Shown here: in pieces, positions 1 to 64,000 of the stretch
Numbering within the stretch: position 1 is the first letter of the stretch
How the letters are laid out: every line of letters begins with the position of its first letter
DNA from: Haloferula luteola
GTDB taxonomy: Bacteria > Verrucomicrobiota > Verrucomicrobiia > Verrucomicrobiales > Akkermansiaceae
DNA: 64,000 nt
Assembly: GCF_014201715.1 (NCBI RefSeq)
Contig: NZ_JACHFD010000008.1
Span: 1 to 64,000 of the forward strand
Reading direction: 5' to 3'
Made by a program: the position numbers and the translations under genes
Notes under the pieces: generated by a model
What the model saw: the letters and a program-made list of their open reading frames with translations, nothing else
What the model was told of the DNA's origin: nothing
Database searches by the model: none

Positions 1-144
1 AAGCGTGCCATGGCTCGCGTCCCGAGGAAGCAGCGGGCGGGCCAGCGGGCGGAAATCGGGCTGGAACAGGGAGGGGTTTTTCGACAGTTTCAACAAGGCG
101 CGGATGATCAACTGCCTGCCCGCGCCGAGTCGAAAGCCCAATGA
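1..144 (+). CDS. Possible 3' end of an unidentified gene (partial)
   Basis: A reading frame is open from base 1 to a TGA at 142-144 and gives 47 residues rich in Arg, Gln and Ala. The start lies outside the window. No family motif is recognisable. It is read as a gene end because the frame stays open up to the short spacer that precedes the next small membrane gene on the same strand. A chance open frame in GC-rich DNA is equally possible, so this is a weak call. Confidence 0.2.
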   Translation, partial: KRAMARVPRKQRAGQRAEIGLEQGGVFRQFQQGADDQLPARAESKAQ

Positions 145-260
145 ATTCTCAAACCTCAACCCCGAAGTCGGAGCGCGCTGTCGGCAGGCAGTGACATTGC
201 TTCGACGTTCGACAGAAACCCCCGACAATAATGAAGCCAACTCTTGGAGGAAGGTTGACG

Positions 261-617
261 ATGGCTGTAGCCGCTCTTTGGGCCATTTCAATCTTCGGGA
301 TGATTGTTGGGCCAGAGGGCATCGCTGGGGCGAGCTGGTGTGTGATGATTGCTCTGTCATTCCCGCTGGCGATTTTGAGTGGAGCAGTCACCTCTATGGG
401 GATTTCTCCGATCAGCAGTTGCATCTGGTACTTCGCGCTGATGATCCCTAATTGCTTCCTTTGGGGCTACGGATCCGCCCGAATTCTTCGCATTGCTCAG
501 ATCATCATTCGGCCCACCTCGATCGACTGCTCGGTTCCGACTTACCCAACCACCGCCACCGAAAACCAAACCGTCGAACAAGTCGGTGGTGCCGACTCTC
601 GACAGCGGCCTTGTTGA
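261..617 (+). CDS. Small multi-pass membrane protein, unknown function
   Basis: The product is 118 residues. The ATG at 261 is preferred over the one at 231 because a strong Shine-Dalgarno (GGAGGAAGG, 246-254) sits just upstream. From the start there are three to four hydrophobic segments: residues about 2-20, 26-45 and 50-72, then a short one. The last ~25 residues are polar and unlike the rest, and they are encoded inside the hairpin at 544-619, so the stop lies within that structure. No homologous family is recognised. Base composition is lower in GC than the genes further right. The arrangement of a small ORF ending inside an inverted repeat resembles an integron gene cassette, but that is inference. 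Confidence 0.45.
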   Translation: MAVAALWAISIFGMIVGPEGIAGASWCVMIALSFPLAILSGAVTSMGISPISSCIWYFALMIPNCFLWGYGSARILRIAQIIIRPTSIDCSVPTYPTTATENQTVEQVGGADSRQRPC

Positions 618-619
618 GT
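544..619. repeat. attC-like imperfect inverted repeat
   Basis: The 76-base stretch starts with ACCCAAC (544-550, matching RYYYAAC) and ends with GTTGAGT (613-619, matching GTTRRRY). The two outer boxes are complementary at 6 of 7 positions. Just inside them, GCCACCG and the complement of the right arm (GCCGCTG) also pair partly. The centre can fold through GTCGA/TCGAC and GTCGG/CCGAC. The stop codon of the upstream small gene falls in the right box. This layout is that of integron attC sites. No integrase gene is in the window, and chance palindromes are possible. Confidence 0.35.
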
Positions 620-746
620 GAGCGGTTGGCTGGTAGTGTTTGAACCGTAAATCGAGCTGGCCGTCTCAGTTGCCCGGGCCGACACACCTTCAACGTTCGG
701 CAAGAATTGACTGGCGAGTTCGTAGCTCGTTGGCTTTAGATTCAAG

Positions 747-1040
747 ATGAGGCGTCTTCTTGCAGATCGGAGGAGCATCTTGGCGAATCTCGCGTTATGT
801 GCATTGTCCTGCCTGTATGCGATTTCATTTTGGTCGCCGCGATACTTTGTCTACAGTGAGTCCGATACCCATGTACAGCTTTCGATTTTGTCTTCCCTCA
901 GGGGTAGTCCGATTTCGGTACTCGCTGGAGGCTTCGCGCTGGTGTTTCTTGCGATGGCGTTGGCTGGTCTGAGCTTCGCCTCGACACCCTCAAAGCCCAA
1001 AAAACCAAAGCGCGGCTTCAAGAGTGAAGTGCAACACTAG
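747..1040 (+). CDS. Small membrane protein truncated by the IS30 element
   Basis: The frame gives 97 residues with two hydrophobic segments, about residues 12-30 and 57-78, followed by a lysine-rich tail. Function is unknown. The insertion sequence begins at 1014, so the last eight codons and the stop (TAG, 1038-1040) come from the left inverted repeat of the IS, and the native C-terminus is lost. A CTTCAACGTTCGG motif about 45 bases upstream closely matches one upstream of the preceding small gene, suggesting that both sit in similar units. The product may still be made as a fusion of native N-terminus and IS-encoded tail. Confidence 0.4.
   Translation: MRRLLADRRSILANLALCALSCLYAISFWSPRYFVYSESDTHVQLSILSSLRGSPISVLAGGFALVFLAMALAGLSFASTPSKPKKPKRGFKSEVQH
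1014..1037. repeat. IS30 terminal inverted repeat, left
   Basis: Reading inward, this end matches the right end at about 18 of 24 positions. The innermost block AAGTGCAACAC is identical apart from the position just before it. Confidence 0.75.
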
Positions 1041-1973
1041 CGGTTGATAGGAACAGTTCGTTTGGTGTGAGGAAGTTATAGCGCTCGCGCGGACGTTCGT
1101 TCAGTTCGGTGGCGATCCAGTCGCATTGTTCCTGGGTGAGCTTCTCCATGCTCGTGGCCTTGGGAAGATACTGCCGGATCAGACCGGCGGTGTTCTCGTT
1201 GGTTCCACGCTCCCACGAGTGGTGCGGCGGGGCGAAGTAGAAGCGCATCGAGAGCTTCTCTTCGATTTCTCGATCGCCATGAAATTCGCACCCATTGTCT
1301 GCAGTGATCGTCAAGTAACGTCGGCGATGGCGGTGCGTCAGCAGCATCATTGCCTTGAAGACTTCTTCTTTGGTGCGCGCCGTCAGCTTGGCGATTTGAA
1401 GATTCCCGGTCTTGCGTTCCACAAGCGTCAGGATGCTGGCCTTGCTGCTGCCCAGCACTGTATCCATTTCCCAGTGCCCGAGGCGGGAGCGGTTCTCCGC
1501 GCCGATCCGGCCGAGTCGCGATCGGCCGCTTACCTGCAAGCCTTCCGCGACTGTCATATTGGCGTACCGTTTGCGCCGCTTCTTCGAAGCCTGACGCAGA
1601 TTCGTGTGCAGATCGCCACCGTAACGGCGGTCGTCCCAGACGTGCTGGTAGATCGTCTCATGGCTGATGGAGACGATCCGGAACCGTTTCAGCCCCCCGA
1701 GCATCGGGCTGAGCTTCCTCCGGAGGAGGCTCCTGACGATCTCCCACACACGTATCCGCTGAAGCACGTGCCCTAGCGGCCTCGGGCCATCTGGCATGCG
1801 TGCAGGGGCTTGTATCGGCCATCGGTCGGATAGGCGTTGCGCCGAATCTCCCGGGAGATCGTGCTGGGACTCCGTCCAAGCTCGCGGGCAATCGCACGAA
1901 GGCTGAATTTCACTCGTCTCATCGCCCCGATCGGGTAGCGTTCGTCGTTGCTGAGTTGCTGGTGATTTTTCAT
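1018..1973 (-). pseudogene. IS30-family transposase, frameshifted
   Basis: The N-terminal part (start ATG at 1973) carries the IS30 helix-turn-helix (AIARELGRSPSTISREI) and runs to a TAG at 1773-1775. The sequence continues in another frame as VWEIVRSLLRRKLSP, then SHETIYQHVW and the DDE catalytic domain, ending at 1018. Catalytic residues are visible as D in GHWEMDTVLG, D in ITADNGCEF and E in TNENTAGLIRQYLPK. The segment usually reading WSPEQIAGRLK is also shortened (LSPMLGGLK), suggesting a small deletion. One or two lesions near 1730-1780 therefore separate the DNA-binding and catalytic halves. Programmed frameshifting is not typical of this family, so decay is the likelier reading. Confidence 0.8.
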
Positions 1974-2017
1974 AGGTGCAGCACCCGCCCCAATGCCCTT
2001 CCCAAGACGCAGAGCGG

Positions 2018-2041
2018 GTGTTGCACTTACTTGATGAATCC
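2018..2041. repeat. IS30 terminal inverted repeat, right
   Basis: This is the inverted partner of 1014-1037. It shares AAGTGCAACAC at the inner side and GGxTTCA at the outer side. It lies about 45 bases upstream of the transposase start on the minus strand. Confidence 0.75.
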
Positions 2042-2175
2042 AAGTAGTGGCTTTTGGTGTTGGTGGGGAACGATGGATGGTTCCCACCGTGGCTGGCCTT
2101 GGGTACGATCCTCTTTTTTGGAGGATGGGTTTCTCCTTCTTCATGTCAGGAGATCTGATGGAGTGGCAAAGAAGA

Positions 2176-2202
2176 GGGGCGGCTTCGCTGGGAAGCCGCC
2201 CC
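2176..2202 (-). terminator. Intrinsic terminator of the cco operon
   Basis: A perfect 11-bp stem (GGGGCGGCTTC / GAAGCCGCCCC) closes a 5-base loop about 50 bases beyond the ccoP stop. On the minus strand it is followed by a pyrimidine-rich TCTTCTTT stretch. Confidence 0.7.
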
Positions 2203-2253
2203 GGGTTTGAGCGGGATGGGGAGAAGGTGAAGCTCGTTTGAGTGTTCGTGAAT

Positions 2254-2892
2254 TTAGAGTCCGAAGTCCTTGGGGTTTTTGGAGATGATGAAGGCCGTGA
2301 CTTCGGCAATTTGCTCAGGAGTTAGGATTTGTCCCCATGCCTGCATGCGCGCTCCGTTGTGCCCTGCTGAGTCGGCGGGGGTTCCGTCGTTGATGAGGTT
2401 GAAGACTTCGAGTGGCTTGGCGCCATATTTCCATTGTCCATCGTTGAGAGGCAGTCCTGGGAGGGGGATCTTTTGTTCACCCACGCTCATGGTCGCACTC
2501 AAGTCAGCGGCATGGCAGGCGACGCAGTTGGTGCTGAAGATGGCTTCCCCGGCAGCGGTTTTCTCAGGATTGGTGGCCCATTCGTTGATCAAGGTTTGAT
2601 CATCGAGTTGGGAGAGGGTTGCGGCGAGGGCCTCGGATTTCTGTTCTTCAATTTGCACCAGGTGGGAAGTGATCTTCTGCTGGTCGGTTCGGTAGGTCCC
2701 GGTGTGGTAGTAGAGCACCCAATAGATGACGAACCAGGCGATCGCAAAGTAGAAGGTAAACAACCACCAGTTGGGAAGTTTCTGGTCGAACTCCTGAATG
2801 CCGTCGTATTCGTGTTCACGAAGGATGACTTCGCCTTTTGCTTGGGCGAACTCTCCGCGTTTGGGTTGCTGGCTTTCGGTTGGGTCAGACAT
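2254..2892 (-). CDS. ccoP: cbb3-type cytochrome c oxidase subunit III, mono-haem
   Basis: CcoP is the membrane-anchored cytochrome c subunit that passes electrons to CcoO/CcoN in the high-affinity cbb3 oxidase. The product is 212 residues from the ATG at 2892; the longer frame reaching 2964 would overlap ccoQ. The N-terminus has the family signature EYDGIQEFDQKLPNWW, followed by one membrane helix (residues about 42-62) and a periplasmic cytochrome domain with CVACH (123-127) and a likely axial Met in GARMQAW. Classical CcoP has two CxxCH haem sites and about 300 residues; here only one is present. The gene is last in the operon, 13 bases after ccoQ, with a terminator downstream. Confidence 0.9.
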   Translation of the reverse strand: MSDPTESQQPKRGEFAQAKGEVILREHEYDGIQEFDQKLPNWWLFTFYFAIAWFVIYWVLYYHTGTYRTDQQKITSHLVQIEEQKSEALAATLSQLDDQTLINEWATNPEKTAAGEAIFSTNCVACHAADLSATMSVGEQKIPLPGLPLNDGQWKYGAKPLEVFNLINDGTPADSAGHNGARMQAWGQILTPEQIAEVTAFIISKNPKDFGL

Positions 2893-2905
2893 GGTCGTGG
2901 AGAAA

Positions 2906-3079
2906 TTAGGATTCGTGGCCGGTTTCCTCGTCGAGGGGGAGGGTGGAGAGCCGCTCTCGTTCAACGGGGCGAAGCCGGATGGCGCGGATGGTGGTGACCA
3001 GGAAGACGGTGAACATGATGCCGAAGGCGATCATGGGAATGATGTTGGACCATTCCTCGTAGATGACTCTCTTGAACAT
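2906..3079 (-). CDS. ccoQ: cbb3 oxidase small subunit CcoQ
   Basis: A 57-residue reading frame lies between ccoNO and ccoP and starts MFKRVIYEEW. It has one transmembrane helix (residues about 13-30) followed by a charged cytoplasmic tail. Size, single helix and position between the O and P subunits identify it as CcoQ, a non-catalytic subunit that stabilises the CcoP-containing complex. It starts 26 bases after the ccoNO stop and ends 13 bases before ccoP. Sequence identity in this family is low, so the call rests mainly on context. Confidence 0.75.
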   Translation of the reverse strand: MFKRVIYEEWSNIIPMIAFGIMFTVFLVTTIRAIRLRPVERERLSTLPLDEETGHES

Positions 3080-3105
3080 GGGGTCTTGGAGTTGGGGAGA
3101 TGGTT

Positions 3106-5637
<2,532 letters not shown>

Positions 5638-5652
5638 GGTTGGGAGAGCGGT

Positions 5653-5793
5653 TTATTTTTCGTCATTGAAGGGGAGGAGGCTGTCGCGCTCGGGCGACGA
5701 CGATTTCGAGCGCCGGGATTCGCCGATGAAGCAGACGACGAAGATGCCGGCGAGGCAGCTACTGACGAAGATGGTCAAGGCGATGACGTTCAT
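5653..5793 (-). CDS. ccoS: cbb3 oxidase maturation protein CcoS
   Basis: The product is 46 residues starting MNVIALTIFVSS. It has one membrane helix (about 3-24) and a short charged C-terminal tail (GESRRSKSS). The start at 5793 is chosen because the longer frame adds no hydrophobic or family-like sequence. CcoS is required for inserting cofactors into the cbb3 oxidase. The size, helix and position 15 bases upstream of ccoNO support the call. No ccoI/ccoG/ccoH gene is present in the window, so the rest of the assembly set must lie elsewhere. Confidence 0.75.
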   Translation of the reverse strand: MNVIALTIFVSSCLAGIFVVCFIGESRRSKSSSPERDSLLPFNDEK

Positions 5794-5879
5794 GGTCGGA
5801 ACGATTCGAACGGGTGTGAGCGATCCGGTCCCCGCGTGGATTGCGCGAGGATGTGCGAATTCTGCTTCGAAAGCGTTCC

Positions 5880-6392
5880 TTAGGCGGCTTGCTGGTGGTG
5901 CAGCCACTCGAGGAAGCTGTCGGCGACGAGAGGCGCGAGGCAGCGTTGAGGGAATCCGTTGGGATCCAGAATGATGTGGAAATGTTCCCCGCCATCGCCT
6001 GGGAGCCCGAGAGCTGCCCGGAATCCGTGGGGGATTTCCGCCAAGAGGTCGGTGGCGGAGGGGTGATTGATGACGATTCTTCCCCGATGGGCGAGGGCGA
6101 CCAGCACTGAGGTGATCGGGTCGATATGGGGCGTTGGACCGGAGGGAGCGGAATCCACCAGGCCCAGCAAACGGCGCTGCGCTGGATCGGCCGCAATGGT
6201 TTCAATCACCTCGGAACCGAGGGAGACCCAATTGCCACCTGAGGATTCATCGAATTCGTTCAGGTGGCGGGCGATGGCGGCTGCGCAGGCGGGACGAGCA
6301 ACATCGCCGGTATCCAAGAGGATGAAGGGAGCTCCTGCGGTTTCCTCTGCAAGGAGCCAGTGGTGGAAGTCCGTGAGTGTGGAAATGGGCAT
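5880..6392 (-). CDS. Hypothetical protein upstream of the cco operon
   Basis: The product is 170 residues, soluble, with no signal peptide or membrane helix. It has an N-terminal TDFHHWLLAEE segment, a central acidic part, and an ending EHFHIILDPNGFPQRCL...FLEWLHHQQ. I do not recognise a family. It lies 86 bases upstream of ccoS on the same strand and could share a transcript, but no assembly-factor motif such as CxxC is visible. Codon use matches the neighbours, so it is likely a real, lineage-restricted gene. Confidence 0.6.
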   Translation of the reverse strand: MPISTLTDFHHWLLAEETAGAPFILLDTGDVARPACAAAIARHLNEFDESSGGNWVSLGSEVIETIAADPAQRRLLGLVDSAPSGPTPHIDPITSVLVALAHRGRIVINHPSATDLLAEIPHGFRAALGLPGDGGEHFHIILDPNGFPQRCLAPLVADSFLEWLHHQQAA

Positions 6393-6536
6393 GGGCGCGG
6401 GGATCGAGATTGGCCAGATCCTGATTCCCGGAAGGAAATCGCGCTCCGCGTGGCATGTCCAAGTGTGCGCGGATTTTGGCGGTTTGCGGCCGGATGGGGC
6501 TTCCTCTCTTCGGCCGCCCTGCCTAAGGGAACCGCC

Positions 6537-7280
6537 CTACGAAAGGGGCTGGTCAGTTTCGTGTCGCCGCCAGAGGGTGACCTGGGAGGAGGTCCACTGG
6601 AATTTGCGGGAGGTTTCGCGGATGAGGAAAGGTTCCTCGGAGACGTCAACGAGGTGGAAATCGGCCGTGAGGTGATCCCGGAGCCAATCGAGGGTGGGGC
6701 CCTTTGGCCAATGGGCCATGGGGGTGAATTCTCCCAGCCATGTGCAGGGAGTCGCCAAGATCAATTCGCCACCCGGGTTCATGAGGCTGGGAAGACGCTG
6801 GAGGAGGTGCTCCGGGTTTGGCAGTCGGCAAAGGAGGTTGGCCGCATGCAGTCGATCGAAGGTGCCCAAATCTGCGGGCAGATTCATGGCGTCACCTTGG
6901 CGGAATTGGACTTTTTGAGGATGAACTCCGTCGGGTAGCTGAGCCTCGAGTGGGGTGGACCGGTGGGCTTCGTCGTGCCGTCGATAGGGGACGGGAGATG
7001 TCCTGAGGGTTTCTGCAGCCCGGATGAAGGCGTGGGAGTAGTCGATGCCGAGGACGTGCTCGCAAGTCCTCGACATTTCGTAGGTGGAACGGCCGACTGC
7101 GCAGCCAAGGTCCAGGCCACGCATGCCCCCGGGGGAAAACCGGGAGCAGGTGCGTGTGGGAAAGTCCAGCGCTTCCCTCATTCCCGCTGGGGCGGAGGGA
7201 GGGAGGATTTCTTCAGGGCTTCCGTAGTGGAAGAGAAGATATTCGGAGAGGAGCTTCTCCGATTCGTAGGGGTTCTCCAT
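6537..7280 (-). CDS. Stand-alone methyltransferase of the OvoA C-terminal type
   Basis: The 247-residue protein begins MENPYESEKLLSEYLLFHYGS, a block typical of the C-terminal methyltransferase domain of OvoA, the putative 4-mercaptohistidine N1-methyltransferase of ovothiol synthesis. The SAM-binding motif I is GLDLGCAVGRSTYEMS, followed by the acidic strand end GIDYSHAFI and the motif LPADLGTFDRLHAAN. In OvoA this domain is fused to a sulfoxide synthase; here it is separate and no synthase gene is in the window. The start at 7280 gives a 4-base gap to the upstream peptidase gene; starting at 7313 would overlap it. The substrate is inferred from family only. Confidence 0.75.
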   Translation of the reverse strand: MENPYESEKLLSEYLLFHYGSPEEILPPSAPAGMREALDFPTRTCSRFSPGGMRGLDLGCAVGRSTYEMSRTCEHVLGIDYSHAFIRAAETLRTSPVPYRRHDEAHRSTPLEAQLPDGVHPQKVQFRQGDAMNLPADLGTFDRLHAANLLCRLPNPEHLLQRLPSLMNPGGELILATPCTWLGEFTPMAHWPKGPTLDWLRDHLTADFHLVDVSEEPFLIRETSRKFQWTSSQVTLWRRHETDQPLS

Positions 7281-7284
7281 GCGA

Positions 7285-8499
7285 TCAATCGCGACCGCCA
7301 GCGAGGGCGTCAATGATGTAGCGGGACGGGCGGAAGTTCTCGATGATGACTTCCTGGGTTCCGCCCCGGTTCATGCGGACTTCTTTGACGTTGAAGTTGG
7401 GCGTCTTGTGAGGGGCGAAGAGGATGTCGTCGTGGGTGGAGTTCTCGTGCTTTTTGAACATATCGGGGACGATGTCGCCGCCGAGATGGTCGTCGCGGCC
7501 GGTGGCGAGGTGACAGGTTCCGAGGACTTTTTCATCCTGAATATCTGCGCCGGAGACAGGGAGAACCTGGGTGCCGAAGCCCAGCTCGCCGAGGGTTCCT
7601 GTCATCGGGTCATCGGCCAAGCGGGCGTTGTGGGCCTCGATCGTGGCGGGATTTCCAGCAATGAGTTCGGACTGAATGATGCAGCGATCTTTGACGGTGA
7701 GAACACCGAGAGTGCCGTCTTCATATTTCATTGGAAAGTGGCCATTTGCGTCGGTTGGTACGAAGTAGACTTCACCGGCGGGAAGGTTGGCGACATCGGG
7801 AGCGGTGCCGTTGCAGAGTCCATGGGATTTCTGGGCTTCTTGCTGGGCCAATCCGAGCCAAGCGGTGAGGACGCGGCCGTCTTCGAGTTCGAAGTCGATC
7901 TCAATGTCATCCGCGCGGGTCATGGCGAGGCGAATGCGTTCGGCGTCAGCGGAGACCTCGTGGTAGTCGACGGCGAGTCCGGAGGAGAGGATGATGTCGT
8001 TGAGACCGTGAAGGGTGGCGCCCCGGAAGCCGAATTCTTTGCATTTTGCGGTCAGTGGCGCGGTGGCGGACCAGGTGGAGATGCAAAGGATGATATCGTA
8101 GTGGGGGTAGATATCGGCATCGAGAGAGAGGCGTTGGCCCTGCGTGTCCCAGACCTCATCTTGGAGGTCGAGATTGGAGCCATGAGTCGTGCGGTAGGCA
8201 AACATCTCGCCTCCGTTCATCCCGAGAGCTTCCATGGCGCCGCCATGAAGCGCCTGATAGAAGGCTTCGTGGGCTTTCTTTTGGACGGGGAAACCTTCTT
8301 TGGTGAGGAAGGTGAAGTTTTTGATCAGGGGGGCAGGGTCCTCGAAATCGGTGAGGATGCAGACCCGGCAGCCTTGGGTGGGTTCGAACACCGTTCCCAA
8401 CAAACTGACGAGGTCGAAGGGAGGAAACTGGCGGTTCTCGGGGTGAAGCAGGATTTCCTCAGCGAGGTAATCCGGGAGGGCTGGACTGGCAGGGCTCAT
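7285..8499 (-). CDS. M29-like (aminopeptidase T family) metallopeptidase
   Basis: The 404-residue cytoplasmic protein resembles thermophilic-type M29 aminopeptidases, which use two metal ions to remove N-terminal residues. The C-terminal half holds the expected ligand pattern: Glu in GTLGELGFGT, His in GTCHLATG and the HxD element in NSTHDDILF, with EVYFVPTDANG upstream. The gene reads directly into the OvoA-type methyltransferase with only 4 bases between them, so the two are probably co-transcribed and may act on the same small molecule or peptide. Substrate specificity cannot be read from sequence. Confidence 0.7.
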   Translation of the reverse strand: MSPASPALPDYLAEEILLHPENRQFPPFDLVSLLGTVFEPTQGCRVCILTDFEDPAPLIKNFTFLTKEGFPVQKKAHEAFYQALHGGAMEALGMNGGEMFAYRTTHGSNLDLQDEVWDTQGQRLSLDADIYPHYDIILCISTWSATAPLTAKCKEFGFRGATLHGLNDIILSSGLAVDYHEVSADAERIRLAMTRADDIEIDFELEDGRVLTAWLGLAQQEAQKSHGLCNGTAPDVANLPAGEVYFVPTDANGHFPMKYEDGTLGVLTVKDRCIIQSELIAGNPATIEAHNARLADDPMTGTLGELGFGTQVLPVSGADIQDEKVLGTCHLATGRDDHLGGDIVPDMFKKHENSTHDDILFAPHKTPNFNVKEVRMNRGGTQEVIIENFRPSRYIIDALAGGRD

Positions 8500-8665
8500 G
8501 AGGGGTCACCCTAGGGGCGGTGGAGGGGGGCGCAAGAGGAGTTTCGCGCATTTCTTGCCATGTCATGGGTCGTTCAGGGGAAGGGCTTTTCTCGGGTCCC
8601 GTCGAAATTCATGGGAACCAGGGAGGAGTGTGGATTCAGGGTGGGTTGATTTGCCAGAAAATGGG

Positions 8666-8680
8666 CTTTGCACTGCAAAG
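8666..8680. promoter_or_regulatory. Palindrome upstream of the Wzz-like gene
   Basis: CTTTGCA-C-TGCAAAG is a perfect 7-bp inverted repeat with a single central base, 13 bases before the ATG at 8694. It lies in the 194-bp divergent spacer shared with the M29 gene. The position suits a repressor operator or a leader hairpin. No binding protein is known. Confidence 0.4.
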
Positions 8681-8693
8681 TCGTGAGTTCTGA

Positions 8694-9494
8694 ATGGTGG
8701 GGATGAAAGTGGCTTTGATGGCTCTGGTGCTTGGGGGATTGTCTGGGTTCTGGGTGGTGAAGATGATGCTTACGGAGTGGATTTATGAATCGCACGCGAC
8801 GCTTGCGATGCGGAGCCCATCGGGCACTCCCAAGGAGCTGGAGGAGAGTGAGCGGTCATTGGTTTTTTCGGAGGCGGTGCTCGGAGAGGTGGTCGATCAG
8901 TTGGGACTGATGTCTCGTTGGTCCGTGGCTCGTGAGCGGGCGATGGGGTTGCTGGCGGGAAAGGTGAGGGTGGAGGCGATGCCGGGGGCCCAAATGATTC
9001 AGATTTGGGTCCGCGATGCTTCGGCGAGGGATTGTTCGATGTATGCGAATGCGCTTTCCGACGCGTATCGTCGGCGAAAGGTCATCATCGAGACGGCGAA
9101 ATCGGATGAGCGCTTGAAGGCCTTGCGGGAGGCGATTGCGGCGCAAGAGGCGATCGTGGAGGAGAAGCGGAAAGCGATGAAGGCTTTGCTTGAGGAGTCC
9201 AAAGGATCTCGGGATGCTGACCAGAGCGACTGGGAGGCGAGTCTGGCGAGCGAGGAGAACATTTTGAATCCTGAAGGGGATCCGGAGTCTCTCTATTCCC
9301 GGGAGATGCAGGGAAAGTCGATGGAGGCCCCCGAGCTCTCAGGAGAGGGAGATGAGGGGAAGGTGATTGCGCCTCTCACCTTCCCGAAGCCTGATGCTCG
9401 AAAGGATCTCCTGATGGGAACCGGGGTGGGCGTGCTGGCCGGAGGGGTGATGGGGGGGGTGTTGGAAAGGTGGCGTCGCCGGCGGCGAGATTGA
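8694..9494 (+). CDS. Wzz-like polysaccharide chain-length/co-polymerase protein
   Basis: The 266-residue protein has the Wzz topology. An N-terminal membrane helix (residues about 5-26) leads to a periplasmic domain with the early YESHATLAMRSP strand and a helical, coiled-coil middle (about 130-185, KALREAIAAQEAIVEEKRK). A C-terminal helix (about 238-256) ends in a basic WRRRRRD tail. Such proteins set the chain length of O-antigen or exopolysaccharide. No tyrosine-kinase domain is fused and no other polysaccharide-synthesis gene is adjacent, so its partner is unknown. Alternative start codon: ATG at 8703. Confidence 0.65.
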   Translation: MVGMKVALMALVLGGLSGFWVVKMMLTEWIYESHATLAMRSPSGTPKELEESERSLVFSEAVLGEVVDQLGLMSRWSVARERAMGLLAGKVRVEAMPGAQMIQIWVRDASARDCSMYANALSDAYRRRKVIIETAKSDERLKALREAIAAQEAIVEEKRKAMKALLEESKGSRDADQSDWEASLASEENILNPEGDPESLYSREMQGKSMEAPELSGEGDEGKVIAPLTFPKPDARKDLLMGTGVGVLAGGVMGGVLERWRRRRRD

Positions 9495-9504
9495 AGCAGG
9501 GATC

Positions 9505-10566
9505 TTACCGTCGCAGAGTCGATTCGAGATGTTGAGCGGCTTCCGTGAGGAGCCTTTCGGTGGTTTCCCAATCGATGCATTTGTCGGTGATGGATTGACC
9601 GCGGACGAGGCGTTCGAGGGGTTGGGGAAAGGCTTGGTTTCCGGCGACCAAGTTGCTCTCGAGCATGGCACCTATGATGGAGGTGTCCCCGGCAGCGCGT
9701 TGGCGGACGATTTCCTGGAAGACTGAGGGCATTTCGGCGTCGTCCTTGCCGCAGTTTGCGTGCGAGGCATCGATCATGATGGCGGGCGGGAGCTTGGCGG
9801 CATCGAGCGACGCGCGGGCGATGGCGACGGAGGCGGCGTCGTAGTTGGGGCCGTTTTCGCCGCCGCGGAGGATCACGTGGCAATCCGGATTGCCCGTGGT
9901 GGTGACGGCCGAGGCGACACCATCTTCGGAAACGCCGAGGAATGTTTGGGGCCGACCGGAGGCTTTGACGGCATTGATGGCGGCGACGAGGTCGCCTGAG
10001 GTGCCATTTTTGAAGCCAACCGGCATGGAGAGCCCGGAGGCCATCTGGCGATGGGTCTGACTTTCGGTGGTGCGGGCTCCGATGGCTGACCAACAGATCA
10101 GATCGGCAATGTATTGCGGCGTGATGGGGTCGAGCAGTTCGGTTGCCGTGGGTAGGCCGAGATCGATGACTTGGCGGAGGAAGGTGCGAGCACGCCGCAG
10201 GCCTTCGGGAATGTTGTCGGAGCCATCGAGGGCGGGGTCCATGATGAGGCCCTTCCAGCCGACGGTGGTGCGCGGTTTTTCGAAGTACACCCGCATCACG
10301 AGGAAGAGTTGGTCCTTGAGGCGTTCGGCCAGGGCGGCGAGTCGCTGGGCGTATTCGTAGCCGGCGACGGTGTCATGGATGGAGCAGGGGCCCACGATGA
10401 CGAGGAGCCGAGGGTCGCTGCCAAAAAGGATGGAGCCAATGGTTTGGCGGGAGGCGGCGACAAAGTCCGCTTGGCTCTCGCTGCGCGGGATTTCTGCGAG
10501 AAGCGCGGTGGGCGCAGGAAGCGGGAGGTTGCGGGCGATGTGAAGGTCCGTGACGCGCGAGCTCAT
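9505..10566 (-). CDS. 3-deoxy-7-phosphoheptulonate (DAHP) synthase, class I
   Basis: The enzyme joins phosphoenolpyruvate and erythrose 4-phosphate to make DAHP, the first step of the shikimate pathway. The 353-residue product (start ATG 10566) is of the AroF/G/H type, with VIVGPCSIHD, MRVYFEKPRTTVGWKG, SWSAIGARTTESQ (here CWSAIGARTTESQ), GFKNGTSG, HVILRGG and IDASHANCGKD in the normal order. These include PEP-binding Arg/Lys residues and metal-binding Cys, His, Glu and Asp. Which feedback type it represents is not evident, so no letter is given. It is convergent with the Wzz-like gene and divergent from leuC across 137 bases. Confidence 0.93.
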   Translation of the reverse strand: MSSRVTDLHIARNLPLPAPTALLAEIPRSESQADFVAASRQTIGSILFGSDPRLLVIVGPCSIHDTVAGYEYAQRLAALAERLKDQLFLVMRVYFEKPRTTVGWKGLIMDPALDGSDNIPEGLRRARTFLRQVIDLGLPTATELLDPITPQYIADLICWSAIGARTTESQTHRQMASGLSMPVGFKNGTSGDLVAAINAVKASGRPQTFLGVSEDGVASAVTTTGNPDCHVILRGGENGPNYDAASVAIARASLDAAKLPPAIMIDASHANCGKDDAEMPSVFQEIVRQRAAGDTSIIGAMLESNLVAGNQAFPQPLERLVRGQSITDKCIDWETTERLLTEAAQHLESTLRR

Positions 10567-10637
10567 GCCCGAAGCTACGGGCGAGGCAGGGCCGGTCGGA
10601 AGCGCCAAATGCGTGCGCCCGGTCCTGACACAGATCC

Positions 10638-10652
10638 CGCTTTGACAAAGCG
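10638..10652. promoter_or_regulatory. Palindrome in the DAHP synthase/leuC divergent spacer
   Basis: CGCTTTG-A-CAAAGCG is a perfect 7-bp inverted repeat around one base. It contains TTGACA in the leuC direction, which could be a -35 element. It lies 51 bases upstream of leuC and 71 upstream of the DAHP synthase start. A shared operator is plausible, but no -10 element could be fixed. Confidence 0.4.
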
Positions 10653-10703
10653 CGGTGGTTCAAGCACCTTCCCCGCCCCCCGGCGACACCGGGCGACGCA
10701 ATC

Positions 10704-12122
<1,419 letters not shown>

Positions 12123-12138
12123 GATTGCTCTTGCGACG

Positions 12139-13083
12139 ATGAAATCGATCTTCCGCCGAAGCTTGGGTGCGTGGACCGCGCTGGTCTGGGGCTGCATGGC
12201 CCTGGTGTCGGGGGCTGTCGATGAGCCGGATCATCCGGTGCATCCGATGCTTTGGAAGGTGGAGGGAGGAAAGCTTGAAAAGCCATCGTGGCTCTTCGGG
12301 ACGATCCACCTCGGCAAGGGGCCGGTCGGAACTCTCAATCCGACGGCGGCCGAGGCATTGGATGGGGCCGATGTGGTGTATGCCGAGCTCGACATGGATC
12401 CGTCGGTGCAGGTCGGTTTGGCCCAACACTTCATTCGCCAAGACGGAAAGACCCTCACGGATTCGTTGGGGGATGAGCTTTCCGATCAGCTTGATGCGGA
12501 GTTGGCCGCGATTCAACCGGCCCTCAATTCGGTCGTGTTGCAGAGTTTCAAAACCTGGGCGGTGGCGATCACGTTGCCTCTCTTGGAGTTGCAGCTCGAA
12601 GGGCAGGCGCCTTTGGATATGATTCTGTGGAACCGCGCGGAAGAAGCGGGCAAGCTGACCCGGGCGCTTGAGAAACCCGAAGATCAATTCCGAATTTTTG
12701 ACGACCTGAGCGAGCAGGAGCAGGTCGACATGTTGGCGGAGACGCTGAAGCAGATGAAGGAATCCCGCGACAAAGGGGAGAATCCCAACGACGGGCTGAT
12801 TGCCGCCTACGTGGCTGGCGACGACGAGAAGCTGCAGCAGTGGATGAACCGCTACTACGATGAAATGCTCGAGGGCGAGCATGCTGAATTGGGCAAGAAG
12901 CTGATGAAGCGTCTGCTGGATGACCGCAATGAGGCGATGGCCGGGAAGATGGCTGAGTTCCTCGCTGCGGAGCCGAATCGAAGCCACTTTTTTGCCGTGG
13001 GCACTGCCCATTATCTTGGCAACCACCATGTCCGCGGGTTTCTCACTGAGAAGGGCTACAAGATCACCCGCGTCACCGAATGA
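12139..13083 (+). CDS. TraB/GumN family protein between leuC and leuD
   Basis: The 314-residue product (ATG 12139) has an N-terminal hydrophobic segment, about residues 8-26, that fits a signal peptide. It is followed by the TraB/GumN hallmarks: the first motif SWLFGTIHLGKG, the middle DVVYAELDMD, and the second GTxH element HFFAVGTAHYLG near the C-terminus. The family has conserved GxxH motifs and an EAL-like Glu and is thought to be metal-dependent; some members act as metalloproteases, and plasmid TraB relatives inhibit mating. It separates leuC from leuD by about 1 kb on the same strand with short gaps, so it is probably co-expressed although no leucine role is known. Confidence 0.8.
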   Translation: MKSIFRRSLGAWTALVWGCMALVSGAVDEPDHPVHPMLWKVEGGKLEKPSWLFGTIHLGKGPVGTLNPTAAEALDGADVVYAELDMDPSVQVGLAQHFIRQDGKTLTDSLGDELSDQLDAELAAIQPALNSVVLQSFKTWAVAITLPLLELQLEGQAPLDMILWNRAEEAGKLTRALEKPEDQFRIFDDLSEQEQVDMLAETLKQMKESRDKGENPNDGLIAAYVAGDDEKLQQWMNRYYDEMLEGEHAELGKKLMKRLLDDRNEAMAGKMAEFLAAEPNRSHFFAVGTAHYLGNHHVRGFLTEKGYKITRVTE

Positions 13084-13103
13084 TTCTTCTAACCGACTGA
13101 TCC

Positions 13104-13706
13104 ATGGCACTCGACAAAATCACTCAAGTCACCGGTCGCGGCGTGTTCGTCCCCGGTGCGGACATCGACACCGACCGCATCATCCCGGCGCGGTTCATGA
13201 AGTGCGTGACGTTCGATGGTCTCGGCGAGTTCGCGTTCTATGACGTGCGCTTTGACCCGACCACCGGCGAGAAGACTCAACACCCGCTGAATGATGAGCG
13301 TTTCGCCAAAGCAACGGTCTTGCTTGCCGGCGTGAACTTCGGTTGCGGGTCGTCGCGGGAACACGCACCGCAGTCGCTTAGGAAATACGGTTTCACGGCG
13401 GTGATCGCCGAGAGTTTTGCGGAGATTTTCTTCGGGAATTCGACCACATTGGGCATGCCCTGCGTGACTCTTTCCCACGACGCGATTGCTGAGCTGCGTG
13501 CTGCCGTGGAGGCGGATCCTGCGACGGAGATCACGATTGATTTGGAAGCCAAGAAAGTGCGTTCCGGCGTCGGACACGAGTTCGATTTGGCGATCCCTGA
13601 GTCGGCGCGCGATGCGTTGGTTTCAGGTCGCTGGGACCCGATTCAGGAGTTGATCGATCACACCCCGCAGATTGAGGCGACGGCCGAGAAGCTTCACTAC
13701 GTGTGA
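13104..13706 (+). CDS. leuD: 3-isopropylmalate dehydratase small subunit
   Basis: LeuD provides the swivelling substrate-recognition domain of isopropylmalate isomerase. The 200-residue product has GADIDTDRIIPARFMK near the N-terminus, LLAGVNFGCGSSREHAP, and AESFAEIFFGNS, all diagnostic. Length is normal for the bacterial two-subunit form. It lies 20 bases after the TraB/GumN gene and is followed by a strong hairpin at 13716. No leuA or leuB is seen in the window. Confidence 0.96.
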   Translation: MALDKITQVTGRGVFVPGADIDTDRIIPARFMKCVTFDGLGEFAFYDVRFDPTTGEKTQHPLNDERFAKATVLLAGVNFGCGSSREHAPQSLRKYGFTAVIAESFAEIFFGNSTTLGMPCVTLSHDAIAELRAAVEADPATEITIDLEAKKVRSGVGHEFDLAIPESARDALVSGRWDPIQELIDHTPQIEATAEKLHYV

Positions 13707-13715
13707 TCTCTCTTC

Positions 13716-13746
13716 CTCGCGGCCAAGATGGACTCTGGGCCGCGAG
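13716..13746 (+). terminator. Hairpin downstream of leuD
   Basis: CTCGCGGCC and GGCCGCGAG form a perfect 9-bp stem around a 13-base loop, 10 bases after the leuD stop. There is no T-run on either side, so it may be a transcript-end stabilising hairpin rather than an intrinsic terminator. It sits between convergent genes. Confidence 0.4.
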
Positions 13747-13815
13747 AGCTGTTCCCTGCGGTGGAATCCGAGGATTGCAGGTTCGATCGTGAATCTGCGA
13801 CTCCCGGCTCAGAGG

Positions 13816-15291
13816 TCAGGGAGTAGGAACGGTCACGGGCAGGAGATTCATCTCGCGGAATTCATCAGTATCAGGAGCCTGCAATTCGCGAGTTTCCGGG
13901 TCCCAGCGATAGGGCTGATCGAAGATGGGGTCGTTCGGTAGCGGTTCGCCACGGAGGAGGGCCCAGGCCGCTTGATGGAGTGCGGCAGCGGATTGAGCAC
14001 GGGCCATCCCTTTTCTCCAAGTTTCGATCCCGAGGAAAAATAGGGAGGCTATCTGGTTGCTTGTCGCGGAGAGGTGGGAGAAGTCGGGAGGTGGCCAACC
14101 GCTCGGCGGTGCACTGGCCCAGTCGTTCATGTGATCAGAACGGAAATTCTCCATGATCTGGAGGGTGGTGAGGGCGTGTGAGTCGAGAAGATCGGCTGGA
14201 TCCGGGGGGTAAAAGGGATCGTCTTGATGGGCCAACATGGGCAGGAGAAACTGTTGAGTGCTCAGATTCCATTCGGAGCGCATCAGCTGAGCAAAGCGAG
14301 AAGGAGGTGCAGGCGGAATGAAGGTGAGGGCCTCCCATCGACGGGGGTCTTTTTCTCCTGGAGGGAGCGCCGGGAAGATTTGCTCAAGGATGTAGCGCTC
14401 GCGTCCCTGATTCAAGAGGATGGCGATCGTTTCATTGAGCAGGGTAGGGGATTCGATGTTTGCAAGATGGTGAGAGATGCCTCGGGCGGCTTGTGCTGAA
14501 CGCAGGGCATCTGCGGAGCGGCCCTCTTCGGCGGCGAGTCTTGCGTCCAAAAGCAGAGCTTGGCAGGCGGAGCGAGCGAAGCGGGCTTCAATGATGAACC
14601 AGCGGTTCCGGTCGATGCCTGCACACGATTGATCGGGCAGCAGTCCGATCGAGCGGATTTCCTGGATCAAGGGGGCGTTTTCCGTGAGCCACAAACGAGC
14701 GACTTCACGGTCCAAGGGTTCCTGGTGGTCGAGGTGGTCGCTGGCCCATTTCGGGAGGTTCCATTCGGCGACTCCTGAGGAGCTTGCAGCGGCCCGACGC
14801 TCCTGGAGTTCGAGCCATTGGAGGAACCCATTGTTTTCCGGCGAAACGTTTCGAAACTTGATCTCGAATTCGGGATAGCGAGCGAGAACCTGTTGGAACC
14901 AAGCTTGGGTCGTTTGTTGGATTTCGGCGGCGCGCGCTGGGTCGAGTGGGGCTCCAGATGTCGTTGCGAGGGAGCCGAAAGTCCGGCGCGGGCGGTGCCA
15001 TGGGTTGGCGTTCCACGACATGAGGTCTTCGTAGCGCTGGGTGAACCAGTAGGAGCAGGTCCAGGTGAGGGGCGGCTTTTTGCGGGCGAGAACGGCTCTG
15101 TCCTCAAGCAGGTTGTGGGTGCGCTCGGCGGTGAAAAGGAGTCGACCCTCTGGGCTGAGTTGGCGCTGTGTCGAGGTTCCGCGGAAAAGGATCCGTGTCA
15201 GAAGGAGCAGCAAGAGGAGAGCAACGGCGAAGGCAACCGCTCCTCGGAGTGCTTTCTGCGGGAGCGATCGGGTCGGGCTTTTCGGGGCCAT
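13816..15291 (-). CDS. Large anchored protein of unknown function
   Basis: The product is 491 residues. It has a short basic N-terminus, one strong membrane helix (about 15-32, rich in Leu) and a long extracytoplasmic part rich in Trp, Pro and helix-forming stretches. No catalytic motif or named domain is recognisable. Several Ala-rich helices around residues 240-270 (ARLAAEEGRSADALRSAQAA) suggest a TPR-like fold. It is last in a four-gene minus-strand run (18622 to 13816), 27 bases after the zinc-ribbon membrane protein, so it probably works with the pseudokinase/FGE-like protein. It appears lineage-restricted. Confidence 0.65.
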   Translation of the reverse strand: MAPKSPTRSLPQKALRGAVAFAVALLLLLLLTRILFRGTSTQRQLSPEGRLLFTAERTHNLLEDRAVLARKKPPLTWTCSYWFTQRYEDLMSWNANPWHRPRRTFGSLATTSGAPLDPARAAEIQQTTQAWFQQVLARYPEFEIKFRNVSPENNGFLQWLELQERRAAASSSGVAEWNLPKWASDHLDHQEPLDREVARLWLTENAPLIQEIRSIGLLPDQSCAGIDRNRWFIIEARFARSACQALLLDARLAAEEGRSADALRSAQAARGISHHLANIESPTLLNETIAILLNQGRERYILEQIFPALPPGEKDPRRWEALTFIPPAPPSRFAQLMRSEWNLSTQQFLLPMLAHQDDPFYPPDPADLLDSHALTTLQIMENFRSDHMNDWASAPPSGWPPPDFSHLSATSNQIASLFFLGIETWRKGMARAQSAAALHQAAWALLRGEPLPNDPIFDQPYRWDPETRELQAPDTDEFREMNLLPVTVPTP

Positions 15292-15318
15292 GAAGGGAGT
15301 GGGAGAGGCAATGAGCGG

Positions 15319-16011
15319 CTAGCCGATGAAGTCACCTTCGACGCGTTGATCGACGATGCGCAGGAATTTTTCGATCTGCTGTTCGATGAAGAGGGCCTGA
15401 TCGGCCTGCTTGATGCCTTTGAGGAGGGTGCGGCGTTGGTTGCCGTGGAAGATGGCCTCGACTTCGTAGCTGGTGGAGGAGCCGTTTTTGCCATGGTGAA
15501 TTTTTTGGCGGCAGAAGATCTGGGTGAGGCTGCCCGTATCGAGTCGCTGGTTGCCGCGCCACGGGATGGGGCCTTGTGTGACTTCGAGCACGCCGCGTCC
15601 TGCACGAAGGGTGGTGGTGTTCAGGAAGGTGGCGAGGATCGCGTAGATCATGGCGAGGCCTGCCGCTGTGTGGATGAGGCCAAATGCGGACATGAACCAC
15701 ATGCCATGGGAGAGGGCAATGGAGTGCCAGACGATGAGAAAGCCATTCCAGAAGGTCGCAAAGGCGACGAGGATCCAGACGGTGGGATGGAACCAGGAGC
15801 GGCGAATGACGAGCTGGCCATTTTCTTCAGAGAGGGACATGCGCGCCGGGAGTTCCACCTGTCCACGGGGGATCGGTTGAGTGACCGCGTTCGGCAGGGC
15901 AAATAGGGAATGGCAGTGGGGGCAGCGGGCCGCGGCGATCTGCGGAGAGATGTCGGTCGGATCAAGGGTGGATCCGCAGTTGGTACACTTGAGTTCGAGA
16001 AGTTGGCTCAT
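15319..16011 (-). CDS. Zinc-ribbon membrane protein
   Basis: The 230-residue protein starts with a zinc ribbon, CTNCGSTLDP at residues 9-18 and CPHCHS about 15 residues later. A linker and two membrane helices (about 77-97 and 108-130) follow, then a soluble C-terminal domain. The start at 16011 is supported by an ATGA overlap with the upstream gene (stop at 16008), which implies translational coupling. A much longer frame upstream in this reading is an antisense shadow of the pseudokinase gene. The general layout recalls PH-like membrane proteins with a zinc-ribbon sensor, but the function is unknown. Confidence 0.75.
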   Translation of the reverse strand: MSQLLELKCTNCGSTLDPTDISPQIAAARCPHCHSLFALPNAVTQPIPRGQVELPARMSLSEENGQLVIRRSWFHPTVWILVAFATFWNGFLIVWHSIALSHGMWFMSAFGLIHTAAGLAMIYAILATFLNTTTLRAGRGVLEVTQGPIPWRGNQRLDTGSLTQIFCRQKIHHGKNGSSTSYEVEAIFHGNQRRTLLKGIKQADQALFIEQQIEKFLRIVDQRVEGDFIG

Positions 16012-17471
16012 GGCGTGTCGGCGGAAAGGACGATGCGGAAGCCGAGGTCGTCGGCGTGGAGGTCCAGGTCGGCCACCCATTGGCGGGTCCAGGCCCCGGA
16101 GGAGGGTCGCAGGAAGGAGGCCCCGATGATGATGGGCTGGGCTGGTGCTGCTGGATTGGCGGGATTGATGCCAGGTTCGCGGGTCCACTCTCGCACGGAA
16201 CCCGCCATGCCGTGGAGACCATTGGGGGTGAGGTCGCGAGGCTGGGGATCGGTGACGGGCCCCCAAGGTGCGGGCAGCAGGGTGGAAGGGGACTCGACCG
16301 CAGCAAACCACTCCTGCTGGCTAGGGAGACGGCCTCCAGCCCAGCGGGCGTAGGCGGCGGCGTCCCATCCATCGACGTTGACGACGGGGCAGTTCAGGGA
16401 CATCGAGCGGCCTTCCCAGAATCCGTGGCCGCGGGCGGCGGCGAGCATCGCCTCCCAATCTTTGGGGAGGTGGTCGCGTTTGTGGGAAGGTTGGTCTTTG
16501 GGATCGAAAACTTGTCGATCTGCGGGCGGCAAAGCTTCGAGAACGTCGAGGAATTCGAGGTATTCGCCGATGGTGACTTCGCAGGCTCCGAGGCGGTAGG
16601 CTGGGAGAGAGACCGGGTCGCCATCGGGCGTGAGGTAGTCGCCGGCGGGCACCGCCACGGGTCCCGGAACCGGAGGTTCGCTGGGAGTTTGTGGAGAGCG
16701 GGCGGTGGTGGGTTGGCGGCGGGAAAGAGCGAGGCCTCCAAGTCCCAGTAGGGCGGCGAGAGCGATGCCGATCAGCCAGGGAGTCGCATGGGTGCGGGAA
16801 CGGACAGGAGGGGCAACGACGGAGGGGGAGGCGAGAAGTTGGTTTTCGATCTCGATGGCGTAGTTTTGGACCTGGGACCAATCGAGGGGCTGGGAGAGTC
16901 CCTCTCCCCGCATCCAAGCGAGGAGGGTGAGGAGTCGGCCTGCTCCAGGTTGATTTTCGGGGACGATGGTAGGGAGAGCCTCCCCGAGGTGGAGGATGTC
17001 GGTCATTTCCCGGTCCGCGGCGGGCAGGCCGGCGCAGGCGAGGTTCTCGAGCCGGACACTGCCGATGCCATCGATGTGGATGGCGGCCGGGGTGAGGGGT
17101 TCCGTGGCCGTACGGGAGAGTTGTTGCATGGCCTCGGCCGTGCGGCGGAGGGCATGGGCAAGGCGAACGGGGGGCAGCTTGATGCGATCGCGCAGGTGCT
17201 CGGCCAGGGAGGCCCCGGTGAGGAATTCGAGGGCGGCGAAGCACTGGGTATCGTCGCTAACGGCTTCGAAAACCGAGGCGATGAGGGGATGGTCGACGGC
17301 GGCCTTGGCGCGGACTTGTTCGAGAAAGGCGAGGCGAAGGGAAAGGTCGTGTAGTTCGACGATGAGGGTCTTGCGGCTGACGGAGGTCTGCTCGGCGAGC
17401 CAAGTGGTTTGAGAGGCGTCCGAGGCGAGGGATTGAAGCAGGCGGTAGTCGCCCAACTGGCGGTTTTCCAT
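16008..17471 (-). CDS. Pseudokinase fused to a formylglycine-generating-enzyme-like domain
   Basis: The 487-residue protein begins like a bacterial Ser/Thr kinase (LGDYRLLQSLASD, residues about 6-20). The kinase landmarks are lost: the VAIK lysine position reads LIVEL, and neither HRD nor DFG is present around residues 125-150. A membrane helix (about 228-248) follows. The extracytoplasmic part (about 270-487) is a sulfatase-modifying-factor/FGE domain with EVTIGEYLEFL, CPVVNVDGWDAAAYARWAGGRLP and NGLHGMAGSVREWT. The active-site cysteines of true FGEs are not seen. This suggests a signalling or scaffold protein without catalysis. It starts 5 bases after its upstream neighbour and overlaps its downstream neighbour by ATGA. 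Confidence 0.8.
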   Translation of the reverse strand: MENRQLGDYRLLQSLASDASQTTWLAEQTSVSRKTLIVELHDLSLRLAFLEQVRAKAAVDHPLIASVFEAVSDDTQCFAALEFLTGASLAEHLRDRIKLPPVRLAHALRRTAEAMQQLSRTATEPLTPAAIHIDGIGSVRLENLACAGLPAADREMTDILHLGEALPTIVPENQPGAGRLLTLLAWMRGEGLSQPLDWSQVQNYAIEIENQLLASPSVVAPPVRSRTHATPWLIGIALAALLGLGGLALSRRQPTTARSPQTPSEPPVPGPVAVPAGDYLTPDGDPVSLPAYRLGACEVTIGEYLEFLDVLEALPPADRQVFDPKDQPSHKRDHLPKDWEAMLAAARGHGFWEGRSMSLNCPVVNVDGWDAAAYARWAGGRLPSQQEWFAAVESPSTLLPAPWGPVTDPQPRDLTPNGLHGMAGSVREWTREPGINPANPAAPAQPIIIGASFLRPSSGAWTRQWVADLDLHADDLGFRIVLSADTP

Positions 17472-17476
17472 GGGAC

Positions 17477-18622
17477 TCAGCGTTCGTCGAAAGGAGGCAA
17501 TTCACCCATGGGATCCACGGGTATTTCGCCGTCGAGGGGGGGCAAGAGGGGAAGATTGGGATCGAAGTCGGGCAATCCATCCGGGTTGAAAAGGAGGGGG
17601 TCTTCGGTTTCCTGGACTCCTTGTTGTCGGTTGAGTTCGGTGGCGAGGTGCCGGGGGGTGGCTTGGGCGTCGACGACTTCGTTTTTGTAGAAGAGTTCGA
17701 CGACCTGGCCGTAGTATTTGCGGCGGCCAAAGAGCTGGATGTCGGAGGCGCTGGGGGTGGGGATGGTGTAGGTGACGCGGAGGGTTTCCTGGCCGCCTAG
17801 CCAATCGAGGTCCCCGCTGACCCACTCGTAGGAGTCTTGAGATTGGTATCCTTTGGGAAGGAGGGTTCCCTGAGTGTCTTTATCGAAGAAGGTGACTTTG
17901 ATGAAGAATTCGTCGCCAGTGGGTTCGGACCCGGGGGCTGCGGAGACGGGAATGGTGAGGATGACGCGTTCCCCATCGGGGTAGGTGTTGTCGGGAAAGG
18001 TGAGGACGCGGCCGATGGAGAGTTTGCCGCGCATGTTCTGGGGAAGGGCGATGCCTTCCTCGAGTTTTTTGGCGGCGAGGGGGTAGAGCGCGCCTGCTTT
18101 GGTGCCGAGATTGAAGACTTTCTGGAAGGCTTCTGCAGCTTTGGGGATCTGGTCGGGATCGGCGGCTGCGAGAGCTTCGTAAACGAGGCCGAGTTCGTAG
18201 AGGGCGCTGGGTTCGTCAGGATCGCGTCCCACGGCTTCCTCAAGTTTGAGGTAGGAGCTGCCGAGATCATCGGCGACGCGAGCGGTGCGGGCTTCGTTGA
18301 CGAGGCGTTCGATAACGGGGTCGGCGATGGGCGGTGCGGAGAGGGGGCGTGGACTCGGGAGTTCCCGGGTGGGGGAGATGGGGTCGGGTGCGGGCGGCAG
18401 AGCGACGAGGGGTTTGGCGGGAGGAAGGGGGCTGGGTTTGGGAGCGATGTTGACGATTTTTGTGACGATTTTTTCTTCGATGCGGACTTCGCGAGCGGCT
18501 TCGACGCGCAGGGCAAGGGCGACGCCTCCGATGAGGAGTTGGGTGAAGGCAATGAGGCCGAGGACCCAGCAGGTGAGTTGGAAGAAGAGGCCTGAGCGGG
18601 CATGGAGGGCGTTTTCTGCCAT
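17477..18622 (-). CDS. Anchored TPR-containing protein
   Basis: The 381-residue product (ATG 18622) has one membrane helix at about residues 12-34 and a proline-rich linker (about 60-95). A helical region of about 100-190 looks like TPR repeats (GSSYLKLEEAVGRDPDEPSALYE in two adjoining segments, AAEAFQKVFNLG). A beta-rich C-terminal domain (about 200-320) follows, and the tail is rich in Pro and acidic residues. The family is not named to my knowledge. It is the first gene of the four-gene unit 18622-13816 and probably carries the promoter in the 116 bases shared with pabB. An envelope-located adaptor role is inferred. Confidence 0.7.
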   Translation of the reverse strand: MAENALHARSGLFFQLTCWVLGLIAFTQLLIGGVALALRVEAAREVRIEEKIVTKIVNIAPKPSPLPPAKPLVALPPAPDPISPTRELPSPRPLSAPPIADPVIERLVNEARTARVADDLGSSYLKLEEAVGRDPDEPSALYELGLVYEALAAADPDQIPKAAEAFQKVFNLGTKAGALYPLAAKKLEEGIALPQNMRGKLSIGRVLTFPDNTYPDGERVILTIPVSAAPGSEPTGDEFFIKVTFFDKDTQGTLLPKGYQSQDSYEWVSGDLDWLGGQETLRVTYTIPTPSASDIQLFGRRKYYGQVVELFYKNEVVDAQATPRHLATELNRQQGVQETEDPLLFNPDGLPDFDPNLPLLPPLDGEIPVDPMGELPPFDER

Positions 18623-18738
18623 GGGGGGGAAAGTAGCGGGAGGGGTGGTGGGCATCCAAGCGCCAAGTTATGGGGAGGAAGGGGGCATTTCGTGATTTTC
18701 GAGATGGGCAAATTTGTCACGCAAGTTACGGGTGCGTT

Positions 18739-20010
18739 GTGAGTTCGCCTGACTTGCGACGACGTTTGGATTTGGAGGGGCTGTCTCCTTTGGAGGTGGC
18801 GGCCCGGTTGGGTCATTTGCCGGGCAGGGTGTGGCTGGATTCAGCGGGGAATTTCCCAGCGGATGAGGGGTGGCCGGTGTCGTTGGTGGCCGCGGATCCG
18901 GTGGAGGTGCTGAAGGGGTCGATTTTTGATCGGGAGGATCGGGCGCGGTTGGAACGGGAGTTGGAGAAAGGGAAGTGCGGCCCGGCGCGCGATTGGGGAT
19001 TTCCCGCAGGGGGGCTGTGTGGCTGGATTGACTACGAGGGGGAGTTTGTGTTCGGGGTGTACCCACGGATGCTGGTGCATTCGGAGCGTGGAGGCTGGAT
19101 GGATGTGGGAGGTCTGGCGGATGAGTTGGGCGAGGTGACGGAGGCGAAGCGACCGTGGGTCGGTGCGGTGAAGGGGTTGGAGTCGCGGGAGTGCTTTGTT
19201 GGGTCGGTGAGGCGTGTTTTGGAGTGGATTGCGGCGGGGGACATTTATCAGGTGAATGTGGCGCAGGGGTTTGAGGCAGAGGTGAGTGGGGGTTCGTTGT
19301 TCGGGCTTTATGAGGAGTTGAGGGCGGTGTCGCCTGCACCGATGGCGGGATGGCTGGAGTTGGATGGGAAGGAGGTGCTGTCGTCTTCTCCTGAGACGTT
19401 TTTGAGGATTTCTGGAAGAGGTGTGGAGACGCGGCCGATCAAGGGGACGCGGCCACGTTTTGCCGATGCGACGGAGGATCGGCGTTCGGCGTATGAGCTG
19501 CAGACATCAGCGAAGGAGATCGCGGAGTTGGTGATGATCACGGATTTGCTGCGCAATGATCTCGGCCGAGTGTGCGAGTTCGGATCGGTGGAGGTGGCGG
19601 AGATGCTTCGCCTTGAGACCTTGGCGCAGGTCCACCATTTGGTGTCGGTGGTGCGGGGACGGTTGCGGTCCGATGTGAGCGGGGTGGAAGCGGTGGCCGA
19701 GTGTTTCCCCGGGGGCAGCATCACGGGGGCGCCGAAGAAACGGGCCATGGAGATTATCCGCGAGTTGGAGGGGGCGCCGCGGGGGATTTATTGCGGGTCG
19801 ATCGGATGCTTCGGCTTCGATGGGGAGAGCCGTTTCAATATTGCGATCCGAACGATGGTGCGCGAGGGGTCGCGACTTCGTTTCCACGCCGGTGCGGGCA
19901 TTGTGGCGGACTCCGACCCGGAAAAGGAGTATGAGGAAACGCTCCACAAGGCAGAGGGGATCCGCCTGGCGTTGAAGGCGTTTAGCGCTGGGCGCGATTC
20001 GGATCTTTGA
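18739..20010 (+). CDS. pabB: Aminodeoxychorismate synthase component I
   Basis: The enzyme converts chorismate plus ammonia to 4-amino-4-deoxychorismate for folate synthesis. It belongs to the chorismate-utilising family: DIYQVNVAQGF, PIKGTRPR, ELVMITDLLRNDLGRV, FPGGSITGAPKKRAMEII and AGAGIVADSDPEKEYEET are all present. PIKGT (rather than PIAGT) points to PabB and not TrpE, because that lysine is the PabB nucleophile. A GTG at 18739 gives 423 residues and a family-like N-terminus; an ATG at 18670 would add 23 unlikely residues. No pabA or pabC is adjacent. The 3' end overlaps the convergent gene by 29 bases. Confidence 0.9.
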   Translation: MSSPDLRRRLDLEGLSPLEVAARLGHLPGRVWLDSAGNFPADEGWPVSLVAADPVEVLKGSIFDREDRARLERELEKGKCGPARDWGFPAGGLCGWIDYEGEFVFGVYPRMLVHSERGGWMDVGGLADELGEVTEAKRPWVGAVKGLESRECFVGSVRRVLEWIAAGDIYQVNVAQGFEAEVSGGSLFGLYEELRAVSPAPMAGWLELDGKEVLSSSPETFLRISGRGVETRPIKGTRPRFADATEDRRSAYELQTSAKEIAELVMITDLLRNDLGRVCEFGSVEVAEMLRLETLAQVHHLVSVVRGRLRSDVSGVEAVAECFPGGSITGAPKKRAMEIIRELEGAPRGIYCGSIGCFGFDGESRFNIAIRTMVREGSRLRFHAGAGIVADSDPEKEYEETLHKAEGIRLALKAFSAGRDSDL

Positions 20011-20605
20011 AGATGTACCAGCGTGGCAGCGAAGGATCGACGATGCTATGGTAGTATTCCTTGAGTTCGACGGCGCGAACGAGATCGACGGATAGATCGG
20101 CGGGATCGGTGGTGGAATCTTGGGAATTCCCTGGGTTGTCCCATCCACCGGAGGGCTGAGCGGCGAATTGATCGCGGTGCTCGCCCATCAGGTCGGCGTA
20201 GGTTTCGGCCCAATTCTCAGGGGAGGTGAGAACGGCGCTGCGCAATTGTTCGCGAAGTTTGTCGGATGCTCTGTTGGCCTGAACGATTTGCTGAAGGCGG
20301 GCTTCGGACTCGGGGGTGGGTTGGAATTCCGCCCGTTTCTCGCGAAACATGTCGCGGTGTTCGCCGGTCATGGTTTTTTCCATTTCCGCGATGGCATCGT
20401 CGGTCATGGGTTCGCTGCTTGGGCGAAGGGCCGCCTTCTTGGAAAGGGAGGAGGCGTCGGCGTCGGTGGGGTCCTGCTGGAGTTGACGGGCGGTGAGGCC
20501 GTCATCGGAAGCACCGTCACGGGTGGAATCCGGGGCAAGCTTGAAGGCAACGAGAGCCACGGCGGTGAGGGCGGCGGCGCTGGCGAGCAAGACGGTGGGT
20601 TTCAT
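19982..20605 (-). CDS. Secreted/anchored hypothetical protein
   Basis: The 207-residue protein has a hydrophobic N-terminus (about residues 4-24, LLASAAALTAVALVAF) that is a signal peptide or anchor. A low-complexity acidic linker follows, then a helical region with EKTMTGEHRDMFREKRAEF. The C-terminus has KEYYHSIVDPSLPRWYIF. No family is recognised. Its end overlaps the 3' end of pabB on the opposite strand. It lies downstream of rpe with a 66-base gap and may share that transcript. Confidence 0.6.
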   Translation of the reverse strand: MKPTVLLASAAALTAVALVAFKLAPDSTRDGASDDGLTARQLQQDPTDADASSLSKKAALRPSSEPMTDDAIAEMEKTMTGEHRDMFREKRAEFQPTPESEARLQQIVQANRASDKLREQLRSAVLTSPENWAETYADLMGEHRDQFAAQPSGGWDNPGNSQDSTTDPADLSVDLVRAVELKEYYHSIVDPSLPRWYIFKDPNRAQR

Positions 20606-20671
20606 GGAGCGACGATGATGGAGAACCGCTGCCGAATCGGCGAAACGGGCATTGGAAGGCAGGAGGCGTTT

Positions 20672-21340
20672 TCAGGCAGAGCGGATTTCCGCAATGGCGG
20701 CGGCCATGTCGGGAGCCCGGAAGGTGGAGGAACCCGCCACCATGACGTTGGCCCCGGCGTGGGCGCAGAGGCCTGCGGTTTCAGCCACGATACCGCCATC
20801 GACTTCGATGTGGAAGCCTAGACCTTGGGATTGACGTGCAGCCGCTGCGGCTTCGATTTTGGGAAGAACTTCGGGCATGAATGCCTGTCCTCCGAAGCCG
20901 GGGACGACGGTCATGCAGAGGAGGAGATCGATCTGGTCGAGATAGGGAAGGACCTGGTCGATGGGAGTGGCAGGGTTGAGGGCGAGTCCGGCTTGGCAGC
21001 CCGCGGCACGGATGCGTCCAAGGGTTTCGGAGATGTCGTGGTCGGCCTCGACATGCACGGTGATCAGATCGGCTCCGGCTTTGATGAAGCGGTCGAGGTA
21101 ATGGTCCGGCCGACTGACCATGAGGTGGGTGTCGAGGAAGATGTCATTGGTTTCGTGGACCGTTTGGACCATGGCGGGGCCGAACGAGATGTTGTCGACG
21201 AAGTGGCCATCCATGATGTCGAGGTGGAGCCAGTCGGCTCCTGAGTGGATGGCACGGGTGACTTCAGCACCGATCTGGGAGAAATCGGCGGCGAGGAGCG
21301 ATGGGGCGATGACCCGGTCGCGGCAAGTGGCGGGAATCAT
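20672..21340 (-). CDS. rpe: Ribulose-phosphate 3-epimerase
   Basis: The enzyme interconverts ribulose 5-phosphate and xylulose 5-phosphate in the pentose phosphate pathway. The 222-residue TIM-barrel protein (ATG 21340) shows IAPSLLAADFSQIG, the metal-binding HLDIMDGHFVDN, THLMVSRPDHY, ALNPATP, MTVVPGFGGQAFM and EVDGGI, all diagnostic. Its start follows the VOC gene by 7 bases, so the two are co-transcribed. It sits near USP and GH43 genes rather than a Calvin-cycle cluster, so a pentose phosphate role is the natural reading. Confidence 0.96.
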   Translation of the reverse strand: MIPATCRDRVIAPSLLAADFSQIGAEVTRAIHSGADWLHLDIMDGHFVDNISFGPAMVQTVHETNDIFLDTHLMVSRPDHYLDRFIKAGADLITVHVEADHDISETLGRIRAAGCQAGLALNPATPIDQVLPYLDQIDLLLCMTVVPGFGGQAFMPEVLPKIEAAAAARQSQGLGFHIEVDGGIVAETAGLCAHAGANVMVAGSSTFRAPDMAAAIAEIRSA

Positions 21341-21347
21341 GAAAATG

Positions 21348-21722
21348 TCAGGATTCGAGGATCTCAATTTCGTAGCCGTCGGGATCGGTTACGAAGGCCA
21401 TTTTGCGCTCCCCGGCGGAGAATTTTTCACGCCAGGCGGAGGGCCAGATTTCAAGGCCGGCTTTTTCGAGGGCGTCGCAGTAGGCGATGATATCGGGAAC
21501 TCCCACGCAGGTGTGCATGAGGTCTTCCGGGCAGGTTGTGTGGTAGTCCGCGGACCAGGTGAGCTCGAGAAAGACCTCATTGCCAGGGAGTTCGAGGAAG
21601 GCGAGCTGGTTGCCTTGAGGGGAGGCCTTGCGCTCTTTTTCGACGTATCCGAGCTTGGAGTAGAAGTCGATCGAGCGGTCGAGGTCCTGAACGCGGATGC
21701 GCGTGTGAAGAAATCGGATCAT
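21348..21722 (-). CDS. VOC/glyoxalase I-like protein
   Basis: The 124-residue protein (ATG 21722, MIRFLHTRIRVQDLDRS) is a single vicinal-oxygen-chelate fold of the lactoylglutathione lyase type. Candidate metal ligands are His in FLHTRIRV, Glu in LAFLELPGNEV, His in DLMHTCVGV and Glu in DPDGYEIEILE, which is the glyoxalase I pattern (H/E/H/E). Such enzymes isomerise the methylglyoxal-glutathione hemithioacetal, though other thiols are possible. It is first in a two-gene unit with rpe. Exact substrate is not provable from sequence. Confidence 0.82.
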   Translation of the reverse strand: MIRFLHTRIRVQDLDRSIDFYSKLGYVEKERKASPQGNQLAFLELPGNEVFLELTWSADYHTTCPEDLMHTCVGVPDIIAYCDALEKAGLEIWPSAWREKFSAGERKMAFVTDPDGYEIEILES

Positions 21723-21850
21723 GTCGGGGGTGACCATGGCGCGGGAGGTCCGGGCTGTCAGCGGAGAATTCACGCATTCCGTGGGAAAGCCGCTGCACGC
21801 GATGACGAGGACTGGAATATTTCGAGCGGCTGTGTTAGGTCGTGATTGTC

Positions 21851-22285
21851 ATGAAAACGATTGTAGCTGCAGTGGACTTTTCGGACTCGATGCCTGGAGT
21901 GATCGAGGCAGCGGGCAAGCAGGCAACGGCCTTTGGTGCGAAGCTTCACTTGGTGCATGTGGTGGAGCCGGAGCCGACGTATACGGCCTATGGCTTCACG
22001 CCGGATGAGTTTCCGGCGATGCATCTGTTTCAGGAGGAGGCGCGCAAGCGTGCGCAGGCCCGACTTCTGGAATTGGCGGAGGGATGCGGTGCGGAACCGG
22101 TGTTGCTGGAAGGCAGCCCGCTGCATGCATTGATGGAGCATGTGAAGGAAACCGGCGCCGAGTTGGTGGTGCTGGGCTGCCATGGCCATGGGATGGTGGC
22201 GTCGTTGCTGCTGGGCTCCGTGGCGGAAGGCATGGTTCGGAAGGCGGTCGTGCCCACGATGATTGTGCCGGTGCGGGAGGATTGA
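21851..22285 (+). CDS. Universal stress protein (UspA family)
   Basis: The 144-residue cytoplasmic protein starts MKTIVAAVDFSDS, the typical first strand with the nucleotide-contacting Asp. Near the C-terminus the ATP-binding signature G-2x-G-9x-G-S is intact (GCHGHGMVASLLLGS), so it probably binds ATP. The ATG at 21851 is preferred to the upstream GTG at 21842. It stands alone on the plus strand, divergent from the VOC gene, 49 bases before the GH43-like gene. Confidence 0.9.
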   Translation: MKTIVAAVDFSDSMPGVIEAAGKQATAFGAKLHLVHVVEPEPTYTAYGFTPDEFPAMHLFQEEARKRAQARLLELAEGCGAEPVLLEGSPLHALMEHVKETGAELVVLGCHGHGMVASLLLGSVAEGMVRKAVVPTMIVPVRED

Positions 22286-22334
22286 CGCTTCGTTTTGGAA
22301 ATAAGCGACGGGCGGTCGGCGTAGGGGTTCCGGC

Positions 22335-23327
22335 ATGCGGAACGTTTTCCTGATCGCCCTGTTGTTGCTGGTCGCCATCGGCGAGGCCAGGGAGCGTTTT
22401 GCGAATCCGGTGGCGGAGCATGGTGCGGATCCGTGGGTGATTCATGAGGAGGGCCGATACTATTATTGCTACTCAGGGCGCGGTGCGATCTGGGTCGCTG
22501 CCTCTGATTCGCTGCTGAAGGTTTTCAAGAGCAAGGCGGTCGAGGTTTGGCGCCCGGAGCGTGGGAAGCCGTGGTCGCATGGCTTGTGGGCCCCTGAGCT
22601 GCATCGGATCGGTGGGGTTTGGTATGTGTATGTGGCTGCGGACGATGGCGACAATGCCCAGCACCGGATGCAGGTGCTGCGCCGTCAAGAGGCGGATCCG
22701 TGTGGCCCCTTTGAGCACGCTGGAGAGCTGAATCTGGCAGAGGATCGGTGGGCAATCGATGGCACGGCCCTGGAGCATGCAGGGCAGCTGTATCACATTT
22801 GGTCAGGATGGGAGGGGACGGAGAATGTGCAGCAGAATCTCTACATTTCGCGCATGGAGGACCCGGTCACACCGGTCGGTCCACGGGTGAAAATTTCCCA
22901 ACCGGAGCATGACTGGGAGTTGCGAGGCGGGAACCCAAGGATCAATGAAGGCCCGACGGCTTTGGTCAATGGAGAGGACACGTTCGTGATCTACTCGGCG
23001 AGTGGGTCGTGGTCGGATCACTACTGTCTGGGCATCTTGAAGCTGGTCGGTGGAGATCCGATGGACCCAGCGAGCTGGGTGAAGTCCCGCAAGCCATGGT
23101 TTGAGGGCTCGCGGCGAGTGATTGCGCCTGGGCATGCCTCATTTACCGTCTCACCGGACGGTCGGGAAAACTGGATCGTCTACCATGTGGCAAGGCATCC
23201 CGGTGCCGGATGGGACCGGCAGGTGCAGATCCAGCCATTCACTTTTGATCGAACCCATGGAGCACCGGAAATCGGGGCTCCGGTACGGGCAGGGGTGAAG
23301 ATCCCGGTGCCGTCGGGAGAGCCATGA
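22335..23327 (+). CDS. Secreted GH43-like glycosidase
   Basis: The 330-residue protein has a signal peptide (about residues 1-19) and a five-bladed beta-propeller of glycoside hydrolase family 43 type. Expected acidic residues are the base Asp in HGADPWVIHEEG, the pKa-modulating Asp in DRWAIDGTALE and the acid Glu in INEGPTALV. WSHGLWAPELHRIGG is a family landmark. GH43 enzymes release arabinose or xylose or cut arabinan; the exact bond cannot be called here. It overlaps the downstream zinc-ribbon gene by four bases (ATGA). Confidence 0.85.
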   Translation: MRNVFLIALLLLVAIGEARERFANPVAEHGADPWVIHEEGRYYYCYSGRGAIWVAASDSLLKVFKSKAVEVWRPERGKPWSHGLWAPELHRIGGVWYVYVAADDGDNAQHRMQVLRRQEADPCGPFEHAGELNLAEDRWAIDGTALEHAGQLYHIWSGWEGTENVQQNLYISRMEDPVTPVGPRVKISQPEHDWELRGGNPRINEGPTALVNGEDTFVIYSASGSWSDHYCLGILKLVGGDPMDPASWVKSRKPWFEGSRRVIAPGHASFTVSPDGRENWIVYHVARHPGAGWDRQVQIQPFTFDRTHGAPEIGAPVRAGVKIPVPSGEP

Positions 23328-23593
23328 TTCGCGAGGCTTGCGGTCCGGGTGAATCCAAGGAAGTTCGGAGAGTGGAGTCGAAAACCCAGGACGATCTCGT
23401 GTGCAGCGACTGCGGCGGCCCGGCCGAATGGGTGCTGGGCGATGGAGGGATGTGCGAAACTTGCTATCACGCGCGCTCCGCCTGTTGTGCAGGGGACGAT
23501 GGCAAGGATTCCGAGGAAGATGAAGGTGGGGCGAGGTGCCGCCTCAGGGACTCGTCAGCTCGGTGGGAGGGTCTTCAGCGGGAGGGGCTGTAG
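23324..23593 (+). CDS. Small zinc-ribbon protein
   Basis: The 89-residue frame contains CSDCGG (residues 27-32) and CETCYHARSACC (44-55), a paired-cysteine pattern able to bind zinc. Its ATG overlaps the GH43 stop (ATGA). The first ~25 and last ~30 residues look less constrained, and the 3' end overlaps the convergent TPR gene by 50 bases. The core looks real because the Cys pairs are well spaced with a short loop (PAEWVLGDGGM). Function is unknown; a small nucleic-acid- or protein-binding role is only a guess. Confidence 0.5.
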   Translation: MIREACGPGESKEVRRVESKTQDDLVCSDCGGPAEWVLGDGGMCETCYHARSACCAGDDGKDSEEDEGGARCRLRDSSARWEGLQREGL

Positions 23594-25823
23594 GGGTGTC
23601 GGAATCCGAGGGTTCTTCTTCGGACGCCTGAGTTTCGGGGCCAGGGAGGGATCCGATTTTCTTTTCGAGTTCAGGATTGGGAGTCGCCCCGTTTTGTAGG
23701 GACTTTCCGTACGCCTCGGCGGCGTCAAGTTTGCGACCGAGGCGCTGCAGGAGGATGGCCAGATTGTAGTGGGCTTCGGCGTTGGTGGGATCGCAAGAGG
23801 TCGCCATTTTGTAGGCGTCTTCGGCCCCGGCGAGGTCGCCGCTTTGGAAGCGGGCATTGCCGAGGAGGAGGTGGGACTCCGCATGGGTGGGAGCGAGGTC
23901 GACGGCGCGTTGAAGCTCGACGACGGCTTCGGGATGATTGCCCAATTGGCTCATCAGGTAGCCGAGCATGCGATGAGCGTAGGGGTTTTTCGGGTCGAGC
24001 TCAGTGGCGCGCCGGAAGACCTCGGCGGCAGCGGCGGGTTCGTTGAGTTGGTTTTGAACCAGGCCGAGTTTGCACATCGCGGCGACATCCCCCGGATTGC
24101 GATCGATCATGATTTCGAAGGCTTCGCGGGCGGCGAAGAGGCGGCCGCTTTTGTAGGCGCGGATGCCTGCTGCTTCGTAGGGCTGGAGTTCGCGGGTGAG
24201 GTCGGCGAGGCTGCGTTCGACCTCGGATCGGGGGCGGGCGTAGGGGGAGATGATGACACCATCGACTTCCTGACCTTCGATGACCCGGAGTTCTTCGGCG
24301 GTGAGGTTCAGTTCGGATCCTTGAAAAATGTCCAGAGCGCGTTGGATTTTTTCGTCTTTCTCAGCGGTTTCTCCCAGAGACCCCATGAGGAGGTCTTTGA
24401 TTTCTCCGCGTTTCTTTTGGATCTTCAACTGGCGTTCCAAAATGCCGCGGACCATTTCGGCCTCATCCGAGGAAACCGAATGCTCCGTGACGGAGCTGGC
24501 TTCCCCGCGCAGACGGCTTTGGAGTTGGTTGAGGCGCTGTTGTTGTTCCTGATTCTCGCGGCGATATTCCTGAATGCGGAGCTTTGAGATGGCGAGATCG
24601 CGAAGTGCCTCGAGCAGGTCCTCTTTGGAGGCATCACTGTCTTCCTGGAGGGCATCGTAGCGTTTTTTCGTTTCGCGCAGCTCGCGGTCGAGGGCGAGGT
24701 TCTGATCGATGACGGCTTCGAGTTGGCCGGATTTGTTGAGGTTGAGCAATGCGGCCATCTGATCGCGCTCGCGGAGGAGTTCGTTGCGCTCTTCTTGCAC
24801 CTCTTGATAGGAGGCCCGGAGTTCGCCGAGCTCCGACTGGAGGTTGTCGATGGTTTTGTGGGCGGAGGCGAGTTGCTCGTCCTTCTTCTTGATGGTGTCT
24901 TGGAGGGCTTGGATCTGCTTGAGTTGACCGGCGACGACCTGATTGGCGGCGGCGCGTTCGGTTTCCAGATCGCGTTGGGTATCGGCGAGCTCCTGTTTGA
25001 TCTGGTCGATTTGTCCGAGGAGCCGAGCGCGTTCGTTCTGGAGGGCACTGACCTGGCCGCGGGCTTCTTCGGTTTCCTTGCGGGAGGCATCGAGGGCGCG
25101 GCCCATGACGGCTTTTTCGGCCTCCAGCTTGTCGATGCGGCGGGCGAGAGCATCGAGTTCCCCTTGCATGGGAGCTTCCGCGGTCTGGCGGCGGAGGCGA
25201 TCGAGTTCGGCGCGGGCACTTTGAAGTTCGGCGACCGCGCGGTCACGTTGGCGATCGGTCTGCCCGTTGGCGGGACCTTGAGTGATCTGGGCTTTCAGGG
25301 TTTCCACCTGAGATTGGAGATCGCGAATGCGCCGGGATGCGAGGGTTTCGACGGGTTGAGTTGAAGGAATGGGCGCGACGGGCAAGCCGCTGTCGAGGAG
25401 GCTGCCATCCGGGTCGGGAGTTCCTCCGCGGAGGACGCCACCCTCGAGTTCGCTGCGCACCTGTTCGTCTTTCTCCTGCTCACGGCGGGCATCCGGCAGC
25501 ACTTCGGCGATGGCATCGGAGACCTTGCGACGGCGGCTCTCCACCATGTCTTTTTTCCATTCAGGAAAGGACTGAGAGATGGTGTCGAAAAGCTGGGTGG
25601 CACGACGAAGTTTCTCCAGCGCTTCGCTGGCCTTGCCTTGTTTGGAAAGCTTTTCGGCGTCGTTGCAGAGCAACCACCCTTGGAAGTAGACGTCCGATGG
25701 GTCGAATGCGGCCGGGGCCGTTGCGGAGGGCCCGGATTGCTGGGCCATCACCGGTGCGAGCCCCACCGCGAACGTGACGAACGCGAGAGAAGCAGCAATC
25801 GGGCGATGAATTCTCCGGGGCAT
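23544..25823 (-). CDS. Secreted coiled-coil and TPR protein
   Basis: The 759-residue protein has a signal peptide ending near AQQSG (about residue 28). A helical N-terminal domain leads to a long coiled coil (about 165-450, rich in Glu, Arg, Gln and Leu) and then TPR repeats (about 560-715, including AICKLGLVQNQLNEPAAAA-like and AEAHYNLAILLQRLG segments). The tail is acidic and Pro-rich. It is probably periplasmic or envelope-bound and acts as a scaffold; no enzyme motif is present. It is monocistronic here, convergent with the zinc-ribbon gene. Confidence 0.8.
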   Translation of the reverse strand: MPRRIHRPIAASLAFVTFAVGLAPVMAQQSGPSATAPAAFDPSDVYFQGWLLCNDAEKLSKQGKASEALEKLRRATQLFDTISQSFPEWKKDMVESRRRKVSDAIAEVLPDARREQEKDEQVRSELEGGVLRGGTPDPDGSLLDSGLPVAPIPSTQPVETLASRRIRDLQSQVETLKAQITQGPANGQTDRQRDRAVAELQSARAELDRLRRQTAEAPMQGELDALARRIDKLEAEKAVMGRALDASRKETEEARGQVSALQNERARLLGQIDQIKQELADTQRDLETERAAANQVVAGQLKQIQALQDTIKKKDEQLASAHKTIDNLQSELGELRASYQEVQEERNELLRERDQMAALLNLNKSGQLEAVIDQNLALDRELRETKKRYDALQEDSDASKEDLLEALRDLAISKLRIQEYRRENQEQQQRLNQLQSRLRGEASSVTEHSVSSDEAEMVRGILERQLKIQKKRGEIKDLLMGSLGETAEKDEKIQRALDIFQGSELNLTAEELRVIEGQEVDGVIISPYARPRSEVERSLADLTRELQPYEAAGIRAYKSGRLFAAREAFEIMIDRNPGDVAAMCKLGLVQNQLNEPAAAAEVFRRATELDPKNPYAHRMLGYLMSQLGNHPEAVVELQRAVDLAPTHAESHLLLGNARFQSGDLAGAEDAYKMATSCDPTNAEAHYNLAILLQRLGRKLDAAEAYGKSLQNGATPNPELEKKIGSLPGPETQASEEEPSDSDTPTAPPAEDPPTELTSP

Positions 25824-25969
25824 AGCGGGCGGAGGCTAGGAAGCCGGATCGCCGCGGGCAAGGGGAAAGCCGGATGGTTAGGGGGGGGAATGCCGAGAGG
25901 GATCTCCACTTTTCGGGGACAGAGATCCTGTTTGCTCCTATTTGCGGGGAGAGAGTAGTTGTTGAACGG

Positions 25970-27445
25970 ATGAAGGCTTCATGGATGCATTGGGCTGCGG
26001 GATGCGGGCTCGGAGTTTTGGCCGGTGGATGGATGAAGGGGGGCGTTCACCCAACCGCACCTGAAGTTCATATCGAACCGGTCAAAATGGCAGAGAGATT
26101 GGAGGTGGGGACGATTCCCGAGGCAGAGCCGATGGATCTTGATGTTTTGCTGGGTGAGGGGAATTCGGAGCGCTATGCGAAGCTTGCCTTTGGCCTTCCT
26201 CATGCCGGACCCGTGGAACTGCAAACGTTGTGGAACGCTTGGAAAGACGATCGGTTCATGGCGAGTTGTCGCCGCCTCGTTTTGGCGAGATGGGTGGAAG
26301 TGGATGTGGAGTCGGCTCGTGCCGCGGCAGGAGACGATCCGGATTTTTGGGCAGCATGGATCGCTTTTGACCCGCAGAAGGCTTACGCAGAAGGCCGAAA
26401 AAGTTCGAATGCAGCGGTACCGTCGCGGGTGCGAAAGTTGCTAGTGGCCTCTCATCCTGAGCTGGCTGAGAAATTGATCGAGGCTCATGGAAGTCAGATC
26501 GTTGCCCGTGAGAAAGTGCCCGTTTATGTTTCCCAAGGGCGCTTTCGCGAAGCGATGGAAGTTGCGAGGCGTGGAGGAGCTGGCGTCTCGGAGCGTGAGC
26601 TCTTTGAAGATTGGTTCAAAGTGGATCCAGAAGCGGCGTTTGATTGGGCGGGAAAAACCGGATTTACCGTAGGAAGATCTGGAGGGGACGACGAAAAGCG
26701 CATGTTAGAATGGGTGAGACCACATGCCGAGAAAGTGGGGGCCTTGCTGGATCGGCTGCCTGCAGGAGAATTTCGCCAGCGGGTGGAAGCGGGCTTGGTC
26801 ACTGCGCTGGCAGAAAAGGATCCTTCAGCGGCGGTGGATTTTGCCCGAAGAATGCCTTCGAAGCGCTCTCAGCGAAATGCTTTGGCCTCGGCCGGGATAG
26901 GATTGGCGAAAAGTCAACCAGACGGGGCCTTGAGCCTCTACACGGAGTTGGTGGCGGGAGGTGCCCGACGAGGAGAAGTGACGTTATTGGTGCTCTTTGG
27001 CGAAGAGGAGGGAATGACGCGAAGGGATAATCCTTTCGATGCCTTTGATGACGCAATGTTCGAGGGTCTACCGCAACGAACCTTTGAGGCCGTCTTGGCG
27101 ATGGATGCGAGTCTTGAGCGGGAGGAGACGACTGAGAGGTTTGCGTCGCGATGGATTTCGAAGGATCGATGGGGATTTTCGAAGTGGCTTGCGTCGCAAT
27201 CGCCAAGCTCGAGCCGCGACCAACTGGTAGAGATGTTGGTTCAATCTGTTCTCTGGGAAAGTCAGCCTCATTTTGAGGAAGCCGCGCAATGGATTGAGGC
27301 CATCGGCGACGCTGAGAAAGCGAACACGGGAGCCCAAAGGTTGGTGGAAGGTTGGCAGAAAGCTGATCCGGAGGGATTGCAGAATTTCTTGGAATCGGGC
27401 GAGGCACCACAGGTAGTCGTGGAAATCATCAACGCGGAGCATTGA
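25970..27445 (+). CDS. Anchored helical-repeat protein, paralogue A
   Basis: The 491-residue product (ATG 25970) has an N-terminal signal or anchor (about 5-23, WMHWAAGCGLGVLAGGW). An all-helical body follows, with repeating motifs of the type W(x)nDP(x)nA (DDPDFWAAWIAFDPQKAYAE, LFEDWFKVDPEAAFDWAG, EKDPSAAVDFARRMPS, SKDRWGFSKWL), each about 30-40 residues. I do not recognise a named family; similar proteins are common in Verrucomicrobiota. The next gene, one base downstream, encodes a protein of the same design, so the pair is a tandem duplication in one transcript. They lie just before a sigma/kinase pair. Confidence 0.7.
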   Translation: MKASWMHWAAGCGLGVLAGGWMKGGVHPTAPEVHIEPVKMAERLEVGTIPEAEPMDLDVLLGEGNSERYAKLAFGLPHAGPVELQTLWNAWKDDRFMASCRRLVLARWVEVDVESARAAAGDDPDFWAAWIAFDPQKAYAEGRKSSNAAVPSRVRKLLVASHPELAEKLIEAHGSQIVAREKVPVYVSQGRFREAMEVARRGGAGVSERELFEDWFKVDPEAAFDWAGKTGFTVGRSGGDDEKRMLEWVRPHAEKVGALLDRLPAGEFRQRVEAGLVTALAEKDPSAAVDFARRMPSKRSQRNALASAGIGLAKSQPDGALSLYTELVAGGARRGEVTLLVLFGEEEGMTRRDNPFDAFDDAMFEGLPQRTFEAVLAMDASLEREETTERFASRWISKDRWGFSKWLASQSPSSSRDQLVEMLVQSVLWESQPHFEEAAQWIEAIGDAEKANTGAQRLVEGWQKADPEGLQNFLESGEAPQVVVEIINAEH

Positions 27446-27446
27446 G

Positions 27447-29189
27447 ATGAAAACGCGAATCGGGATCTTGGTCGCCATCGCCGTGGGAATGGGGGCGGGT
27501 TGGTGGTTTCTCCCTCCGAGGAGAATCGATGGTTCCCTAACGTCTGTGGAAGCTCGGTCGAATCGAGATTCGCATGATCGAGGAGGATCTCAATGGCAAG
27601 CGGCGATACGAACCACGAAGGATCGATGGCAAGGGATACGGGGGGCGATTGAGCTCGCGAGATCCATTCCTGAAGCTGAGCGCATGAGTTGGCTTCTGGC
27701 TGAACGCTTTCAGCATGCCGACCCTTTGGTGGTGGAGGCTTTCACCAAGGAAGTGGCTCGGCTCGCTTTCGAGGCCGACCCTGTCGCATTCATTGCCGCA
27801 GGCGTCAATTCAGAGGCGATCTCGGAGCGTCCCAGTGGGGAGCTTCCTCTATACCGTGAGCAATTGCATGAAAGGGCCGTCGCGGATCCTGACAGAATTC
27901 TGGCTCTGGCGAGGGGCATGGAAAACGCGGAAATTCGAGGAGCTTGTTTCAAGGAGTTGGCGTTGGTGTGGGCGGAGAGCAATCCCGATGGATTCTTTCG
28001 GGTGATCGCCGAAATGCCTCAGGCAGATCTGGAGTTGCTCCATGGTCTTGAGGCGGCTGCTGCGGGGAATGAGGATGAATTGTTGGATCGGCTCGGCTCT
28101 GTGAGTGATCCCTGGCGTCGCTTGTTGAAGGCAGCGGCCATGGTCGTGAAGGCAGAGAAGAATCCTTTGGATGCCCTAAATTGGCTCACGGAGCAGGAAG
28201 ATGCGGATGGTGTGATATCTCTTCTCTATCAGGCGGATGCGACGGCATGGGGAGGACGGGAAAAAATGGAACGATTTTTGGGATCGGTGGTGTCGGTAAC
28301 GGAGCAACTTCCCGATGGGGCATTGGGGAAGATGTCAAACTTCGGCAGGCTCTTTCGTCGCATGGAAACCTACTCTCCAGAGGTTTGTATCCGGATGGAT
28401 CTGGTGCGCTTGGGCATACCTCCTACAGAAGCAGGACATTGGAAGATATCTCTCGTCCAAACCTTGAGTTTGGAAGAACCAGCCGCCGTGGCTGATGTGT
28501 ATCAGCACGAGTTGAGATTGGGTCTAAATGAGCGCAGAGAAATTGCGAGGTGCTGGATTCGTGCGGCAGCTCAAGAGCGCGTCGCCATTCCCCAGTCACT
28601 TCTGGACGTGATGGATCCGACGGTTCGGAAAGAAGCGGAAATGCAGATGGAACGGCTCAAACATCCTAAGCCCGCGGTTTCACCCCCTACGATTGCCGAA
28701 CAACTCGATGCGTCCGCGGGGGATTCTGATTCCTATGGGTTCTCTTTTCCGAGGGATTTGATGCGTCCGGTTTCAGAAGCAGCCATGGACGAAGCGGTAA
28801 ACTGGGCTCACGATCTTTCCGACGAGCAGATCCCCAGCGTTTATCAACGGCTTGTTCATACGGGATCTCCGCCGCCTCAGGTGGCAGACATTGTCTTTGC
28901 TCGTGCGATCGAGCTTGGGTTGATGTCGGACAAGGACATGATCGACTGGACCGACCAGATGTCTAACAGGGCTTGGAGCAATCCAGCCGATACGGCCCAA
29001 GCGTTGAACGGTTACCCCATGGGTCGGGCTCGGAATCAAGCTTTGCAGAATGTGGCACTGCGTTGGCATGAACATGACCCCAGAGGAGCTGCATTGTGGA
29101 TGGGACAGCTTTCTGAAGATGATCGCCAAGTCGCAGCGGATGCGATTCAGCGAGGAGAGGCATGGGAGCGGCAGTCGGAGGGGCACTAA
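27447..29189 (+). CDS. Anchored helical-repeat protein, paralogue B
   Basis: The 580-residue product starts with a basic MKTR and a hydrophobic segment (about 5-22). The rest is helical, with recurring blocks such as AFEADPVAFIAAG, VWAESNPDGFFRVIAEMP, SNPADTAQALNGYP and RWHEHDPRGAALWMGQL, matching the repeat style of paralogue A. Start and upstream stop are separated by one base. No catalytic motif is seen. It lies 77 bases upstream of an ECF sigma gene on the same strand. Membership of a sigma/kinase-controlled envelope system is inference from position only. Confidence 0.7.
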   Translation: MKTRIGILVAIAVGMGAGWWFLPPRRIDGSLTSVEARSNRDSHDRGGSQWQAAIRTTKDRWQGIRGAIELARSIPEAERMSWLLAERFQHADPLVVEAFTKEVARLAFEADPVAFIAAGVNSEAISERPSGELPLYREQLHERAVADPDRILALARGMENAEIRGACFKELALVWAESNPDGFFRVIAEMPQADLELLHGLEAAAAGNEDELLDRLGSVSDPWRRLLKAAAMVVKAEKNPLDALNWLTEQEDADGVISLLYQADATAWGGREKMERFLGSVVSVTEQLPDGALGKMSNFGRLFRRMETYSPEVCIRMDLVRLGIPPTEAGHWKISLVQTLSLEEPAAVADVYQHELRLGLNERREIARCWIRAAAQERVAIPQSLLDVMDPTVRKEAEMQMERLKHPKPAVSPPTIAEQLDASAGDSDSYGFSFPRDLMRPVSEAAMDEAVNWAHDLSDEQIPSVYQRLVHTGSPPPQVADIVFARAIELGLMSDKDMIDWTDQMSNRAWSNPADTAQALNGYPMGRARNQALQNVALRWHEHDPRGAALWMGQLSEDDRQVAADAIQRGEAWERQSEGH

Positions 29190-29266
29190 TTGTTGACGGA
29201 CCTGCGGGTTGCGATTGGCCGGGGATCTTTGCAATTTCCTGACGGAATGGTGGGTATCTTTCGTCG

Positions 29267-29812
29267 ATGGCCATGAGTGGAAAAACTGTCAGTCCTTTGA
29301 CGACCGAGGAGATCCTTCCGGTGGTGTACGAGGAGCTCCGCCGCATTGCGACGGACCGGCTCCGGCACGAGAGTCGGCAATTCACTTTGCAGCCGACCGC
29401 TTTGGTGCATGAAGCGTGGTTGAGGCTGTCGGGAGGGCAGAAGGTGACGTGGGAGAATCGGGCCCACTTTTTTGGAGCCGCCGCCCAGGCGATGCGGCGA
29501 ATTTTGGTGGATCGGGCACGTGAGAAGTCGGCCGCCAAGCGCCAGGTGATCGCACCGGAAGAGGCCCTCGATGCTGGATTTCCTGGTGGGAATGATCACG
29601 TTCTGTTGATTCACGAATGTTTGATTCAATTGGAGCAAAGCGATCCGATTTCCGCCCGAATCGTTCTGCTTAAGTTCTATGCGGGCTTGGGAAATCGCGA
29701 AATTGCCGATCTGGTGGGACGCAGCGTGAGGTCTGTGGAGCGTCAGTGGATGTTCGCCCGGGCGAAGCTTTTTCAGATGATTCAGGCGGAGCGATCGAAC
29801 TCTTCGTCTTGA
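29267..29812 (+). CDS. ECF-type RNA polymerase sigma factor, module 1
   Basis: The 181-residue protein is an ECF sigma factor of the type common in Planctomycetota, Acidobacteriota and Verrucomicrobiota (Pfam ECF / TIGR02999-like). Region 2 is seen in VYEELRRIATDRLRHE and ALVHEAWLRLSG, followed by the WENRAHFFGAAAQAMRRILVD block. Region 4 ends with LGNREIADLVGRSVRSVERQW, the recognition helix-turn-helix. It is 5 bases upstream of a transmembrane Ser/Thr kinase gene and has no anti-sigma gene, so phosphorylation-based control by the kinase is likely in line with known sigma/kinase pairs. Confidence 0.88.
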   Translation: MAMSGKTVSPLTTEEILPVVYEELRRIATDRLRHESRQFTLQPTALVHEAWLRLSGGQKVTWENRAHFFGAAAQAMRRILVDRAREKSAAKRQVIAPEEALDAGFPGGNDHVLLIHECLIQLEQSDPISARIVLLKFYAGLGNREIADLVGRSVRSVERQWMFARAKLFQMIQAERSNSSS

Positions 29813-29817
29813 GCGCC

Positions 29818-32046
29818 ATGAAGGATGATGAACTCGGGCGCGAGGTGCAGAACGCGATCCTTGAGGTGGCCTTGTCGATGGACGAGCCGGAGTTGCTCGA
29901 TCATTTTCTGCGCCAAGCATTGGGCGACCATCCCGAGGCGATGGAGGAGATGCGGGGATTGGTGGAGGCGAGCCGTCGTTCGATGGGGTTTTTTCTGGAG
30001 GCGGCTGACCAACGTCGCGATCTAGCGGCCGAGTGTTGTGCGGAGCAGGAGCCGTTTTCGACGCTCAGCGTGACGACCGACGAGCAGGTTGGAGAGGTGT
30101 TGGGAGACTATTGTTTGGTGGCCCGGCTCGGCGAAGGGAGTGGAGGGGTGATTTACGAAGCGGAGCAAGGTCAACCGATCCAGCGCCGAGTCGCGGTGAA
30201 GATCCTGCGGGCGGGAATGGATACCGAGCTGATGATTGCTCGGTTTGAGTCAGAGCGCCAAGCCCTGGCGTTGATGGATCACCCGCATATTTCTCGGGTG
30301 CTGGATGCTGGAGCGACACCCGCTGGCCGACCGTATTTTGTGATGGAGTTGGTGGAGGGGGAGAAGATCACCCTTTATTGCGACCGACATCAGCTTGGAT
30401 TGGTTGAGCGCCTGCAGTTGTTCGTTGAGGTGTGTCGAGCGATTGAGCATGCGCACCAAAAGGGGATCATCCACCGGGATATCAAACCGTCGAATATTCT
30501 AGTGGCCACTCACGAGGGAAGGCCGGTGCCCAAGGTCATTGACTTCGGGATCGCGAAGATGGTGCATCCTCTGGGCGAAGGGCGAAAGGTGATCACTTTT
30601 CATGACGAGCTTTTCGGCACTCCAGCGTACATGAGTCCGGAGCAGATTGACCTCGCAGGATTGGACGTGGATACCCGCAGTGACATCTACAGCCTAGGTA
30701 TTCTGCTTCATGAGTTGCTGACGGGAGTGACACCATTGGATGAGGATGAGATGGCGAATCTGGGAGTTTCGGCGCTGCGAGATCGAGTGCTGAATGCAGC
30801 CATGCAGTTGCCTTCGCGACGGTGTGCGATGATGCCGCCGGACAGAGCCACCGAGATGGCGCGGGTGCGTGGTTGCGACGTGCGTGCATGGATCGCGGCA
30901 GTGGCGGGTGATCTCGACGGCATTGTGATGAAGGCGACGGAGCGGTCCCGGCATCATCGCTATCAAACGGTTGATGCTTTGGCGGTGGACATCGGTCGCC
31001 ATCTGCAGGATTTGCCGGTTTCCGCGCGTGCTCCGAGTCGTGCGTATTTGCTCGGGAAGTTTGTCCGAAGGAACCGCGCTGCCTGTGCGGTGGCGGCAGG
31101 GGTCGCGGGGTTGCTGATCACGGGGCTCGTCACGACGACGACGCTCTACAAGCGGGAGCGTCGAGCTCTCGATGAGCAGTCGAGGTTGCGGATGGAGGCA
31201 CAAGCGGCGAGGAAAGAGGAGGAGCGATTGCGCTGGCAGGCGGATGCTCGATCGAATCTGGCGCGGGTGGCCTTTTTGCTGAACCAGAATCGGGTGGAGG
31301 AGGCTGATGAACTGCGCCAGCGGTATCCGATCACGGCGATTGAGCCCTCATTGGAGGCCGCGGCGGTGTTTCGTGCACTGGGAGACTGGAATGCTTCCCA
31401 CGACCGGTGGGATCAGGCGCTGGAGTGTTTTCGGCTGCTCATTCAGGCGAATCGTTTGGAGCAGTCGACACGGATCCTGGAGGGTTCCGATTTGATGGCG
31501 TGTGGGATTGCGTTGTTGTATCGACACCAGCCGGATTTCCCGGAGTTTCGGGAAGAGATTCTCGATCGCTACCTCCCTGCGACCACGCAGGTGGGGGCGG
31601 AGCATTTGCTAAAGGTGTGCTGTGCGGCACCGGCAGGTCCGGAAATGTTGGCGCGCTTGGAGACGTCGGTTGAGAGTTTGGGTGATCCTGCGGATGCCGT
31701 TTTTCCAGGTTGGGCCGCGTTGTCTTTGGGCCTCTATCATCTTCGTGGGGATGATCTGAACGCCGCGTCGAGGGTTGCCTGGGAAGGTCTTGCTTTGAAG
31801 GATGCGAAGTCGTCTTGCACCGCCGCCTTGCACTGTGTGCTCGCAATGACGGAAGCCCGCCGCGAGCGATCAAAGATTGCCCGCAGTCACTGGGAGGAGG
31901 CGCGGAAGCTGGCCCAGGATTGCGGGAAGGATGATTTCATTGAAGGGGAACCGATTGAGGCCGTTTGGTTCGATTGGGCCTTGGTGGCCTATTTGCTCGA
32001 TGAAGCGTCCCACACTTTGGAGAGAGTGGGCGCTTCCACGAAGTGA
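29818..32046 (+). CDS. Transmembrane Ser/Thr protein kinase, module 1
   Basis: The 742-residue protein (ATG 29818) has a helical N-terminal segment (1-90) and a Hanks-type kinase domain (about 97-400). Intact catalytic parts are the glycine loop LGEGSGGV, Lys128 in VAVKIL, HRDIKPSN (Asp221), DFGIAK (Asp242) and GTPAYMSPEQ. A membrane helix at about 421-443 is followed by a coiled-coil/TPR-like extracytoplasmic region of about 300 residues that may sense or recruit a partner. It is translationally close to the sigma gene (5-base gap) and convergent with the GH31 gene 18 bases away. Its kinase domain is strongly similar to that of module 2. Confidence 0.9.
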   Translation: MKDDELGREVQNAILEVALSMDEPELLDHFLRQALGDHPEAMEEMRGLVEASRRSMGFFLEAADQRRDLAAECCAEQEPFSTLSVTTDEQVGEVLGDYCLVARLGEGSGGVIYEAEQGQPIQRRVAVKILRAGMDTELMIARFESERQALALMDHPHISRVLDAGATPAGRPYFVMELVEGEKITLYCDRHQLGLVERLQLFVEVCRAIEHAHQKGIIHRDIKPSNILVATHEGRPVPKVIDFGIAKMVHPLGEGRKVITFHDELFGTPAYMSPEQIDLAGLDVDTRSDIYSLGILLHELLTGVTPLDEDEMANLGVSALRDRVLNAAMQLPSRRCAMMPPDRATEMARVRGCDVRAWIAAVAGDLDGIVMKATERSRHHRYQTVDALAVDIGRHLQDLPVSARAPSRAYLLGKFVRRNRAACAVAAGVAGLLITGLVTTTTLYKRERRALDEQSRLRMEAQAARKEEERLRWQADARSNLARVAFLLNQNRVEEADELRQRYPITAIEPSLEAAAVFRALGDWNASHDRWDQALECFRLLIQANRLEQSTRILEGSDLMACGIALLYRHQPDFPEFREEILDRYLPATTQVGAEHLLKVCCAAPAGPEMLARLETSVESLGDPADAVFPGWAALSLGLYHLRGDDLNAASRVAWEGLALKDAKSSCTAALHCVLAMTEARRERSKIARSHWEEARKLAQDCGKDDFIEGEPIEAVWFDWALVAYLLDEASHTLERVGASTK

Positions 32047-32063
32047 GCTTCTGAGGGGAGGGA

Positions 32064-35000
32064 TCAGGGTCGCAGAGCAGCGACGCGGAAGAAGTGCCTC
32101 CCGGCCGCGAGAATTGGGAGTTTCAATTCCAACATTGCGGCCTCGGCCAAGGGGCCGACGGGATCGCCGATCGGAAACCAAGAGCCGGTCGTGAGGCTCG
32201 TCGAGCCTTCGATTTGGTAGCTGCGCCCAGCTTTTCCGGAGAGCGTCATGCGAAGCTGTTCGGTGTCTGAGTTGTCGATATTTTCGATGCGGAACCATTC
32301 TCTAGGGTCGAGAGGGTTGGTTCCTGCGCGCGCCTCGGTGGCGTCGCTTTGGCCATCGCCATCGGAATCATCATCGAGGTGATTGGGCACGCCATCCCCG
32401 TCAGCATCGCCCGTTCCTTCTTCTTCATCGGTGAGTCCGTCGCCATCGGAGTCGAGTGGGCTGAAGAGGACTTCCTGTGCGAGGGTGACGGATGCTGCAG
32501 GAAGGGCAACTTCGACCATGGGGCCTTGCGCCGACCGGGTTCCCGATCCGGCACCAGAAAGAGGCATGGTGTCGTCGTTGTTCCCGCCGCCCGGGATCCA
32601 GGAGACCGATTCGTCTTCCCAAGGGAGAACTTTGCCGTTGAGGAAGAGAGTCCCTTGGGGTGTGGCGGGCGGGAGGTGCAGCCGGACGGTCCAGGAGCGT
32701 TCTTCTGGGGCCTCAGTGTAGCTGCCGGCCGCGGGTTGGATGGAGACTCTGAAACGTTCCCCTTCGCGGCGGGTTTCAATCTGAGTTCGGCGAGAGGCGC
32801 CCGTTAGATAGGCATTGGAAGTGCCGTCATCTTCGTAGAGTTGGCGGGATGTGGTGGTGTCCTCAGTGGGGGCAATGGCATCGATGACGACTTGTTCCCA
32901 TGGTCGCTCATCGGTGAATTGCATGGTAGGAACGGTTAGCACCGCGCCTCCGCTACGGTAGAAGATGGGGCATCGATCGAGCGGTAGGAAACGGCTTAGA
33001 GTTTGGGGGCCGGTGAGGCGTTCGCCAGTCCAAGCATCTTCCCAGGTGCCAGGGGGTAGCCAGAAGTTGAAGGGTTGGGGAACGGCTTGTCCAAGATGGA
33101 TGGAGGCGCCGCCGCCGCGTTCGTAGTATTCGACACGGATGGGGATTTCCTGGCCTGAGGTGACAGGGAAGGAAACGGAGTGATAGCTACCGCTTTGGCC
33201 TGTCCAGGCATCGACGAGCAATTGGTCATCGATCCATAGTCGTACGCCATCGTCGGCTGTGATGGCGATCGAAGCGGTGCCGGATTCGGTGAAGGGCCCG
33301 AGGGTTCCGGTCCAGCGCACGGAGAAGTCATCCTTGGGCAAGCCGGTGCCAGGTGAGTCGTCTCCCCAGTCGAAATCGATCGACGCATCAGTTCGGGTGA
33401 GGGTGGGGCTGCCGTTCAGGTCCGGATTGGAGAAATACTCCGCATGGAGTCCAGGTTCACCCGAGGCATGGAGGAAGCCGGGATCGAAGGCGGCGAGGGA
33501 AGTGCCGGGTTGCGTCACGGGGGCGACGAGGATGTCGTCTCCCAAAAGATACTGTCGACCGGAGGAAGCTTCGGGTTCAGCGGGCCATTCGAGATCTCCG
33601 CGGCGAAGGATCGGGGTGCCATCGCGGTGGGCTCGCTCAGCCGCTGCATATAAGGTTGGCAGGAGCCGGTAGCGGAGTTGAGTGTAGTCGCGAGCGATCT
33701 GTTCTGCCTCTTCGCCATACGCCCACGGATAGCGAATTTCCTGTGCTCCACCATGGAGGCGGAATACCGGGCAAAGCGCACCGAATTGGACCCAGCGGGC
33801 ATAGCCTTCCTGAGTGGGATTGGTGTTGTGGCCTCCGCAGTCGGGATGAACGTAGGGCATCATTCGGGAAATGCCGCTATGGGTGGAGAGGTCGACGGCG
33901 GTTCCAAGATCGGACCAACTACTATAGATATCGCCGGTCCACCAGATGGGGAAGCGGTGGGCGGCGGGATGAGAGGCGCCATTCCAGGCTCCATTGTCGA
34001 TGCCGTCGACATTGGCCATGATCAACGGTCGACGATCTGGCAAGTGGCGTTCGGTGATATCGTGAAACAAGCGCATGCCCCAGACCTCTTTGGCAATTCC
34101 GGGCATGGGTTCGGGCAGGCTGATGTGCCAGTTGCGATCGTACCACCAGACGTCCCCGCCGAGGTCAAAAATGGAAGTGAGTCCGTTCCATCGGTATTGG
34201 AGTTCTTCCGGGTCGAGGGCGGCCGATGCCACAGGTTCGGGGTGGTCATTGAACATCACGCCGACATGACGGGCGTGGGCTCCATCGAGGAATCGACCCA
34301 TGTGAGGAAAGAGCTGGGTGTCCACGGCGTAGCCTTCAGAGGCTCCGATTCGCCAGTCGGTATCCACCACAAACATGTCGAGCGGGATCGCTTTTTCCCG
34401 ATAGGTGTCGATGACTTCAAGAGCGGTTTCCTCCGAGTAAGGAAAGTAACGACTGTCCCAGAGTCCAAAGGTGGAGAGTGGTGGCAGAGGCACCGGGCCG
34501 GTGAGTTGAAGGAAATCGTGGCGGAAGGTGTCGTCTGCTCCCTCTGGGGTTAGGAAGACATAGGCATCGGCGGCATCATTTCCTGTGTCCCAACCCGACT
34601 CAGGGTCCTGCGCGTCCGGTGGGGGCGTGGCACCCCAAGAGGGAGGAATGAGGCGCGGTTGATCGGCCATGACCCAAACTTTGGCAGAGTCGCCCGGATC
34701 GGGAAGATAGGGGGTCTTGGGGAGGGTGGGGCCGAAGGTGTGGAGGAGGTCGCCAGTGGGAGACTCGATGCGAATGCCTTCCAAGGAAGTCACGTCGTCC
34801 GGAATGCGGATGCGATAGTGTTCGGTTGTGACCAGGGTTTCTCCCTCGGCACGGGTGGTGGTGCTGGGGATTTCCTGTCGGGTGCGATCGACCACGGTAA
34901 AAGTCTCGCGATCCTCGAAGCCTTGGGGGCCGCGGAATTCGATGCGGACCAGGCGGTCGCCGAGAGTTTGCACTCGAACCAAGTCCCCCTCGTAGACCGG

Positions 35001-36461
35001 TGGCAGGATGGAGTCCCAGGTGGTGCCCATGCGCAGGTCGTCGAATTCCCAAGCATGTTGATTGCCGCTTCGAAGCCGAAACGAGTCGAAGGAGAGATCG
35101 GCGAAACCCTCGACCTGAGTGGTCAGGGAAGGCGCTTGATCGATTTCCGCCTGAGCAGGGTCGGGGTCCAACCAGAGAGTGAGGTCATCGGGGGCATCCG
35201 CATGGAAAGTGATGCGCCCGACAAAGAAGTGGAGGTCGCGATCGATGGCTTCCGCCCCCCCATTTTGGTCGGAATGGGCGCTGGCAAAAGGGACGGTGGT
35301 TGCGGTGTGCTCGGCAGAAGCTTCGAAGACCCCTTCGGGCCATCCGTTGCCGATCAGGGTGCGTTCCTGTCCTCCGAGGTAGAAGTGAAGACCACCGAAG
35401 GCACCGCTGCCTTGGTCGCTGAGGGCTCGCCCTAGGAATGCGAAGTAGAGCGCCCCATCGGTGGGCCCACCCCCGATGGTTCCGTCGGAGCCGAGCAGAC
35501 CGGCGCGGTCGAAGGCACCGCTGTCAAGTGTGGCGGTGGTGCCGAGACCTCCATCGCCCGAGGTGATCAGCCGTCCGCCACGGGGCAGGAGCTTGGGTGC
35601 GCGCAGGGAGTGAGTATCCAGTGAGGACTCCTGGGCCGAGTCGCCTTGCCAGGTGGCACCGGCGCCGAAGCCGCGCCCTTGGACTTTCTGGCCAGGAAGT
35701 GCTCCCTCGACGTAGCCGGAAAAATCTTCCTCCAGCAGGGTGCCCGTCATCGGGGGAAGACCTAGGTCGTTCCAGCGAGTGGTCACCTGGAGTTGATCCC
35801 AATCGGTCGGCCCATCGGAGGCGAGGCGCAGGGCGGAGGACCAATGGGAGCCTGTACGCTGTTTGGAGGCTTCTGGCTCGGCATTGCCATCTTGCGGATC
35901 GACCCAAAGTCGAAGGGTTTGGGAGTCAGGATTGATCTCGGCGACAAGATCGTAGGGACGGTTGGTGGCAGGGGCGATGCGGCCAAGAACCTGATCTCCT
36001 CCCTGATCGATGCCGAAACGGCGGGAGGCACCTTGTCCGCCTGGTTGGCCGAAGAAGATCCGTTCACTACCGAAGTCGTAGGAGCTGATGCCGGACCATG
36101 CGTTTTTATCCCGCTGGGTGAACTGGACGCGATAATACAGCAGACCCGTGTTTCGCTGGGCACCGAGGCCCTCGTCGCTTGCGACACCATTTCCAGGGCC
36201 GTTGTATTCTCTCAGGGCACCCGATTGATCGGTTCTCAGAACTCCCTGAGTCATGGTCGGGTTGCCGAAGGTGGCATTCCAATCCGAGGACGTGTCGGTG
36301 GCAGATTGGGTGGTAGCGTCCCAGTTCCAACCCTCACCCCCGGTGGAGCCCGCGATGGGTCCATCTGGTCCGTCGAAGGATTCCTGACCGATGTCGGAAC
36401 CGTGGGCGAGTGCGCATGACAGCGCGGTGGCGAGGAGGGAAAGTCGAGGGATGAGATGCAT
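32064..36461 (-). CDS. Secreted multidomain GH31 glycosidase with PA14 domain
   Basis: The 1465-residue protein has a signal peptide (1-20), two LamG-like beta domains (about 27-235 and 243-480) that resemble each other, and a GH31 N-terminal sandwich (about 490-660). The GH31 barrel (about 660-985) has FVVDTDW, the likely nucleophile Asp775 in VWWYDRNW, and the acid/base Asp844 in WTGDIYSSW. A PA14 insertion lies at about 1003-1115. The C-terminal strands, thrombospondin type-3 calcium repeats (about 1345-1400, DSDGDGLTDEEEG) and a short C-terminal sandwich common in Verrucomicrobiota follow. It would cleave alpha-linked glucose, xylose or galactose outside the cell; substrate is uncertain. 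Confidence 0.88.
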   Translation of the reverse strand: MHLIPRLSLLATALSCALAHGSDIGQESFDGPDGPIAGSTGGEGWNWDATTQSATDTSSDWNATFGNPTMTQGVLRTDQSGALREYNGPGNGVASDEGLGAQRNTGLLYYRVQFTQRDKNAWSGISSYDFGSERIFFGQPGGQGASRRFGIDQGGDQVLGRIAPATNRPYDLVAEINPDSQTLRLWVDPQDGNAEPEASKQRTGSHWSSALRLASDGPTDWDQLQVTTRWNDLGLPPMTGTLLEEDFSGYVEGALPGQKVQGRGFGAGATWQGDSAQESSLDTHSLRAPKLLPRGGRLITSGDGGLGTTATLDSGAFDRAGLLGSDGTIGGGPTDGALYFAFLGRALSDQGSGAFGGLHFYLGGQERTLIGNGWPEGVFEASAEHTATTVPFASAHSDQNGGAEAIDRDLHFFVGRITFHADAPDDLTLWLDPDPAQAEIDQAPSLTTQVEGFADLSFDSFRLRSGNQHAWEFDDLRMGTTWDSILPPVYEGDLVRVQTLGDRLVRIEFRGPQGFEDRETFTVVDRTRQEIPSTTTRAEGETLVTTEHYRIRIPDDVTSLEGIRIESPTGDLLHTFGPTLPKTPYLPDPGDSAKVWVMADQPRLIPPSWGATPPPDAQDPESGWDTGNDAADAYVFLTPEGADDTFRHDFLQLTGPVPLPPLSTFGLWDSRYFPYSEETALEVIDTYREKAIPLDMFVVDTDWRIGASEGYAVDTQLFPHMGRFLDGAHARHVGVMFNDHPEPVASAALDPEELQYRWNGLTSIFDLGGDVWWYDRNWHISLPEPMPGIAKEVWGMRLFHDITERHLPDRRPLIMANVDGIDNGAWNGASHPAAHRFPIWWTGDIYSSWSDLGTAVDLSTHSGISRMMPYVHPDCGGHNTNPTQEGYARWVQFGALCPVFRLHGGAQEIRYPWAYGEEAEQIARDYTQLRYRLLPTLYAAAERAHRDGTPILRRGDLEWPAEPEASSGRQYLLGDDILVAPVTQPGTSLAAFDPGFLHASGEPGLHAEYFSNPDLNGSPTLTRTDASIDFDWGDDSPGTGLPKDDFSVRWTGTLGPFTESGTASIAITADDGVRLWIDDQLLVDAWTGQSGSYHSVSFPVTSGQEIPIRVEYYERGGGASIHLGQAVPQPFNFWLPPGTWEDAWTGERLTGPQTLSRFLPLDRCPIFYRSGGAVLTVPTMQFTDERPWEQVVIDAIAPTEDTTTSRQLYEDDGTSNAYLTGASRRTQIETRREGERFRVSIQPAAGSYTEAPEERSWTVRLHLPPATPQGTLFLNGKVLPWEDESVSWIPGGGNNDDTMPLSGAGSGTRSAQGPMVEVALPAASVTLAQEVLFSPLDSDGDGLTDEEEGTGDADGDGVPNHLDDDSDGDGQSDATEARAGTNPLDPREWFRIENIDNSDTEQLRMTLSGKAGRSYQIEGSTSLTTGSWFPIGDPVGPLAEAAMLELKLPILAAGRHFFRVAALRP

Positions 36462-36481
36462 GAAGGGTGGAAAATGAGGCG

Positions 36482-36513
36482 AAAAAAGGCCGGCCGGAGC
36501 AGGTCCGGCCGGC
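36482..36513 (-). terminator. Intrinsic terminator of the PEP-CTERM gene
   Basis: A perfect 10-bp stem (GCCGGCCGGA / TCCGGCCGGC) with a 5-base loop is followed on the minus strand by six T residues. It separates the PEP-CTERM gene from the GH31 gene, so some GH31 transcription must start downstream or read through. Confidence 0.85.
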
Positions 36514-36536
36514 AGGGAAGGGACGCGATTTAGGGA

Positions 36537-37226
36537 TCAAGCCCGACGGCGCAGAAAGCCAAGTCCGAGCACGGAAAGCCCGGCGAACAGTGAGGCCGAG
36601 GGTTCGGGAACGGCGCTGATATCGACATTGAGGTTGTCGATGCGAATGTCTCCGCCCGACCCATTGGCAATGCGGATTTGATCGAAGGCCTCAAAAGCTA
36701 GACCAGTGCCGGAAAGGTTTACTCCGGAGGTGGTGGAAAAAGCCCAAGCCCCGGTGTCGTAGTAATATTGGAGGGTCACTGAGGTGATTTCCGTGGAGTC
36801 GCCCGGGCTGCTCAGGTTGAGCCCCAGCACGGCGGCCTGATCGACACTCCAAATCGTGTCGACGCCCGAATCCCCCGTGAAAAGACGTTCGGACCCACCC
36901 GCGTAGAGGCTGACGCCCGCCCAACCTGTCGTGAAGAACGCTCCGCCATTGGGCACCATGGAGTCATACGTGAGAGTGAGCACTTGCCCAGCTCCGAGGG
37001 CGACGGTGAAGTTGCCAAACGTCCCGCGTCCAGCACCGGTGGAATCGTAGGTGCCAGCAACGATGGTGGGGGCGGTGCCAGTCCATGCGGAGCCGACGTC
37101 GGGAGCCTTGCCACTGATCTCGGTGCCGTCTGTTTCGCTGAAGTCGTCGGCAAACACGGTAGCCGCATGGAGGGGGGCAACGCTGGCTGCGGAGAGGAGC
37201 CACATGGCGCGGAGGATGGGTTTCAT
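36537..37226 (-). CDS. PEP-CTERM sorted exported protein
   Basis: The 229-residue protein has a signal peptide (1-21), a LamG-like beta domain (about 25-205, starting FADDFSETDGTEIS) and a C-terminal PEP-CTERM tail: VPEPSASLF, a hydrophobic segment, then RRRA. PEP-CTERM proteins are processed by exosortase and displayed on the surface or in exopolysaccharide. No exosortase gene is in this window. It lies upstream of the GH31 gene on the same strand, and its body resembles the N-terminal domains of that enzyme, so the two may bind the same polysaccharide. Confidence 0.9.
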   Translation of the reverse strand: MKPILRAMWLLSAASVAPLHAATVFADDFSETDGTEISGKAPDVGSAWTGTAPTIVAGTYDSTGAGRGTFGNFTVALGAGQVLTLTYDSMVPNGGAFFTTGWAGVSLYAGGSERLFTGDSGVDTIWSVDQAAVLGLNLSSPGDSTEITSVTLQYYYDTGAWAFSTTSGVNLSGTGLAFEAFDQIRIANGSGGDIRIDNLNVDISAVPEPSASLFAGLSVLGLGFLRRRA

Positions 37227-37452
37227 GATTGGGGTAGGTTCAGGTTTTTGGAGTGATGGTCCCCAAACCGAGGGGGCCGTCTTTTCGTCATGCGGATTCG
37301 GCCTGCCCTGACCGCCAAAATTTTTCTCCGATAGTGGCTTTCAGGCTGACATTCGGACACTTGTCGATGGTCTGCGAGCTGGGGGTCGCAGGTGTTGTGG
37401 GGGTTCGGGCTTGCCTTAGGGGTCGTTGCCGGGCAGATCTCGCAAGCTGCCG

Positions 37453-38187
37453 ATGAGTGCGATTTCTCCTTCGTCGTTTCCACCGACTCAATGGACCCGC
37501 ATCGTGCAAGCGGGACATGGGACTCCCGCTGAGCGTCAGGCGGCGCTGGAGCATCTCTGTGCCGATTATTGGTATCCGCTCTATGTCTTTGCCCGACGAC
37601 GGGGTGCCTCCCATGAAGATGCGGAAGATCTGACTCAAGGCTTCTTCCGCTATTTGCTTGAGCGGGATTTGGTCGCTGGCGCGGATCGGGAGCTGGGACG
37701 GCTGCGGACCTTTCTATTGACCGCCTTCCAACGCATGATGGGCGATGTGCGGCAGCGCGATCATGCCAAGAAGCGTGGTGGTGGCCAAGAGATGGTGCCA
37801 CTGGACACCGCCGAGGCGGAGAGTCGCTATTCATCGGAACCGGATGGTTTTGCCACTCCCGAGGCTCACTATGATCGCAGTTGGGCGATGGAGGTTCTTC
37901 ACAGTGCGCTGGGTGACCTTCGAGATGCCGAGCAGGCAGGAGGGAAAGGGGAGATCTTTGCGGTTTTGGAGACGTTTCTGAGTCCAAGCGACGTGGCCGA
38001 TGCGGATTATGGAGCCGCGGCCACCGAGTTGGGTCTCAGTTCCACGGCAGTGAGGAAAGCGGTGAGTCGATTGCGGGCTCGCTTCCGGGATGGGCTGCGA
38101 GATCGGATTGGCGCAACCTTGAACGAGCCAACCCCTGAGCGTGTGGATGGAGAATTGGCGGCGCTCCAAGCGGCGTTGCGGAACTGA
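37453..38187 (+). CDS. ECF-type RNA polymerase sigma factor, module 2
   Basis: The 244-residue protein (ATG 37453, SFPPTQWTRIVQAG) belongs to a long ECF type found beside Ser/Thr kinases. It has region 2 at about 30-100 (DYWYPLYVFARRRGASHEDAED-type block split by a loop, and LTQGFFRYLLERDL), the basic linker DHAKKRGGG, and region 4 at about 180-215 (AAATELGLSSTAVRKAVSRLRARF). It is longer than module 1 and not closely similar, so the two sigma factors are not recent duplicates. The kinase gene begins 36 bases downstream. No anti-sigma factor is present. Confidence 0.85.
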   Translation: MSAISPSSFPPTQWTRIVQAGHGTPAERQAALEHLCADYWYPLYVFARRRGASHEDAEDLTQGFFRYLLERDLVAGADRELGRLRTFLLTAFQRMMGDVRQRDHAKKRGGGQEMVPLDTAEAESRYSSEPDGFATPEAHYDRSWAMEVLHSALGDLRDAEQAGGKGEIFAVLETFLSPSDVADADYGAAATELGLSSTAVRKAVSRLRARFRDGLRDRIGATLNEPTPERVDGELAALQAALRN

Positions 38188-38223
38188 ACCCAGCGGCGTG
38201 CTTTCTGCTTGCGCTCCACGGCC

Positions 38224-41184
38224 ATGAGCGAACGACGGACCCGTTCCCACCGGATGTCTGCAGCGCAAGCAGCAGGCCTTCTGGACCTTGGGGCGTGGGT
38301 GGAGACGGAATTTGAGGAACAAGCTGGCGACGTGGTGGGCCGCTATCGCCTTGTGGAGATGTTGGGGGAAGGGGCTTTCGGGGCTGTATGGAGGGCTGAG
38401 CAATGGGAACCGATCCAGCGGGAGGTGGCGCTCAAGCGAATCAAGCGAGGAATGGACGGGCGGGAAGTGATGGCTCGGTTTTCGGTGGAAAGCCAGGCCC
38501 TGGCACGGATGGATCATCCGAATATTGCCGCGGTTTTCGATGCCGCAGCAGACGATGAGGGTTTGCCTTATTTCGCAATGGAATGGGTGAAGGGCGAGCC
38601 ATTGACGGAGTACTGCGATGCTCGGAATTTGACGATTCGCCAGCGATTGGAGATCTTCATTCCTGTGTGCCTGGCGGTGCAACATGCGCACCAGAAGGCG
38701 ATTCTCCATCGTGACCTGAAGCCGTCGAATTTGTTAGTGACGGAGGTCGATGGTCGACCCGTGCCCAAGGTGATCGACTTTGGAATCGCCAAGGCTTTGG
38801 GAGGGGAAGCGGCCGGGGACGGTCTGCAGACGCGGGTTGGCGCGATTTTGGGAACGCTAGCTTACATGAGCCCGGAGCAGGCGGGGAGCACCCGGGATGT
38901 GGATACTCGGAGTGATGTGTATTCGCTGGGGGTGATTCTCTTTGAGCTGATGTGCGGTCGGACGCCGGATGTTTTTGATTCGGACATTCCCTATGATGGG
39001 GCTCTTTTGCAGATTCGGAATGGGGTGATTCCGAAGCCGAGTCAGTGTTTGCTGGACGATGAAGTGGCAGGAGCACGGGGTGAGGACTTGGTGGGAATTC
39101 AGCGACGATTGCGGGGGGATTTGGACCGCATCGTGTTGAAGGCGCTCGCGAAAGATCGGCGTGATCGATATGCGACGGCGAGTTCCCTGGCTGGGGATCT
39201 GGGCCGCTATTTGCGCGGTGACCCGGTGAGTGCAGTTCCTCCGAGCTGGGGATATCAGGTGTCCAAGTTTGCCCTTCGGCATCGAGCCGGGGTGATGGCG
39301 ACGGTCCTGGTGACAGTGGCCTTGCTGGCGGGAACGGGAGTGAGTCTCTGGCAGGCGTCGGAGGCGCGGAGGTCGCGGGTGCAATCGGAAGCAAATCTGG
39401 TGAAGGCTCGTGAGGCTGTGGAGTTGTTCCTGAATCGGATGACCCTGGAGCCCCGTCTTCAGGAAGCGGATTTTTCCGATTTCAGACGTGCCCTGTTGGA
39501 GTCGGCCTTGCCATTTTACGAGGAGTTGGCGGCGCAAAGTCGCGCGGACTTGCCCTTCACCGCGGGAAACGCCGGAGCATTCAATCAATTGGGATTGATC
39601 TACTATGAATTGGGTCAGGTGACGGAGGCCCTGGGGGCCTATGAACAGGCAGAAGCGCTTGCCGCTTCCTTGGTGAAGGAGGAGCCGGAGGATCTCGATG
39701 CGCTGTCGTTGTGGGCGAGCATTGAGAACAATCGGGCAGCGGTGTGGGAGAGGGCGCATGATGACCTGGGCGCGAGGAATGGTCAGCGGAGGGCTTTGGG
39801 AATCGTACGACGAATTCTCGCCAAAGATCCGGAGCGGGTGGCTGATCGGAAGATCTTCATTACGCTGTTGGTGAATCATGGGATTCTGCTGGCGCACGAT
39901 CCCAGTGAGCTGGGGGGCGCGCAGAAGCTGCTTGAGGAGGCCCTTGGGGAGGCGGAGAAACTGGAGAGGGAACGACCCGAGGAAGAGGAAGGCTACGTGG
40001 CCTATGCTCAGTCGAACTTGGCGAAAGTACTGCATTCGCGCGGCGACCCGGCTGCCGTTGAAGGATATCAGCGGGCGATTTCTCTGCAGCGGCACCGATG
40101 CGAATCGCATCCGAACGAAGTATTTCAGCGGCATTTGTTGGCAACCTCTCTCCTGAACCTTGGGTACATTTTTACATATGGGGGCCGGCCGACGGAGGCG
40201 CTGCCGCTGTTAGAGGAGGCGATCAAAATTCGGGAGGAGCTGGCTTTGCAGTTTCCGTCCAATCCAGAGCACCTGTCGTCGGTCGCGACGGGGCGTTGCC
40301 TTGTGGGGATGGACTTGAGGCAGTTGGGGAGAGTGGAGGAGGCGGTGGCGGAGTTGGAGAAAGCGGTGGCGCTTCAGCACGCCTTGGTGGAGGCCTTTCC
40401 TGAAGACGCCCGATACCGATCGCGGGAGGGTTCTGTATGGGACCAGCTGGCGGCGTTTCAGCGGGAGCGGGGTGAGGTGGATGCGGCGGTGGTGAGCTAT
40501 CGACGATCGGTGGAATGTCACCGGGAGCAATCGGCGCTGCGACCTGATGACGAGGAGCCAAAGGTCCTGCTGGCGCAGCGCTGGAACGCTTTGGGAAAGA
40601 TGGCTCAGGAAGAGGGCCGAGTGGAGGAGGTGATCGAAGCGGCGGAAGGGCTCGCGAGTTTGCGTCCCGAGCGCTGGCAGGAGCTGATTTCTGGTGTTGA
40701 ATTTCTTGCATGGGTGGCGGGGCAGCAGGGGGAGGGAAGTGTCGAGGTTGCGGAAAGAGCGGTCGCTTTGCTGGGGCAAGCGATCGCGGGAGGCTTTCCC
40801 GGAGTGCCCGAGTTGAAGAGTTCGGAGGCGTGGGTGGCATTGCGTGCAGTTCCGGGATTTGACCAGTTGAGGGAGCGCCCGCCCGGTCCGCCGGACGGGG
40901 CCCCGACCGCTTTTCAATTCGAATATTCCTACGAGGATCCGGGAGCTAGGGACTGGGTGAGGCAGGGTGATCGGTGGCTGGAAACTCAACCCTCGGGAAA
41001 AGTGAATGAGTTTGCAGTGGTGGAGCGTTGCTGCTTGCGGGCGATCTCCGGGACTCATTTGCGCGGAATCACCGAACCGAGGCTGGAAGTGTTTATTCCG
41101 GACAAGGGTGAAAAACCTCAGCTGCAAGTGCGCATGGACGGAGGAGATTGGGCCTTGTTCGCGAACCTTGAGAAAGTGGAGTAG
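38224..41184 (+). CDS. Transmembrane Ser/Thr protein kinase with TPR domain, module 2
   Basis: The 986-residue protein (ATG 38224) has a Hanks kinase domain (about 39-335) with LGEGAFGAV, Lys71 in VALKRI, HRDLKPSN (Asp164), DFGIAK (Asp185) and GTLAYMSPEQ. A membrane helix at about 356-377 leads to a long TPR region (about 430-860) with motifs such as FNQLGLIYYELGQVTEALGAYEQA. A short C-terminal beta domain (about 900-986) ends the protein. All catalytic residues are present. The kinase domain shares long identical stretches with that of module 1 (GRPVPKVIDFGIAK), indicating common ancestry. It probably controls the adjacent sigma factor. Confidence 0.9.
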   Translation: MSERRTRSHRMSAAQAAGLLDLGAWVETEFEEQAGDVVGRYRLVEMLGEGAFGAVWRAEQWEPIQREVALKRIKRGMDGREVMARFSVESQALARMDHPNIAAVFDAAADDEGLPYFAMEWVKGEPLTEYCDARNLTIRQRLEIFIPVCLAVQHAHQKAILHRDLKPSNLLVTEVDGRPVPKVIDFGIAKALGGEAAGDGLQTRVGAILGTLAYMSPEQAGSTRDVDTRSDVYSLGVILFELMCGRTPDVFDSDIPYDGALLQIRNGVIPKPSQCLLDDEVAGARGEDLVGIQRRLRGDLDRIVLKALAKDRRDRYATASSLAGDLGRYLRGDPVSAVPPSWGYQVSKFALRHRAGVMATVLVTVALLAGTGVSLWQASEARRSRVQSEANLVKAREAVELFLNRMTLEPRLQEADFSDFRRALLESALPFYEELAAQSRADLPFTAGNAGAFNQLGLIYYELGQVTEALGAYEQAEALAASLVKEEPEDLDALSLWASIENNRAAVWERAHDDLGARNGQRRALGIVRRILAKDPERVADRKIFITLLVNHGILLAHDPSELGGAQKLLEEALGEAEKLERERPEEEEGYVAYAQSNLAKVLHSRGDPAAVEGYQRAISLQRHRCESHPNEVFQRHLLATSLLNLGYIFTYGGRPTEALPLLEEAIKIREELALQFPSNPEHLSSVATGRCLVGMDLRQLGRVEEAVAELEKAVALQHALVEAFPEDARYRSREGSVWDQLAAFQRERGEVDAAVVSYRRSVECHREQSALRPDDEEPKVLLAQRWNALGKMAQEEGRVEEVIEAAEGLASLRPERWQELISGVEFLAWVAGQQGEGSVEVAERAVALLGQAIAGGFPGVPELKSSEAWVALRAVPGFDQLRERPPGPPDGAPTAFQFEYSYEDPGARDWVRQGDRWLETQPSGKVNEFAVVERCCLRAISGTHLRGITEPRLEVFIPDKGEKPQLQVRMDGGDWALFANLEKVE

Positions 41185-41230
41185 TTCTTGGGTCACATCT
41201 CGCCGGATTCTCCCAAGCAAGGGGTGAAGC

Positions 41231-41908
41231 ATGAATCCGTATCACCAACTTTTCACCGCCGAAGACAGCGCCGTGGTTTTCATCGATCACCAACCGCAGA
41301 TGACCTTCGGCGTCGCGAACATTGATCGCGCTGCATTGATCAATAATGTCACGCTCCTCGCCAAAGTGGCGAAGGAGTTCCAGGTGCCGGCAGTTTTGAC
41401 TGCCGTCGAAACTGAGTCCTTTAGTGGCTACATCTGGCCGCAATTGCTGGATGTTTTCTCGGGACAGGACGTCGTGGAAAGGACATCGATGAATTCCTGG
41501 GATGATGAAGGCTTTCGAAAGGCCATCGAGGCGACCGGCCGCAAAAAGATTCTGATGACGGGTTTGTGGACGGAGGTTTGCGTGACCTGGCCGACCATCG
41601 AGATGTTGGGTGCCGGATATCAGGTTTTTGTGGTGGATGATTGCTGTGGAGCCACCTCGCCCGCGGCCCATGAAGCGGCGATGTCGCGCATGGTGCAAGC
41701 AGGGGCGACCCGATTGACGACCATTCCTGCCCTGTTGGAGTGGCAGCGTGACTGGGCGCGCCGGGAGCACTATGATGCGTTGATGGGGATTCTGAAGGGT
41801 CAGGCCGGGGCCTATGGGGTGGGCGTCGAGTATGCCTACACGATGGTTCACAAGGCCCCGCAATCGGCCCTGCAGCCTCAGGTCGTGGCGCCGAAATCCC
41901 ACGCGTGA
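41231..41908 (+). CDS. Isochorismatase-like cysteine hydrolase (YcaC type)
   Basis: The 225-residue cytoplasmic protein belongs to the isochorismatase/nicotinamidase superfamily. The base Asp is in AVVFIDHQPQM and the nucleophilic Cys in LWTEVCVTWP, with the cis-peptide region before it. The close match in layout is YcaC, a hydrolase of unknown substrate. It begins a tight operon: its stop overlaps the GTG start of the porin gene (41905-41908). Neighbours suggest a role in catabolism or detoxification of an aromatic compound; this is inference. Confidence 0.85.
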   Translation: MNPYHQLFTAEDSAVVFIDHQPQMTFGVANIDRAALINNVTLLAKVAKEFQVPAVLTAVETESFSGYIWPQLLDVFSGQDVVERTSMNSWDDEGFRKAIEATGRKKILMTGLWTEVCVTWPTIEMLGAGYQVFVVDDCCGATSPAAHEAAMSRMVQAGATRLTTIPALLEWQRDWARREHYDALMGILKGQAGAYGVGVEYAYTMVHKAPQSALQPQVVAPKSHA

Positions 41909-43134
41909 CGTTCGCGACGGGCATGATCGCCTGGCTTGCCGCGTCTGCCTGGGTGGTGGGCGCGGATCTCCATTGGGAGGGTCATGCGAGGACGATGTAC
42001 GAGAGTTATCGGAATCCCGAATTGGGATTGGGTGGGCTGGAGCGGGATGCTTGGCTCCAACAAAGATTCCAAGTCCTGGGGAGTTGGAGAGAGGAGGCAT
42101 CGACGAGTCTCGTGGCTGAGTGGACTTGGGGAAAAACCTGGGGGAAGTCCGCCCCTCTGGCTCCACCGGATCAGGACGACCTGGATCTGCTTCAGGGATT
42201 TCTAAGAACCGAGGTGGAAGATTTTGAATGGAAGCTTGGGCGTCAGTCTTTGGTGTATGGCTCCGGACGTTTGCTGGCGCAGCGGGAAGGGGCGAATCAG
42301 CGGCTGTCTCATGATGCCGTGCGGATATCCTGGCGGGGAGATGAGGGGTGGCAGGTGGATGCCTGGGTGGCTTCAGCGGTGAAGATTCGGCCTGGCTCCT
42401 TCGACAATCGGTCCGAGCCAGAGAATCAGCGTTGGTGGGGGGTGTATGGCATGCGGACGCTCGGGGAGGGAAGGGGACTGGATGTCTACTATTTGGGGTT
42501 GCGCGAAGGACGATCGGTCGTGGTGCCGGAAGGGGGCCGGGAAACTCGGCATACGTTGGGAGTCCGGGGATGGAAGGTTGATGGGGAATGGGGTCTGGAT
42601 GCGGAGGGAATGTTCCAATGGGGCCGTGCCGGTGATCGGGAGATCATCGCGGGAGCGGTGAGTTTCGATGGCCGCTATGCGATCTCGGGTTGGCGGTGGG
42701 AGCCCACGTGGCATTTGAGATTGGATGCAATTTCCGGGGGACAGAGCGGGGAGGTTATTCACACCTTTCATCCCTTGTTTGCAGCGAATAACTACTTCAA
42801 TGAGGGAGGGTTTTTGTCGCCCTCGAATCTCTGGAATCTGAATCCGCGAGTGGAGATGAAACCGACGGAGGATCTGATGTTGAGCATCGGAGTGAATTTT
42901 CAATGGCGATTCGATGCCGAGGATGCGGTGTATGCTCCGCCCTTCCAACCGGTGGCAGGGGCCGCTTCGAGTCGGGATTTGGGAGTGGCCTGGAACTTAT
43001 TGTTGGAGTGGCGATCCGCTCCATCCACGACGTGGTCGCTCGGATACACGCACCATGAGGCGGGCTCCTCACTCAAAGCGGTGGCTGGAATGGATGCCGA
43101 CTATTTGCAGCTCAGCTTCCGGCTGGGATTTTGA
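41905..43134 (+). CDS. Alginate-export-type outer membrane porin
   Basis: The 409-residue protein starts with GTG and has a hydrophobic signal segment (about 4-20, GMIAWLAASAWVVGA). A series of amphipathic beta strands follows, and it ends in LQLSFRLGF, a C-terminal aromatic residue typical of outer membrane barrels. ARTMYESYRNPELG, KLGRQSLVYGSGRL and WWGVYGM fit the alginate_exp family (AlgE-like 18-stranded barrel). It is translationally coupled to the hydrolase gene by a 4-base overlap. In this operon it more likely admits an anionic or aromatic substrate than exports alginate. Confidence 0.8.
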   Translation: MTFATGMIAWLAASAWVVGADLHWEGHARTMYESYRNPELGLGGLERDAWLQQRFQVLGSWREEASTSLVAEWTWGKTWGKSAPLAPPDQDDLDLLQGFLRTEVEDFEWKLGRQSLVYGSGRLLAQREGANQRLSHDAVRISWRGDEGWQVDAWVASAVKIRPGSFDNRSEPENQRWWGVYGMRTLGEGRGLDVYYLGLREGRSVVVPEGGRETRHTLGVRGWKVDGEWGLDAEGMFQWGRAGDREIIAGAVSFDGRYAISGWRWEPTWHLRLDAISGGQSGEVIHTFHPLFAANNYFNEGGFLSPSNLWNLNPRVEMKPTEDLMLSIGVNFQWRFDAEDAVYAPPFQPVAGAASSRDLGVAWNLLLEWRSAPSTTWSLGYTHHEAGSSLKAVAGMDADYLQLSFRLGF

Positions 43135-43193
43135 GCTTTGATCGAGATTCTTGGTCACGCCGAAGTGGAGCTTCCCAAGGAAGAGATAAGCTT

Positions 43194-43757
43194 ATGCCCC
43201 TGCCACCTGTGGATCCTTCGGTAACTGTGATCGTGCGCCGCCGCACGAAGCCGGGATGTGAAGAGGCCTTCGAAATGGCGATGCAAGAGTTCATCGGCTT
43301 TGCTCTGAGTTTTCCGGGAAATTTGAGCATTCACGTGATCCGGTCGGAGCACGGGCATCCGCGGGATTACACGGTGGTGGACCGATTTGCGGATCGGGCG
43401 GCGCGGCGGGCCTTTACGGCTTCTGATGCCTACGCGCATTGGATGGCGCGATTGCGCGAGCTTACCGAAGAGGATCCACACATTCAAGAGATGGAAGGAA
43501 TCTCGGGTTGGTTCTCTTTGCCCAAGGCGGCGGGTCAGATTCCACCCACCCGCTGGAAGATGGCGGTGGTGACATTTCTCGGCGTCTATCCGCTGACTTC
43601 GCTGCTGCCACGTTGGATTGGGCCCTGTCTGCCGGGATGGCATCCCCTGGCCGTCAATGGGGTGGTCACGGGGCTGATTGTCGCCCTGTTGACATGGTGG
43701 GTGATGCCCAACCTGACGCGGTTGTTTCGTCGTTGGCTTTACCCTGTGATTTCATGA
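43194..43757 (+). CDS. ABM-domain protein with C-terminal membrane helices
   Basis: The 187-residue protein (ATG 43194, MPLPPVDPSVTVIV) has an antibiotic-biosynthesis-monooxygenase ferredoxin-like domain (about 10-100: SVTVIVRRRTKPGCEE, HPRDYTVVDRFADRAA, SDAYAHWMARL). Two membrane helices follow (about 123-145 and 151-172). This form with C-terminal helices is common beside amidohydrolase genes. ABM domains can oxidise quinol-like molecules, often without cofactor. Its stop overlaps the next start (ATGA), so it is coupled to the amidohydrolase. Confidence 0.82.
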   Translation: MPLPPVDPSVTVIVRRRTKPGCEEAFEMAMQEFIGFALSFPGNLSIHVIRSEHGHPRDYTVVDRFADRAARRAFTASDAYAHWMARLRELTEEDPHIQEMEGISGWFSLPKAAGQIPPTRWKMAVVTFLGVYPLTSLLPRWIGPCLPGWHPLAVNGVVTGLIVALLTWWVMPNLTRLFRRWLYPVIS

Positions 43758-45550
43758 ATATGGAAGTTCCCGACCTGATTCTATGCAATGGGCGCGTCAC
43801 CACGCTGGATCCATCGCGGCCCGAAGTTCGACATGTGGCGGTCAAGGATGGCCGAATCCTGGCCACGAGCGATGATCCGATGGAGCCCGGCCCGAATACG
43901 GAGGTGATCGACTTGCAGGGCCACCGCGTGATTCCGGGGTTGAATGACTCCCACCTGCACCTGATTCGTGGCGGATTGAACTACAACCTTGAGCTGCGTT
44001 GGGATGGGATCGCCTCGCTGGCGGAGGCGTTGCGAATGTTGAAAATCCAAGCCGCGATCACTCCGCCTGGCCAATGGGTGCGCGTTGTCGGATCTTGGAG
44101 TGAGTTCCAGTTTGTTGAGCGGCGGATGCCCACTTTGGACGAATTGAATGAAGCGGCTCCGGATACGCCAGTATTCATCCTGCATCTCTATTGTCAGGCC
44201 CTCTTGAATCGGGCAGCCCTGCGCGTTTGTGGCTACACAAAAGACACTCCCCATCCCCCGGGCGGAGAGATTCAACGGGACAAGCAAGGCAACCCAACGG
44301 GCTTACTGGTGGCGCGACCCAATGCGATGATTCTCTATGCGACGCTCGCGAAGGGTCCGAAATTGCCTCCGGAGCATCAGTTGAATTCCACTCGTCATTT
44401 CATGCGCGAGTTGAACCGTCTCGGGGTGACAAGTTGCATCGATGCGGGTGGGGGATTTCAAAATTATCCCGAGGATTATGAGATCATTCGTCAGCTTCAC
44501 GATCGCGGAGAGCTCACGGTGCGCATTGCCTACAATCTTTTCACGCAACGTCCGCAGCAGGAGAAGGAGGATTTTGCAAGATGGATGAAGATGACGCGCC
44601 CTGGTGATGGGGATGCGTTTTTCCGGATGAATGGGGCAGGTGAGATGCTGGTGTTTTCTGCGGCTGACTTTGAGGATTTCCTTGAGCCTCGTCCTGATCT
44701 TGCGGCTTCGCTGGAGGATGAGTTGGAAGCGGTGGTGCTGGCGTTGGCTTCGAATGGTTGGCCATTCCGACTGCATGCGACTTACGATGAGAGTATCTCA
44801 CGATTCCTCGATGTGTTCGAACGCATCGATCGTGAAGTGCCGTTGGGGGAACTGCGGTGGTTTCTGGATCACTGTGAAACGATCAGTGACCGAAATATTG
44901 ATCGCGTGCGGGCTCTTGGTGGAGGGATCGCAGTGCAGCACCGGATGTCGTTTCAAGGGGAGTATTTTGTGGGCCGGTACGGGGCGGAGGCGGCAGAGAG
45001 GACTCCACCGATCCGCCGGATGCTGGAGGCGGGGGTGCCGGTGGGTGCTGGGACGGATGCGACACGGGTTGCCAGCTACAATTCTTTCCATTCACTCTAC
45101 TGGTTGGTGAGTGGTCGGACCCAGGGTGGGCTGGAGTTGTATCCGGAGAGAAATCGGATGAGCCGCGAGGAAGCCCTGAGGCTCTACACTCGGGGCAGTG
45201 CCTGGTTTTCCGGTGAAGATGGGGAGAAGGGCGCATTGATCCCGGGGCATCATGCGGATCTGGTGGTGACATCTGAGGACTATCTGGCGATCCCTGAGGA
45301 ACGGATTCGGGACCTGGTATCGGTGCTGACGATGGTGGCGGGGAAACCGGTTTATGCTGCGGGGGCTTTTCAGAAGTACGATGCTCCTGCGATTCCGGTT
45401 CTTCCTGAGTGGTCTCCCATTGCGACTTTTGGTGGATTCGGAGCGCCTCATTGGGACGGCCGAGGGCCCCGGATGCAGGCGATGAGCTGTCCATCGCATG
45501 GGCATGGGCCGCTCTGGGGTCACGCTGGATGCGATTGTTTTGCCTTCTGA
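43754..45550 (+). CDS. YtcJ-type amidohydrolase
   Basis: The 598-residue cytoplasmic protein is a metal-dependent amidohydrolase of the YtcJ/AtzC-like type. Metal ligands are seen as HxH in NDSHLHLIRGG, His in FRLHATYDES, His in FLDHCETIS and Asp in GAGTDATR. An N-terminal beta sandwich (DLILCNGRVTTLD) and the C-terminal LIPGHHADLVV element complete the fold. Substrates in this class are N-acyl or amide compounds. The start at 43754 overlaps the ABM gene, which excludes the longer upstream frame. It is the last gene of the coupled set. Confidence 0.88.
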   Translation: MNMEVPDLILCNGRVTTLDPSRPEVRHVAVKDGRILATSDDPMEPGPNTEVIDLQGHRVIPGLNDSHLHLIRGGLNYNLELRWDGIASLAEALRMLKIQAAITPPGQWVRVVGSWSEFQFVERRMPTLDELNEAAPDTPVFILHLYCQALLNRAALRVCGYTKDTPHPPGGEIQRDKQGNPTGLLVARPNAMILYATLAKGPKLPPEHQLNSTRHFMRELNRLGVTSCIDAGGGFQNYPEDYEIIRQLHDRGELTVRIAYNLFTQRPQQEKEDFARWMKMTRPGDGDAFFRMNGAGEMLVFSAADFEDFLEPRPDLAASLEDELEAVVLALASNGWPFRLHATYDESISRFLDVFERIDREVPLGELRWFLDHCETISDRNIDRVRALGGGIAVQHRMSFQGEYFVGRYGAEAAERTPPIRRMLEAGVPVGAGTDATRVASYNSFHSLYWLVSGRTQGGLELYPERNRMSREEALRLYTRGSAWFSGEDGEKGALIPGHHADLVVTSEDYLAIPEERIRDLVSVLTMVAGKPVYAAGAFQKYDAPAIPVLPEWSPIATFGGFGAPHWDGRGPRMQAMSCPSHGHGPLWGHAGCDCFAF

Positions 45551-45598
45551 GCTCCATGGGGGAGCTGAGCTAGAAATACCCAACCTCGAAATGGATTC

Positions 45599-46429
45599 AT
45601 GAGCACGTTCACGACACGCGATGGTACGCTTATCTACTACAAAGACTGGGGTCCAAAGGACGGCCCAGTCGTCACTTTCAGCCACGGATGGCCGCTGACG
45701 GCCGATGCCTGGGAAGCCCAGATGTTTCACCTCGCGTCCCATGGTTTTCGCTGCATTGCCCACGACCGACGTGGTCATGGAAGATCCAGCCAACCGTGGG
45801 ATGGAAATCACATGGACCAGTATGCGGACGACCTTGCCGAGCTATTTGAGATGCTCGATTTGAAGGACGTGATGATGGTGGGGCATTCGACAGGGGGAGG
45901 CGAAGTGGCCCGATTCATTGGGCGGCACGGAACCCACCGTGTTGCGAAGGCCGTTCTGATGGGTGCGGTGCCTCCGATCATGTTGAAGACGGAGGCCAAT
46001 CCGGGAGGATTGCCGATGGAGGTTTTTGATGGGTTTCGGGCGGCCTATTTGGCGGATCGCTCGCAGTTCTTTCTGGAGGTTGCAAGTGGGCCATTTTTCA
46101 ATTTCAACCGACCTGGGGCTTCCATTTCAGAAGGATTGATTCGTTCTTGGTGGGCTCAGGGGATGATGTCGGGGCATAAGAATGCGTATGATTGCATCAA
46201 GGCCTTTTCGGAGACGGACTTCACCGAGGATTTGAAGCGTTTTGATGTGCCGACGTTGATCGTCCACGGGGAGGACGATCAGATTGTTCCGATTGCGACC
46301 TCGGCGATGCTTTCGTCCTCATTGGTGGAGGGGTCGGTGCTGAAAATTTACCCAGGCGGTTCCCACAGTCTGGGGGACACGAGCAAGGAGCAGCTCAATG
46401 CGGATTTGCTCGAATTTGCGAGGTCCTGA
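45599..46429 (+). CDS. Alpha/beta hydrolase, non-haem chloroperoxidase type
   Basis: The 276-residue protein is close to the arylesterase/cofactor-free haloperoxidase group: [27 protein letters not shown], the nucleophile elbow GHSTGGG (Ser), acid Asp in HGEDDQIVP and His in GGSHSLGD. Such enzymes hydrolyse esters and lactones and some form peracids. It lies 48 bases after the amidohydrolase with a short hairpin (AGCTCC/GGAGCT, 45550-45566) between, so it may be a separate or partly coupled unit. Confidence 0.9.
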
Positions 46430-46555
46430 GCAGGGGGTGGAGGGTATGCCGGTTCTGCAGGCTCAGCCCGCGGAGTCGGCATTTCTCCGGTCTGAGCATG
46501 CGAGATAGTCTGCAAGCAGGCAACGGAGCAAAGGCTCCCATTTCACAGAACGATC

Positions 46556-47503
46556 ATGAACTCCGTTATTCAAGGCATCCATCATGTCACCGCCATCGGT
46601 GGCGATCCGCAGCGAAGCATCGACTTCTATGTTGGCCTGCTTGGTCTTCGGCAGGTGAAAAAGACGGTGAACTTTGATGACCCGTCCGCTTACCATTTCT
46701 ACTATGGAGATGCGAATGGCTCCCCTGGAAGCATTGTAACCTTCTTCTACTGGCCGGGAGGAGATGCCGATGGGCGGGTGGGTTCGGGGCAGGCCACGGC
46801 GTTGGTGTTTTCGGCGGCGCCGGCGTCATTGTCTTTTTGGCACCGTCGTCTGGAATCTCACGGAGTCGAGGTTGAGCGGCAGGAACGGTTTGGTGAGGAA
46901 GTGTTGTCATTCCGGGATCCCGATGGGATTCCGGTGGAGATCGTGGCGGTCGAGTTCGACGCGCGGAGTGGTTGGGACGGAGCGGGAGTTCCGCAAGAGG
47001 TGGCTTTGCGGGGACTGCACGCGGCGGAACTCACCGTGGTGGAGGCATCGTTGACAGCGGCTTTATTAACGGAAGGCATGGGCTTCCGGATGGTAAGGCG
47101 AGAGGGGAATCGCACCCGCTATGAGGTGGGTGATGGAGGATCAGGCCGGTATGCCGATGTGATCGAAGGGGCAGGGGAGCGAGGGCTCGGCGGCGTGGGA
47201 ACCATTCATCACATGGCGTGGAGCGTGCCGGATGTGGATGCGGAGCGAGCCAAGCAGGCGGAATTTCGATCGGCAGGTCTGGGGGTGTCGGCGGTGATGG
47301 ACCGGGACTATTTCCGCTCGATCTACTACCGGGAGCCGGGAGGGATTCTGTTTGAGTTGGCGACGGCGGGGCCCGGCTTTGCCGTGGATGAGGATTTTGA
47401 ATCTCTGGGAACACAATTGCGTTTGCCGCGCCAGCATGAGGCCCTGCGGGCGGAAATTGAGCGCTTGTTGCCAGTGGTGGAACCTGCACCAGTGCTGTCC
47501 TGA
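46556..47503 (+). CDS. Ring-cleaving-type VOC dioxygenase (MhqO-like)
   Basis: The 315-residue protein has two VOC modules, one per half (IQGIHHVTAIGGDPQRSIDFY and LRGLHAAELTVVEASLTA). A later His in GTIHHMAWSVPD and a Glu in GGILFELATAGPGF are candidate Fe(II) ligands along with the N-terminal His. This is the MhqO/MhqA glyoxalase-dioxygenase type, linked in Bacillus to detoxification of quinones. Its stop and the start of the next gene overlap by one base (TGATG), as in mhqO-mhqD pairs. Confidence 0.85.
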   Translation: MNSVIQGIHHVTAIGGDPQRSIDFYVGLLGLRQVKKTVNFDDPSAYHFYYGDANGSPGSIVTFFYWPGGDADGRVGSGQATALVFSAAPASLSFWHRRLESHGVEVERQERFGEEVLSFRDPDGIPVEIVAVEFDARSGWDGAGVPQEVALRGLHAAELTVVEASLTAALLTEGMGFRMVRREGNRTRYEVGDGGSGRYADVIEGAGERGLGGVGTIHHMAWSVPDVDAERAKQAEFRSAGLGVSAVMDRDYFRSIYYREPGGILFELATAGPGFAVDEDFESLGTQLRLPRQHEALRAEIERLLPVVEPAPVLS

Positions 47504-48120
47504 TGAAGATGACGACTCTTCGATGGGGTACCCTGCCCAAGGAGGCCCAAGGTGGATTGATCCTGCTCCACGGTCGCGGGGCAACGGCGGATGATATGGT
47601 GGGATTGGCGCAGGCCCTACCGGCCAAGAATCTTGCGTTGGTGGCTCCTCAGGCCGCGGGATTCAGTTGGTATCCGCAGCGCTTTTTTGCCCCGCTGACG
47701 GAAAATGAGCCGTGGCTCAGCGAGGCTTTGGAGAAAGTGGATCAGGAGGTGGCCGCGCTGCGCGACGCAGGGATTCCAAGCGAACGCATCGGTTTGATGG
47801 GCTTTTCCCAGGGCGGGTGCCTCGCGCTGGAGTGGGCGCATCGGCGTTCGTGCAGTTTGGGTTTTGTGGCGGGTTTGAGCAGTGCGTTGATCGGCCCGCC
47901 CGGGGTTGCGCGTGGGACTTCGGACTTGCGAGGCGTGCCTGTGTTGTTGGCTTGTGCTGAGGAGGATCCTCACATCCCGGTCGCACAGGTGCTGGAGAGC
48001 ACGGAGGTTCTGAAGTCGGCGCAAGCGAAGCTGACAAGTTGGGTGTTTCCTGGAGGAGACCACGCGGTGTTTGCCGAGGAGATTGCTTGGGTTTCCGAGC
48101 AGATCCGGGGTTGGCGCTGA
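47503..48120 (+). CDS. Phospholipase/carboxylesterase family hydrolase (MhqD-like)
   Basis: The 205-residue protein has the alpha/beta hydrolase motifs LILLHGRGATADDM, the nucleophile GFSQGGCLALEWA (Ser), Asp in ACAEEDPHIPV and His in FPGGDHAVF. It matches the MhqD/YodD carboxylesterase group, which is coupled to the ring-cleaving dioxygenase in quinone resistance operons. The one-base overlap with the dioxygenase gene supports a joint pathway. Confidence 0.88.
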   Translation: MKMTTLRWGTLPKEAQGGLILLHGRGATADDMVGLAQALPAKNLALVAPQAAGFSWYPQRFFAPLTENEPWLSEALEKVDQEVAALRDAGIPSERIGLMGFSQGGCLALEWAHRRSCSLGFVAGLSSALIGPPGVARGTSDLRGVPVLLACAEEDPHIPVAQVLESTEVLKSAQAKLTSWVFPGGDHAVFAEEIAWVSEQIRGWR

Positions 48121-48134
48121 GCGGGAGACGGTTC

Positions 48135-48581
48135 ATGGTTCTGCCGCAGCCCATGAAAATCGCGATTGGTTCGGATCACGCCGGTTACCGCTACAAAGAG
48201 GAGATTCTTGCCTATTTGCGTACGCAAGGCTTCGAGGTGACGAACTACGGCACGGATTCTCCGGAATCGGTGTCGTATGTGCCGTTCATTCGCCAGGTGG
48301 CGGAAGCGGTGGCTGCGGGGGAGGTGGACCGGGGGATTGTTCTCGGTGGATCGGGAAATGGCGAAGCAATCACGGCCAACCGCACGGCGGGGATCCGCTG
48401 TGGTCTCGCGTGGAACGAGGAATCGGCCCGGTTGACGCGGCAGCACAATGATGCCAATGTGCTATCTCTGGGTGAGCGGATGATGGACCTTGAGACGGCG
48501 CTGAAGTTGGTGGCGATCTTTCTGGAAACTCCCTTTGAAGGAGGGAGGCACTTGGAGCGCATTCGCCAGATCGACGCATGA
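48135..48581 (+). CDS. RpiB/LacAB family sugar-phosphate isomerase
   Basis: The 148-residue protein (ATG 48135, with GGGAG at 48122-48126 as ribosome-binding site; ATG 48153 has none) starts MVLPQPMKIAIGSDHAGYRYK. GSDHAGY, the catalytic-region GGSGNGEAI and the CGLAWNE segment place it in ribose 5-phosphate isomerase B/galactose 6-phosphate isomerase. It would interconvert ribose 5-phosphate and ribulose 5-phosphate, complementing Rpe elsewhere in the window. Its stop overlaps the thioesterase start. Confidence 0.9.
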   Translation: MVLPQPMKIAIGSDHAGYRYKEEILAYLRTQGFEVTNYGTDSPESVSYVPFIRQVAEAVAAGEVDRGIVLGGSGNGEAITANRTAGIRCGLAWNEESARLTRQHNDANVLSLGERMMDLETALKLVAIFLETPFEGGRHLERIRQIDA

Positions 48582-49009
48582 CAGCGGTTGAATTGGAGGC
48601 CTATCTCCACGAACAGATTCCTCTTTCTCGGTCGATGGGGGTGCGGGTGGAGCTGACTCACCGTGGATTGGAATTGGTGGCACCTCTTGAGCCCAATCAC
48701 AATCATCTGGGCACAGCATTTGGGGGCAGCTTAGCGGTGGTCGCGACGCTGGCGGGCTATGCGTGGCTATGGCGTGAGCTGGATGATGCGGAGGCGCATC
48801 TGGTGATTCGGAAGAGTCAGGTGGATTATCGGCTGCCGGTGGGTGGAGAACTGCGAGCTCGTTGTCATGCGCCCGACAGGATGGTTTTGGAGAGATTTGA
48901 GGCGCAGTTTCGGCGGGCAGGCAAAGCCCGGATCGAGTTGCAAGTGACGATGGAGGACGCGGGGAAAGTTGCCGTGGATTTTCGAGGGGATTTCGTCGCG
49001 ATCCGTTGA
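48578..49009 (+). CDS. Thioesterase (YiiD C-terminal type)
   Basis: The 143-residue protein is a hotdog-fold thioesterase of the YiiD_C type: SRSMGVRVE, PLEPNHNHLGTAFGGSL and RKSQVDYRLPVGGELRA are hallmarks. It probably hydrolyses acyl-CoA or acyl-ACP thioesters; substrate is unknown. The start overlaps rpiB by four bases (ATGA), so the two are coupled even though the functions are unrelated. It is the last gene of the plus-strand island that starts at 41231. Confidence 0.85.
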   Translation: MTAVELEAYLHEQIPLSRSMGVRVELTHRGLELVAPLEPNHNHLGTAFGGSLAVVATLAGYAWLWRELDDAEAHLVIRKSQVDYRLPVGGELRARCHAPDRMVLERFEAQFRRAGKARIELQVTMEDAGKVAVDFRGDFVAIR

Positions 49010-49369
49010 GAGTAAGGTTGAAATGGCCGGTGGTCGGGTGATTTCCTTGAAGTCGCGATGCAGGAATTGTTTCGGGAGCGGGACAAGGAAGGGCCGAGTC
49101 TGTTTTTATCTGCAGTTTCTCGAAGGGGAAGGGGTGGGGATGAGCATTCGTCATTAGCATCTTACGATGCTCAGATATCGCGGAGATGATGATTCAAAGG
49201 TCTTTGATAACTAAGGCGCCGATCGACGAGGAAGTCGAGGGGGGGTGCGGCTTTTTTTTGGGACCCATTTTGGCCATTTTGGCCATTGCGGCGAGTGTGG
49301 GTCGTGTAACCATGAGCTCTTGGTGGACTTGGGCTTGAAGCCTAGGAATGCCCTGGCATTTCTCGGTTT
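49010..49369. other. 360-bp intergenic region without a recognised gene
   Basis: No credible reading frame was found on either strand. A 9-base unit ATTTTGGCC is repeated twice in tandem (49267-49284) and a T8 run lies at about 49250. This could hold the promoter of the small membrane gene at 49370. No tRNA, riboswitch or small RNA could be recognised. Confidence 0.5.
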
Positions 49370-49585
49370 ATGTACTATTTCGTGAGTGCCATCTGGGTGG
49401 TGGTGACGGTGGTGAGTTATCTCCAAGGAAACCGGAAGGTGCCGATGGCAATCGGTGTTTTGGGATGCCTTGCGCAGGTGGGAATATGGGCGTTTGGGAT
49501 CGGCTATTGGGGAGTGGCAGTGTTGGCTTTGTGTGCGGTGATTGGGATGTTCACCGCGCCTGATATCTTTTTCCGGAATTCGTGA
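49370..49585 (+). CDS. Small membrane protein, unknown function
   Basis: The 71-residue protein begins MYYFVSAIWVVVTVVSY and has two to three hydrophobic segments (about 3-18, 25-43 and 46-64), so it is almost fully membrane-embedded. No family is recognised. It is convergent with araA, whose terminator begins 23 bases downstream. Hydrophobicity and length make a real small protein plausible. Confidence 0.5.
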   Translation: MYYFVSAIWVVVTVVSYLQGNRKVPMAIGVLGCLAQVGIWAFGIGYWGVAVLALCAVIGMFTAPDIFFRNS

Positions 49586-49607
49586 AGAATGGCGGTGGGG
49601 GAGGGAC

Positions 49608-49641
49608 GAAAAAAGCCGGCCACCTCAATGGGTGACCGGCT
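49608..49641 (-). terminator. Intrinsic terminator of araA
   Basis: AGCCGGCCACC and GGTGACCGGCT form a stem with one mismatch around a short loop. On the minus strand it is followed by a T6 run. It starts 36 bases beyond the araA stop and could also serve the small plus-strand gene. Confidence 0.85.
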
Positions 49642-49677
49642 GGATGCGTTGGAATCTTCAGGAAGCTCGAAGCGGGA

Positions 49678-51180
49678 TCAGGCGTAGGCGATCTGCAATC
49701 CGTAGGCGACGTCGTTCCATTCGAGTTCCTGGCGGAACTGGCGAACTTTGGTATCTTCGTCGATCACGACGAGTTCGATGCCTGCGATTTGGGCAAAGTC
49801 CTCTAGCATCTCGGTGGTGACGGCCTGGCTGTAGCCCGTGTGGTGGGCGCCGCCGGCATAGATCCAGCAAGCGCAGCCGTCTTCGAAGTTCGGCTGGGGT
49901 TTCCAAAGGGCTTGGGCGACTGGCAGTTTTGGCATTGGTTCGCCAGTGGTGCCGACGACCTCATTGACGAGCATGCGGAAGCGATTGCCCATGTCGATGA
50001 TGGAGGCGTTGAGGCCGGGAGCTGCCGGGGTGTTGAAGACGAGGCGGGCCGGATCGGCCTTGCCACCGATGCCCAGGGGATGAACCTGGAGGGAGGCTTT
50101 GCCATCGGCGATGGTCGGGCAAATCTCCAGCATGTGGGAACCAAGGACCTTCGGATCTGCGGGATCCATGTGATAGGTGTAGTCCTCCATGAAGGACGTA
50201 CCGCCTTCGAGGCCGACGGCCATGACTTTCATGGCGCGAACGAGAGCGGCGGTTTTCCAATCGCCTTCTCCGGCGAAGCCATAGCCTTTGGCCATGAGTC
50301 GTTGGGGGGCAAGTCCGGGCAATTGAACGAGGCCGTGGAGGTCTTCGAAGGTGGTGGTGAATCCTTTGAATCCACCTTCTTCGAGGAAGCGGGTCATGCC
50401 GAGTTCGATGCGAGCGGCCTCGCGGATGGAGTCATGGCGTTCGCCACCTTTTTGCAGGTCCGCGGACATTTCGTAAGTGGCCTCGTATTCTTCGACGAGG
50501 GCATCGATTTCCGCATCGGTGGCGGCATTGACTTTGGCCACCAGGTCACCAACGCCATAGCCATTGACGGAGAAGCCGAATTTGATCTGGGCGGTGACTT
50601 TGTCGCCTTCGGTGACGGCGACTTCCCGCATGTTGTCGCCAAAGCGGCAGAACTTGGCTCCTTGCCAATCGTGCCAGGCGGCAGCGGCGCGGGTCCAGGC
50701 TCCGAGTTTTTCCTGAACGGAATCGGCCTGCCAGAATCCGACGACGACCTTCCGCTTGCGACGGATGCGCGACATGATGAATCCGTGCTCGCGGTCGCCG
50801 TGGGCGGCCTGATTGAGGTTCATGAAGTCCATGTCGATCGACGACCACGGGATGTCGCGATTGTATTGAGTGTGGAGATGGCAGATCGGCTTGTTGAGCA
50901 GGCCGAGCCCCCGGATCCACATTTTGGACGGCGAGAAGGTGTGGCACCACGTGATGATGCCGATGCAGTTCGCGGCGTTGTTGGCGTCCCGGCAAAGCTC
51001 GGTGATTTCGTCCGGAGTCTTCATCACTGGCTTGAAGACGACCTTGACGGGGATCCGTGAGCTGGCATCGAGGCCCGCAGCGATTTCCTCGGAGTGGGCG
51101 GCGACTTGCTGAAGGGTTTCGGGACCGTAAAGATGCTGGCTGCCGGTGACAAACCAGACTTCGAGTTCATTCATTTCCAT
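49678..51180 (-). CDS. araA: L-arabinose isomerase
   Basis: The enzyme converts L-arabinose to L-ribulose, the first catabolic step. The 500-residue length is normal. It begins [15 protein letters not shown] and contains [55 protein letters not shown] (active-site Glu) and [10 protein letters not shown] (His metal ligand region), all typical. It is divergent from the secreted GH43 gene at 51409, and a LacI-type palindrome lies between them. No araB or araD follows in the window. Confidence 0.97.
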
Positions 51181-51222
51181 GGGTGCAACTGGGTTGAGGG
51201 ATACGTCGGTTGGATTGATCTA

Positions 51223-51234
51223 GGAAACGTTTCC
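51223..51234. promoter_or_regulatory. LacI/GalR-type operator between araA and GH43
   Basis: GGAAACGTTTCC is a perfect 12-bp palindrome with the AACGTT core typical of LacI-family operators. It sits 43 bases upstream of araA and 175 bases upstream of the GH43 gene. It fits a sugar-responsive repressor controlling one or both divergent genes. The regulator gene is not in the window. Confidence 0.6.
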
Positions 51235-51408
51235 CTTGCGGGACGTGCAAGCAGGATTCGGTATTTTTCCTGGCATCGCGCGGAGAAACTTCGTCAACAC
51301 GGACAATTTTCGGAAGTGGCCTTGAGGGAGGGGCTTGGAGTGGGTTGTCTGACATCTTTTTGGGATTCAGGAAGAAATTCTGCGAACGCGGCGTAAGGTG
51401 CCGGACCC

Positions 51409-52428
51409 ATGAGAACCCAAGATTGGCTAAAGATGATGATGGTGGGAGCGGTGGCGCTCCGGACTGTGGTGGCGTCAGAAACCCCGACGATTTCTTATGA
51501 GAATCCGGTGTGGGATGGCTATTTGGCGGACCCGTATGTGTTCAAGTCGGGTGACGCTTGGTATGCGATCGGGACTGGCAATGCCGCGGAGGGGAAACAA
51601 TTCCCGATGCTACGCTCTACGAATTTTACGGATTGGGAGCCGGTGGGTTCGGTTTTGGATAAGATCGAGGGAATCGAAGAATATTGGGCACCAGAGATCG
51701 CGGAGAAGGATGGGAAGTTTTATCTGTATTGGGCCGGCAATCGGAAGATGAGGGTGGCGGTGTCGGATCATCCCACGGGGCCTTTCCGAGATACGGGAAA
51801 GTGGATGTTTCCGGATTTGGAGTTTTCGATCGATGGGCATGCCTTCAAGGACCCGCAGAGTGTCCAGTGGTATTTCTTTTTTGCCAAAGACTTCTTTGAC
51901 CTGCGCCCAGGCACGGCCTTGGCGGTGGTGAAATTGGGAGATGATATGATGACTCCGGAAGGAGAGACGACGACGGTGATGCGAGCGTTTGCCGACTGGC
52001 AGATCTATGAGCGGGATCGGGATTTGTATGGGAAGAAGTGGAAGGCCTGGCACACGGTGGAGGGACCGGCGGTGGTGTTCCGTGAGGGGCAGTACTATTT
52101 GTTCTACTCCGGTGGAAATTGGCAGACGCCGGGATATGGGGTGGGCTGCGCAACGTCGGCGACGGTGACGGGGCCCTATGTGGATGCGGTGAGCAAGGAC
52201 GAGGCCGCGGTGATCCATACGATCCCAGGAGAATTGATCGGACCGGGTCATAATTCGGTGGTGCTGGGACCCGATGACACGACGTACTTCAATGTCTACC
52301 ACTCGTGGAACGGGGAGCAAACCCGCCGGCAGATGTGTTTGGATCCTCTGCAGTGGACCTCCCAGGGAGCGAAGACCGTGAACCCGGGAAGGGGCAAGAA
52401 AACCGTGACACTGCCTTTGGCCGAGTAG
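51409..52428 (+). CDS. Secreted GH43-family glycosidase (arabinofuranosidase/arabinanase type)
   Basis: The 339-residue protein has a short N-terminal signal region and a GH43 beta-propeller. Acidic residues are Asp in GYLADPYVFKSG (base), Asp in FSIDGHAF (modulator) and Glu in TVEGPAVVFREG (acid), with EEYWAPEIAEKDGKF between. The gene is divergent from araA, so its product plausibly supplies arabinose for araA; the exact bond is unknown. It is a different lineage from the GH43-like gene at 22335. Confidence 0.88.
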   Translation: MRTQDWLKMMMVGAVALRTVVASETPTISYENPVWDGYLADPYVFKSGDAWYAIGTGNAAEGKQFPMLRSTNFTDWEPVGSVLDKIEGIEEYWAPEIAEKDGKFYLYWAGNRKMRVAVSDHPTGPFRDTGKWMFPDLEFSIDGHAFKDPQSVQWYFFFAKDFFDLRPGTALAVVKLGDDMMTPEGETTTVMRAFADWQIYERDRDLYGKKWKAWHTVEGPAVVFREGQYYLFYSGGNWQTPGYGVGCATSATVTGPYVDAVSKDEAAVIHTIPGELIGPGHNSVVLGPDDTTYFNVYHSWNGEQTRRQMCLDPLQWTSQGAKTVNPGRGKKTVTLPLAE

Positions 52429-52434
52429 GGTGAG

Positions 52435-53325
52435 CTACGACAGCAGCAGGACGCCGCCGATGATGCCGAGGACGCAGAGTGCTTTGGCGAGGAGGTGTTT
52501 TTCCCGGAAAATGATGATCCCGAGGAGGAAGGAGACGATCACCGAGCTTCTCCTCACCGGGGAAATCAGGGAAATCAAGGCGTCCGGCTGGCTGATGGCG
52601 AGGAAGTAAAGCAGATCGGCCACGAGCAGAGTGAGGCCGATGACGGGAATGGCTGGGTGCCAGACGAAGGGCTTGCGTTGGGGGGAACGCCACCAAGGCC
52701 CTAGGGTGGGAAGTAAGAGGACGGCGAGATCGACGGTGAACCAAGCCTGAACGGTGGTGGCAGGGAGCTGGACCGATTGAAGGAGAAACTTGTCGTAGAG
52801 CGCTGAGAGGGCGCCGAGGAGTGTGGCTCCGATCATGAAAAAGACGCCTTTGTCCCGGTGGAAGTGGATGCCCTCGCGGCGGCCGACGAAGGTGAAGGCG
52901 AAGAAGGCGCAAAGGATCACGGTGAGCCCGATCCATTGCCGAGCGCTGGGCATTTCGCGAAAGAGGAGCACCGCGAGGCCGATGGTCCAAAGAGGTCCAG
53001 TGGCACGAATCGGCGTGGCAATGGAGAGGGGAAGGGCTTTCAGGCCATGGTAGCCGCAAAGCCATGAGCTGCCGACGATGAGTGCTTTGCCCCATAGGAA
53101 TGCATGCTCTCGGGCGGAGAGATGGACGACATCGAGTGCCGGATGGGGAAGGGTGCTCGGAGAGATGACTCCCCAAACCATCAATGGCAGCCAGACAAGG
53201 GCGGAGGCGGCGACGCTGCCAAACAGCACGGGGGTGACGTCATTGACCCGCAAGGCGGCCTTCTTGAAGAAGTCGTAGAGCCCGAGGAAAACCGCGGAAG
53301 TGACGGTGAGCAACAGCCAGGACAC
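52435..53325 (-). CDS. EamA/DMT-type transporter
   Basis: The 296-residue protein has about ten membrane helices in two EamA repeats (first starting MSWLLLTVTSAVFLGLYD, second around FFMIGATLLGALSALYD). The last helix ends VLGIIGGVLLLS. It belongs to the drug/metabolite superfamily; the substrate is not predictable. It is convergent with GH43 (6 bases) and lies 87 bases downstream of GH38's end on the same strand. Confidence 0.85.
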   Translation of the reverse strand: MSWLLLTVTSAVFLGLYDFFKKAALRVNDVTPVLFGSVAASALVWLPLMVWGVISPSTLPHPALDVVHLSAREHAFLWGKALIVGSSWLCGYHGLKALPLSIATPIRATGPLWTIGLAVLLFREMPSARQWIGLTVILCAFFAFTFVGRREGIHFHRDKGVFFMIGATLLGALSALYDKFLLQSVQLPATTVQAWFTVDLAVLLLPTLGPWWRSPQRKPFVWHPAIPVIGLTLLVADLLYFLAISQPDALISLISPVRRSSVIVSFLLGIIIFREKHLLAKALCVLGIIGGVLLLS

Positions 53326-53378
53326 CCGGCGGAGGTAGCGGTCCGTGGGCCGATGGAAAGGCTTTTGTGGTGAAGAAG

Positions 53379-53406
53379 ACCGCCCGCACCGGAAGGTGCG
53401 GGCGGT
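53379..53406 (-). terminator. Hairpin terminator downstream of GH38
   Basis: ACCGCCCGCACC and GGTGCGGGCGGT form a perfect 12-bp stem with a GGAA loop, 7 bases after the GH38 stop. The T-stretch is weak (TCTTC), but stem strength suggests a true terminator. Confidence 0.7.
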
Positions 53407-53412
53407 AGGAGA

Positions 53413-56400
53413 TCAGGCAAGCGTGGCGCGGAAGGTGCGGATGTCGAACGCGCGAACGGTGAGGGCCCCCGGTTCTTCTCCAGACGGGAGCGGGCGTTCG
53501 AGCAGATCGGACTCCTTGAAGGAGAGGTCGAGTTCGGCTTGGATGGCGGCGTGGGCCGAGCGACCGGCGCTTTCGACCCAGCGCATGACGACTCCTTTTC
53601 CATCCTCGGCAAGCTTGAGGGCTTCCAGAGTGAGGCCGGGGGTATCGGTGCGGAGCCAGGATTTCTCGTTGCCGCAGGTGAAACGGCCGCGGCGGAGACG
53701 CAGGGGTGCGTTGAGGGCGAGGGCTTCTTCGATCACTCCGCCCTCGAGCACGGGGCCGGAGTGGGGGAAAATCGAGAAGGTGCGACGGTGGATGCCGAGA
53801 TCGGCGACAGGATCGGGGGCGCTGCCAGCTTTGAGCAGTGTGAGGCGAACGCAGCTTCCTAGGATGTCACAACCGAAGATGCCGTTGTTGAGAACGGCAA
53901 CTCCGCGGCCAGGTTCGGAGAGGTCGAGCCAGCGATGGATCGGGATTTCAAACTTGGCGGCATCCCACGAGGTGTTGCGGTGAGTTGCGCGGCGGACATT
54001 GCCGTATTGGATTTCGCAGGTGGAGTGGTCACTGCGCACGGCGAGAGGAAGGGCGACTTTGAGAACGCGGTCGCGTTCCCGCCAGTCGATCTCGGTATCG
54101 AAGTCGAGCCGGGCGCTGCCGGCGCGCAGGATGATGCGCTGGGATACCTTCGAGGACCCGAAATCGCGGTGGATGGCGAGAACGGCACGCAGCGGACCGG
54201 CTTCAAGGCATTCGCCGGAGCCATTGCCACCGACGATTTCGTAGTCGTCCATGGCGGAGGCTTCGATGTCCCAGGCGCTCCAACGGTTGGGATAGTCGCG
54301 AAGAAGATGGAATTCGTTGGCGGGAGCGGCGAGGGTTTCAAGCCCAGTGCGGAGGTCGACGAGCGAAGTGACGATTCCGGTTGAGGTGACGCTGACGCGG
54401 ACGATGCCATTGTCGAGCTGCCAGCCTTCGGCCGTTTCGGTGACGACGACTGCGGCGACTCCCTCGGGCAAAGTGGTGGGCAGGGACTCGAAGGAACGGA
54501 AACCGCAGGAGTCCGCGGAAACCCAGAGGGGGTCACCATCGAATTCCACGACTTCGGCACGGTCGTGGGCAAGGGTGTTGATGGCGGTGAGGGTGGTCGC
54601 ATCCGGTTCCATGAGGACGTCGAGGGCGCCCTCGCTGATGGCTTTGGCGATGGTTTCAATGACTTCGTAGTCGCGACGGCTTTCCTCGTAGACGCGATGG
54701 ATGGAGGAGCCTGGCAAGATGTCGTGGAACTGGTTGAGAAGAACCAATTTCCAGGCTCGATCGAGCGCGGAGGCGGTGAGGGAGGATTCTTTTTGGGGCC
54801 CATGGCCGGGAACGTCCCAGGGGGTGCGCTCGGGCCAAGGATCGGTGGGGATCAGTTCGTGACCGGGGCGGTGGAGGGCGGCCAGGGTTTGCAGGAACTC
54901 GGCTTCGCGCAGCGATTGTTCGCAGCGGCGGTTCATGAGTTTGTTGTGCGCCTGGCTGGTATAGGTGCCGCGGTGGAGTTCGAGGTAGAGTTCTCCGCAC
55001 CAGACCGGGGGTTCTTCGATGTCGGCTTCGGCGGCGGTGAAAAAGCTGTCGACTGTGCCGAACTCGACCTGAGGAAGGCCCTCGAAGTCGGCAAAGCGTT
55101 GGATGCGGCCGATCATTTCCTCGGTGGGTCCCCCCCCTCCGTCTCCGAAGCCGTAGGGCATCAGCGAGCGGTGGGCGCGGTCTTTCTGAGCAAATTGCCG
55201 TTCGGCTTTGGAAAGTTCGTGGGCCTCAACGCGGGCGTTGTAGGTATCGACCGGGGGGAAGTGGCTGAAAATGCGGGTGCCGTCGATGCCTTCCCAGAGG
55301 AAGGTGTGATGGGGGAAGCGATTGGTGTCGTTCCAGGAGATTTTCTGGGTGAGGAACCGATCGACTCCGGCTTTTTGGAGGATTTGCGGGAGGGCGGCCG
55401 AGTAGCCAAAGACGTCGGGCAGCCAGAGTTCGTGGCTGTTGCAGCTGAACTCTCGGTCGAAGAACTCTTTGCCGTGAAGGAGTTGGCGGACGAGCGATTC
55501 ACCGGAGGGGACGTTGCAGTCGGGCTCGACCCACATGGCTCCCATGGGCTCCCATTGACCTCGTTTCACGGCCTTTTGGATGCCTTCGAAGATGCTGGGA
55601 TAGTGGTGCTTCATCCATAGGTACTGGACCGGTTGGGAGCAGCTGAATCGGAATTCCGGGTGTTGCTCCATGTAGGCCAGCATGGTGGCGAAGGTGCGAG
55701 CGCACTTGCGGATGGTTTCGCGCAGGGGCCAGCACCATGCGGTATCGATGTGGGCGTGGCCGGTGGCGGTGATGGTATGAGTGGTCGAGCCGTTGGTGGC
55801 GGCAAGGAGGGGCGCGAGGTCGGCTTTGGCGGAGGGGAGCCAATCGCGGTGGCCGCGTTCCATGCGACGGCACGCTTGGTCGAGTCCTCGCAGCAGGCGG
55901 GCGTGGCGAGTGGTGGTGTCGGGAATCTCTGCGAGTGCCTCGCGACAGACGCGGAAATCGAGGAGGAACTCGAAAAGCTCGGCGTCGAAGACGGCGAGAC
56001 GAGCGCGGGTGATGCGATAGAGGGGGCGATCGGGGGGCTCGGCACCATCATGCCAGTGCCATTCCTCTTTGGGGTTGGCGGCGGCTTCGACGTAGAAGTC
56101 GACGGATTGGCCATCGGTGGAGATGGAGCGAAGGGGGATGCTGATACGGCGCCGGCTGAGTGCGATGACGGGTTTGCCATCGACCCAGACGAGTCCTTCA
56201 CGGCCAAAGCCTTCTTCTTCGGCGAATCCGAGGTCGATGAGGGCGACGATGTCTTTTCCCTGCCAATCGGCAGGAAGGGTGCCGGTGAAGTGGAACCAAG
56301 TGGTTCCCCAACGGCGACCCCAGGAGTCACCCTCGGCTGCGGGTTGATAGGATTGGCCGGAGGCATCATCCCAGCTGACGGGTTCACCGGGGGCTTCCCA

Positions 56401-56502
56401 AGCGGTGATGTCGAGGGGCGCAGTGGCCGGATGGAGAAGGGGCAGGAGGAAGCGCTCTTCCGCGAGCTGGATCCGGGTTTCGATCTTGAGGCGGGTTTCC
56501 AT
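53413..56502 (-). CDS. Alpha-mannosidase, GH38
   Basis: The 1029-residue protein has an N-terminal beta domain and the GH38 catalytic domain from about 245. It contains GHAHIDTAW (249-256, zinc ligands His and Asp), the nucleophile Asp363 in WLPDVFGYSAA and a late zinc His in QFHDILPGSS. A long beta-rich C-terminal region (about 640-1029) follows. It removes alpha-linked mannose. No signal peptide is evident, so it probably acts in the cytoplasm on imported oligosaccharides. It follows ald on the same strand but a strong terminator separates them. Confidence 0.93.
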   Translation of the reverse strand: METRLKIETRIQLAEERFLLPLLHPATAPLDITAWEAPGEPVSWDDASGQSYQPAAEGDSWGRRWGTTWFHFTGTLPADWQGKDIVALIDLGFAEEEGFGREGLVWVDGKPVIALSRRRISIPLRSISTDGQSVDFYVEAAANPKEEWHWHDGAEPPDRPLYRITRARLAVFDAELFEFLLDFRVCREALAEIPDTTTRHARLLRGLDQACRRMERGHRDWLPSAKADLAPLLAATNGSTTHTITATGHAHIDTAWCWPLRETIRKCARTFATMLAYMEQHPEFRFSCSQPVQYLWMKHHYPSIFEGIQKAVKRGQWEPMGAMWVEPDCNVPSGESLVRQLLHGKEFFDREFSCNSHELWLPDVFGYSAALPQILQKAGVDRFLTQKISWNDTNRFPHHTFLWEGIDGTRIFSHFPPVDTYNARVEAHELSKAERQFAQKDRAHRSLMPYGFGDGGGGPTEEMIGRIQRFADFEGLPQVEFGTVDSFFTAAEADIEEPPVWCGELYLELHRGTYTSQAHNKLMNRRCEQSLREAEFLQTLAALHRPGHELIPTDPWPERTPWDVPGHGPQKESSLTASALDRAWKLVLLNQFHDILPGSSIHRVYEESRRDYEVIETIAKAISEGALDVLMEPDATTLTAINTLAHDRAEVVEFDGDPLWVSADSCGFRSFESLPTTLPEGVAAVVVTETAEGWQLDNGIVRVSVTSTGIVTSLVDLRTGLETLAAPANEFHLLRDYPNRWSAWDIEASAMDDYEIVGGNGSGECLEAGPLRAVLAIHRDFGSSKVSQRIILRAGSARLDFDTEIDWRERDRVLKVALPLAVRSDHSTCEIQYGNVRRATHRNTSWDAAKFEIPIHRWLDLSEPGRGVAVLNNGIFGCDILGSCVRLTLLKAGSAPDPVADLGIHRRTFSIFPHSGPVLEGGVIEEALALNAPLRLRRGRFTCGNEKSWLRTDTPGLTLEALKLAEDGKGVVMRWVESAGRSAHAAIQAELDLSFKESDLLERPLPSGEEPGALTVRAFDIRTFRATLA

Positions 56503-56515
56503 GGAAAAATGAAAT

Positions 56516-56549
56516 GGGCTGGCGTGGTGGGTTTGCCATACGCCAGCCC
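56516..56549 (-). terminator. Intrinsic terminator of ald
   Basis: GGGCTGGCGT and ACGCCAGCCC form a perfect 10-bp stem with a 14-base loop. On the minus strand it runs into ATTTCATTTTTCC, which gives a T-rich tail. It lies 37 bases after the ald stop and just upstream of GH38. Confidence 0.75.
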
Positions 56550-56585
56550 GCTGGAGTTCTTGCGTGGGAGGGAGGGGAGGTTCGA

Positions 56586-57710
56586 TCAGTTGACCGAGAA
56601 AACCTCCGACTCCATGCCGTGGGCTTCGCCGACGGCTGGGCAGGTGAGTTTGCCCATCCAGGTGTTGACGCCACCCGCGAGGGCGGGGGTGCGGAGAACG
56701 GCCTTTTCGAGGCCGTAGTTGGCGAACTCGAGGACGTACTTCGAAGTGATGTTCGTAAGGGCCTGAGTGGCGGTGCGAGCATAGGCTGCGGGCATATTGG
56801 CCACGCAGTAGTGGAGCACGTCTTCCTCAACAAAGGTGGGGTTCTCGTGGGTCGTGGGGCGGGTGGTCTCGCAGCAGCCGCCTTGGTCGACGGCGATGTC
56901 GACCACCACGGAGCCGGGTTGCATTTCCCGCAGCATTTTGCGGGTGATCAACTTCGGCGCTTTGGCACCAGGAACCAGCACGGCGCCGATCAGGAGGTCG
57001 ACGCGGGGCAGCATCTCCATGAGGTTCGCTTCGTTGGAGTAGAGGGTGTTGGCGGATCCCATCGTGACGTCGAGGAAACGCATGCGCTCGAGATCGACTT
57101 CGAGAATGGTGACGTCCGCACCCATGCCCATGGCAACGCGGGCGGCGTTGACGCCGGCGGATCCGCCTCCGATGACGCAGACGCGTCCGGGGAGGACACC
57201 GGGAACGCCTCCGAGGAGGGTGCCGCGACCGCCATTTTGGGTGCCGAGGTGGAAGGCGCCGACGATGGACGACATGCGGCCGGCGATTTCACTCATCGGT
57301 TCCAACAGCGGCAGGCGCTTGTTGATCTCGATGGTCTCGTAGGCGATGCAGGTTGCTCCGGAGGCCATGAGGCCGTGGGTGAGCTCGGCATCGGCGGCGA
57401 GGTGGAGGTAGGTGAAAAGGGTGTGTTGGGGGCCAAGCATGGCCACTTCGGGAGCTTGCGGCTCCTTGACTTTGACGATGAGGTCGGCGGCTTCAAAGAC
57501 CGCTTCGGGGCTATCGACGAGGGTCGCTCCGGCCTTTTCGTAGAGGGCATCCAGATATCCAGCTCCGGCTCCGGCACCTTTTTCCACGACGACCTTATGG
57601 CCATGGCGGACGAGCTCGGCGGCGGTGGAGGGGATCAGGGCAACGCGTTTTTCCTGAGGCTTAATTTCCCGTGGTACGCCCACGGTTGAAGGCGATGAAG
57701 GTTCGTTCAT
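56586..57710 (-). CDS. ald: Alanine dehydrogenase
   Basis: The enzyme oxidatively deaminates L-alanine to pyruvate with NAD. The 374-residue product shows GVPREIKPQEKRVALIP, KVKEPQ (substrate Lys), TYLHLAAD (catalytic His region), the NAD-binding VIGGGSAGVNAARVAMGMGA and VVDIAVDQGGC. Length and motif order are normal. It is monocistronic, with a terminator downstream and a 230-base upstream spacer shared with the lipoprotein gene. It links amino-acid nitrogen to central carbon. Confidence 0.96.
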   Translation of the reverse strand: MNEPSSPSTVGVPREIKPQEKRVALIPSTAAELVRHGHKVVVEKGAGAGAGYLDALYEKAGATLVDSPEAVFEAADLIVKVKEPQAPEVAMLGPQHTLFTYLHLAADAELTHGLMASGATCIAYETIEINKRLPLLEPMSEIAGRMSSIVGAFHLGTQNGGRGTLLGGVPGVLPGRVCVIGGGSAGVNAARVAMGMGADVTILEVDLERMRFLDVTMGSANTLYSNEANLMEMLPRVDLLIGAVLVPGAKAPKLITRKMLREMQPGSVVVDIAVDQGGCCETTRPTTHENPTFVEEDVLHYCVANMPAAYARTATQALTNITSKYVLEFANYGLEKAVLRTPALAGGVNTWMGKLTCPAVGEAHGMESEVFSVN

Positions 57711-57917
57711 GGTGTGGTTCTCGAGTCAGGAGCAGCAAGGCCGCTCCGAGTCGAGCCGAGGGCGGGAGCAGGCCACCTGCCATCCTCGCACCGATTTGGT
57801 GGGAATCCATGAGTGAAATGAGTTTCATGGAGGAAATGCATGAGCCGCGTTGCTGCAAGCCGGACTACGCACTTTTTCGAACCCTCTTGCGGAGTTCAGA
57901 GATGCGGCCTACCCGTT

Positions 57918-57933
57918 AGGGTTTTCCAACCCT
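57918..57933 (+). other. Leader hairpin before the small lipoprotein gene
   Basis: AGGGTT-TTCC-AACCCT forms a 6-bp stem with a four-base loop that ends 7 bases before the ATG at 57941. It covers the place where a ribosome-binding site would be and could affect translation. Confidence 0.3.
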
Positions 57934-57940
57934 GAGAATC

Positions 57941-58114
57941 ATGAAAATGAAAAAACTGACCCTGATGTTGGCCACTGCTCTGTTTGCTGTGGGTGCCGTG
58001 GCTTGTGATCGCAAAGAAACCGTGCTCGATGTGGATACTCCGGGCGGCGGTATGAAGGTCGAAAAAGACAAGGATACCGGCGCGATTGACGTCGAGATGG
58101 ACGATAAGGAATAA
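57941..58114 (+). CDS. Small lipoprotein
   Basis: The 57-residue product (MKMKKLTLMLATALF...) has a basic start, a hydrophobic segment and a lipobox-like GAVA|C at residues 19-22, giving a 36-residue mature lipoprotein. The mature part is very acidic and lysine-rich (DVDTPGGGMKVEKDKDTG, MDDKE). Function is unknown. It is divergent from ald and convergent with GH78. A clear signal and normal codon use make it a likely real gene despite its size. Confidence 0.7.
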   Translation: MKMKKLTLMLATALFAVGAVACDRKETVLDVDTPGGGMKVEKDKDTGAIDVEMDDKE

Positions 58115-58239
58115 GCTTTGTTAGGAAGAAGGGAGGGCAGCATGGGTTCTCCCGATTCCTGAATGGGTTCGTCCATTCCCATCCCGGCCCCCATCCGCAT
58201 TTCAGGCATGACGCCGAGCGGACCCGGGGGGCGGGAGTT

Positions 58240-60945
58240 TTATTTTCCGGGAATCCGGGAGGGTGCCGAAAAGTGGTAAGTCCCTGAGCCGATTTGGAAG
58301 AGGGCGTCGCCATTTTCTTGGCGAGAGGAAAGGACGCCTTCAGCCATGGCGGCGGGTTTTTGACTTTCCTTCACCTCGTCGACGCTCGCGCCTGGAATGA
58401 AAACGGTGGCGGTTGCATTGGCGGGGATCGTCAGGTCGAGCTGGAAAGTGCCATCGTCGATTTTCCAAGCGGTGGTGACGGGGCCGCGGATGGTGTCGAC
58501 ACGACCGTTGGCGAAGGTGAGATCGCCTGCAGGTTGTGGGCGGATGAGGATGTTTTTGAAGCCGGGTGCTGCGAGATCGTTGCTGATTCCCGCGACGGAC
58601 CGATAGAACCAGGAGAGGACATCGCCGAACATGATGTGATTGCGGGATTCGGTTCCGTCCCACTTTTCCCATAGGGTTGTCGCCCCTTGATCGCGCCACC
58701 ATTGGTAGCCTGGTCGATCGGGGTAAGTCGCGATGCGGTAGACGAGGTCGGCGCGGCCACCGTTGGAGAGCACGGGCATGAGGTATTTGGCTCCGAGGAT
58801 GCCGGTATCGATATGCCCGCGTTTTTCCACTTCAGCGACGAGGTTGGCAAAGACACGGGGTTGTTGATCGGGCTCGACGAGGCCCTGATAGAGGGCGCAG
58901 CTGAGGGACGTTTGCCCTCCATTGCCGTAAATGCCGGTGTCGGGTTGATAGAACTTCTGGTTGAAGGCTTGGCGGATGTCGTGGGCGAGTTGGGTGTAGT
59001 GCTGTTGGTCGTCGGACTTCCCGAGAAGGGCCGCGGTGCGGGCGACGACCTGGGCATCGCGGTAAAAGTAGGCGGAGGAAGTGATGTCGGTGGGTGTCTG
59101 GGTTTCGGCCGGCATCCAGTCGTTGAGACCAAAGTCGAGAATGTGGTCTTTGGCGCGGCCGGCGAGGTAGTCGACGTAACGCTTCATCGACTCGTAGTGA
59201 GTGGTTAGCAGCTGAGAGTCGTCGTAGAACTCCAGCATGTGGAGTGGCAGCAGCAGGATGGCGGAGTCCCAGGCGGGGCCATTGACTTGATAGCCCCAGC
59301 CGGCGCTGGGAACGATGCCGGGAAGTTCGCCAGTGGGTCGTTGTTCGTCGGCGAGGTCGTTGAGCCACTTCGTGTAGATCGGAGCGCTCATGAAGGTGAA
59401 CATGCCAAGCTCCGACATGAGGTGGGCATCACCGGTCCAGCCGTTCTTTTCGCGGTGAGGGCAATCGGTCGGGATGCCGTAGAGGTTGCTGAGGTAGGAC
59501 CAGCGGCCAGCGTCGTTGATCCAGCGAAAGAGTTCGTTGGACGATTCAAAGTGTCCGACGGCTTCGACGTCGGAGTGCATGAAGCGGCCTTCGAAGTTGT
59601 CGAGAGTGGGGGTGCCAGGGAAGCCAGTGACCTCGACGTATTGGAAGCCGTGGTAGCAGAAGCGAGAGTGCCAGGTTTCTTCGCCTTTGCCGTTGAGGAT
59701 GTAGGTATCGGTTTGGAAAGCCTGATCGGCTCCCAGCCGTTTGACGTGTTGTTCACTATCGCGGGCATCCAGGGTGCCGTCGGGGAAAAGGCGCTCGGCG
59801 TGTCGCATGGCGACGGAGGTGCCGGCAGGTCCTTTGACCTTGAGTTGGACGTGGCCAGCGAAGTTCTGCCCCATATCGACAATGAAAACCCCGGGCTTGG
59901 GCTCGGTGATTTTTACGGGTCGAATTTTCTCAGTTTCCCGAATGGGCGGCATCATCTGGGCGACGAGTTTGCCTTTCGGCGCCGAGACGATTTTCACGGG
60001 CTGCCAATCGGCATCGTCGTAACCGGGTTGGTCCCAGCCATGTTTCTCGAGGCGGGCATCATAGGTTTCTCCGCCGTAGATGCTGTTGAAGAGGATGGGG
60101 CCGGTTGAGGTTTTCCAGCTTTCATCGGTGGTGATGATCGTGGGCAGGCCTTCGGGGTGGTCGATGACCAAGCGAGCGGTCCATTTGGGTGCTTCACGCC
60201 ACGGGGCCTCGTGGAAGTTCCAAACCGCACGGGTCTGGACGTTGAACCAGCCATTTCCGAGGGTGACGCCGAGGGCGTTGGCTCCCGGGTGGAGTTGCGA
60301 AGTGACGTCGTGAGTGACGTAGAGATCACGGCGGTCATACCGGGTGTAGCCTGGATCGAGAAACGCATCGCCGACTTTGCCGCCGTTGAGGCGAATATCT
60401 TGGTAACCGAGTCCGCAAATGTAGAGCCGAGCGCGACGGATGGGCCGGTCGAGCGAGAATTCTTTGCGGAACATGGGAGCAGGCCGATCCTCCGTGTCGG
60501 TGGTGCGAGCGATCCATGAACTCTTCCAATCGTCGGGCGACAGCAGCCCCATTTCGAAAGTAGAGGTTTCGCTGAAAGACGAAGGATCCCCGGTTCCATC
60601 CCAGACTCGAACTTTCCAAAAGACCTGCTGCCCGGAGGTGAGCGGTTTGCCCTGATAGGGGACATGAGTGGTGCGGTCGGAGGGCACTTTTCCGCTGTCC
60701 CACAGGTCTCCGTTTCCGGCGTCGAGGTCGTTCTGACTGCTGGCGGCGAGGATTTGGTAGGCGGTCTGGCGCTGGGCGCGGGCATTGGAGGTGACCCACC
60801 AGGTGAGACGTGGGTGGAGGGTGTCGATCCCGATGGGCCGATCCAGATACTCGCAGCGTAAGTGTTCGGCAGTGAGGGTCGACGCGCTGACGGGGATCGA
60901 CGAGAGACCTCCTACGAGGAGGCAGAGAGAAAGGAAAAACTTCAT
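58240..60945 (-). CDS. Alpha-L-rhamnosidase, GH78
   Basis: The 901-residue protein has a signal peptide (about 1-21) and the multi-domain GH78 layout: an N-terminal rhamnosidase domain with PIGIDTLHPRLTW, a beta-sandwich, and the (alpha/alpha)6 catalytic domain. Markers are PTDCPHREKNGWTGDA (acidic catalytic region), GIVPSAGWGYQVNG, ITSSAYFYRDA and NHIMFGDVLSWFYRSVAG. It releases terminal alpha-L-rhamnose, probably in the periplasm. Nearby GH38, GH43 and araA suggest joint use of a mixed glycan. The gene downstream of the two unknown genes at 61006-62400 may share their transcript. Confidence 0.94.
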   Translation of the reverse strand: MKFFLSLCLLVGGLSSIPVSASTLTAEHLRCEYLDRPIGIDTLHPRLTWWVTSNARAQRQTAYQILAASSQNDLDAGNGDLWDSGKVPSDRTTHVPYQGKPLTSGQQVFWKVRVWDGTGDPSSFSETSTFEMGLLSPDDWKSSWIARTTDTEDRPAPMFRKEFSLDRPIRRARLYICGLGYQDIRLNGGKVGDAFLDPGYTRYDRRDLYVTHDVTSQLHPGANALGVTLGNGWFNVQTRAVWNFHEAPWREAPKWTARLVIDHPEGLPTIITTDESWKTSTGPILFNSIYGGETYDARLEKHGWDQPGYDDADWQPVKIVSAPKGKLVAQMMPPIRETEKIRPVKITEPKPGVFIVDMGQNFAGHVQLKVKGPAGTSVAMRHAERLFPDGTLDARDSEQHVKRLGADQAFQTDTYILNGKGEETWHSRFCYHGFQYVEVTGFPGTPTLDNFEGRFMHSDVEAVGHFESSNELFRWINDAGRWSYLSNLYGIPTDCPHREKNGWTGDAHLMSELGMFTFMSAPIYTKWLNDLADEQRPTGELPGIVPSAGWGYQVNGPAWDSAILLLPLHMLEFYDDSQLLTTHYESMKRYVDYLAGRAKDHILDFGLNDWMPAETQTPTDITSSAYFYRDAQVVARTAALLGKSDDQQHYTQLAHDIRQAFNQKFYQPDTGIYGNGGQTSLSCALYQGLVEPDQQPRVFANLVAEVEKRGHIDTGILGAKYLMPVLSNGGRADLVYRIATYPDRPGYQWWRDQGATTLWEKWDGTESRNHIMFGDVLSWFYRSVAGISNDLAAPGFKNILIRPQPAGDLTFANGRVDTIRGPVTTAWKIDDGTFQLDLTIPANATATVFIPGASVDEVKESQKPAAMAEGVLSSRQENGDALFQIGSGTYHFSAPSRIPGK

Positions 60946-61005
60946 CGGGCGCGGAGATTTCGTCGCCTCCGGCTGGTATCTTTCATGGAAGGTGGCCGGC
61001 TGACG

Positions 61006-61440
61006 CTATTCCTTCGGATCTTTGGCCAACTCGATGAGGACCTTTTGAAGGAATTCCGGAGCGGTGGCAAAAGTGAGACCTGGGATCTCATAACATCGAT
61101 GACGCCCGTCGGAGTCGAACTCGGAGGTTGTGATCCTAAGCAAGGCTGGCGTGTTCTGGGTTCTCTCGGAGCTGATTTCCGTGAGGGGAGCTGGATCCGG
61201 TTCACCGGAGGGGTGAAAGGCATCCCAATCGATTTCGATCACCGCGGAGGTTACCAGATCGCGCCGAATCCCATAGGAGAAGGGCACCCATCCCGCCGAA
61301 AAGGCGAAGCGACTGCCCGTGAATTGGATCCAGCCGGGTATCTCCAGTTGGGATCGGACCGTCGGCGCCACGGGCTCCGCGCCGAGGGGCGACACCAGCC
61401 CGACGAGGCTGCCGAGAAGGATCAATGTGAGCGGTTTCAT
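61006..61440 (-). CDS. Secreted hypothetical protein
   Basis: The 144-residue product has a signal peptide (about 1-21, LTLILLGSLVGLVSPLGA) and a small beta-rich body (EIPGWIQFTGSRFAFSAGWVP). No family is recognised. It lies 27 bases after the anchored gene at 61468 and 60 bases before GH78, all on the minus strand. A periplasmic accessory role is possible but unproven. Confidence 0.6.
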   Translation of the reverse strand: MKPLTLILLGSLVGLVSPLGAEPVAPTVRSQLEIPGWIQFTGSRFAFSAGWVPFSYGIRRDLVTSAVIEIDWDAFHPSGEPDPAPLTEISSERTQNTPALLRITTSEFDSDGRHRCYEIPGLTFATAPEFLQKVLIELAKDPKE

Positions 61441-61467
61441 GGGTCGAAAGTTCGAAGGATTTTGAGG

Positions 61468-62400
61468 TCAATCTTCCGTTCGCTGGAACATCTTTTGAGC
61501 CATTTCAATTCCCATCAATTGCATTTCCTTCATCTGTTCCCGGTAGGTGCGGAAGGTTTTCATTTGGGGATCGTCGAGGACTTCGGAGGCCTGTTGGAGA
61601 ACGGCTGCATTTTGGGTATCCCAATCTTTTTCGAAACGTTCGCGCGCATCGGCGGCCTCGAGGGCGGCGAAGCCTTCGGTGCCGTTCCAATCGACGCTCT
61701 GATGTTGGGTTCGGGCTTCATACATGGCTTCGACGAGGGCATCCTCCTGTTCTGGACGAAGAGGGGATTGCGTTCCAGCCATGGACTGGCGGAGGGTGTC
61801 GAGTTGCTGGTGCTCCGCGAGGCGCTTTTCGTAGTGCTGATAGGATGCGAAATCTTGATCGTCATTGAGGAAGCTTTGGATGGCCTCTTCGTTGTCCTTT
61901 TGGGATTGCTCGATCTCTTCCATGAGAGCTTGGCGTTCTTCCTCGTTGGCTCCCATAAGTTTCATGCCGATCTGCTGTTGTTCGGCGGCAGATTGGGCCT
62001 TGAGATTGAGGAAATAGTCGGCTTCGTCGGCGTTGAGTCCGAAGTCTTTGATCAGATCGGCATACCATTGGGCTGCCATGGCTTTGACGCCTTGAGCCAT
62101 CATTGAGCGGCCGATCTCGTTTTCGCTCATTTTGCGGAGCGTTTTTCCCATGTCGCTGCGGGCGAGGTCGACGGGAGGGCGATCGTCGTCGGGGGTCTTG
62201 GGATCCCGAAGGGCTGATTTGGGAGGCGCTTCTTCGTCCGATGGGGTTCCCGGAGGGAGGGACGAGGAATGGGAGGAAGCGACGGGGCTAGAGACCTGAC
62301 TGTGCTCAGCGAGGTGTTTTTTCAGACCCTCCATTCGCGCCTCTTCGATGGCGACGACCAAAATGGTCACGCCGACCAGAACCCACACATTGACCTTCAT
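61468..62400 (-). CDS. Anchored helical hypothetical protein
   Basis: The 310-residue protein starts with a membrane helix (about 4-18, VWVLVGVTILVVAIEE). A low-complexity Ser/Pro/Asp linker (about 35-78) follows, then a long alpha-helical region very rich in Glu, Gln and Ala (about 85-300) likely to form coiled coil. No named family is seen. The gene opens the minus-strand group and diverges from MFS across a 164-base spacer. Confidence 0.65.
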   Translation of the reverse strand: MKVNVWVLVGVTILVVAIEEARMEGLKKHLAEHSQVSSPVASSHSSSLPPGTPSDEEAPPKSALRDPKTPDDDRPPVDLARSDMGKTLRKMSENEIGRSMMAQGVKAMAAQWYADLIKDFGLNADEADYFLNLKAQSAAEQQQIGMKLMGANEEERQALMEEIEQSQKDNEEAIQSFLNDDQDFASYQHYEKRLAEHQQLDTLRQSMAGTQSPLRPEQEDALVEAMYEARTQHQSVDWNGTEGFAALEAADARERFEKDWDTQNAAVLQQASEVLDDPQMKTFRTYREQMKEMQLMGIEMAQKMFQRTED

Positions 62401-62564
62401 GGCGAAGGCATAACAAAGCCGGGTGGCGATGTTAATGACGCATCTTCGTAGGTGGAGGGAGGGTTGACGCGTAAAAACCCCGACAGGTGGTTCGGGCTAC
62501 CGGGCTTGCATGGGGGGGGGCTCGGGTGCGAGGGAGTCCGCGCGTTCGCACGAGCGCTAGCATC

Positions 62565-63767
62565 ATGGCACTTTCGTCTGCGTCCCCCGTTTCCGAACGC
62601 TCGTTGCTTCCGCTCCTCGCTGCGGTGCAGTTCACCCACATCATGGATTTCATGGTGGTGATGCCACTGGGTCCGCAATTGATGCGAGAATTGGACATTT
62701 CCGCCGCGGCCTTCGGTCATATCATTTCGGCGTTTGCGCTGACTTCTGGGGTGGTGGGTCTGGCGATGGCGCCGTTTGCCGATCGGTTTGATCGGCGCAA
62801 GCTACTGTTGGTGTGTTATGCGGGCTTTGTGTTGGGCAGTCTGGCCTGTGGGATGTCGAAAACGGCGGAGATGCTGATGGTGGCGCGGGCCTTGTGCGGC
62901 GCCTTCGGGGGGGTGAGCAGCGCGACTCTATTGACGATTGTGGCCGATGTGGTGCCTCCAGAGCGGCGGGCCCGGGGCATGGGGATCATCATGACGGCCT
63001 TTTCCGCTGCGGCGGCATTGGGCGTCCCATTGGGCTTGAAATTGGCGCAGTGGTGGAAATGGGAAGCGCCGTTTTTGGTGATCGCGGTGCTGGCTGCGGG
63101 TGTCTGGGTGCTGTTGGCGAAGGTGCTGCCACCGGTTCGAGCTCATTTGGATCGATCAGGCGCGAATCCTGGCCGGGACTTTCTGGTGCTGTTGAAGGAC
63201 GGCAATGCCTGGACGGGGATTGGACTGATGATGGCCTGTGTGATGGGGCACTTCATGATCATCCCCTACCTTTCTCCTTATTTGGTGGGGAATGTGGGGG
63301 TTTCAGAGGATCATCTGTTCCTGGTCTACTTGGTGGGCGGCGTGGTGACGATTTTTACCGGTCCTTTCGTCGGGAAGATGGCCGACCGTCACGGGAGATT
63401 TCGGATCTTCTGCGTGTTGGTGGTGTTTGCCTGTGGGATTGTGTTTCACATCGCGAACTCCGGCCCGCTGCCGCTGTGGCATGTGTTGGTGAATGCGGCT
63501 TTCTTCTTCGTGTTTGCGAGTGGGCGTTTCGTGCCAGCGCAGGCGACGATTTCGCTGGCGGTTCCTTCCGAGCGGCGGGGGGCATACATGAGTTTGGTTT
63601 CTTGTTCGAGGGATTTGGCCTCTGGAACGACCGCGGCGATCGGCGCGATGGTGGTAAGCAAGGGTGCGGGGGGAGCGTTGAACCATTTCGACCGACTCGG
63701 CTGGATGGCGATTGCGATCAGCCTTTGCAGCCTGTGGGTATTCCGCCAGGTCCGGATGGCCGAGTGA
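62565..63767 (+). CDS. MFS transporter
   Basis: The 400-residue protein (ATG 62565) has twelve predicted membrane helices and the MFS motif A at loop 2-3 (APFADRFDRRKLLLVCYA). A second such loop is VGKMADRHGRFRIFC. It belongs to the major facilitator superfamily, probably a sugar or drug permease; the substrate is not predictable. It is monocistronic, followed by a strong terminator serving the convergent PEP-CTERM gene. Confidence 0.9.
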   Translation: MALSSASPVSERSLLPLLAAVQFTHIMDFMVVMPLGPQLMRELDISAAAFGHIISAFALTSGVVGLAMAPFADRFDRRKLLLVCYAGFVLGSLACGMSKTAEMLMVARALCGAFGGVSSATLLTIVADVVPPERRARGMGIIMTAFSAAAALGVPLGLKLAQWWKWEAPFLVIAVLAAGVWVLLAKVLPPVRAHLDRSGANPGRDFLVLLKDGNAWTGIGLMMACVMGHFMIIPYLSPYLVGNVGVSEDHLFLVYLVGGVVTIFTGPFVGKMADRHGRFRIFCVLVVFACGIVFHIANSGPLPLWHVLVNAAFFFVFASGRFVPAQATISLAVPSERRGAYMSLVSCSRDLASGTTAAIGAMVVSKGAGGALNHFDRLGWMAIAISLCSLWVFRQVRMAE

Positions 63768-63780
63768 GGTGGGTGCGAAA

Positions 63781-63806
63781 AAGCCCGGGCGTTGAGGCCC
63801 GGGCTT
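63781..63806 (-). terminator. Bidirectional intrinsic terminator
   Basis: AAGCCCGGGC and GCCCGGGCTT form a perfect 10-bp stem with a GTTGAG loop. It continues into a T-run on the minus strand. It sits between the MFS gene and the PEP-CTERM gene and probably serves both. Confidence 0.85.
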
Positions 63807-63837
63807 CAGGGAGTGGGTCGTGGAGAAACGCCGTGCT

Positions 63838-64000
63838 TCAGGCGCGCCGCCGCCGAAGCCCTAGCAAGCTGGCAGCGCTGCACAGCAGGGCAGTGGTCGG
63901 CTCTGGAACCACCGCGAGACCCGATAGCGATCCGGTTGGGTTGCCGATCATCGTGGCGGATCCGGTGGTCAGGTCGAGAGTGTAGAGGGTGGTAACGAGG
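63838..64000 (-). CDS. PEP-CTERM protein, 3' end only (partial)
   Basis: The last 53 residues of an exported protein are seen, with the start outside the window. A beta-propeller-like element (LYTLDLTTGSATMIG) precedes VPEPTTALLCSAASLLG and a final RRRRA, which is a complete PEP-CTERM sorting signal. It is the second such protein in the window and differs in body from that at 36537. Confidence 0.85.
   Translation of the reverse strand, partial: LVTTLYTLDLTTGSATMIGNPTGSLSGLAVVPEPTTALLCSAASLLGLRRRRA

Follow-up and report, generated by a model that had tools for sequence, protein, structure and literature searches.

A predicted pseudokinase fused to a non-catalytic FGE fold is paired with a TPR protein across Verrucomicrobiales, in an ancestral gene set with a peptidoglycan amidase

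Two adjacent genes of Haloferula luteola, here called A and B, form a conserved unit that is core across Verrucomicrobiales. The product of B combines, as judged from its residues, a pseudokinase, a predicted membrane helix and a formylglycine-generating enzyme (FGE) fold devoid of catalytic cysteines, while that of A is a predicted anchored TPR protein. A comparison of gene neighbourhoods places both genes in an ancestral set with the order A, B, E, Amidase_3, NnrD, in which E encodes a predicted secreted protein and Amidase_3 a peptidoglycan amidase. The Verrucomicrobiota are bacteria with an unusual cell biology, and to our knowledge few of their envelope regulators have been characterised; this module supplies named, testable genes.

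The window, that is, the whole stretch of 64,000 nucleotides that was analysed, carries a minus-strand set of four genes with spacings of 5, -4 and 27 bases (5 nt separate A from B, B and C share 4 nt, and 27 nt separate C from D), where the earlier note had placed it. The features of the locus are as follows.

18670..20010, plus strand: divergent chorismate-binding (PabB-like) gene, upstream neighbour of A (Pfam, 9.5e-90)
17477..18655, minus strand: gene A, predicted periplasmic anchored TPR and beta-sandwich protein (ORF list; homologue in 111 of 116 relatives)
18494..18595, minus strand: N-terminal membrane helix of A, residues 10-43 (AlphaFold2 helix, hydrophobic sequence)
18056..18319, minus strand: TPR domain of A, residues 102-189 (AlphaFold2 model, VIA-align)
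17657..18022, minus strand: C-terminal beta-sandwich of A, residues 201-322, containing the invariant E279 and G305 (AlphaFold2)
16008..17471, minus strand: gene B, predicted pseudokinase, membrane helix and non-catalytic FGE fold, 487 aa (ORF, Pfam, AlphaFold2, structure comparison)
16833..17468, minus strand: predicted pseudokinase domain of B, residues 2-213 (AlphaFold2, structure match, profile alignment)
16719..16778, minus strand: predicted membrane helix of B, residues 232-251 (AlphaFold2 helix; hydrophobic stretch in 137/137 relatives)
16014..16676, minus strand: FGE-fold domain of B, residues 266-486 (Pfam, structure match, alignment)
15319..16011, minus strand: gene C, zinc-ribbon-like membrane protein, 230 aa (ORF, sequence), a lineage-specific neighbour outside the conserved unit
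13816..15291, minus strand: gene D, anchored protein of no known family, 491 aa (ORF), a lineage-specific neighbour outside the conserved unit

Gene A yields a protein of 392 aa from the ATG at 18655 or of 381 aa from an inner ATG at 18622, and its AlphaFold2 model has a pLDDT of 85.7. In that model the TPR part, aligned with the TPR of AspH and with LpoP (VIA-align Z of about 13 over 92-97 residues), resembles LpoP, an activator of peptidoglycan synthase, among many other TPR proteins, TPR similarity being generic. The beta-domain, which that comparison barely covers, had no match among the VIA-align matches listed, and homology of this domain to E was rejected (hhalign probability 1.2). The product of C begins with a zinc-ribbon-like CxxC...CxxC pattern and all its Pfam matches fall under the cut-off, and no family match was found for D in Pfam and a further search. 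The family of D is small and has no name; certain relatives (e.g., G010 and G016) carry several members of it, in other contexts. The window also encodes, on the strand of A and a few kb upstream of it, a large protein of coiled-coil and TPR type whose TPR matches are strong (23544-25823, minus strand), possibly a further envelope protein. A phage origin of the locus was rejected, since none of the four genes had a PHROGs match and no phage record was found for A; a defence system was likewise rejected, there being just weak kinase-domain matches to the PD-T4-6 and mad6 models. A plasmid search with B as the query rendered only FGE-domain matches from Streptomyces.

In Pfam, B matches FGE-sulfatase (PF03781) at 2.4e-15 and Pkinase below the threshold (0.013). 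Its AlphaFold2 model, built with 47 sequences, has a mean pLDDT of 90.8 and comprises a kinase fold (residues 2-213), a helix (232-251) and an FGE fold (266-486). The kinase part superimposes on PknB (Z 18.9, rmsd 3.0 over 202 residues), and a profile of this half made from 39 sequences matched PknA, StkP and PknB at 4e-23 to 1e-19, PknA being the match at 4e-23. The FGE part superimposes on EgtB (Z 21.3, rmsd 2.7, 208 residues) and on human FGE (Z 19.2, rmsd 2.9, 188 residues).

Alignment of the kinase-half profile to Mycobacterium tuberculosis PknA puts V38 at the VAIK lysine, P125 at the HRD aspartate and N143 at the DFG aspartate. Among 137 relatives with both halves of B, the DFG position holds Asn in all 137 and Asp in none, the VAIK lysine is kept in three and the HRD aspartate in two (lost in 135), while the Gly-rich loop (GxGxxG) was found neither in the window nor in any of the 137. 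The positions of human FGE Cys336 and Cys341 correspond to R455 and A460 of B, and no cysteine was counted at either active-site column in the 137 relatives; one locus (L139) has a cysteine close to these columns, at neither position. The loss of VAIK lysine, HRD and DFG from the kinase half and of active-site cysteines from the FGE half, both claimed by the earlier note, is thereby upheld, and the possibility that the catalytic residues of an active kinase were simply displaced, which that note had named as refuting it, was examined and rejected by residue-level alignment of both halves. Both halves are maintained by purifying selection, as indicated by the median dN/dS over 70 close pairs (kinase half 0.12, FGE half 0.16); these low values and the invariant residues rejected a decaying pseudogene domain. 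On this sequence evidence B is classed as a predicted pseudokinase, with a kinase fold, no catalytic residues and a loss conserved under selection: it shares its folds with active Hanks-type kinases and with formylglycine-generating enzymes, and lacks the catalytic residues of the former and the catalytic cysteines of the latter.

The description of B as two dead enzymes fused across a membrane holds for the double loss, while the crossing of the membrane rests on a predicted helix. A topology with the kinase half inside and the FGE half outside is predicted from the fold types and from the lack of a signal peptide ahead of the kinase half; the K/R counts flanking the helix are nearly even in the relatives (3.2 before, 2.8 after), so that the positive-inside rule leaves this topology unproven.

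Conservation was surveyed in 116 genomes, comprising the window's genome (G000; 95.5% complete, 84 contigs) and those of its genus, family and order, with relatives by named record including Haloferula, Luteolibacter, Persicirhabdus, Rubritalea and Roseibacillus; counts refer to genomes, not to independent events, and certain apparent separations of genes may be contig ends (e.g., in G023). Gene A was found in 111 of these genomes and B was matched in 109, or in 105 after setting aside weak matches to other FGE- or kinase-like proteins. The two genes are neighbours in 90 of the 103 genomes that have both, and in 17 of the 18 of the window's genus. The occurrence of the domains of B and of the A-B adjacency in many genera indicates that neither is due to chance. 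On the other hand, C occurs in 19 of the 116 genomes and is a neighbour of B in one of the 115 other genomes (G015), while D occurs in 17 and adjoins B in none. This rarity indicates that the four-gene order is local, so that the module of four genes proposed by the earlier note was not borne out; the search for synteny in other genomes that it called for rendered a conserved A-B neighbourhood and not the order A-B-C-D. A PabB-like family lies near A in 23 loci, mainly in divergent orientation, and is probably a bystander.

Clustering of the neighbours of A over 80 loci rendered a recurrent order, A - B - E - Amidase_3 - NnrD, preceded by a PabB-like gene in divergent orientation. E, which has a secretion-like N-terminus and no Pfam family above the cut-off, is present in 115 of the 116 relatives and in 205 of 288 genomes of a sample of the phylum. 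The run A-B-E is intact in 54 genomes, and Amidase_3 follows E in 43 of the 67 E loci with enough sequence, the window's own genome among them. In seven genomes devoid of B (G022, G031, G034, G044, G048, G057 and G080) A lies directly beside E, which indicates that the intervening B has been lost, in several genera; such lineages, missing B alone, constitute natural experiments. In the window's genome the ancestral set is split but complete: E (244027-244875 of contig C2) is followed by Amidase_3 and NnrD, and these three genes are intact at C2 244027-247100 (locus L195, 4010-7100), on a contig other than that of A and B. Linkage of B to E was found in none of the 18 genomes of the window's genus; with A-B and E-amidase unlinked there, a tie to the amidase exists only in the ancestral arrangement.

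In other families of the order, 19 of 20 loci have a B with an additional receiver-like domain at its N-terminus, which gives sub-threshold Response_reg matches (best 9e-4), and the phosphoacceptor aspartate of this domain is replaced wherever it can be aligned. This domain is lost in the window's family. In a locus from another order of the class (L095), where A-B-E is also present, the phosphoacceptor aspartate is retained. In another relative from a different order (L091, 6866-7540) a separate receiver-DUF4388 gene lies between A and E, in the place of B, which suggests that this signalling slot is replaceable.

With a confidence a little short of even, we propose that B is a transmembrane docking or relay protein without catalysis, acting with A and E on the cell-wall amidase. 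B would act by binding, its cytosolic pseudokinase (which in other families follows the degenerate receiver domain) serving as a protein-interaction or state-sensing module and its outward FGE fold as a docking hub, like PorK of the type IX secretion system (T9SS), if the orientation is as predicted. A, anchored beside B, would partner it from the periplasm in a putative complex of A, B and E, and these proteins, with E secreted, may control where and when the linked N-acetylmuramoyl-L-alanine amidase, their presumed output, cuts peptidoglycan. It can also be the case that a co-directional cluster is co-expressed without a shared function, and the metabolic repair enzyme NnrD is in this same set. 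Some residual binding of nucleotide by the pseudokinase is also conceivable. The idea of a sensor or assembly scaffold put forward by the earlier note is plausible in view of the dead folds and the conserved neighbourhood, the partners seen being A, E and the amidase instead of C and D. A more far-reaching version, in which an order-wide relay made of dead folds only (pseudo-receiver, pseudokinase and pseudo-FGE) would control the peptidoglycan amidase together with the TPR partner and E, is conceivable but doubtful; a scaffold role in bacteria is already known for dead kinases as well as for dead FGE folds, and such a relay, if true, would be a cell-wall control pathway of the Verrucomicrobiota not described before.

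It is possible, if rather unlikely, that B is instead a non-catalytic relay for an active Ser/Thr kinase, its pseudokinase being a substrate or allosteric partner as in MviN-PknB and the output being general envelope signalling rather than the amidase. The genome has 16 Pkinase loci over the cut-off, two of them in the window, and one FHA locus, and both the fold match of B to Rv3910/MviN and the degenerate receiver domain of its relatives would fit such a role. However, kinase genes were found near only eight of the clustered loci, with variable position and strand and no one gene consistently linked, so that a linked partner kinase of A-B was rejected. The two ORFs of the window at 29746-32046 and 38209-41184, both on the plus strand, contain kinase domains that, at 142 and 137 bits, lie far above the cut-off of Pfam, unlike that of B.

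We consider it unlikely that the FGE fold serves to bind ligands on the outside, in the C-type-lectin-like, DGR-target or TagR style, and to signal surface contact or damage by way of the membrane helix. FGE/CLec folds of DGR targets do bind ligands (PMC10907252), TagQ-TagR are envelope sensors upstream of the kinase PpkA (PMC6657622), and TvpA was matched by the FGE-half profile. Against this, the C-terminal region of B is conserved rather than hypervariable, and among the recurrent neighbours there was neither a recognised reverse transcriptase or other DGR gene nor a T6SS locus with PpkA and TagQST. A single functional operon of A, B, C and D, for which the tight spacing, the overlap of B with C and the B-C adjacency shared with G015 can be adduced, is very improbable given the scarcity of C and D and the absence of D beside B elsewhere, and as a conserved unit it was rejected by the 116-genome survey. 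The least probable reading is a hidden activity of B, with the kinase half binding nucleotide or transferring phosphate in an unorthodox way, or the FGE half carrying out some unusual chemistry: the invariance of N143 implies that the pocket may be under constraint, but Gly-rich loop, VAIK lysine, HRD aspartate and FGE-position cysteines are absent from all or nearly all of the relatives.

In comparing the proposed docking or relay protein with known systems, no published account of the doubly dead fusion, or of its link to A, E or the amidase, was found in the open-licence papers searched; the earlier note had named no described system with its four-gene order. Nor did we find a report of a dead kinase and a dead FGE fused to each other, core across an order and ancestrally tied to a wall hydrolase. 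EgtB and human FGE share the fold of residues 266-486; B differs from human FGE in the absence of the catalytic cysteines, and from EgtB in having a kinase fold as its N-terminal half and no DinB half (no DinB domain, which carries the iron-binding His triad of EgtB, was among the matches listed at E 10). TagR has an FGE-like domain. In the T6SS of Pseudomonas it acts as a periplasmic sensor ahead of a Ser/Thr kinase that spans the membrane (PMC6657622); in the TagQ/TagR-PpkA system that kinase is active and encoded by a separate gene of the T6SS locus, this not being so for B. PorK/GldK and GldJ of type IX secretion have, like B, an FGE fold without the two cysteines, and PorK, which was matched by the FGE-half profile at 3e-18, serves the envelope as a structural hub for docking (PMC12421860). 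PorK forms the PorKN ring at the outer membrane, whereas B combines its FGE fold with a membrane helix and a pseudokinase in one chain. The recurrent neighbours within about 6 kb included no T9SS genes (PorN, PorL, PorM).

In MviN (Rv3910) of Mycobacterium tuberculosis the pseudokinase is joined to a membrane domain of flippase type. That pseudokinase was among the top Foldseek matches of B (E about 2e-10, 18% identity), and both are bacterial membrane proteins with a dead Hanks-type kinase domain, the one in MviN having a role in wall synthesis through the binding of FhaA (PMC3601408); B differs in having a single predicted helix and an FGE fold, with no flippase match in Pfam. Kinase-FGE fusions are already known, as in Pkn1 of Chlamydia trachomatis, a member of the same superphylum with an N-terminal kinase and a C-terminal FGE-sulfatase domain in one protein (PMC3581485). 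B shares this domain order with Pkn1. However, Pkn1 has been reported to phosphorylate a partner, while B, lacking all the catalytic residues, is predicted to be inactive, and B is further set apart by its membrane helix, by its pairing with A and by the ancestral association with E and the amidase.
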